Origin: Verrucomicrobiales bacterium
Lineage (GTDB): Bacteria; Verrucomicrobiota; Verrucomicrobiia; Limisphaerales; UBA9464
DNA length: 32,491 nucleotides
Reading direction: 5' to 3'
Assembly (NCBI GenBank): GCA_005793375.1
Contig: SXSK01000231.1
Location: forward strand, 1-32,491
Below the pieces are notes generated by a model. That model had not been told where the DNA came from. It ran no database searches and saw nothing but the letters and a program-made list of their open reading frames with translations. Position numbers and translations under genes: made by a program. Within the stretch, counting starts at the first letter, position 1, and every line of letters starts with the position of its first letter. Below are positions 1-32,491 of this stretch, piece by piece.

Positions 1-26
1 ACCCGGAGTAAACCACCCGCCATTAA

Positions 27-569
27 TCAACCCATGGACGGCGACCAGTCATCTGGCGCCGTCCTTCTGCTTTGGCACCCAAAAACACACACGGTTTTCA
101 AATCGTCAGAATCACTCGGCTTTCTCGCCGCTCTCCGCACCTTGAAGGCGCTCTCTTTGCCGAGTTGCCTGGCGATTTCGCCCCAGATGCCGTTGGGCAC
201 GTCGGTCTCGCGGCCTGAAAATGCCACGACGCGAACTGGCGGGAGATCGTTGGCGCTGGGCAAATCCTTGAGCACCTGGGTGCGGAACTCAGGATGTTTC
301 GCGAGCATCCCGAGCGTGATGAGGTTGTGCGTTTTGCCACCACCCATCGCCTGCGTGAGCTTGAAGACAGCCTGCTCGGACTTCCTTTGCATGCGGCGGA
401 ACGATTCCGTGAGGAGGGTCTTCATGCCCTCCGTGACGTAGTTCTCCTCAAAGAAATCCTTCGGGTCGATTTTGTCGGAAGTGAGATGGCTCAGGTTGAG
501 CACCGTGTCGCGCCGAGCGATGTCGAAGATGCTGTCGCGCGGGATGCAGAGTTCTTTGAGCGATTTCAT
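27..569 (-). pseudogene. Truncated DUF499-family ATP-binding protein
   Basis: Residues 1 to about 142 look like the N-terminus of a DUF499 ATPase: the start MKSLKELCIP, then a Walker A region at 75-81 (MGGGKTH), then a strand reading RVVAFSGR. Family members are, from memory, around 1000 residues and often sit in defence-type operons with DUF1156 methyltransferases and helicases. After about residue 142 the sequence stops resembling the family and runs through a hairpin-containing stretch to a stop at residue 181, so Walker B and the rest are missing. The start codon overlaps the stop of an upstream 30-aa ORF (ATGA), implying translational coupling. I infer a deletion or insertion near position 130-146; the protein is unlikely to work as an ATPase. 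Confidence 0.7.
36..64. repeat. Hairpin-forming inverted repeat at the broken end of the DUF499 gene
   Basis: GGACGGCG (36-43) pairs with CGCCGTCC (57-64), and the inner CCAG (45-48) pairs with CTGG (53-56) around a TCAT loop; A44 is the only unpaired stem base. No T-tract follows on either strand, so it is not a classical terminator. It lies in the non-homologous tail of the truncated DUF499 ORF and may be part of a small repeat or the scar of the rearrangement. Confidence 0.6.
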
Positions 570-658
570 AATTCTCGTTTCAAATCAGCCTCGGCGACAA
601 ATCCATCCAGGAGGTCCGCATTCTTAACCACCGTCTTCACGCTATTCGGTCGATTCAT
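566..658 (-). CDS. 30-aa micro-ORF coupled to DUF499
   Basis: A short ORF starts with MNRPNSVKTV and ends with DLKREL. Its stop TGA overlaps the ATG of the DUF499 gene (ATGA), and its start lies about 13 nt downstream of the stop of the HTH gene. The spacing suggests a three-gene unit: HTH, micro-ORF, DUF499. I do not recognise the peptide. It could be a leader peptide for coupling, or what remains after an in-frame deletion of a larger gene such as the methyltransferase that often stands here in DUF499 operons; the second idea is inference only. Confidence 0.4.
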   Translation of the reverse strand: MNRPNSVKTVVKNADLLDGFVAEADLKREL

Positions 659-671
659 AATTTTGCGCCTG

Positions 672-875
672 CTAAGGTTCGGCGGTTTTCCCCCGTCCGC
701 TTTCTGAGGCGGATCCATCCTTCACCCACTGGTCAACCTCCGAAGCCAGAAACTTCCAAAGGCGCCCGAGCTTGTGCGCGGGCATGCTCTTCCTGGTGAT
801 CCATTTGTAAATGGTGTCCGGATTGACCCCGAGATGCGCTGCGATTTCGTCCACTGACAGCCAGCGTTCAGCCAT
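672..875 (-). CDS. Excisionase-family helix-turn-helix DNA-binding protein
   Basis: A 67-residue protein made almost entirely of a MerR-like/excisionase winged helix-turn-helix (HTH_17 type). The typical pattern is visible: a start followed by WLSVDEIAAHLGV (helix 1), then DTIYKWITRK (recognition helix), then the wing with MPAHKLGRLWKF and a final helix EVDQWVK. Such proteins act either as recombination directionality factors or as small regulators at the head of operons. Here it is first in a unit with the micro-ORF and truncated DUF499 and far from the integrase at 10776-11813, so a regulatory role is more likely than excision. The ATG at 875 is the only good start; the C-terminal tail is charged and probably disordered. 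Confidence 0.8.
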   Translation of the reverse strand: MAERWLSVDEIAAHLGVNPDTIYKWITRKSMPAHKLGRLWKFLASEVDQWVKDGSASESGRGKTAEP

Positions 876-1068
876 AGCGACTTTCTGGTGGTTTAGCCCA
901 AGCCGAACAAAACGGTGGGGCCATCGGTTTAGCGATGGAGGGTAACGAGGCTGTCCAAGAAGACCAGTTTAAATCCGGTTGAAGCGGATGGGCTGGAGAC
1001 GTCCGATTCCACGAGGAATTGAGCCCTCTTGCCCAGGAGAGTCCCACGTTTTGCGGTTACGGACCCAT

Positions 1069-1809
1069 TCAATCCCGGCCGGGTGGCTTTGCAGCCTGCC
1101 GGAGCAGGTCCATCACCTGCCGAAGCAGACCGTTCGCACGGGTGAGATGGGGAACTGGCGCGCCGGGCGGGGTAGTGTTCAGGAGGTCGGTGACCGCGTC
1201 GAAGGCTTCGACGAGCCGTTTCTGCTCCGGGGCGCGGAGGCGGACAGTGTCCCATCGGTCCATTTCGCCGGAATCGAGCAGCGCACTGCGGATTGTGGCT
1301 TCAGGAACGAACCCCTGCATCCAGGCGGTGAAGACTTCGGTGACCCACGCGTTGTGCTGGGGATCGAGGACATCCTTCAGCCGCCAAGGGTTGATGGCGT
1401 GGTTCCCGTTGAAGATGGACCACACGAAGCGACGCAGATGCTGGCCGCTGTGGGTGTCGGGATTGTCGCGAATGCTGGTGGCCAAGTTTTGCAGAGCCTC
1501 CTCGGCTGTGCGTTTCTGGGCGGCGCGTTGATCGAGTTCGGATTGAGAAAGGAACGAGGGCGCGGCGAGGACGTTGGTCAGCAGGTAGCAGATGGCTTCG
1601 GGCTCAGCGTCTTTGAGTTCCGTCCGCCACGCCTTGGTGCCGTCGCCGGGAATCGCAACGAGTGCGTTGCCGTCGAGTCGGACAGTGGCGCGTCCGTTGG
1701 TGAACGACGCAGGCGCGGTGCGTTCAAAGCCTTGGGCTTCAAGGAATTCCTTCAGCCACGGTTGTTCGGTGAGCGGTGGTCGGGCGATTTCTGGAGCCAT
1801 CCGTCCCAT
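1069..1809 (-). CDS. Hypothetical protein of the mobile element (246 aa)
   Basis: I do not recognise a named family. The protein is soluble, with no signal peptide or membrane segment. The first 60 residues alternate short hydrophobic strands with charged turns (EFLEAQGFER, TVRLDGNALVAI). The middle is helical, with QRAAQKRTAEEALQNLA, and a conspicuous aromatic patch around HLRRFVWSIFNGNH. Start choice is between M1 (1809) and M4 (1800); neither has a strong ribosome site. It lies between the relaxase and the HTH gene on the same strand, so it is probably accessory to the element, but nothing in the sequence gives its task. Confidence 0.65.
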   Translation of the reverse strand: MGRMAPEIARPPLTEQPWLKEFLEAQGFERTAPASFTNGRATVRLDGNALVAIPGDGTKAWRTELKDAEPEAICYLLTNVLAAPSFLSQSELDQRAAQKRTAEEALQNLATSIRDNPDTHSGQHLRRFVWSIFNGNHAINPWRLKDVLDPQHNAWVTEVFTAWMQGFVPEATIRSALLDSGEMDRWDTVRLRAPEQKRLVEAFDAVTDLLNTTPPGAPVPHLTRANGLLRQVMDLLRQAAKPPGRD

Positions 1810-1905
1810 TTACCATGGTTCTGCAACCTCCCGAAAGTGGTGAACCTAAACCGGGCTGCGTCCCCCTTCATTTGCCGGTTAGGCTGTCACCAATGGGAAA
1901 CCGGT

Positions 1906-1991
1906 CCCCAACGGGCGTAGCGCCGCTGTGGACCGATCTGCCGACCCGCCAGGTCGCGGTCCACAGCGTAGCGCCCGGGGCCCCGTTGGGG
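1906..1991. repeat. Large REP-like palindrome between relaxase and downstream gene
   Basis: Two perfectly complementary blocks are nested: CCCCAACGGG (1906-1915) with CCCGTTGGGG (1982-1991), and CGCTGTGGACCG (1924-1935) with CGGTCCACAGCG (1957-1968), around a 21-nt loop. The stretch between the blocks also pairs partly (GTAGCGC on both sides). There is no T-run. It sits in the 238-bp gap between the relaxase stop (2048) and the 246-aa gene start (1809). It could be a REP-type repeat, an RNA-processing or stability hairpin at the relaxase 3' end, or a protein-binding cruciform. Confidence 0.75.
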
Positions 1992-2047
1992 GGCGGTTCT
2001 GCACCGGCCGTCGTCCAGCGGGCATCTCGGAGGCGAGCTTGCTGGGT

Positions 2048-5000
2048 TCAGTGCGAATGACTGTGGGAGTGAGAGTGGGACTGGGAGTTCGACTGCGCCG
2101 GGTTGGATTGCACCGGGGCCTTTGCGGCTTGCCGACGTTTCTCCTCCTCCTCCTCACGGCGTCGGCGCTCTTCCTCCCTGCGGCGCTCCGCATCGTCCTG
2201 AAGGCGTTCGTCACTGAAGGGACTCGCCCCCACTCGACCCTTGCCGGTCCAGTAGTGCTTCGTCTCCGTCGCCTGAACCGTCGGGTTGCCACGCCAAGGC
2301 TGGTCGCGCTCAGTATCGCGGGTATCGCCGCCGGTGGCGGCAGCCTTCTCCCGCTCCGCAGCGCTTCGGTCCTTCGTCGCCAGTGCGGCTTCATGGAGTC
2401 GCTTTGCCTCCTCGCTTTGGGCCGTGGCGGCACGGGCTTGATTTCGGAGATCCTCCTCAACCCGTTCGTCTTTGAAGGGGCTACGTCCCAACACGCCTTC
2501 CCCGGTCCAGTAAGATTTGGTGTCCGAGACGGGGTCGAAGGGGGAGCGGCTCACAATCGGTTTCGCGGCGGCAGACGGAGCCGAGTCGCCTTCGCTGGAG
2601 CCTTGTTTCACCTGCTTGGCCGCCCGCTTCGCCTTCCGCTCTTCCGCCGCGCGATTACGTTCCTCCTCGGCCTGCTGTCGTTCAACCGCACGCTCGGTGC
2701 GGCCCTGTTGCTCGCCGCGGTTTCGCTCCTCTTCGAAGGGGCTGGGTCCCCGCGCACCTTCACCCGTCCAGACGGTTTCCGTATCCGAGACCCGGTGGAA
2801 CGGCGAGCGACTGACAATGGTTTTCCCGGCGGCAGATTGATCAGGCCCGCCCGATTCGGAATTCTCCGTCGCCTGTTTGGCCGCCCGCCGCTCCTTCCGC
2901 TCCTCCGCCGCGCGATTGCGGTCCTCGTTGGCTTCCCATCGTTCAGTCGCACGCTCGGTGCGGTTCTGTTCCTCGCGCTGATTCCGCTGCTCTTCAAAGT
3001 GTCGAGGCTCCGGCCTGTCCGTCGGATTCCAGTAAGAGGGAGCCGAGGGCTTGGTGCCGGAGGGCCGGTCTGCCCGCGTCTCGGCTTCCGATCTACCCTG
3101 GGATGACTCCTCCGAACGGCTTTGAGATTTCGCGTCCGCCTTCACACCTGGGTTGGGCGCATCCTTGTTCCAAGCCTCGTCGCGCTTCGCATCGTGCGCG
3201 TCCATTTCTTGGATGCCACGCCGGTGGTTCAACTCGCGCTGCCCTTCCACCGTAAAACATTCGGCCAAGTCCGGTCCCGTGTAGACGCGCACCGGGCAAT
3301 CCGCCGCCCGGGCTTTGATGGCCTCAAACTCAAGCTCCGGCCCTTTGCCCTCGAAGAGGATGAACGCCTTCTTTGGATTGGTAGTTGTCGCGTCGGCATG
3401 GGCCACGGCGTAGGCTAGCCGGATGTCAGGAGCCTCCTTGGCTTGGAACTCCACCTTCACCCCAGCATCCGTCCGGATGGTAATCCGATCACCCGCCACC
3501 TTGGTGACGGTTCCGAAGTCGCCGATGTTGATCTGGTCGAGATTCTTGATGTCGGGCCGGGTGTTGGAAGTGCGGAAGGTGACCCGGTCATGCTGATGCA
3601 ACGTTTCTTCGTGGACCTGGATCGAGCGCAGTCCGACGCGCCCTTGATTCCGACGTTGCTTCTGGATTTCCGCGTTGAGGCGTTCCGCTGCCGCGCGCGT
3701 TTGGCAGAGGACGAGGTTCCCTTCCGGGCGCGTCATTCCCCCGGCACGTTCCCAGTCGTCGAGGATTCCCCGCCAAGCATGACCATCGGACTTGCCGACG
3801 AGGACGCGTGGCTTCCGAAACTGGCGGAGGAAACGACGGCCGTCGTTGATGGACTGCTCCAGCTTTTCGAGCCGTTCATCCTTGATCCAGACCAGCCTCG
3901 CGCCGGTCTTGAAGGCGGTGACGATGGACTCCCGAATCTGCCGCAAGGCGGCGTGCTTCGCGTCCCGCAGGGGGATCGACAGTCGCCGCCGAATCTTGTG
4001 CGGGGCGAAGTCCGAGTCGACGGCGACCGCAGGAAGCTTGACGTAGTGGAATGGACTCCACCCAGGAGATCGTTGGAAAAGCCGGTTCGCTTGGAGGTCA
4101 ACATTGAACACCCGCAGCTCAATCGTGGTGAACGGATGGCGACGGTTTCTCCGGAGGGCTCCAATTTTGACGACGGCGAATTCGCTTCTCCGTTTGCGGG
4201 AGGCTCTCGCCGAGACCGGCTTGTAGCGCGGGGAATGTCTCTTCTGGCGCGCGCGCTCCTCTTTTTCCCGGCTCTCCCGCTCGGCTTTGTGCTTCGTCGC
4301 GGCCTCTTCCCATTTCTTCCGAAATTCCTCCGACCGCTTTTGGGACTCCTCCTTGTTCTTCGACTCCTTCTCGGTCCGGGCGCTGGCCTGGGCTTCGGTG
4401 AGCCGGTCGGGAAAGGGAGGGTCCTGCTTCTGGTTCGAGGTTGAGAGCTTGGTCTTCGACCTACCTAAAGCTTCGTAGGTGGCGGCCAACACCTGGCGCG
4501 CGGACAGACCGCTGGTCTGCATCGATTCGGCGACCGTCTGGAGGGTCTCGGCTTTGCTCGGTTTAATCGGCGAGGCGCGCAGGGCGGCTTCAATGTCGGC
4601 GGAAAGCGCCTTCATCTCGGTGGTCCAATTCGTCTGCTCCGCCTTCCGGGACTGCAACCCGACGACTCTACCGGGAGACCAACCCATTTCGGCCGCCGCG
4701 CTGGCCCAGGCGGCGAAAAGGGTCTCACGGGCGACGTGGGACTTCTTGGTGCGGGTCGCCAGCGCGGCCTTCTCCGCCATGACGGTGTCGTAGCCGCCAT
4801 GCTTCCGGCAGTAGTCGATGATCTGGGCACGTCGGGTGGAGAAGAACTCGATGGTGTCGCGATCCACCCCCTTGATTTCGAAGAACGCCCCGCTCTTCTC
4901 GACCGGGTAGGACAGTTCCTTTTGGAGCAGGTGGGCGAGCTGGCAGCGGTAGAGTGTCCCGAATGCCGTTTTCAGCTCGAACATCTGATCCGTCTTGAGG

Positions 5001-5545
5001 GCACCCCATCCGTCATTGGGCCGAAGCCCGAGGTTGAAGCAGACGGCGTGCGTGTGCAGCTGCGGGTCCTGGGCGCGGCTGGTTCCGTGTTGGAACAGGG
5101 CGAAACACAGGGAGGCGGTTTCCCTCCTCCACCCGCCGCTCCCCGACCGGGTGATCCCCGCGTGCTCCTCGACGATGGCCAGTGTTTTGCGAACCGCCTC
5201 GTCGTGGACCCGCTCGATCTGCTGGCGCATCGGTTCCGGGGCCAAGGCCCAGCAGACGCTGACCGACTTCGGCGGGGAGAAGGTCAGGTCCCAGCCGGGA
5301 ACCCGCTTGTGGTAGCCGTCCTTCTTCCCGGCGTTCTGAACCAAGGGTCGGGTGCCGTCGGGTGAGAACCCTTGAAACAGGTAGCGGAAAGTTTCCCCGG
5401 CTACTTCCCCGGAAAGACCCAAAGCTTTTGCTCCGTCGCCATGCCACTCGCCGGGAGGTTCACCCCCTTGGAGGTAGTAATGTTCGTGCGCCAATTCCAC
5501 GTAGTAGGCGGCACTGCGGATGGAGATTTTTTCCAGTGATAGCAT
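2048..5545 (-). CDS. MobF (TrwC-type) conjugative relaxase with degenerate helicase and C-terminal repeats
   Basis: Nicks oriT and pilots the transferred strand during conjugation. Numbering from the ATG at 5545 (1165 aa), both tyrosine pairs of TrwC are present (Y14-Y15 and Y23-Y24), as are WDLTFSPPKSVS with D86 and the metal-binding histidine triad (H153, H164, H166) in HGTSR..DPQLHTH. The N-terminal 300 residues are therefore an intact MobF relaxase. A Lys/Glu-rich linker follows. Residues about 600-760 resemble the C-terminal half of a RecD/TraI helicase (LVLCQTRAAAERLN, then GDFGTVT), but no Walker A is visible anywhere. Four 87-residue repeats and an (SH)5 tail finish the protein. An upstream in-frame ATG at 5578 adds 11 residues; I prefer 5545 because it matches the usual distance to the tyrosines. 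It may act as a relaxase without helicase activity. Confidence 0.9.
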   Translation of the reverse strand: MLSLEKISIRSAAYYVELAHEHYYLQGGEPPGEWHGDGAKALGLSGEVAGETFRYLFQGFSPDGTRPLVQNAGKKDGYHKRVPGWDLTFSPPKSVSVCWALAPEPMRQQIERVHDEAVRKTLAIVEEHAGITRSGSGGWRRETASLCFALFQHGTSRAQDPQLHTHAVCFNLGLRPNDGWGALKTDQMFELKTAFGTLYRCQLAHLLQKELSYPVEKSGAFFEIKGVDRDTIEFFSTRRAQIIDYCRKHGGYDTVMAEKAALATRTKKSHVARETLFAAWASAAAEMGWSPGRVVGLQSRKAEQTNWTTEMKALSADIEAALRASPIKPSKAETLQTVAESMQTSGLSARQVLAATYEALGRSKTKLSTSNQKQDPPFPDRLTEAQASARTEKESKNKEESQKRSEEFRKKWEEAATKHKAERESREKEERARQKRHSPRYKPVSARASRKRRSEFAVVKIGALRRNRRHPFTTIELRVFNVDLQANRLFQRSPGWSPFHYVKLPAVAVDSDFAPHKIRRRLSIPLRDAKHAALRQIRESIVTAFKTGARLVWIKDERLEKLEQSINDGRRFLRQFRKPRVLVGKSDGHAWRGILDDWERAGGMTRPEGNLVLCQTRAAAERLNAEIQKQRRNQGRVGLRSIQVHEETLHQHDRVTFRTSNTRPDIKNLDQINIGDFGTVTKVAGDRITIRTDAGVKVEFQAKEAPDIRLAYAVAHADATTTNPKKAFILFEGKGPELEFEAIKARAADCPVRVYTGPDLAECFTVEGQRELNHRRGIQEMDAHDAKRDEAWNKDAPNPGVKADAKSQSRSEESSQGRSEAETRADRPSGTKPSAPSYWNPTDRPEPRHFEEQRNQREEQNRTERATERWEANEDRNRAAEERKERRAAKQATENSESGGPDQSAAGKTIVSRSPFHRVSDTETVWTGEGARGPSPFEEERNRGEQQGRTERAVERQQAEEERNRAAEERKAKRAAKQVKQGSSEGDSAPSAAAKPIVSRSPFDPVSDTKSYWTGEGVLGRSPFKDERVEEDLRNQARAATAQSEEAKRLHEAALATKDRSAAEREKAAATGGDTRDTERDQPWRGNPTVQATETKHYWTGKGRVGASPFSDERLQDDAERRREEERRRREEEEEKRRQAAKAPVQSNPAQSNSQSHSHSHSHSH
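2051..3037 (-). repeat. Four tandem 87-codon repeats in the relaxase C-terminus
   Basis: Repeat units cover 3037-2777, 2776-2516, 2515-2258 and a partial 2257-2051. Each opens with a W-T-G-E/K-G-x-x-G-x-S-P-F-x-x-E/D-R motif (diverged in the first unit), continues into a charged Arg/Glu/Ala helix, and closes with SRSPF-x-x-V-S-D-T-x in units one and two. The first three units are 87, 87 and 86 residues. Units one and two are the most alike, which suggests duplication within the gene. Confidence 0.85.
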
Positions 5546-5644
5546 GCTCGGTTTGGCGGTGAAGTCGTGCCCCGCCATAACCAGCAGTCGCGGAAATCCC
5601 GGTTTTCGAACCCGGAAATCAGCGGGAAGACCGGGCAGGCCAGA

Positions 5645-5717
5645 GTTAACCTGTTAACCCGTTGATTGAGCGTGCTTTGGAAACGAGAATCGCGGCTTTG
5701 TTAACGTCGTTGTTAAC
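5645..5717. promoter_or_regulatory. Cluster of four GTTAAC palindromes upstream of the relaxase
   Basis: GTTAAC occurs at 5645, 5653, 5700 and 5712, in two pairs with start-to-start spacings of 8 and 12 bp. The stretch is more AT-rich than its surroundings and lies 70-170 bp upstream of the relaxase start. Paired short palindromes here would suit binding of a relaxase-operon repressor or an oriT accessory protein. No matching regulator can be assigned. Confidence 0.4.
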
Positions 5718-5762
5718 TCCAAAAGCAGCTCTGGCACTGCGGTTTGCATCGGTGGCTGTTGG

Positions 5763-5800
5763 CTGTGTAAACGCACCGACAGGTGCATCAGGTGTGCTGC
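5763..5800 (-). other. Candidate origin of transfer (oriT) core
   Basis: On the minus strand a short hairpin, GCACC-TGTC-GGTGC (5786-5773), is followed by GTTTACACAGCC. From memory, the R388 nic-proximal site recognised by TrwC has a GCACCG-AAA-GGTGC hairpin followed by GTATTGTCT and the nick. The stem bases are the same, the orientation matches the relaxase gene, and the site lies about 230 bp upstream of that gene. The bases around a nick differ, so the nick position is unknown. The remainder of 5579-6084 holds no credible gene. Confidence 0.4.
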
Positions 5801-6051
5801 ATTTATTGGCGTTGGCAGAGCGGTTTGAGGTGAGGTGAAAGGTGGGAGAGTTGGGCGAACGGGGCGGGCGTTCGGAGTTGGACTTCTTTCGTTCGAGTTC
5901 GGACGAGAATCTGGGGCGAGACGATTGCGATTTTGGCTGGTTGGGGAATTGAGCTGCGTAGTCCGGTCCTGGAGCTGTGGGGTGAGGGAAGAGCGCAGTC
6001 GGTTCATCAGCGGGGCGGGCGGTCAAGTCGTTCGCCGATTCTTGCAGGCGC

Positions 6052-6076
6052 AAAAAAGCCCGCCGGTGAGGCGGGC
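6052..6076 (-). terminator. Rho-independent terminator of the acidic-protein operon
   Basis: On the minus strand GCCCGCC-TCACC-GGCGGGC (6076-6058) is followed directly by TTTTTT (6057-6052). It lies 9 nt past the stop codon of the 72-aa gene and ends that two-gene unit before the oriT region. Confidence 0.9.
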
Positions 6077-6084
6077 GGTAGGGG

Positions 6085-6303
6085 CTACTTCGGGCGCCTC
6101 CGTTTGTGAACCCGGTCGTAAAGACCGCACCGGAATCGGTCCAGCTCCTGGAGGTGGCAGAAGATGTGCGGCGTCTCGACGTCGCTCGGGTTCTCCACGT
6201 AGTCCCTCAACTCACCACGCCAGTAATGGTCCAGGATTTTGTCGATGACCACGATTGCCTCGGCTTCGCTGACGGTCGGTGGTGATTTCTGCGGTGTTCT
6301 CAT
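6085..6303 (-). CDS. Small hypothetical protein (72 aa), second gene of the acidic-protein operon
   Basis: The start at 6303 is chosen because its ATG overlaps the stop of the preceding gene (CAATGA), a classical coupling arrangement; the longer reading to 6363 would overlap that gene's coding sequence. The protein begins MRTPQKSPP, has an acidic helix (SEAEAIVVIDKILDHYW) and ends in a very basic tail (HKRRRPK). I recognise no family. A terminator follows directly. Being coupled to the acidic 197-aa protein suggests the two act together, possibly as partners with opposite charge at the C-terminus; this is inference. Confidence 0.65.
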   Translation of the reverse strand: MRTPQKSPPTVSEAEAIVVIDKILDHYWRGELRDYVENPSDVETPHIFCHLQELDRFRCGLYDRVHKRRRPK

Positions 6304-6893
6304 TGAGCCCCCACGATGAGTGCCTTCTGGCCGCCGTTGAGCTCGATTTCCTCCACGGACCACGAGGACGAATCCAGGAAAACATCGGTGTCAAAGATCA
6401 ACCCGTCGCAAGGCGTCGCCTCCCACATCGCATAGGCTTCGGGATAGTAGAGCTCGAAGAGCTCGTAGGCGGCTCCCCTCCGGAGGTCGTAGAAACTGGT
6501 CCCCTCGAAGAGGTGGATGTTCTGGTCCTCCACCTGCTCGCCGGTGAGCTGGTTCAGGTAGGTTCCGAGCGTGTTCACCGCGTGGTGAATCCGGAGGAAG
6601 TTGAACGTCGAATCGTCCCCCAATTCCTGAAGCACCTTGTCGAGGTCGAGCAGCTCTGACCCCGTCACGGCCGACCGGTCCTTGAACAGCAGGGACACTC
6701 CGGCGTTGTCGCCCGATGGCCAGAACTCCGCTTCCCCGTGCGCGTCGTGATCCCAGTTCACCACCTCGTCGCCGGTCAGAACCCGGTCGATGGCGGAACT
6801 CTGCCGAAAGTTGAAGCCCTCGAAGGTCCCCAGGTCGAACTGAAGCGCGTATCCTCCTTTCTCCGGGGTGTTGGTTGTCTCGGTCGTTTCCAT
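6300..6893 (-). CDS. Acidic hypothetical protein (197 aa)
   Basis: The ORF is open to 7190, but the ATG at 6893 is preceded by GGAG at a good distance, and sequence further upstream is low-complexity, so METTETTN is taken as the start. The protein has about 36 Asp/Glu against about 10 Arg/Lys, spread throughout, with several aromatic residues and no signal or membrane segment. No family is recognised. Strongly acidic small proteins on mobile elements are often antirestriction or anti-defence DNA mimics (ArdA-like in principle), but there is no visible sequence similarity to those. It is translationally coupled to the 72-aa gene and its mRNA must pass the hairpin at 6929-7003. Confidence 0.65.
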   Translation of the reverse strand: METTETTNTPEKGGYALQFDLGTFEGFNFRQSSAIDRVLTGDEVVNWDHDAHGEAEFWPSGDNAGVSLLFKDRSAVTGSELLDLDKVLQELGDDSTFNFLRIHHAVNTLGTYLNQLTGEQVEDQNIHLFEGTSFYDLRRGAAYELFELYYPEAYAMWEATPCDGLIFDTDVFLDSSSWSVEEIELNGGQKALIVGAQ

Positions 6894-6928
6894 ATTTTCT
6901 CCGTTAGTCAGTTGCCCCACCCGACCCC

Positions 6929-7003
6929 AAAAAAGGCTTTCCCGGGGAGAGGGGGGCGTGTTTTCACCTACGTGCTGAAACACCCCCCCTCTCCTTGGGA
7001 AAG
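6929..7003 (-). terminator. Long hairpin with T-tract just upstream of the acidic-protein gene (attenuator-like)
   Basis: On the minus strand the arms run from CTTTCCC (7003-6997) to GGGAAAG (6943-6937), with G-rich/C-rich inner arms and a second small stem CAC..GTG at the tip, then TTTTTT at 6934-6929. This is a 67-nt imperfect palindrome with a terminator-type T-run. Only 35 nt separate the T-run from the ATG at 6893, too short for a promoter plus leader, so transcripts for the operon probably originate upstream and read through it. Confidence 0.7.
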
Positions 7004-7397
7004 ACGACCACACAGCCAGCCCGGAGGGCTGACCGCTTGGAGGAATGGCGGAGTCAACGCGGGGAGAAGCGACGACGACTGACGAAGCAAGCGGAGTGAC
7101 AGCTTCGCTGGCACGGGCTTGCTCAGTCGGCGGCGCGCCGCGTTGCGGAGCGGAGAGACGGCTCCCGCCCCTGGGCGGGAATCCTTTCAAGCCACGGCGG
7201 AGTCCCCGGGACGGACCGGCTTTCCGCAGCGGAGGCGGTCAAGATGGCAGCGCAGCGCAGCGAGCACCTCTTGACGGCCGGGAGCGGAGGAATGTCGGTT
7301 CGTCAGCGGAGGGGAACCCGGAGCGACGGGGCGGAGCTGGGACACGGCGCCCGCCATCGGCGGGCTGCCTTCGCTTACTTGAGCCACCGAAAACCAA
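7004..7397. other. GC-rich region without a credible gene
   Basis: No ORF here looks like a protein. The stretch contains small hairpins, including CCCGCCC-CTG-GGCGGGA near 7165 and GCCCGCC-ATC-GGCGGGC at 7349-7365, and GTCAAGA near 7228 facing TCTTGAC near 7270. It could carry the promoter of the acidic-protein operon and mRNA 3' structures of the neighbouring remnant. Confidence 0.5.
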
Positions 7398-7957
7398 TCA
7401 GGGTTCCAGCAACTTCATTTCCACCAAGACGGGAGCAACCTCGATGAACACCTTCTGCCGTTCGGCGGCGAGGGCTACCTTCTCCGGGTCACGCTGAAAA
7501 AGATCAGCCTGGTGGTTGTGACGCACGATATCATCCCACCTGGGGCGATCATTCCGATTGTAGCAGGCGATTCGAACCAATGCCCGCAGGCCATTGGCGT
7601 CCGGGTTGAGTGCACCCGCCGCACTGATTTCAGCAAACGACATCGGTTTGCGTTGAATCTCCTTCAAGGGTCGAGTTCCTGTCGAAGGCGTCCAGAATCC
7701 CGGAGTGATGAACGGGGCCAGGATAGCCTGAACGGACGGATCACCGGCACGTTGTCGAAGGCGTGTCCGCGTAGCTTCATCGAGAGTGTCACGGACACCC
7801 ACCTCGGTTTTTGCGTCTTTCAGTGCGGCTTGGGCTCCCCGAAGTTTGGAATCCCGTTCGGCCTGAGCCTTGATCTCAGCGGCTTCATCAATGACGCGTT
7901 GAGCCTCGGCTTTCGCCTGGTCGATAATCCGTTGGGCTTCCGCCTTGCTGGGAGATG
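7398..7957 (-). pseudogene. C-terminal remnant of a coiled-coil protein
   Basis: In this frame the sequence reads a regular coiled coil (KAEAQRIIDQAKAEAQRVID, then KAQAERDSKLRGAQAALKD), then a folded-looking C-terminal domain with ITPGFWTPSTGTRP and RIACYNRNDRPRWDDIV, ending in EMKLLEP. There is no start codon upstream in frame except a GTG at 7802 that lies inside the coiled coil. The upstream end meets the methylase frame at about 7955. I infer a deletion removed the first part of this gene. The original function is not recognisable; the coiled coil plus globular end recalls phage- or plasmid-borne structural or membrane-anchored proteins, without specifics. Confidence 0.6.
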
Positions 7958-9069
7958 AGTTCCCGCAAACCGCCTTCGACCTTGTCGAGCGTGCCTTTGG
8001 AGGTGACGAACAGCATGAGTCCGCCGGGTCGAACCTTTTCCAAGGTCGCCGCGAAGAAGTAGTCGTGGATGACGAATTTCCACTGCTTGAACCGGGCGTC
8101 GAACGGGCGGTAGTCGCCGAAGGGGATGTTCGAAATGGCGACGTCGAAGAAGGAGTCGGCCAGACGGGTTTCCTCGAAGGGTTGCCGCCGGATGTCGGCG
8201 TCCGGATACAACTGCTTCGCTAACCGAGCGGTGATCGAATCAATCTCGATGCCGGTGATCTGGGACTGCCGGAGCATGTCCTCCGGCATCAGGCCGATGA
8301 AATGGCCCAACCCGCAGGCGGGTTCCAGAATTCGGCCCCGCTCGAAGCCGAAGCGTTGCAGGGCGGCGAACATGGCCCGGATGACGACCGGGGCCGTGTA
8401 GTGTGCGTTGAGCGTGCTGGCACGGGCGGATTCCAGTTCACTGTCGGAAAGCAGGGCTTCCAGCCGTTCGCGTTCCGTCTTCCACTCCTTGTTCCAGGCA
8501 TAAAAGACTTGGGGCAGTCCGCCCCAGCCCACAAAGCGGACCAGTTGACGGAGTTCCCCAGCGGTGGGGGATCGGGTTTCGCGCTCCAAGCGCTGGAGAA
8601 CCTCGATGGCCGTGAGATTGTCGCGGGCCTTCTGCTTGAGCGAACCGACGCCAACCTGGTCCTCGTCGGTGATGCGATAGTTCCGCGCGTTGCGAACCTG
8701 CGGCGGCTCGTCCGCCGGAATTTGGGTTTCTACTGCTCGGGCGGGAGGAACAGGTAGCGTTCCCGCACCATCTCCCAGGCCCGGTCGTGAGCCTGTTGTG
8801 CCGTCAGACCCTGTTGAATCAGGTGGCGGCGCATCAAATCGAGGTCCTCGTCGGTCTGCTCCTCGGCCTTCAACAATTGCGAGTGCAACCGTCCGGTCGC
8901 CTCCAGTTCCGCCACCATCTTGGGCAGGAACTCCCGCCAGTGCCGTTCGGCCATCCGTCCGTATTGCGTCAGTGTTTCCATGCGCCTCTCTCTTGAAATC
9001 GAACAAACTCAGCTGAAGAAATCCCGTCTCCACCCGCGACCGAATCCGGCCCCCTGCAACCCACTTCAT
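7888..9069 (-). pseudogene. Truncated plasmid-type N6-adenine DNA methylase (methylase/helicase family)
   Basis: From residue about 128 of this ORF the sequence follows the N-terminal methylase half of large mobile-element methylase-helicases: NYRITDEDQVG, FVGWGGLPQVF, AdoMet motif I LEPACGLGHF at 248-257, and catalytic motif IV SNIPFGDY at 313-320 (an NPPF variant). It continues to SKGTLDKVEGGLREL and then breaks at about residue 372, where a different gene continues in another frame. Full-length relatives go on through a SNF2-type helicase of more than 1000 residues. The first about 113 codons overlap the TnpV-like gene in another frame and are probably not methylase sequence; no standard start codon exists between 8741 and the conserved region, so the true N-terminus also seems lost or rearranged. 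Confidence 0.7.
8730..8981 (-). CDS. TnpV-like small element-encoded protein
   Basis: This 83-residue protein begins METLTQYGRMAERHWREF and ends WEMVRERYLFLPPEQ, the two signature ends of the TnpV-like family known from Tn4451-type transposons and other mobile elements. The middle is helical with MVAELEATGRLHSQLLKAEE. The family's function is not established. A ribosome site (AGAGAGG) stands 3-9 nt before the ATG at 8981. It lies upstream of the methylase fragment on the same strand and its stop is followed at once by methylase-frame sequence, so the two were probably adjacent genes in the parent element. Confidence 0.65.
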   Translation of the reverse strand: METLTQYGRMAERHWREFLPKMVAELEATGRLHSQLLKAEEQTDEDLDLMRRHLIQQGLTAQQAHDRAWEMVRERYLFLPPEQ

Positions 9070-9199
9070 CCACTGCCTCCCGGGCTTTGCCCATCGACAT
9101 TTCCTCTCAAGACCGATTCTTAGTCAAATGACCGGCCAAGTGGGCGGAAGGACTGGTCGGAGAATCGGACTGAGCGCATGAGCCAAGCGGAACGGAATT

Positions 9200-9261
9200 C
9201 TTTCGCAGTCACCCGGAAGCGAACGCTTCCGCCAGCAGAACCGGTGGGCTGGCTGCGAAAG
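9200..9261. repeat. Nested palindromes downstream of the 193-aa gene
   Basis: A perfect palindrome CGGAAGCG-AA-CGCTTCCG occupies 9214-9231 and is enclosed asymmetrically by CTTTCGCAG (9200-9208) and CTGCGAAAG (9253-9261). It begins 9 nt beyond the stop of the 193-aa gene (minus strand) but has no T-run. The remainder of 9070-9269 shows no gene. Confidence 0.65.
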
Positions 9262-9269
9262 AGTCCGGG

Positions 9270-9851
9270 TTAAACCGTTTCCCTGGGGGAATCCCCGAGC
9301 GCAAGAATCCGGAGCTCGGAACGTTGCGCAGCCCGAAGTTCGGCGGGCGACAGAATCCAGTCGCAGATGGCCACCTCCGCGTCCTGCGCCCAGCGGGCGA
9401 GCTCCAAGCGCTCGCCAAAATGTTCATCCGCCGGGGACACCGAAATGCCGAGGGGACTGTCGATGAGGCGCGCCACCGCCGAGGTGAGCCAAAGGAACTG
9501 CATCTCGGACAAGTCCGCGTTCAGGATTTTCTCGGTCGGAACGCCTGAGGCCACACAGAGCAGGAGGATGAGCGAGACATCGAAGGAATAGTTTCGAAGG
9601 AGCCAAACCGTGGAATGCCTCCGGCTCACGGCTGATTCCCAGACCAGCCTGGCCAACGCTTCCAACGAGGGCCGCTCCGGGGAAATCCCGAGTGCGAGCA
9701 ATTCCTCTTTCAGCCGCTCCGCACGGCCAAAGACCAAGGACTCACCGTCCCAGTCGGCGCTCCACCCCGAACCGCTCAGGCTGTAGAGCGACTCAATGGC
9801 GTCAATGGCGCGACGCAGCAGCGGTCCGATGGCATGCACTTCAATGTTCAT
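9270..9851 (-). CDS. Hypothetical protein (193 aa), possibly a DnaB/RecA-core derivative
   Basis: The start at 9851 has a strong ribosome site (GGAGGT) 5 nt upstream. No confident family. The middle segment, with SFDVSLILLLCVASGVPT followed by LSEMQFLWLTSAVARLIDSP, resembles the stretch after Walker B of DnaB-type helicases where an R/L-rich helix leads to 'ARLAEAPLFI'; neither Walker motif is present, so this is weak. The N-terminus is helical (PLLRRAIDAIESLYSL) and the C-terminus rich in Ala/Glu. It is soluble with no export signal. It follows the 123-aa gene on the same strand with a 26-nt gap, so the two probably form an operon. Confidence 0.6.
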   Translation of the reverse strand: MNIEVHAIGPLLRRAIDAIESLYSLSGSGWSADWDGESLVFGRAERLKEELLALGISPERPSLEALARLVWESAVSRRHSTVWLLRNYSFDVSLILLLCVASGVPTEKILNADLSEMQFLWLTSAVARLIDSPLGISVSPADEHFGERLELARWAQDAEVAICDWILSPAELRAAQRSELRILALGDSPRETV

Positions 9852-9877
9852 GGGCTACCTCCGGGTGAACCTTCATT

Positions 9878-10249
9878 TTATCGCGTGAGGTGAAGGCTCC
9901 GCAACCGGCCCACCGGCCGCCAACTGGCGTGCCCGGACTCCAGCACGAACGTGAGAACGAGCGTGTTCGGGCAATACCAACTGGCCCGAAACCCACCGCT
10001 GTGAAGTTCAGCCCCGTCCCGCTTCTCTTCGGCCACCGTTTCCAGAAGGCCTCGCGCCATGGCGCGGAGCTTTTCGATGCTCGGAGCCTCCGAATCGCCC
10101 CAGTAGGTCCAGCCCACCGCTTGCATCGCGGTTTGGATCCGCTCGAAGTTGATCCGCTTCATCGCTTGTTCCACCAGTTCCGGGGTCGGATCAGGGAGGG
10201 GCAGCACCACGTCGCCCAGCGGAAGATAAGGTTGGCAGGTGTCAGTCAT
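9878..10249 (-). CDS. Phage/mobile-element conserved hypothetical protein (123 aa)
   Basis: The ORF is open far upstream, but the ATG at 10249 (MTDTCQPYLPLGD) begins the part that looks like protein. The layout (NFERIQTAMQAVGWTYWGD, PSIEKLRAMARGLLETV, then SGGFRASW and LVLTFVLES) matches, from memory, an unnamed family often found in phages and integrative elements of Gram-positive and other bacteria; no function is known to me. It is 124 codons with stop, with no signal or membrane segment. It faces the HTH gene at 10422 divergently, so the 172-bp gap should hold both promoters, and is the likely first gene of the unit with the 193-aa gene. Confidence 0.6.
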   Translation of the reverse strand: MTDTCQPYLPLGDVVLPLPDPTPELVEQAMKRINFERIQTAMQAVGWTYWGDSEAPSIEKLRAMARGLLETVAEEKRDGAELHSGGFRASWYCPNTLVLTFVLESGHASWRPVGRLRSLHLTR

Positions 10250-10421
10250 GATTATGTTGGGGCGTGATTGCCCGCTGCTGGTCCGGTCGCTGGGGATCGG
10301 CGAAACCGAACAAATAAAATTCACTCCGGGGCGGTGTTCCCTTTTTCGGCACAAGTCCTGTTCGAAACTGCCCGTTCGTCGCGACTGATGTTCCAGATGG
10401 CCATCCGGCCCTCGGAACGTG

Positions 10422-10772
10422 ATGAAAGAAGACCAACATCGGTTTCTATCTCTGAGCGGCCAGCTCCCGGCCCGGCTCACGGTTGAACAGGTGGCCTGGC
10501 TGTTGAACTGCCAGCCCCACGATGTTCCGGCCCTGGTCGCGGCGCGGTTGCTCAAGCCCCTCGGCAATCCGCCCGTCAATGGCATCAAGTTCTTCTCCAC
10601 GGCCGACGTGCAGGAGCAGCTCAAGGACCGGGCCTGGCTGACCAAGGTGACCAACACCATCATCCAGCACTGGCAGCGCCAGAACGGGCGCAAGAAGGAC
10701 CGTCCGGGGACCGGGTCACCGGACGGCCACCGGCCGATGCTGGAGTTCGCCGAGCGTGTCGTCACCGGTTGA
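10422..10772 (+). CDS. HTH protein beside the integrase (possible directionality factor)
   Basis: 116 residues. The segment RLTVEQVAWLLNCQPHDVPALVAARLLKPLG is read as a helix-turn-helix of the excisionase type, followed by a wing KFFSTADVQEQLKD and a basic helix (HWQRQNGRKKDR). A GTG directly before the ATG (10419) is an alternative start. It is convergent with the integrase: only 3 nt separate the two stop codons and there is no terminator between them. The location next to the integrase suggests a role in excision or in controlling it; that is inference. Confidence 0.6.
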   Translation: MKEDQHRFLSLSGQLPARLTVEQVAWLLNCQPHDVPALVAARLLKPLGNPPVNGIKFFSTADVQEQLKDRAWLTKVTNTIIQHWQRQNGRKKDRPGTGSPDGHRPMLEFAERVVTG

Positions 10773-10775
10773 GCC

Positions 10776-11813
10776 TTACGCGAGCCGCACCTCCGGCATG
10801 GGCAGGATCTCGGCGCTGTTGGCGAGCTTCCGCTCGTAGGATTCCAGCGTGGGGATCACCACCTGCGCATTCTTGGCGTAGGCGCGATGGACCGCCTTGC
10901 TGTTGTGGCCGAGGGCCTCCTGCGCAAAGCGCTCCGGATAGCCGCACGTCTTTGCCCGCTCCGCCCACGCGTAGCGGTAACTATGGAGCGTCACGCCCTT
11001 GATGTTCAACCGGCGGCAGCACCGCGCGAATTCCGTGGCCCGGTGCGCTTCCCGCATCTTCTGGAGCTTGGGAAAAAGCGGTCCCGCCTGCGGCCGTGAG
11101 CGCAGGAGTTCCTCCAGCTCCTCACCGAACCGGATGACCGAGGTCGTCCCCGTCTTCTGACGGCGGAAACCCACCACCTTGTTCTGCCAGTCGATGTCCT
11201 CGGCGCAGAGGGACGCCACGTCCGATTGCGCCCCCCCGAGGAGCCAGCAGAACCCGTAGAACGCCCGACGCTCCAGGTTCAGCTCGGCGGCGACGATGGC
11301 CTGGTGCTCCTTCCAGGTGATCGCGCGCTTGGACTTGAAGTGAACCTTGGGCCACTGCTTCTTCGGCAGCACCGGCCAGGGCAGCCAGCTCATGTCGAGG
11401 GCGAAGTTGTGGATGCGCCGCAGGAACACGTTCGTGGCCACGGTGCCCGCCTCCAGGGCGCGCAGGAAGTCGGTGGATTTCGTCTCCAGGATCGGCAGGT
11501 TGCGGATGGAATCGAACGCCGGGTCCTGCATCGCCCGCTTATTGCGCACGAAAGTCGGGCCGGTCTTGGTCCGCGTCATCTCGTCCATCGGCATCTGCCA
11601 GGTGCGCTTGGCGATTTCCGGGTCGGTGGCGGACAGATACGTCCGCGCGATGTGCAGGTTCAGGACGGGTTGGCGGAAGGCCTCGTTGCGGGCATGGAGG
11701 AGCGTGAGGGCTTCGGCCTTCTCCTTGGTGCGGAGGCTGACCTGTTTGCCGTTCTCCGTGTCCTGGCTGTAGAACACGCCTCCGCGACGGAAGAGGATGA
11801 ATCGAGTTTTCAT
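10776..11813 (-). CDS. Tyrosine-type recombinase/integrase with Gln in place of the first catalytic Arg
   Basis: 345 residues. N-terminal about 165 residues form the SAM-like core-binding part; the catalytic domain holds K220 (RQKTG), HxxR at H277-R280 (TLHSYR), H303 (ALGHNS) and the nucleophile Y312 (HRAYAK). At the place of Arg I (normally G-x-R-x-x-E) the sequence is GGAQSDVA, giving Q196. I recall this GGAQSD pattern in a family of Verrucomicrobiota integrases, so it is probably a family trait rather than decay. It lies 188 bp from the encoded 3' CCA of tRNA-Cys and points away from it, the usual arrangement for an element that integrates in a tRNA 3' end. Likely role: integration and excision of the left element. 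Confidence 0.85.
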   Translation of the reverse strand: MKTRFILFRRGGVFYSQDTENGKQVSLRTKEKAEALTLLHARNEAFRQPVLNLHIARTYLSATDPEIAKRTWQMPMDEMTRTKTGPTFVRNKRAMQDPAFDSIRNLPILETKSTDFLRALEAGTVATNVFLRRIHNFALDMSWLPWPVLPKKQWPKVHFKSKRAITWKEHQAIVAAELNLERRAFYGFCWLLGGAQSDVASLCAEDIDWQNKVVGFRRQKTGTTSVIRFGEELEELLRSRPQAGPLFPKLQKMREAHRATEFARCCRRLNIKGVTLHSYRYAWAERAKTCGYPERFAQEALGHNSKAVHRAYAKNAQVVIPTLESYERKLANSAEILPMPEVRLA

Positions 11814-12001
11814 GACTGGTCGTTCTTTCTCGAAGAACCAGTCGGACCCCGGTCGCGTAAACGAACGCGGGTTTCGGCGAGTTTCAGTGAGGTTCTGCCC
11901 AGTTCACGCGAATGGTGGTTTCCCACCCCACGCTACTGACATTTTCACTGACAGTGGCCATTCCGCACCACTTAAACTCCCTGTCTGCAACAGTTTGCAG
12001 A

Positions 12002-12076
12002 TGGAGGCGAGGGTCGGAATCGAACCGACGAATGCAGCTTTTGCAGAGCCGTGCCTTACCACTTGGCTACCCCGCC
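12002..12076 (-). tRNA. tRNA-Cys (GCA)
   Basis: On the minus strand the 5' arm GGCGGGG (12076-12070) pairs with CCTCGCC (12012-12006); discriminator T at 12005 and encoded CCA at 12004-12002. The anticodon loop CTGCAAA, within stem CGGCT/AGCTG, gives GCA. The T arm has GGTTCGATTCC. Length 71 nt before the discriminator, normal for tRNA-Cys. Its 3' end faces the integrase and is the probable attachment site of the left element. Confidence 0.95.
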
Positions 12077-12369
12077 TACCGAGGTGTCAGACGATTCGAT
12101 GTCATTGGATTAGCGTCGACCCGGACAACCTTGCGTTTTGTTTGGCGATGGTCAAGTCCCTCGTGCAAGTGGTTCGAAACGACTGCTCCCACCTGCTTCC
12201 AGGCGGTGCCTCGATGAGGATCGTCCTGACCCACTGCGCTGTGCATGGTTCCACCAGCATCGCGTTGCGCCCAACAGACTATGGGTCGCTGGAGTGGTAT
12301 CGCCTGAGGCGTTGGCAAACAAGATCTGCGAACTTGAATCGGGAGACAGGATTGGATGGCGTCGGAAGG
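12077..12369. other. Intergenic region without gene
   Basis: Between the tRNA-Cys 5' end and the aminopeptidase stop. Short overlapping ORFs here have no protein-like character. It should contain the tRNA-Cys promoter on the minus strand; I could not pick a convincing -35/-10 pair. Confidence 0.5.
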
Positions 12370-15081
12370 CTATTTCTCAGCGGGAACGGCGTTGGTCGCT
12401 GGCTTGGCAGGCAGGATGGCTTCGAACTTCTGCTTCAGCGCTTCCACGCTCTGTTTCAATTCTCGATTCTCCTTCTGCAGATCGGTGACTTCGCGCCTCA
12501 AATCACCCAACTCCGGAGCCGGACGTTGCTTTTCGCGAATCGCCTTGAGGGCAGCTTCGGCGTCAGTTTGTTCGGGCGAGGTCTTGGAAGCCTCAGCAAA
12601 CGTTCGCAACAACGGGATAGACGGATCGTCGCCCAGGTCGCCCAGGGCTTTGATTGCCGCGCGTCGAATCGACTGCTTCGGATGCCGAACGTGTTCCGAG
12701 ATAAATTCTCGCACGGCGGACTTATTCTCCTGATGCCGCGCCAGCCACGCGAGGGTGGATATACCTTTCGCTTGGACCCGTGTGGTCCATTGGGGGGAGA
12801 GTTGCTGAACGGCTTGCAAAAGGGCGGGCAGAACTATGGGATCCTCGCGATCACGCAACGCCGATAAAACCTCAGAGGCAAGTTCGCTCTTGTATGAATT
12901 CGTGCCCAACCATCGCACCAAGTCCCCTGCCCCATCCAAGGCCCCCGGCCACCCGAGCAATCGCGCAGCAGCGAGTCGCACTTCCGGATGCGGATCGGTT
13001 TTGGCGAGTCGTTGGGCGATCTCTCCGACTTCAGCACGGTAAAAGCCGTCCAGAGCGCGGATTACCTCAGCACGAACGCGCGGGTCTGGCTGGTCGAGCG
13101 ACGCTTTGAGCGCTTGGAAGGCCTCTTCGGAATGAATGGATTTGAGGGCGCCAGCCGCTTCGGATCGAACTCCATAGAAGGCATCTGTGTTCAAGGCCTC
13201 TTTCAGTTGTTCGACGGATTCCTTATTCTGCTTTTTGCCCAACGCTTCGACCGCCAAAAGCCGGCCGATGACATCATTGGTGAGCTTCAGTTGGCGATGC
13301 CACATGGCATCCGGAATGTCGAATGCGACTTGAGCGAGCACGGTGTATTGGGGGTCGACTCGAACCAAGTCGGGAGCAGCGGGCAATGGGATTTGAAAAT
13401 CTTCCGAGCGAGCCTGAATGCGCAGGGTTTTGTCGATGGTGCCTGAAGGTGTGATCCAACGGACGGGCAACGGGAAATCAAACAGCATGATGGATCCGCC
13501 CACTTTCTGGGTTTGCTCCACCGAGAGCTTTGCGAGGCGCGTGGATTCGTCCCAACTATAGATGACCTTCAACTCGGGGTGATGTCCATGGTAGAGCCAT
13601 TGATCAAAGAAGCGATCAAAGCTGCGCCCTGAGAATTCTTCGATCACTTTGTGGAGATCGGAAGTTTCGACGACGCCAAACGCATGACGTTGCAGGTAGG
13701 TACGGATGCATTGGCGATAAAGGTCGTCGCCCAATTGCGATCGGAGCATATGCAACACCCAAGCGCCTTTGGGGTAAGCCCGGTATCCGAACTGCTCGAC
13801 GGGATTTTTATATTCGCGCCAGACGATGGGTGTGCCGTCGGTGCTGCTGAGGACCCCGCGGGCGTTTTGCAGCATGTTATAAAGGAACTCGTCTTGACCC
13901 AATTGTTCGCGCGACTGCATCGCGTCGTAATAGGTGGCGAATCCTTCGTTGAGCCAAATATGGCTCCAATCTTTGCAAGTCACTAAGTCACCGAACCATT
14001 GGTGCGCCAATTCGTGGGCCACCAATCCACGACTGCTACGAGTGGCATTGAATTCTTCGGGAAACAACGTTCCATCAGTTAGGATTGTGATGGAAGTATT
14101 CTCCATGCCGCCCCAAGTAAAATCGTCGACCACGACCTGATCATACCTGGACCAGGGGTAAGGGAAGCCCGTCTCGCGTTCGAAAAAGCCCATCATCGAT
14201 CGAGTGTCGCGAAAGGAGGCTTTGGCGAAATCTATCTGCGACGTGGGTGTCCAGAAACCGAGAGGCACTTCGCCGTAACGATCCTCGAGTCCTTGGAATT
14301 TACCTGCGACCAAGCAGATCAGATAAGTGACATGAGGCTTCTCTTGCGTCCAGCGGTACGCCGTGAGGCCAGTTGCGCCATCGGGAATTGTCGATACCAA
14401 CCGACCGTTGGAACGTGCGATCATGCCCTGGGGCACACGACAGGTCACTTCAGATGTGAATTTCTCGTTGGGCGCATCAAAGCATGGGAACCAATGACGC
14501 GATTCCAGAGGTGCGCCTTGGGTCCAGAGATGGGTGTCTTCGGGACGGTATCCCATTTCAGGTGTCCTAAAGTATAATCCTTTTTGGGGTTCGGCGCGGT
14601 AACGGACCGTTACGGTTGTCTCAACGTCAACCTCGAGGGCGTTGGTAAAAGTGATCGTCAGGCGGTGATCGTCGTATTGCCAATTTTGAACCGGAACGGA
14701 CGCCGTGACGCCGTCGATCTTCAAATCTTCCGCATCGAGTTGGAGTTGCGAGAGCGGTTTGGCGATGGGCTTAAACTTCAGTGTCGCGACGCCTTGGATC
14801 TGGCGTTGAGCGAAAGCGGGTGTGATATCGAGCGCGAGATGTTGAATGTCGACTTCGCGACTGGGTGCATATTTTCGTGGCGACGTATTGGAGTCACTGG
14901 CTGCGGCCGCAAGGGCCGTGCGGGATTGTTCCGTAAATTGGCACCAGCGGCAGCGAAGTTGTTGTTCCCAATGCTCGGTTTCGGCTTGCACCATGCCGCA
15001 CAGGAGCGCGGCGCTGAGAATCCATAGACTAGCGCGTTGAGGCCACAGGTTCCCTACAAAGGCAAATGAGGAATGAATCAT
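12370..15081 (-). CDS. Exported M1-family aminopeptidase with C-terminal HEAT repeats
   Basis: Zinc aminopeptidase of the APN/LTA4-hydrolase family, removing N-terminal residues from peptides. Numbered from the ATG at 15081 (903 aa): signal peptide 1-33 ending in MVQA, beta-rich N-terminal domain to about 270, substrate motif GGMEN at 324-328, zinc motif HELAH at 356-360 and the third ligand in NEGF (E379). The catalytic helical domain ends about 620. The C-terminal part contains several HEAT-like repeats (for example DPRVRAEVIRALDGF, HPKQSIRRAAIKALGDLG) and ends in a coiled coil (LQKENRELKQSVEALK). The ORF is open 134 codons further upstream, but that part lacks an export signal and is not protein-like. 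Probably periplasmic. The HEAT tail may bind partner proteins. Confidence 0.9.
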   Translation of the reverse strand: MIHSSFAFVGNLWPQRASLWILSAALLCGMVQAETEHWEQQLRCRWCQFTEQSRTALAAAASDSNTSPRKYAPSREVDIQHLALDITPAFAQRQIQGVATLKFKPIAKPLSQLQLDAEDLKIDGVTASVPVQNWQYDDHRLTITFTNALEVDVETTVTVRYRAEPQKGLYFRTPEMGYRPEDTHLWTQGAPLESRHWFPCFDAPNEKFTSEVTCRVPQGMIARSNGRLVSTIPDGATGLTAYRWTQEKPHVTYLICLVAGKFQGLEDRYGEVPLGFWTPTSQIDFAKASFRDTRSMMGFFERETGFPYPWSRYDQVVVDDFTWGGMENTSITILTDGTLFPEEFNATRSSRGLVAHELAHQWFGDLVTCKDWSHIWLNEGFATYYDAMQSREQLGQDEFLYNMLQNARGVLSSTDGTPIVWREYKNPVEQFGYRAYPKGAWVLHMLRSQLGDDLYRQCIRTYLQRHAFGVVETSDLHKVIEEFSGRSFDRFFDQWLYHGHHPELKVIYSWDESTRLAKLSVEQTQKVGGSIMLFDFPLPVRWITPSGTIDKTLRIQARSEDFQIPLPAAPDLVRVDPQYTVLAQVAFDIPDAMWHRQLKLTNDVIGRLLAVEALGKKQNKESVEQLKEALNTDAFYGVRSEAAGALKSIHSEEAFQALKASLDQPDPRVRAEVIRALDGFYRAEVGEIAQRLAKTDPHPEVRLAAARLLGWPGALDGAGDLVRWLGTNSYKSELASEVLSALRDREDPIVLPALLQAVQQLSPQWTTRVQAKGISTLAWLARHQENKSAVREFISEHVRHPKQSIRRAAIKALGDLGDDPSIPLLRTFAEASKTSPEQTDAEAALKAIREKQRPAPELGDLRREVTDLQKENRELKQSVEALKQKFEAILPAKPATNAVPAEK

Positions 15082-15279
15082 GACGTCGATATCGGACAGA
15101 AGGAACCGACGGAGCGAACGATTGACAAGCTCGAATCCTAGCACGTTCCAACGGATCGGAGAAACCGAGTGCAAAAACCACGAGGTGCTTACCGATACAA
15201 ACATACAACCGGCAAGTGCTTGTGACTCGCATCCGTGAGGGCAGGAAAGGGCGTTGCAAAAATCCGGGCGCGCATCACA

Positions 15280-15783
15280 ATGTTTTGCGTGAAATCCAAA
15301 CCAGCCCGGGGATCTACCAAGGCTGCGCCCGTATCGAAGATTGGGTCGCGCGTTCGGAAGACATGGCGATCGAAGTTGGCCGACGACAAGGATCTGCCAA
15401 AGGTGCTGGAACTCGACGGAATCCGTGCCGCGCGTTGGGGTGGCCGAACCATGGTCATCGCACGAACACGCGATGTGGACCAATTAATTCGCGGCATCCG
15501 CAAAGGGCGCACGGCCACAATCAACGACTTGCGTCGTCAGTTGGCCGAGGCGCATGGGACCGAGACGGCTTGCCCGATCACCACAGGTATCTTCGCGTGG
15601 ATCGCGGCGCACGCTGCGGCGGAAGATGAGGCCGATGGCAAGAAGCGAGTGACACCCTGGTGGCGAGTGCTCAAAGATGGTGATAAGTTGAATCCTAAAT
15701 ACCCCGGCGGTGTGGAAGATCAGGCTCGACGGTTACGCGCCGAAGGACATCCGGTGGAGCGCGGGCGGGTCATACGGGATTGA
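15280..15783 (+). CDS. MGMT-family (alkyltransferase-like) protein lacking the acceptor cysteine
   Basis: The segment ending TTGIFAWIAAHAAAEDEA and continuing RVTPWWRVLKDGDKLNPKYPGG matches the 'MGMT family' subgroup of PF01035. In true O6-alkylguanine transferases this place reads PCHRV, with Cys taking the alkyl group. Here it reads P-W-W-R-V, so no transfer is possible and the protein is alkyltransferase-like (ATL type, which has PWHR). The N-terminal part has a basic stretch and a strand TMVIARTRDVDQLIRGI. ATL proteins bind alkylated bases and hand them to nucleotide excision repair; the same is only inferred here. The ATG at 15280 is preferred; an in-frame GTG at 15235 would add 15 residues. 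It is divergent from the aminopeptidase. Confidence 0.75.
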   Translation: MFCVKSKPARGSTKAAPVSKIGSRVRKTWRSKLADDKDLPKVLELDGIRAARWGGRTMVIARTRDVDQLIRGIRKGRTATINDLRRQLAEAHGTETACPITTGIFAWIAAHAAAEDEADGKKRVTPWWRVLKDGDKLNPKYPGGVEDQARRLRAEGHPVERGRVIRD

Positions 15784-15897
15784 TATCTCAGCCCTTCTCT
15801 GTGTCCTTCCCATCTCTGCGGTGTCACTGGTTGAGTTCATTGGTAGGCGACAATAAATAATTGGTTGATCGAATAACTGCGTGGTTGGGCTTTCTTG

Positions 15898-17322
15898 TCA
15901 CGAGAGGATGGGTTGAATCAATTCACCCGCGACATCGGTGAGGCGATACGTCCGGCCGTTGTGGAAATACGTCAATTTCTCATGATTCATGCCCAATAAA
16001 TGGAGCATGGTGGCGTGGAGATCATGAACACTGACGCGGTCCTTGACGGCTTTGTAGCCAATTTCATCGGTTTCACCATAGCTGGTACCGCCCTTAATGC
16101 CCGCCCCAGCCATCCAGGCCATGAACCCATTCGGATTGTGGTCGCGCCCACCGTTGCCCTGGGACACGGGCATTCGGCCAAATTCACCGCCCCACACGAC
16201 CAAAGTACTGTCCCATAATCCCCGCCGCTTGAGATCGGTGAGCAGGCCGTGGATTGGCAGATCCGTGGAGGCGCAATGGTGCGAATGATTGCCCTTGAGA
16301 TCACCATGGGCATCCCATTCCCCATCGCTATACACCTGGACAAAGCGCACGCCACGTTCAACCAGACGCCTAGCCATGAGGCACTTCGTCCCGATACTTT
16401 TAGAGACATCCTGGTCCAGTCCATAGAGCGCTAAGGTCTCCTTGGATTCTGAAGAAAAATCGGTGAGATCACTGGCTTCCAACTGCATGCGATAGGCCAA
16501 CTCAAAACTCTGAATGCGCGCCAGGAGATCGGGTTCACCTCCATGTGTTTGGAGGTGCAGACCATTCATTCGCTCGAGAAAATCCAATTGTGCCCGTTGA
16601 TCCTTTCGCGTCACCTTTTCAGGGCGGTTGAGATTCAAAATGGGTGCGCCGGACGATCGAAAAAGAGTTCCTTGGTAACTGGTCGGTAGAAATCCCGCGC
16701 TCCAATTTAACGGCCCACCTTTAACACCCTGGGTATTTCCAAGGACGACATACCCAGGAAGATTCTGACTCTCGTTGCCGAGCCCGTAGGTGATCCAAGC
16801 CCCGGCACTTGGGAACCCGGGACGTGCGATACCGGTATTGATCTGATACAAGGCGGGAACGTGGTCGTTGGACTCGCTGTATAAGGATTTGATGAAAGCA
16901 AAGTCATCGACGTGTTTGGCGACATTCGGATATCGATCGCAAACCCAGGCACCCGACTGACCATGTCGGGCGAAGGAGAACGGTGACTTCATTAACGGTC
17001 CAGGATTGCCATTGAAGACATCGATCTGAATGCGCTGGCCGTCGCGTTTGATCAACTCAGGCTTAGGATCGAAGAGATCCACCGAGCTTGGTGCCCCCTC
17101 CATAAAGAGCCAGATCACCGATTTTGCTTTTGCCGGAAAATGAGCCGACTGAGGTGCCATTGGATCGATAGCCCGGGATCGGCCGCCGCCCAAGCCTTGG
17201 ATCCCATCGCCTCGCAACAAGTCCGCCAAACCCAGCAGTCCGAAGCCAGCGCCTGCCTTCTTTAGAAAGTCTCGGCGATCAGAAATCGTCTGGAACCGAC
17301 CGCAATGGTGATTCATCGACAT
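15898..17322 (-). CDS. DUF1501 domain protein, Tat-exported
   Basis: A twin-arginine signal with RRDFLKKAGAGFGLLGLA at residues 16-33, so export in folded form is likely. The body has the DUF1501 hallmarks: KSVIWLFMEGAPSSVDLFDP near the start, then VWGGEFGRMPVSQGNGGRDHNP and a final TMLHLLGMNHEKLTYFHNGR. The fold is related to sulfatase/alkaline phosphatases. The biochemical activity is not established. It follows the PSD1 gene with a 42-nt gap on the same strand, the standard pairing in Planctomycetota and Verrucomicrobiota, so I expect one operon and a shared extracytoplasmic job. Confidence 0.9.
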   Translation of the reverse strand: MSMNHHCGRFQTISDRRDFLKKAGAGFGLLGLADLLRGDGIQGLGGGRSRAIDPMAPQSAHFPAKAKSVIWLFMEGAPSSVDLFDPKPELIKRDGQRIQIDVFNGNPGPLMKSPFSFARHGQSGAWVCDRYPNVAKHVDDFAFIKSLYSESNDHVPALYQINTGIARPGFPSAGAWITYGLGNESQNLPGYVVLGNTQGVKGGPLNWSAGFLPTSYQGTLFRSSGAPILNLNRPEKVTRKDQRAQLDFLERMNGLHLQTHGGEPDLLARIQSFELAYRMQLEASDLTDFSSESKETLALYGLDQDVSKSIGTKCLMARRLVERGVRFVQVYSDGEWDAHGDLKGNHSHHCASTDLPIHGLLTDLKRRGLWDSTLVVWGGEFGRMPVSQGNGGRDHNPNGFMAWMAGAGIKGGTSYGETDEIGYKAVKDRVSVHDLHATMLHLLGMNHEKLTYFHNGRTYRLTDVAGELIQPILS

Positions 17323-17364
17323 AACGGGGAATTCTTGGCCGACACCTTTCGAACGTTGGGGGCG

Positions 17365-19710
17365 TCAATCGACATAAATAAATTCATTTAAGGCAAAAAT
17401 CGCCTGACAAAAGTCAGCAAGGGCTTGGATGGAGTTCTCGGACTTTTCCATTCCGGATTCCCGCTGAGAACGCGACTGCTCTTGTGACTGAACGAATGCC
17501 CTTCCCGAATCCAACTCCAGCTGGGAAGGGTCTCGTCCGAGTGCCAGACGCCAGGCGAATCGGACTTGGGAATCCAAAGTTGGACCGGCGTTAGAAATCA
17601 CCCGGGTGGCAAACGCCAAGGCACAACTTCGTACGAAGTGGTCATTCAAAAGCGCCAGGGCTTGGGGGGCCACCGTGGTGTTCTCACGTCGACCGCAGCT
17701 AGCTTGAGCATCCGGGCCATCGAAGGCCTGCATGAGCGGCTGCTGAACCACGCGTTTGTGGAACATGTAAACCGAACGTCGACGTGTCGAGGGCGAGTCT
17801 TTGAGATCTTTCGGATATGGATCCTTCATGTTTCGCGCCTGGATGGCCTCGGCGACAACCGGCGCCTTGAACGCCGGTCCAAACATTTGTGGATTCAACA
17901 AACCGCTCGCCGACAACATACTATCCCTGAGAATCTCCGACTCGATCCGCAGCGGGCGCCGACGCCAGAGAAATCGGTTATCGGGGTCCACCGAAGCCCT
18001 CGTTGAATCGAAGGTCGTGTCCTGAAGATAAACCGCGCTGGTCATGACCCGCCGATGCAAGGCTTTCAACTTCCAACCGCTTTGGACGAAATCGGAGGCC
18101 AGCCATTCCAACAACTCCGGATGAGTTGGAGGATCCGATCGCGTGCCAAAATCATTGACAGTGCGAACCAAGCCTTGGCCGAAGTGATGCTGCCAAACGC
18201 GGTTCACGATCACGCGAGCCACCAACGCCCCTGCCCCTTGATCCAGATCGGTCATCCACTCCGCCAGGGCACGACGCTGCTGCGTGGAATCTAAACGACG
18301 TCGTGTTTGGCGTGCGGAATCCCAATACGCCTCAGGAGACTTACGCGAAGTCAGCACGGCCAGAAACCCCAATGACACGGGTTCACGTCTTGCATGAAAG
18401 TCACCACGAGCCAGCAAAAAAGTCTCCCTTGGTGTTGGAGAAAAATCGGCGAAACCCAGCGCGGTGGGCAATGGAGTGGGCTTTTTGGATACCACCCCCT
18501 TCAGCGCCGCACGGCGAGTATCCCACTCGCGCCGTTGGGGGTCCGCAAGCCAGGGCCGGTAGTCCTCATCCGCCACCTTCAATTCCTTGGCGTATCGTTT
18601 GGCGAGTTCCTTGGCAGCCGCCGAATTTGGCTGTTCCTTCAAAAGTGATTTTTCGGTGTCCGCAATTTTTAGCGCCTGGATCTTGGAAAGATGCACCGAG
18701 GCTTCATGGGGCTTTTTCGCCGATTGAAACCAATCAACCCATTCCTTCGATGCGGCGTCGATCTCGGCTTTCCAAGCGGATTCCGCCAACCGTTGTCGTT
18801 CCGCCTCCACCAAGGGGACCAGAGGAAGTTCTGACCGATCCCCCCCGTTGAAGGCGGTCATGAGACGATAATAGTCCCGACGCGGAATAGGATCGTATTT
18901 ATGATCGTGGCATCGGGCGCATCCCAGCGTGAGCGCCAGCATGGCGGATCCCGTGGTCGAGATCATGTCGTCCAACTCATTGAACCGGGTGCGGATCCGC
19001 TCCTCCTCCATCAGATTGTTGGGCAGGGCAGCGTGGGTCCCTGCGACGATGAACCCCGTGGCAGCGAGGGCTTGGGGCATGTCAGGTTCCAATTCATCCC
19101 CGGCTAATTGCCATCGTACAAAGGTGTCGAAGGGCACATCCTCGTTCAGACTGCGGATGACGAAGTCTCGGAAATGGTGGGCTGTGGGGCGATCCGCATC
19201 GCTTTCCTGTCCGTCGCTGTCGGCGTAGCGCGCGACATCCAGCCAATGCCGTGCCCAACGCTCTCCGTAGTGAGGGCTTGCGAGCAACTCGTCCACCAGG
19301 GTCTCCACAGCCAACTGCGGATTCCGATTCCATGAGGCGACGAAGGTGTCAACATCGGTCGGTGTGGGCGGTAGACCAATTAAGTCAAAATAGATGCGAC
19401 GCACGATTTTCCCGGCGTCTGCGGGACCCGTGAGCGCGATACCTTGCTCCGTCAATCGAGCCAGGATGAATGGATCCACCGCATTTCGGCTATCCGTCAT
19501 GGTTTTTCGATTCGGAACCGAGACCTGCCGAAGAGGCCGATAGGCCCAGTGTTGACGGGCGGCGTCAGTAACCACCAATTCTGCAGACCGCTCCGTCGAG
19601 AGATTGGTTGGAGCGGCAGCCGACGGACGTTGTTCGGCACGGACCGTTGCCGCGATGAACAGCCAACAAACGACCCAGCATGCCCGCGAAGATGACCCAA
19701 GTGAACTCAT
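17365..19710 (-). CDS. PSD1-type protein (DUF1549 + DUF1553)
   Basis: 781 residues with a signal peptide (CWVVCWLFIAATVRA). DUF1549 spans about 77-285, with YGERWARHWLDVARYADSDG and a CARCH motif (C264, C267, H268) followed by DHKYDPI, typical of the family and a possible c-heme or metal site. DUF1553 spans about 455-765, with RVIVNRVWQHHFGQGLVRT and a C-terminal region ending in AIFALNEFIYVD. The separate N-terminal PSC1 cytochrome domain found in longer relatives is absent. The gene precedes DUF1501 and is divergent from the redoxin gene. It is thought to act outside the cytoplasm, but no reaction has been established for the family. Confidence 0.88.
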   Translation of the reverse strand: MSSLGSSSRACWVVCWLFIAATVRAEQRPSAAAPTNLSTERSAELVVTDAARQHWAYRPLRQVSVPNRKTMTDSRNAVDPFILARLTEQGIALTGPADAGKIVRRIYFDLIGLPPTPTDVDTFVASWNRNPQLAVETLVDELLASPHYGERWARHWLDVARYADSDGQESDADRPTAHHFRDFVIRSLNEDVPFDTFVRWQLAGDELEPDMPQALAATGFIVAGTHAALPNNLMEEERIRTRFNELDDMISTTGSAMLALTLGCARCHDHKYDPIPRRDYYRLMTAFNGGDRSELPLVPLVEAERQRLAESAWKAEIDAASKEWVDWFQSAKKPHEASVHLSKIQALKIADTEKSLLKEQPNSAAAKELAKRYAKELKVADEDYRPWLADPQRREWDTRRAALKGVVSKKPTPLPTALGFADFSPTPRETFLLARGDFHARREPVSLGFLAVLTSRKSPEAYWDSARQTRRRLDSTQQRRALAEWMTDLDQGAGALVARVIVNRVWQHHFGQGLVRTVNDFGTRSDPPTHPELLEWLASDFVQSGWKLKALHRRVMTSAVYLQDTTFDSTRASVDPDNRFLWRRRPLRIESEILRDSMLSASGLLNPQMFGPAFKAPVVAEAIQARNMKDPYPKDLKDSPSTRRRSVYMFHKRVVQQPLMQAFDGPDAQASCGRRENTTVAPQALALLNDHFVRSCALAFATRVISNAGPTLDSQVRFAWRLALGRDPSQLELDSGRAFVQSQEQSRSQRESGMEKSENSIQALADFCQAIFALNEFIYVD

Positions 19711-19879
19711 GAGACGGCGACGTCGCGGTGTCCACCTTGCCAGCCGTACGGCACTCGAACATGCCGGCGTTCGGAATGCGTGGAAGAATTCATTTCAAAC
19801 AAATTACCGAAACAACTTCCAGAATTCAATCCTCCTTGGGAATAGTCATCCGAGCCAGCGCTCTAATGATGTGAAGACT

Positions 19880-20461
19880 ATGTCGCAAACAAATCGCAAT
19901 CGGCCATGCATGATGTCGACCTGGAGCTCGACGACTTTCGTTCTTTTGTTCATCACCGCTTTCTTTAAGACTCACGCTGCGGACGTGTCGAAATTCACCG
20001 TCACGGCCCCGGTGGATGGGCACACCTTCAAGGCCTCTGAAGCGAGAGGCAAATTCATTGCCCTGCACTTCCTTCTTAAGACCGAATGCCCAGTGTGTCT
20101 TCGGTACACTCGTGAATATGCCAAGAAGTCGGAGGCGCTCACGAATGTGGTTCAGGTCTTTTTGAAGCCCGACAGCGCCGACGAGATTCGAGCCTGGGCA
20201 ACAAAGGCGACGGGTGACGGCACACCGACATCGCTACGGGTGTATCGTGACCCGGAAGCCTCTCTGGCCAAGAAACTTCAAATTCCGGACGGATATCAAT
20301 TCCATGGCCAGGTGGTACACTACCCGGCTTTGTTGATCCTCGACCCTTTCGGTAAGGAGGTCTTTCGATACGTCGGCAAAAACAATTCCGACCGTTTTGG
20401 ATTCGAAGCGTTCACAGTCAAGCTGAACGAGTTGGTACAGAAAGCGCCACCGGCGAAGTAG
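19880..20461 (+). CDS. Exported thioredoxin-fold/redoxin protein
   Basis: A signal-like segment STTFVLLFITAFFKTHAA is followed by a redoxin-type domain. The active-site region reads TECPVC, giving a C70-x-x-C73 pair at the position of a peroxiredoxin or TlpA CxxC, then a helix RYTREYAKKSEAL. Near the end LILDPFGKEVFRYVG matches the thioredoxin-fold strand and turn. Starts at 19880 (MSQTN) or 19910 (MMSTW) are both possible; the ORF extends further upstream without protein-like sequence. It could reduce or make disulfides for the exported cytochrome-type proteins encoded next to it; this is inference from the neighbouring CxxCH genes. It is 220 bp upstream of the PVC-type heme protein on the same strand. 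Confidence 0.75.
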   Translation: MSQTNRNRPCMMSTWSSTTFVLLFITAFFKTHAADVSKFTVTAPVDGHTFKASEARGKFIALHFLLKTECPVCLRYTREYAKKSEALTNVVQVFLKPDSADEIRAWATKATGDGTPTSLRVYRDPEASLAKKLQIPDGYQFHGQVVHYPALLILDPFGKEVFRYVGKNNSDRFGFEAFTVKLNELVQKAPPAK

Positions 20462-20681
20462 TTTTTCCGATACAGCCAGCCAGCGTCCTGTTCACGGACA
20501 CCTCCTGGTGCATAGGGCAAAAAGTACGACGCCTTTAGAGTGAGGTGGCCCTCCACCGCTTTTGGGGAATTCCTGGCACGACCGATCCCCAAAATTCCCA
20601 CGGCTCGGAGATGCACCCAGCGAAATCTCCAGTGAGAATCTCCATTGCCGAAACTGAGCATTCCGGCAAAGTTTCGCCTTA

Positions 20682-23366
20682 ATGAAGTCGATTCGCCCTA
20701 GTCTGTTGGTAATTCCGTTGGCACTCCTCAGCGGTGCCCAAGCCGCCGACACACTCGTTCCCACGTCGCACCTCTCCCTTTCCGATCCCGGCTTGGAAGT
20801 CACCATCTGGGCAACCTCCCCGATGCTCAAGAACCCGACGAACATGGACTTTGATCAGGACGGGCGTATCTGGGTAGCTGAAGGGGTCAACTACCGTGGT
20901 CATTCCAAACGTCAACCCGGCGGCGATCGCATCCTGGTGCTCGAAGATACCGACGGCGACGGAAAGGCAGACAAGAGCGACGTCTTCGTCCAGGACCCCG
21001 ACCTACTCGCTCCCATGGGCATCGCGGTCATCGACAATCGGATCGTCGTCTCGATGGCACCCAATATCTTGATCTACACCGACGTGAATCGCGACCGGCG
21101 ATTTGATCCCGCGATCGACAAGCGCGAGGTGCTCCTGACCGGTTTCAATGGGCGGATTCATGATCACTCCGTCCATAGCATTACGGTGGGACCGGATGGG
21201 CAATGGTACTGGAATGCGGGCAATTGCGGTGCGATGTTCACTGACAAATCCGGAAAGACCTTCCGCATTGGAAGCGCTTACGATCCCACCTACCGCGGCG
21301 GCCAAGGCGATTTAGGATGGCGACCTCCTGAAATAGCGGGTCAGGCGAGTGACGACGGTCACGTCTGGGTCGGCGGATTTGCCGCGCGTATGAATCCGGA
21401 CGGTTCGGGAGTCACTATTATCGGCCACAATTTCCGCAATAGCTACGAGCAAACCGTCACATCGTTTGGGGATGTTTTCCAGAACGACAACGACGATCCG
21501 CCGGCCTGCCGTACGTCCTTCCTCCTGGAGTACGGCAACGCCGGGTTCTGCTCATTTGATGGCAAACGCGCCTGGCAGGCAGACCGTCGGCCAGGTCAGA
21601 CCATCGCCACGTCAGAGTGGCGTCAAGATGACCCCGGCACCATGCCGTCCGGCGACGTCTATGGTGGCGGTTCCCCCACGGGCATTGTCTTTGTGGAAGA
21701 CAGTGCCCTGGGCAATAAATACCGAGGATTGCTTCTGAGTTGCGAACCTGGGCGCAATGTGGTCTTTGGATACCTGCCTCAACCGGACAAGGCTGGATTC
21801 AAACTGGAGCGATTCGATTTCCTGACCAGCAATCGCGAGGGTGAGTTCGCTGGAACTGACTTTAAAGGAGGCAACAACCAAACCCGCGAACTCAAAACCC
21901 TTTTCCGTCCAAGCGATGTCGGCGTGGGCGCGGACGGGGCAATCTATGTGACCGATTGGTTTGATGCGCGAGTCGGGGGGCACGCGGATTGGGACGAATC
22001 ACTCTCGGGCACGATCTATCGCATCGCGCCCAAAGGCTTCAAGCCCAAGGTGCCCAAATTGAACCTGAGCACCGTGGAAGGAGCGATTGCGGCGTTGAAA
22101 AGCCCCACCGTAAATGTCCGCGGTGCGGCCCAGTCCGCGCTGTTGAGCCAAGGCAATGCCAAGGCATCGCTCAAAGCGGTCTCGAAGCTTCTCTCCGATT
22201 CCAATCCCTATGTGCAAGCGCGAGCCATCTGGCTTTTGTCACGATTGGGGTCCGATGGTCTGAAGCAAGTTGAGGCCCAGCTCAAGAGCCGAGACGCCCA
22301 GACTCGCGTGGTCGCCTTTCGCGCGTTGCGCCGCCAGAACCATCGCCTGCTCGAAACGGCTCGAACTCTTGCTACAGACCCTTCCCCGGCGGTCCGTCGG
22401 GAGGTTGCCCTCGCGATGCGAGATCTCTCTGTGGAACAATCGCGCGATATCCTGATAACCCTCGCCAAAGGGTTCGATGGATCCGACCGCACCTATCTCG
22501 AAGCTTGGGGAACGGGAGCGAAGGGCAAAGAAGCCGAGATCTACGAATCGCTCAAGTCGGCCATGGTGAAATCAGCGGATCCGCTGCAATGGACTCCTCA
22601 GTTCGCACAGCTTGCTTGGCGCTTACACCCACCGAAAAGCGTGCCAGATTTTCGCACGCGAGCATTAGCCTCCACACTTTCGGTCCGAGATAGAAAGGCC
22701 GCGCTGACCGTGCTTGGCTACAACCCGTCAAACGCGGCGGCTCAAGCCATGCTTGAAGCCGTCAAAGCCCAAGACAAGGACGTCAAAGCCGAAGCATTCT
22801 GGTGGCTGCTGAACCGTAAGGAGTCTCAATGGAAATCAGCGGACATCGATTCGGAACTCAAGCGATCGGGCCTCTATGATCCCGACACCATCGAACTCCT
22901 GCCGACGACGATCCCCGAAGCCGAGCCACCGAAATATGGCGCGGCGGATGTGTTGAAGCTGCAAGGCGACCTGCAACGGGGCTTCCAAAAATTCCAGGGT
23001 ACCTGCACCAGCTGCCATCGCATTGGCGATGAAGGCACGGATTACGCCCCGAACCTCTCTGGATGGGGACAGCGGCAGACCACCGAGGTATTGATTCAAT
23101 CCATCATCCACCCATCTGCGGACATCGCCCACGGATTCTCCGGTGTGGAAGTTCTGACCAAGGATGGCACTGAAATTCATGGGCTGATTGTGAGCGACGG
23201 CGATCCCGTCGTCGTTCAATCCGCTTCCGGATTGCTCCAGATGGTACCCAAGGCACGGATCAAGTCGCGTCAGCCGCTGCAGCGTTCTCTGATGATGAGT
23301 GCGGATCAACTGGGGCTGTCACCACAAGATCTCGCGGATGTCGCCGCCTTCATGAAGACGAAGTGA
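20682..23366 (+). CDS. PVC-type heme-binding CxxCH protein (membrane-bound-dehydrogenase-like)
   Basis: 894 residues. A signal peptide (LLVIPLALLSGAQAA) leads into a beta-propeller of the glucose/sorbosone-dehydrogenase-like type (NMDFDQDGRIWVAEGVNYRG, EDTDGDGKADKSDVF, HSVHSITVGPDGQWYWNAGN). HEAT-like repeats follow at about 460-720, then a C-terminal c-type cytochrome domain with one CxxCH (C775, C778, H779; CTSCHRIGDEG) and a distal region ending FMKTK. This three-part architecture is frequent in Planctomycetota and Verrucomicrobiota. It likely oxidises a sugar-like substrate and passes electrons to the heme, although the substrate is unknown. Its stop is 8 nt from the stop of the convergent sialidase gene. 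Confidence 0.9.
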   Translation: MKSIRPSLLVIPLALLSGAQAADTLVPTSHLSLSDPGLEVTIWATSPMLKNPTNMDFDQDGRIWVAEGVNYRGHSKRQPGGDRILVLEDTDGDGKADKSDVFVQDPDLLAPMGIAVIDNRIVVSMAPNILIYTDVNRDRRFDPAIDKREVLLTGFNGRIHDHSVHSITVGPDGQWYWNAGNCGAMFTDKSGKTFRIGSAYDPTYRGGQGDLGWRPPEIAGQASDDGHVWVGGFAARMNPDGSGVTIIGHNFRNSYEQTVTSFGDVFQNDNDDPPACRTSFLLEYGNAGFCSFDGKRAWQADRRPGQTIATSEWRQDDPGTMPSGDVYGGGSPTGIVFVEDSALGNKYRGLLLSCEPGRNVVFGYLPQPDKAGFKLERFDFLTSNREGEFAGTDFKGGNNQTRELKTLFRPSDVGVGADGAIYVTDWFDARVGGHADWDESLSGTIYRIAPKGFKPKVPKLNLSTVEGAIAALKSPTVNVRGAAQSALLSQGNAKASLKAVSKLLSDSNPYVQARAIWLLSRLGSDGLKQVEAQLKSRDAQTRVVAFRALRRQNHRLLETARTLATDPSPAVRREVALAMRDLSVEQSRDILITLAKGFDGSDRTYLEAWGTGAKGKEAEIYESLKSAMVKSADPLQWTPQFAQLAWRLHPPKSVPDFRTRALASTLSVRDRKAALTVLGYNPSNAAAQAMLEAVKAQDKDVKAEAFWWLLNRKESQWKSADIDSELKRSGLYDPDTIELLPTTIPEAEPPKYGAADVLKLQGDLQRGFQKFQGTCTSCHRIGDEGTDYAPNLSGWGQRQTTEVLIQSIIHPSADIAHGFSGVEVLTKDGTEIHGLIVSDGDPVVVQSASGLLQMVPKARIKSRQPLQRSLMMSADQLGLSPQDLADVAAFMKTK

Positions 23367-23374
23367 GGGCTCTG

Positions 23375-25918
23375 TCACCGGTTCGGCGCCGGTAGCAACT
23401 CGATGCCCGAGTGATCGCTCCGGACCCGCATCCGGATACATCGAATTCCATTGGATTTGGCGTCCTGTGTCCGGTGACCGCCGGTGGCCAGATAGGTGAT
23501 GAAGAGCGAACCGTCTGCCAATTCCATCGCTTTGCCGTAGCCATAGGCGTTGTCGACCAAGAATCCGTGGTCCTTGGCAGGCGCCAACCAAGTGTGCCCG
23601 CCATCTCGGCTAAAGATCACACGGAGGCCACCACGCCCCGGGGCGTACGAGCCATGAAGGCATAGCAGCGTTCCGTCGCGCAGTACCATCAGACTGGGCG
23701 CAAACAGACGCATGCCAAAGGTGACGGGCTTGGTCCACGAACGTCCTTGGTCACTGGACCAGCTGATATCACCTTCCGGACGCGCCATCATGACCCAGCG
23801 GCCGTCCGACAGTTCGGCGACCGTCACTTCCTGCATGTCATGATCGGTTCCCAGCGTGGAGACCTGCTCCCAGGTCAATCCACGGTCTTTGCTTCGAAAA
23901 AATCCGGCTTGATCCGGAGGACCGGTTTTCGGGCGACCATTGATCGCGACCACCACGGAACCGTCTCGTAATCGCATCAACGGGCCGTCTGTTTCGTCAT
24001 ACAAGAACGGTGTTTGGATCTGGCGTGGTTTGGATTCCCAAGATCGTCCACCATCGAATGATCGGATGATATGGACGCGTGCAGCCCCTTTCGGATCGTT
24101 CACCAGATCCCCATTCTCTGGCTCGCCGGGATACGAAAAGAAGGAGCACAATAAGGTGCCATCGGACAGCTCGATAAATGCTGGATGCCGGTCGTCATCC
24201 GCAGTGTCCACCAGGGTTTCGGGTTTGCTCCAGGTTCGCCCTTCATCCGTCGATCGAGTGATCATCGCTCTCCCGCCAGTTGGTGCGATGATGTCGCCTG
24301 GCATTCCCATCTTTACATATTCGTCCAAGGTCTTCTTGGAGTAATGGAAGGGAGTCGGTGGTGACGCGTGCCAAAACCCAGCGTTGAACCCCACGAGCCA
24401 TGTACCATTCCTTAATCGAATCGGAGATTCCCAGCCCACAAACCCGCCATAACCCGGGAATGGATCCGGTTGGTTCACGCCCGGCCCGATCAAGACACCA
24501 CGGCAGTCGTCGGGTTTCAATTTGGATTCCCCATTGGTGAGAACAGCCACCGTTGGCGGCTTGGCCACTTGTGGCGCTCGATGTGTCCCCCGCACACGCG
24601 TCCCCCGACTTCGAGGCCCCTCCAAACCCGCCCCGTTGATCATCGAAATGGAATACCTGCCGGTGTGTTGAAGCAGCGTGGCGTCCAAATATCGCAGCGG
24701 CGGCGGGTTCGGAACGGGTGAATCGTGGTAACTCAATCCCTGGAACTGAGCGTACCCACTAAGATCGTCAGGGTTCTGAGGCAATCGCGCCAAAACGGTT
24801 CCATCCCGATACAAAATAAACTGACGGACCCCGCTTTCAAAATCTGCGACTGCTTCCCATTCGAGGACTATTCCATCCGGCGTTTCCTCAACTCGGGTAA
24901 ACTGTGGGGCGCTCTTGGGTGGCGTCTGGTCGACGGTCTTGCCGGTTGTGACGTAGGCTTGAAATGCCTTGGCCGACGCTTGGTCGGGAAGCCAAGAATC
25001 GCCGTTCGACCCGGCGTTGGTTGCATCGAGAAGGGTTTTACCCGTCTGCCACTGCCCCCGCCACCCTCCCTTGGGTTTCAGCGGCTTCAGAGTGATGCCT
25101 GAGGTTGGAAGACGCAGGCGCAGACAGGCATCAAAATAGGGAATGGCGAAGAGACGAGAATTTCTACAATCATGATTGGAGAACGGATCCGGAGCAAACA
25201 CCACAGGCGAACCCTGAGCCCGGAACTGATCGAAGAATATCTCACTGGTCACCCATGCCCCATTGAATCTTACATCTCCGCGTTCTTTGAGACCGGGATT
25301 CAAAACAATGGGCACGCTGAACGCCGAAGCGGGGTACTGAGGTGTCGGAATCTCGCCTTTCATCCACGCGTTGGCGGCGGTACCGGATCGACAAAACACG
25401 GCAACGATCCGATGCGGATGGTTCTCCAGCATGAGGGACGCCCAGAAGCCACCACCGGAGTGTCCCCATAAACACCAGGATGCGGTCGCGAGTTCCGGGT
25501 GACCGCTATCTCGTGCGAGATCCACCAATGCATTTTCAAAAACGACTCCCGAACCGCGCCGTGGGTCGCACCAACGACGACAATCAGTTCCATCGCCAGC
25601 GTAGTAACGAGGCGAAAGAAGCGCCGCGTGATGTCGAGTCGCCAGCGCCTGCCAGTGCAAATCGAGGGCCGCCGCTTCACCGGACCGCTCGGCGCCATCC
25701 CCACAGCCATGCTGATGCACAATGACCGCTCGAATACGTCCGACCTTCGGAGGCAGCCACAGATGAAACGTCGCAGGGACATCCAACTCACCGGCGGCCG
25801 TCGAAGCGGGATATCGAACCGTCCAAATTTGCGCGTCAATCGATAGAAACCCAAAGACTGTCAGCGCCAGAAACCAGCACGCCCAATGGCAACGAGAAAA
25901 GTAGTCGCGGGAACACAC
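23375..25918 (-). CDS. Esterase-sialidase fusion: alpha/beta hydrolase plus exo-sialidase domain
   Basis: 847 residues with a signal-like N-terminus (CWFLALTVFGFLSIDAQ). Part one, to about 300, is an alpha/beta hydrolase: VIVHQHGCGDG oxyanion-type turn, the nucleophile elbow GHSGGG with S154, and a late histidine in SNHD (H249). Part two, about 335-440, resembles a fibronectin type III module. Part three, about 470-847, is a sialidase/BNR propeller: an Arg-bearing strand WESPIRLRNGTWLVGF and five Asp boxes (STDEGRTW, SFDGGRSW, SKDRGLTW, SSDQGRSW, SRDGGHTW). Together this suits removal of an ester (for example O-acetyl) and then a sugar from the same glycan; substrate is inferred. It lies 90 nt behind the TonB receptor gene, likely co-transcribed. 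Confidence 0.82.
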   Translation of the reverse strand: MCSRDYFSRCHWACWFLALTVFGFLSIDAQIWTVRYPASTAAGELDVPATFHLWLPPKVGRIRAVIVHQHGCGDGAERSGEAAALDLHWQALATRHHAALLSPRYYAGDGTDCRRWCDPRRGSGVVFENALVDLARDSGHPELATASWCLWGHSGGGFWASLMLENHPHRIVAVFCRSGTAANAWMKGEIPTPQYPASAFSVPIVLNPGLKERGDVRFNGAWVTSEIFFDQFRAQGSPVVFAPDPFSNHDCRNSRLFAIPYFDACLRLRLPTSGITLKPLKPKGGWRGQWQTGKTLLDATNAGSNGDSWLPDQASAKAFQAYVTTGKTVDQTPPKSAPQFTRVEETPDGIVLEWEAVADFESGVRQFILYRDGTVLARLPQNPDDLSGYAQFQGLSYHDSPVPNPPPLRYLDATLLQHTGRYSISMINGAGLEGPRSRGTRVRGTHRAPQVAKPPTVAVLTNGESKLKPDDCRGVLIGPGVNQPDPFPGYGGFVGWESPIRLRNGTWLVGFNAGFWHASPPTPFHYSKKTLDEYVKMGMPGDIIAPTGGRAMITRSTDEGRTWSKPETLVDTADDDRHPAFIELSDGTLLCSFFSYPGEPENGDLVNDPKGAARVHIIRSFDGGRSWESKPRQIQTPFLYDETDGPLMRLRDGSVVVAINGRPKTGPPDQAGFFRSKDRGLTWEQVSTLGTDHDMQEVTVAELSDGRWVMMARPEGDISWSSDQGRSWTKPVTFGMRLFAPSLMVLRDGTLLCLHGSYAPGRGGLRVIFSRDGGHTWLAPAKDHGFLVDNAYGYGKAMELADGSLFITYLATGGHRTQDAKSNGIRCIRMRVRSDHSGIELLPAPNR

Positions 25919-26008
25919 GCAGCTAATTTCAACGAAATTCGTCGCCCTGTCGACCTCTCGCCACCATTGACGTTTTGTAGCGCACGCAGCCGGCTGCCGC
26001 CCTCTATC

Positions 26009-28189
26009 CTAAAAACGCCACTCCGCGGATACCTTGATGTTTCGACCAGGTTGATTAAAGCCGCTGCCATGGATTCGGTAATCGATGTCCAAAGCATTCT
26101 CCAACGCCACCGTCGCAAAAAGCCTTTGGTTCCAAGCGTAACCCGCGCGGAAGTTCAGCGTGGCCCACCCAGGGGTGCCGCCCGGCGGGATTCGCTGGGT
26201 ATCTCGAGCGTCGTCTGGGGACAGGCGATCCTGCTTCTCCATCGCCAATCCGTAAACTTCGGTGAAAAAACCCGTTTCAAATATGTCCCAGCGCAGCCCG
26301 GCCAATCCAGTGAGCGGAAGCATCCGACTCATGGGAGCACGCACACTGGCTGAATTTGAACTTGGAAACGTGTCGGCCTGCCCTTCCTGCCAAGCGAAAT
26401 TACCAAACAACCTGAAACCCTCGCCCAGGATCGCATGCCCCGAAAGTTCCACGCCGTGCAACCATCCCTGACTGGCATTTTGCTTTGTGACTTCGTTCGC
26501 ACCATTCACAATGGATCCCGTTGGAGTTCGGACGATGAGATCATCAATGAATGTGTGATAGAACACCGCTTCGGCGCCCCAATTTTTATGCGCCGTCTTT
26601 ATCCCGACGTCGACCGTGATGAAATGCTCCGGCTTGAGATCCAGGGCCGCAGTTTCCAATTCGCCACTTCGAGCAATATCAAATCTCGTCAGGTCACTCA
26701 AATTGGGAGCGCGAAAGGATTGGGATGCTCCCGTGAAAACAGCCCAATGCTCCGCTTCGTCCGCGTACCACAGAAGCCGGCCAGAACCGACAGCGTTCGC
26801 CCAGTTATCTTGAAACGAAGTCGCTAGTCCAGTCCGTGGATCTCGCAGCGCTCCCGCGTCCGCCTGAGCCCAATTGAATCGACCTCCCAAGGTAAAAATC
26901 AGCCGATCAGCCAGTGGAAATTCATCCTGCACAAAGGCTCCCAATAGGTCGTAGCTCGCATCGTCCGCAACCGGCCCTTGGATGGCTGTCGACGTCAACT
27001 TCCCTGCGGCATCAAAATTGCGTTGGGAGGAACCCACCAAGTCGTGATAGTGCTCCACGCCATACATCCATTGCCCAAATCGCGACGGGCTCACACCCTG
27101 CAATGAAATACCGATCGTATCAACGTCGACATTATTTCGTTGTTGCGTGCCATTCGCACGTTCGACGAACTGCCGCTCAGCTTGAGCGTGCCACGAAACG
27201 GTGGCGACAAACTCATCGTTTCGTTCCGTTTCATGGGACAATCGCGCGTAGGTCAATTCCCGACTCTGGTCGAACAGATGCCGCAAGTCCGTTCCACGGG
27301 ACAGGCCTTCCCAGGTGAGGCCATAAATGGTGCGGTGCGTTCGTTCCACGTCATTTTGCTCGGTCCGTTGATAAGCCAGCGTCAGCTTGGTACGCGGTCC
27401 AAAAAAATATTCAGCCTTGGTATCGGCATCGAACTGATCAAAGCCTGTGCGCACTTGGCGGCCCACCTTACTTCCACCTTCCACATCGCCAAATTCCTTC
27501 CCGCTGAGCCCCAGCGCCATACCCCACTCCCCGACTTTCGCGCCACTGAACTCCCCACGCCCTAAGTGGGCGCGCTCGGCGGAGCCGAAGCGATAATACG
27601 TCGCCCCACTCCAGAGGAGCGAGTCTCCTGTCCCATACCGCGGTCCACGCATCTGCGCGTTGACAACGCCCCCGATGGCATCACTCCCGTACATGACCGA
27701 TCCAGGACCTTTGACAATTTCCAAATGATTCACGGCCAGGGGATCCACCGTGCTCCAGTATTGATTGGGCCCTTCGCGAAACGTCGAATTATTGAGTCGG
27801 ATTCCATCCACCAGCGCCAACGTTCGAAATCCAGTGAACCCTCGAATATACGGCGACCCTTGTCCGCGGGCGGTTTGTTGGACGAGCACACCAGTCACCT
27901 TCATCAGGCTCTCCGGCAAGGTGGCGTCCATCGACTCCAAGCGAATGACGTTTCTATCAATTTTTTGAGCTGAAAATGGCAGTTCCATATCGTGCTCTTC
28001 ATGCCGCGTGGCGGTTACAATCACGGTGTCGAGGTTGGTAATGGCCTTCCTGGCTGGATTTACCTCCATGTCAACCGAGGCTCCCTCACTTTCCGCAAGG
28101 CTTGTCGTTGATGGCAGAAAAGCCGCGCATATCGTTAACGCGGAGAATCTGCTGAAAAACTGAGGTCTCATAATGAAACGGCAAATCAC
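26009..28189 (-). CDS. TonB-dependent outer-membrane receptor
   Basis: 726 residues. Signal peptide near the N-terminus (SALTICAAFLPSTTSLA), then a TonB box (DTVIVTATRHE). The plug domain has SPYIRGFTGFRTLALVDGIR and EIVKGPGSVMYGSDAIGG; a 22-strand barrel ends in the usual terminal Phe (SAEWRF). The barrel holds a FRAPNLSDL motif shared by heme, siderophore and cobalamin receptors, so the ligand cannot be told. The GTG at 28189 has AGGAAGG shortly before it and is chosen; the ATG at 28171 is the alternative. It is followed by the esterase-sialidase on the same strand, which points to a glycan or glycan-linked ligand, but there is no SusD-like partner. Confidence 0.9.
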   Translation of the reverse strand: MICRFIMRPQFFSRFSALTICAAFLPSTTSLAESEGASVDMEVNPARKAITNLDTVIVTATRHEEHDMELPFSAQKIDRNVIRLESMDATLPESLMKVTGVLVQQTARGQGSPYIRGFTGFRTLALVDGIRLNNSTFREGPNQYWSTVDPLAVNHLEIVKGPGSVMYGSDAIGGVVNAQMRGPRYGTGDSLLWSGATYYRFGSAERAHLGRGEFSGAKVGEWGMALGLSGKEFGDVEGGSKVGRQVRTGFDQFDADTKAEYFFGPRTKLTLAYQRTEQNDVERTHRTIYGLTWEGLSRGTDLRHLFDQSRELTYARLSHETERNDEFVATVSWHAQAERQFVERANGTQQRNNVDVDTIGISLQGVSPSRFGQWMYGVEHYHDLVGSSQRNFDAAGKLTSTAIQGPVADDASYDLLGAFVQDEFPLADRLIFTLGGRFNWAQADAGALRDPRTGLATSFQDNWANAVGSGRLLWYADEAEHWAVFTGASQSFRAPNLSDLTRFDIARSGELETAALDLKPEHFITVDVGIKTAHKNWGAEAVFYHTFIDDLIVRTPTGSIVNGANEVTKQNASQGWLHGVELSGHAILGEGFRLFGNFAWQEGQADTFPSSNSASVRAPMSRMLPLTGLAGLRWDIFETGFFTEVYGLAMEKQDRLSPDDARDTQRIPPGGTPGWATLNFRAGYAWNQRLFATVALENALDIDYRIHGSGFNQPGRNIKVSAEWRF

Positions 28190-28434
28190 GATCCTTCCTG
28201 CGTCACAAGACTGACTAATTCAACCCTCACCAAGGCAAACTCGGGCGGAATGCAGCCGCCTAATAGTTCACATGCACGCCCCACCGAAGAATGATTAACG
28301 CAAAACTCCCACAGAACCGAACTTGCGGTCAAGTAGACGGAGATGAACTAATCGGATCGTAACCGATGACACCGACAGTTGACTCCTCGATGAACTTCAA
28401 CGCATGGTTGTTGAAATTCCAGAAAGCAACGACT

Positions 28435-29196
28435 ATGCGCAACCCACTTCTTCCTCTCCTCACGTTTGCCGCGAGCCTAAGCTGTGCGCAACTCTTCATC
28501 GCGACGGCTGCCGATCTCGAGCCCGGCTTCAAGAGTTTGTTCAATGGCAGGGACCTCAGCGAATGGGATGGCAATCCGAAGCTTTGGACGGTGCGCGACG
28601 GCACCATCACCGGTGTCACCGGAAGCGACGCCGATACCAAGATCAATCACAATACCTTCCTGGTCTGGAAAGGCGGCGACATTGGGGACTTCGAATTGCG
28701 CCTCTCGTATCGAATCGAAAAAGGCAACTCCGGTATCCAATACCGAAGCAAGGTGACTCAGACAGGCAAGTTCGGTCCCATCGTCGGCGGATACCAGGCC
28801 GACTTCGAAGCGGGGACGACCTACACTGGCATTCTCTACGAGGAAGGTGGCCGCGGTATCCTCGCCCAACGCGGACAAAAAACCGTCATCAAAGAAATCG
28901 AAGAAACCAAAGACGGGAAGACCCAGAAAAAGACCAAGGTCGAGGTCACCGGCTCGGTGGGCGACACAAAGGAGATTCAGTCCAAGATCAAACACGAGGA
29001 CTGGAACGATTACGTCATCATTGCCAAAGGCAATCACCTCCAGCACTTCATCAATGGCCACCAGACCGTGGACGTCATCGACCAGCAGTCCGCAAACGCA
29101 GCTAAATCAGGCGCACTTGCCCTCCAAATTCACGTCGGGCCGCCCATGGTCGTTCAGTTCAAGAACATCCGCATCAAGAAACTATCCAGCAACTAA
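28435..29196 (+). CDS. DUF1080 (3-keto-disaccharide hydrolase-like) exported protein
   Basis: 253 residues from the ATG at 28435, which starts a signal peptide (MRNPLLPLLTFAASLSCAQL, ending near ATAA). The ORF is open 23 codons further upstream without a better start. The domain is the concanavalin-like DUF1080 fold: PGFKSLFNGRDLSEWDGNPK, LWTVRDGTITGV, DFELRLSYRIEKGNSGIQYRS, and the final HVGPPMVVQFKNIRIKKL. Relatives are secreted and are proposed to cleave 3-keto-disaccharides or to bind glycans; that assignment is from the family, not from this sequence. It is divergent from the TonB receptor, so both may answer to the same signal, with 246 bp between their starts. No riboswitch or known operator was recognised there. 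Confidence 0.9.
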   Translation: MRNPLLPLLTFAASLSCAQLFIATAADLEPGFKSLFNGRDLSEWDGNPKLWTVRDGTITGVTGSDADTKINHNTFLVWKGGDIGDFELRLSYRIEKGNSGIQYRSKVTQTGKFGPIVGGYQADFEAGTTYTGILYEEGGRGILAQRGQKTVIKEIEETKDGKTQKKTKVEVTGSVGDTKEIQSKIKHEDWNDYVIIAKGNHLQHFINGHQTVDVIDQQSANAAKSGALALQIHVGPPMVVQFKNIRIKKLSSN

Positions 29197-29424
29197 CGAG
29201 CATGATGCCAGAGCGTTCACCCACCTTCCCAATCCGCCGAGGGCCACTCCGTCCTTTGTCGATATAGATTGAGTCGGTACGCTGAATGCAGCAAGCGGCT
29301 ACCTTCCAATCGCGGAAGAAGAATCTTAGTCCGTGTGGCTCCCGACCGCTTTTTATATGGATCGGGTGACTGTTTGCAGAATTGCAAGCACGTCCATTTT
29401 TGCCTAGCCTGACTCGCATTCGAA
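29197..29424. other. Short intergenic region without gene
   Basis: Between the DUF1080 gene and the nucleotidyltransferase gene. No T-run hairpin or coding signal was found. It should contain the promoter for the nucleotidyltransferase unit. Confidence 0.4.
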
Positions 29425-29973
29425 ATGGCGCTGAAATTACAACTCGACGGAGAAGCCTGGATGATCGTTCTCGGTGACCTGGCCCATGCTCTCGGTAAGG
29501 AGGGTTCGCCGCTCCGGCTCTGCCTCATCGGTTCCGCAGCCTGTCTTTTCGGTGGCATGGATGGACGCACGTCGGCCGACCTCGATATTTGGAAGCCTGC
29601 CAGCGATTACGACCGAATCGAACTTCAGCGTGCGGCGGAAAAAGCCGGACTGCTCTTTGATCCCAAACAAACGGTCGAACCTGACCGTCCCTACCTTCAA
29701 CTCATCGAGCCAGGGCTGACACAGCTTGGCGAATTTGAGCCGGTGTTCATTGAGCGAATGGGGCGGCTGCACCTGTATCGTCCGCCGGTGGAAAACCTCG
29801 TCGCTGCTAAGCTCATCCGATGTGAACAGAAAGATTTAGGCGACATCCAGTTTCTCGTCAGCCGCCATCGTCCCGACTTGCTCCGCATCCATGAGATAAT
29901 CAAGAGGTTTCCCTTGCCCGCCCGTGAACGTGCCACGGAAAACCTTGTTTATCTCGACGTGTTGGAAACTTGA
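29425..29973 (+). CDS. DUF6036-like nucleotidyltransferase
   Basis: 182 residues. The segment LCLIGSAACLFGGMDGRTSADLDIW carries the minimal nucleotidyltransferase signature: a Gly-Ser pair, then 12 to 14 residues later D-L-D. This is the pattern of MNT/AbiEii-type nucleotidyltransferases and of DUF6036. Later segments include VENLVAAKLIRCEQKDLGDIQFLV, also typical of the AbiEii-like group. A third acidic residue is not certain. AbiEii-type enzymes transfer nucleotides to RNA or proteins in toxin-antitoxin or defence settings; this one may do likewise with the small partner directly downstream (2-nt gap), but no experiment is known to me. The ATG at 29425 has no obvious strong ribosome site. 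Confidence 0.75.
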   Translation: MALKLQLDGEAWMIVLGDLAHALGKEGSPLRLCLIGSAACLFGGMDGRTSADLDIWKPASDYDRIELQRAAEKAGLLFDPKQTVEPDRPYLQLIEPGLTQLGEFEPVFIERMGRLHLYRPPVENLVAAKLIRCEQKDLGDIQFLVSRHRPDLLRIHEIIKRFPLPARERATENLVYLDVLET

Positions 29974-29975
29974 AA

Positions 29976-30230
29976 ATGAATGCGCGTGAAGAAGAATTGA
30001 CCGCTCGCGCCCTGTTGGCCGACCCAGAGCAAGTGAATATTTGTTTCCAGCAAAAACGATGGGCGGACTTGGCCGCGCTCGTGCGCTTCGCGCGGCGCGA
30101 CGTGCCGGTGGAACTCGCCCAGACTGATCCTGCCCTCTATCGGCAGCTCCGAGAGCAGATCACGCGCTTCTTTCTGCGCGGCGGCGATGTGCTGTCGCTG
30201 AAAAAACTCGAAGCGATGGCTCGCGGGTGA
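29976..30230 (+). CDS. Small partner protein (84 aa) of the nucleotidyltransferase
   Basis: Starts MNAREEELTARALL at 29976, 2 nt behind the stop of the nucleotidyltransferase gene; a TTG at 29970 overlaps that stop and is less likely. The protein is helical and charged (PEQVNICFQQKRWADLAALVR, LYRQLREQITRFFLRGGDVL) and has no DNA-binding motif that I recognise, signal or membrane part. No family is recognised. The gene order and near-overlap suggest co-translation. In a toxin-antitoxin reading, either one could be the antitoxin; the sequence does not settle it. Confidence 0.6.
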   Translation: MNAREEELTARALLADPEQVNICFQQKRWADLAALVRFARRDVPVELAQTDPALYRQLREQITRFFLRGGDVLSLKKLEAMARG

Positions 30231-30232
30231 CT

Positions 30233-30328
30233 TCAACACACCGCCTCGGCGATCGGATCGTAATCCGTGTGGCCCACGATCTTCACATCGGCGAATTCTT
30301 CCGGCGGATTTTGTGGTAGACCTAACAT
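30233..30328 (-). pseudogene. Possible gene remnant (31 aa)
   Basis: On the minus strand a short ORF starts MLGLPQNPPEEF and ends VGHTDYDPIAEAVC before a TGA at 30235-30233. Its composition looks like the end of a real protein and not like noise, but I do not recognise the family. An in-frame stop lies 9 nt upstream of the ATG. It overlaps nothing and faces the small partner gene tail to tail; it may be debris left by recombination beside the tRNA-Leu. Confidence 0.3.
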
Positions 30329-30401
30329 TGGGCATGGTCAGGTGGCGATGAATCGAGGGTGTGGTTTACATTCCTCGGAGAGCTGGGAGTGATTCTGAAG
30401 T

Positions 30402-30489
30402 TGGTGCCGACGGCGGGGGTCGAACCCGCACGGCCATTACTGGCCAGGGGATTTTAAGTCCCCTGTGTCTGCCATTCCACCACGTCGGC
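30402..30489 (-). tRNA. tRNA-Leu (TAA)
   Basis: On the minus strand 5' GCCGACG (30489-30483) pairs with CGTCGGC (30412-30406); discriminator A at 30405 and encoded CCA at 30404-30402. Anticodon loop CTTAAAA within stem GGGGA/TCCCC gives TAA. A long variable arm of class II type (GGCCAGTAATGGCC) and T arm GGGTTCGACCCC confirm tRNA-Leu. The 5' end faces the right-hand integrase, which is less usual than the 3' end. Confidence 0.95.
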
Positions 30490-30490
30490 T

Positions 30491-30507
30491 TGGTTGATTT
30501 ACAACCA
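30491..30507. repeat. Inverted repeat at the tRNA-Leu 5' end (possible att core)
   Basis: TGGTTG (30491-30496) and CAACCA (30502-30507) are perfectly complementary around ATTTA. The repeat begins 2 nt from the tRNA 5' end. Two short inverted arms around a 5-nt centre resemble a small tyrosine-recombinase core site, although most have longer arms and a 6-8 nt centre. It could equally be part of the tRNA leader. Confidence 0.35.
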
Positions 30508-30537
30508 CTTACAGATACGTAAAACGCTTTCCCTTGC

Positions 30538-30569
30538 AACTGTCACGGTAACTGTCACGGTAACACGGT
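30538..30569. repeat. 12-bp tandem repeat directly before the integrase start
   Basis: AACTGTCACGGT occurs at 30538-30549 and again at 30550-30561, and a shortened unit AACACGGT at 30562-30569 runs into the ATG at 30570. The repeat occupies the place where a ribosome site should be. It may be an arm-type binding site for the integrase or its excisionase, giving autoregulation. Confidence 0.7.
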
Positions 30570-31760
30570 ATGAAACGCGCTGAAACGCGGTGCAACCCTG
30601 AACTGGTCGGTGATGATGCCAAAAAGTCATCTTACGTGGATGCACCATACGAACAGGTCTATGACGGCCGCAAGCAACGTGTGCGAGGACTTTGGAAGCG
30701 GGGGCCCATGTTCTACGGCCGGTTCCAAGCCACCGACCAAGCTGGACGGAAACGGGATGTGTTTCGGTCGCTGGAAGGAGTGGAGACGGTACCGGCCGCC
30801 AAAGCCACATTGCAACGGCTCCGGGAGGAGTCCAACCACCGAACCATCCCAGTGGCGGGTCGATGCCCCACCTTCGCGGAGTACGCAGACCGCTACCTTG
30901 CCGAGGTTTCACCAACCAAACGATTGGCGACTGCTCGCAAGGAAAGAACTCACCTGGAGTGGTGGAAAGAGCGACTGGGATCGCTCACCCTCCGACAAAT
31001 TCACCGAACCCATGTGAATTCGGGGATCGGTGATCTCACGAAAAGCAAACTCAGCAATCGGACCGCCAATCTCTACACCATCTCCCTGCGCGGAGTTTTG
31101 AAGCGAGCCGTGGAAGAGGGGCTTATTCGGGATCTTCCAACACACGGCCTGAAGCCGTTGAAAGTCGCCAGCAAAAAACGCGAACTCATCGACATGATGA
31201 CTTTCACCAAGCTCTTGGAAGCCTCCAGTGCTGCAACGAAAAACTCTGTCCAGTTTAAGGACTACTACCGCTTCTTGCTTTTCTCAGGAGCACGCGAAGC
31301 CGAAGCTCTCTGCATCCGATGGGCGGACGTGGATTTTACAGGGAAGCAAGTCACGATCGGATGGGATGGAGGGACCAAGAACCATGAGGCGCGACGCGTG
31401 GACTTCAATCCTCCGCTCGAATCCCTTTTGTCTGAAATGTATGCACGCAGAGCCCCAGATTCACAATGGCTTTTCCCGAGTCCCCAGCGAGGGGACCAGG
31501 ATGGGCACGCCAAGACGTTTCGGGAAAGCCTGAGGCAATCATGTGATGCCGCTGGGGTTCCTCGCTTTGGGTTTCACGATGCAAGACACGCATTCATTTC
31601 CCAGTGTGTCATGGCTGGAATTGACTACATGACGATTGCCAAGTGGGTGGGCCACAAAGACGGAGGCGTGTTAGTTGGCAAAGTTTACGGACACATCGCT
31701 AATGACCATCGACGAAACATGGCCTCACGATTTGCTTATCCGCTAGAAGCATCGGCTTAA
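30570..31760 (+). CDS. Tyrosine-type recombinase/integrase (complete catalytic set)
   Basis: 396 residues. The catalytic domain has R242 (FSGAREAEAL), the beta-hairpin K270 (GGTKNHEARR), H336 and R339 (FHDARH), H362 (WVGHKDGG) and the nucleophile Y373 (KVYGHIAND). An N-terminal arm-binding-like part (LWKRGPMFYGRFQATDQAGR) precedes the core-binding part starting near TFAEYADRYL. All residues needed for strand exchange are present, so the gene should be functional. No ribosome site is seen before the ATG at 30570 because the 12-bp repeat lies there; the next in-frame ATG is residue 47, which would delete part of the arm domain. Likely role: integration and excision of the right element. Confidence 0.88.
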   Translation: MKRAETRCNPELVGDDAKKSSYVDAPYEQVYDGRKQRVRGLWKRGPMFYGRFQATDQAGRKRDVFRSLEGVETVPAAKATLQRLREESNHRTIPVAGRCPTFAEYADRYLAEVSPTKRLATARKERTHLEWWKERLGSLTLRQIHRTHVNSGIGDLTKSKLSNRTANLYTISLRGVLKRAVEEGLIRDLPTHGLKPLKVASKKRELIDMMTFTKLLEASSAATKNSVQFKDYYRFLLFSGAREAEALCIRWADVDFTGKQVTIGWDGGTKNHEARRVDFNPPLESLLSEMYARRAPDSQWLFPSPQRGDQDGHAKTFRESLRQSCDAAGVPRFGFHDARHAFISQCVMAGIDYMTIAKWVGHKDGGVLVGKVYGHIANDHRRNMASRFAYPLEASA

Positions 31761-31787
31761 AAACATCACCGCGAAACAAAGCAGACG

Positions 31788-32429
31788 ATGAAAGCAAACC
31801 AAAGCCCCGAGTGGTTTAACATTCGCGATATTCCGCAAGATGAACAAGGCGCAGCGTGTTTGTGGGAATATGCTCGGCAAAGTCCCATGCTTTGCAAACT
31901 TGCCAAGAATTACCACAAGGCAATAGTGACGCGCGATCCTCAGGAAATCGAGGAGGCAACCCGCGACATAGATGCACTCGAAGGTGGTTGCAAACCATAC
32001 CTCTTCCTCCTCATTCGGGATTCAGCAACCAGTTTAGATCCCAAGCTCTCACTAAAGGGAACGCCTTGGCTTTCGCTTCCGGGACCACTGCGGAAGCAAC
32101 TCAAGCACCTAGCAAACTCAATCGACTCGGTGTGGTCCATAGGAAAGCCAGAAACGTATGACCGCGAGCTGAATACCCCTGGAATGACGCTGCTACATTT
32201 TATCGTCATAGACTGGGGTAAACCCCTTCCCGAGATTGTGAATGACTTTCAAAAATGGGCATCTGAGAAAAAGCCAAAGCAAACACCAAGGTCCCGAAGA
32301 AAGGGAAAGTTGGCCACTGCGAAAGAATACCGATCCGCTTCCATTCGAGCGCTAATTCTACATTGTTATAAAAAGAGATTGCGAATTCGCAGCGCCGACG
32401 CAATGATTTTCCCAGCGAACAGAAACTAA
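31788..32429 (+). CDS. Hypothetical protein of the right element (213 aa)
   Basis: I do not recognise a family. It begins MKANQSPEWFNIRDIPQDEQ, has a helical stretch with alternating charges (ITCKLAKNYHKAIV-like segment around residue 35-45), a hydrophobic strand LLHFIVIDW, a Lys/Arg-rich linker (KKPKQTPRSRRKGK) and ends FPANRN. No signal peptide. It is 27 nt behind the integrase stop on the same strand and may be co-transcribed. Ordinary amino acid use argues for a real gene; the basic linker suggests nucleic-acid contact, which is a weak inference. Confidence 0.55.
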   Translation: MKANQSPEWFNIRDIPQDEQGAACLWEYARQSPMLCKLAKNYHKAIVTRDPQEIEEATRDIDALEGGCKPYLFLLIRDSATSLDPKLSLKGTPWLSLPGPLRKQLKHLANSIDSVWSIGKPETYDRELNTPGMTLLHFIVIDWGKPLPEIVNDFQKWASEKKPKQTPRSRRKGKLATAKEYRSASIRALILHCYKKRLRIRSADAMIFPANRN

Positions 32430-32451
32430 AACATACGGAGAAACCCATCTC

Positions 32452-32469
32452 GGCCGCCCGCTGGCGGCC
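32452..32469. repeat. GC-rich hairpin downstream of the 213-aa gene
   Basis: GGCCGCC (32452-32458) pairs with GGCGGCC (32463-32469) around CGCT. On the plus strand only TTC follows and then a run of A, so it is not a canonical T-run terminator for the upstream gene. It may still stop transcription or be the edge of the next gene's leader. Confidence 0.45.
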
Positions 32470-32491
32470 TTCAAAAAAATGAGACACCCGA

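Follow-up and report, generated by a model that had tools for sequence, protein, structure and literature searches.

The closest described counterparts of the locus analysed here are the nic sites of the MOBF plasmids R388 and F. The R388 site, recognised by the relaxase TrwC (PDB 1OMH), reads GCACC-GAAA-GGTGC-GTATTGTCT/A, where the slash marks the nick, and lies on the strand opposite trwABC. In F, which is served by TraI, the stem is followed by GTGGGGTGT/G, again on the strand opposite the tra genes. Randomisation of the R388 site showed that the proximal arm of the hairpin and the nine bases following it are essential, that the loop is free and that a purine must follow the nick (PMC4176350). 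Among MOBF plasmids, GTGT at positions 22-25 is the rule, R388 having GTCT (PMC4176350). Two contacts of TrwC matter here: Met1 touches the nic DNA and Lys262 discriminates the base at position 24 (PMC4176350). As for gene order, the relaxase gene normally lies in the lagging region (PMC11541004). No described oriT for Verrucomicrobiota was found in the literature consulted.

The window, i.e. the whole 32,491-nt stretch of DNA analysed here, contains a hairpin located about 227 nt from the likely start of a MobF relaxase gene (Table 1). Read on the + strand, 5773-5786 is GCACCGACAGGTGC (GCACC-GACA-GGTGC), followed by ATCAGGTGT/G; on the minus strand, the same hairpin reads GCACC-TGTC-GGTGC and is followed by GTTTACACAGCC, as the preliminary description reported. 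Its statement that the stem bases are those of R388 (GCACC/GGTGC, around a 4-nt loop) is likewise correct. We regard it as highly likely, judging from the sequence comparisons below, that this is the nic hairpin of an oriT served by the adjacent MobF relaxase, with a predicted + strand cut at 5795/5796.

Table 1 Features of the predicted oriT, the relaxase gene and the surrounding element
Feature	Position	Strand	Remark
Conserved 246-aa protein downstream of mobF	1069..1809	-	L034 has a 79% identical protein at the corresponding position
MobF relaxase (1165 aa, counted from the invariant MLS)	2048..5545	-	Intact relaxase domain with its Tyr pairs and three His; Walker A lacking
Five GTTWAC/GTWAAC sites, partly inverted repeats	5645..5772 (5645, 5653, 5700, 5712, 5767)	.	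Putative protein-binding sites
Distal arm of the nic hairpin, GCACC	5773..5777	+	Equals R388 nt 3-7
Hairpin loop GACA	5778..5781	+	3-5 nt in relatives; loop bases free in R388 (PMC4176350)
Proximal arm GGTGC, the part read by relaxases	5782..5786	+	Kept in relatives although not a selection criterion
Recognition stretch ATCAGGTGT, nine single-stranded bases including the GTGT U-turn	5787..5795	+	Arranged like R388 nt 17-25
Purine G 3' of the predicted nick; presumed first T-strand base	5796	+	R388 requires a purine here (PMC4176350)
Acidic protein of 197 aa with a pI of 4.1, leading side of the predicted nick	6300..6893	-	Conserved beside oriT
Inverted repeat with 20-bp arms, 44 nt before the acidic-gene start	6937..7003	.	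Kept in L075 and L078; shorter form in L077
Tyrosine recombinase (integrase), adjoins tRNA-Cys	10776..11813	-	47% identical homologue 2 kb from the same oriT type in L210
tRNA-Cys, probable integration site	12002..12076	-	Suggested by its position beside the integrase

The + strand presents a stem, nine single-stranded bases and a nick before a purine, which is the layout of R388 and F, with the geometry of PMC4176350. T18, GTGT at 22-25 and a purine at 26 are all provided by ATCAGGTGT/G, and of the published rules for the R388 site only one is broken: position 17 is A instead of the G that R388, F and most MOBF sites have. Stem, 4-nt loop, spacing, purine after the nick and polarity are thus shared with R388. 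The differences from R388 are the U-turn, which is GTGT and not GTCT, position 21, which is G and not T, and the lack of trwA and trwB between oriT and relaxase. The narrow R388-type sequence GTATTGTCT/A is absent from both strands; only the stem agrees. The R388-like nick sequence initially proposed therefore gives way to the common MOBF GTGT type (PMC4176350), as found in F, which shares with the window the nine bases between stem and nick, GGTGT/G and a nicked strand opposite the tra genes. F differs in its stem (GCAAAAAC-TTG-TTTTTGC), in the active helicase domain of TraI and in being self-transmissible. The site is a further case of an already known kind of MOBF oriT.

Since 5-bp GC-rich stems are frequent in the window (58, or 1.8 per kb), the hairpin by itself is weak proof. 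GCACC-N3..5-GGTGC occurs a single time in the window, the 26-nt neighbourhood of the hairpin has one copy in its own genome, and GCACC-N3..4-GGTGC-N4..6-GGTGTG gives one match in that genome and is present in 6 of 388 genomes from the phylum. What argues that the hairpin is more than chance is its recurrence before the four closest relaxase homologues, together with compensatory changes of the outer pair in L033 (G-C to A-T) and in L076. Conservation upstream of close homologues was a check set in advance by the preliminary description. It was looked for among relatives drawn from 194 genomes of the family and order, and found: L003, L033, L034 and L035 have the hairpin at -203 to -217 from the start, the four nearest relaxases being 79, 47, 45 and 45% identical over their aligned parts. 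Behind the stem, the antisense-strand sequence is kept in near relatives as ATTGGGTGT/G, ATAAAGTGT/C and CTCAGGTGT/G, L033 having a C and no purine after the nick. Where relaxases are 37-44% identical, the same strand carries ATCCGGTGT/G, CTCCGGTGT/G or ATCAGGTGT/G at -328 to -410.

Species genomes scanned with a relaxase alignment yielded 80 named MobF loci, some of which had already been in the first set. In the 1 kb preceding the relaxase match, NTYNGGTGTG was found 32 times antisense (in 32 loci) versus never in sense; the first kilobase downstream gave 1 antisense and 0 sense. When a hairpin of at least 4 bp was required and the distance extended to 3 kb, the upstream counts were 32 antisense versus 2 sense, with 3 and 6 downstream. 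Because this motif had been derived from the first set, a motif-free strand test was added, in which hairpins were chosen by stem alone ([N]CACC-N3..5-GGTG[N], outer bases paired). Of the 18 hairpins obtained, 14 have.T...GTGT adjoining the stem on the antisense side, compared with 0 on the sense side. Sites chosen by the nine bases, in turn, display the proximal arm, which was not selected: G, G, T, G and C are present at 35, 41, 39, 43 and 32 of 44 sites. Their own upstream sequences also pair better than shuffled ones (4.18 versus 3.46 pairs, the maximum of 1000 shuffles being 3.84). Distal arms tolerate mismatch, as in R388, some relatives pairing 3 of 5 bases or fewer.

Of the 80 loci, 48 have no such site in the first kilobase upstream; most of these are Proteobacteria, with some Planctomycetota among them. 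In several Proteobacteria, oriT is expected to lie beyond trwA-trwB, and one Methylophilaceae locus (L134) has GCACC-GCAG-GGTGC-GTGGGGTGT/G at -2114. The signature was seen in Verrucomicrobiota, Planctomycetota, Armatimonadota and Cyanobacteria, a list that is approximate because names of metagenome bins may be wrong.

The preliminary description had placed an R388-like nick on the minus strand, where the hairpin is followed by GTTTACACA and the nick would fall before GCC, leaving the relaxase gene in the leading region. The stem is identical to that of R388 in this direction too, G at position 17 with T next to it agrees with R388, and the flank is kept in L003 and L033. But only 4 of the 9 bases agree with GTATTGTCT, the U-turn bases (ACAC...) misfit both GTCT and GTGT, and beyond the two or three nearest relatives the flank is not conserved, homologues having AGTTAACGC, GAAAGCCTC, TAACAAAAG and others. 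On this side,.T...GTGT accompanies 0 of the 18 stem-selected hairpins, against 14 on the other. The polarity would also be opposite to that of R388 and F. Since both plasmids are nicked on the strand opposite the relaxase or tra operon, and since a relaxase gene in the lagging region, which enters last, is obtained only with a + strand nick, we reject the minus-strand reading, which appears very improbable, and assign the predicted nick to the + strand.

The GTTTAC in the minus-strand flank belongs to a cluster of five GTTWAC/GTWAAC sites that separates the hairpin from the relaxase gene. The window has 14 such sites in all, and the five at 5645-5772 compare with a shuffle mean of 0.14. The cluster is kept in L003, L033-L035 and L076 as GTTWACA...TGTWAAC. 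An accessory or regulatory protein probably binds to these sites. In many distant relatives, a small gene for a protein of about 100 aa separates oriT and relaxase, and two of these proteins weakly match models of the mobilization protein NikA or of ribbon-helix-helix proteins; the window's clade has no small gene at that place. Its position in the 5' region of the gene, beside this cluster, could make the hairpin a regulatory element of the relaxase gene (terminator, attenuator or operator) instead of a nic site. Against such a role stand the weak stem (-6.6 kcal/mol as ssDNA with flank), which is followed by no T run, the conservation of bases flanking the stem in the antisense strand, not accounted for by a hairpin in a transcript, and the relatives in which the site is 300-600 nt off, often with a small gene in between. 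We give this regulatory interpretation scarcely any credence and retain the nic hairpin.

A recognition repeat of another HUH enzyme (of the REP/RAYT, IS200/IS605 or IS91 type), present here by chance, was also considered. It would find a parallel in G132, a genome with eight dispersed copies of the full signature (L190-L195, L216, L217) and no MobF in the stretches examined. These copies read GTTTACAA...TGTAAAC about 60 nt 5' of TTTGTTTGCACC-GNA-GGTGC-ATCCGGTGT/G, two of them with 1-2 mismatches. They lie in ordinary gene surroundings and their 3' sides form families (C211/C1133, C214/C504 and C817/C1216). However, the window's site has only one copy in its own genome, and sites of its kind are tied to an upstream antisense position in 80 independently found MobF loci. 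A chance repeat is thus hardly to be believed for the window, where we keep to a MobF oriT; the G132 sites themselves are candidates for stand-alone oriTs or for repeats of another enzyme. The stem-less short nic pattern GTGYMTCNGGTGTG, run over the 194 genomes, returned mostly background, with similar control counts, and still recovered MobF-adjacent sites in G000, G001, G003, G009, G044 and G161. Matches in G076, G163 and G070, in ordinary gene surroundings and without a hairpin, were taken as chance.

The relaxase open frame begins at 5578. All 13 relatives whose alignment includes the start share the M-L-S at 5545 without change, and Met1 of TrwC contacts nic DNA, which makes ATG 5545 the likely start. 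The protein matches Pfam TrwC (PF08751) at 2.6e-78 and NCBIfam MobF (NF041492) at 4e-70, over the cut-off, and is the sole TrwC-family gene found in its genome. In the PDB, the best match of the relaxase domain is DNA-bound TrwC of R388 (1.7e-46; 38-39% identical), followed by TraI proteins. Y14/Y15, Y23/Y24, H153, H164 and H166 are invariant among relatives. Mapping by alignment, the residues contacting T23 are retained (Met1 and the equivalents of Ser89 and Gln159). The residue aligned to TrwC Lys262 is Ala here and Lys in 0 of 15 relatives, which would fit G24 in place of C24.

No Walker A motif, as carried by the C-terminal helicase of TrwC and TraI though not by all members of the family, was found in the window relaxase or in L074, L075, L077 and L078, so that MOBF membership rests on the relaxase domain. 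L076 has only a look-alike, GFSPDGKT, within the relaxase domain, and BLASTP of the middle of the window relaxase against the TrwC helicase gave no meaningful match. TrwC and most other relatives possess the motif, most of the more distant ones as GxAGTGKT near residue 450-500. From this distribution, the helicase motor seems to have been lost in the near clade. The C-terminal part of the window relaxase (2048-3200, minus strand) contains three WTG.G..G.SPF..ER repeats within a charged low-complexity region, and ends in SHSHSHSHSH.

The predicted oriT and the relaxase gene belong to an island whose end is formed by an integrase gene adjoining tRNA-Cys, and the integrative element in a Verrucomicrobiota genome that had been proposed is upheld. 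The L210 integrase homologue, being 2 kb from a site of the same kind, ties this type of integrase to this type of oriT. A search of the window for a further copy of the tRNA-Cys 3' end was negative, and the element ends were not found, the contig ending at 1. Neither a TrwB-type coupling protein (PF10412) nor a TraG/VirB4-type P-loop ATPase (PF19044) was detected in the genome, whose assembly is 94% complete but fragmented, so that the absence of a T4SS could be an assembly gap. With neither of them found, mobilizable is the likelier state, and the element is probably not self-transmissible. An integrase by a tRNA gene, an own relaxase and oriT, and no secretion genes found are features shared with IMEs, from which the window element differs in that its ends were not located. 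A small HTH_17 protein (681-875, minus strand; 3.8e-15) probably acts in the element as its excisionase or as a regulator.

On the leading side of the predicted nick, the acidic protein shows 74-81% identity between relatives; the relaxases of these relatives share only about 52%. Of 194 genomes, 11 have its gene and most of these also a MobF gene; in G174 its distance to oriT is 550 nt and that to MobF 11 kb. In L208 (4956-6362 and 17154), MobF on the one hand and oriT with the acidic gene on the other are 11 kb apart, with transposase-like genes between. L077 and L078 have paralogue pairs of the protein. No match was obtained in PHROGs, Pfam or NCBIfam, and a fold search with its model (pLDDT 71.5) gave no PDB match below E 0.1. 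The gene is on the strand for which the T-strand serves as template. An early-expressed leading-region gene fits these observations, and the protein is a candidate anti-defence or establishment protein. The inverted repeat at 6937-7003 is possibly a single-strand (Frpo-like) promoter or a terminator.

The site, its conservation and strand bias, the gene layout and the catalytic residues form the observed basis for the following model. After excision, the element would borrow the secretion channel of a helper. The relaxase would read the proximal arm GGTGC and the following ATCAGGTGT on the + strand and fold the GTGT bases into a U-turn, upon which one catalytic tyrosine would cut between 5795 and 5796, leaving the relaxase attached to the 5' end at G5796. 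As the relaxase has no Walker A helicase motif, a recruited helicase of the host or helper probably unwinds the strand. The acidic-gene side would head the departing T-strand, with the relaxase gene at its tail. In the recipient, the hairpin would re-form and the second tyrosine rejoin the ends.

A + strand nick changes the order of entry: the acidic-gene side leads and the relaxase comes last. More generally, the signature GGTGC-[AG]T[CT]NGGTGT/G preceded by a weak hairpin and located antisense to a MobF gene, 200-800 nt upstream of it, predicts nick strand and position in several phyla without a conjugation model, and offers a route to their transfer origins, leading regions and relaxase-less passengers. 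A wider scenario, which we put forward tentatively and consider rather doubtful as a whole, is that of a Verrucomicrobiota MobF clade that has lost its helicase motor, has kept a canonical GTGT nic and must borrow a helicase, and whose leading region carries a conserved acidic protein after a long hairpin that may be a single-strand promoter; the eight relaxase-less signatures seen in at least one related genome, G132, could then be hitchers served by such MobF elements.

Two further observations concern the margins of the window. Near the contig end, 27-569 (minus strand) encodes the broken-off N-terminal part of a DUF499 anti-phage-associated protein, covering residues 1-142 of 1025 in NF042962. 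At the other side, a second tyrosine recombinase stands directly beside a tRNA-Leu gene (30402-30489 and 30570-31760), where another integrated element may begin.
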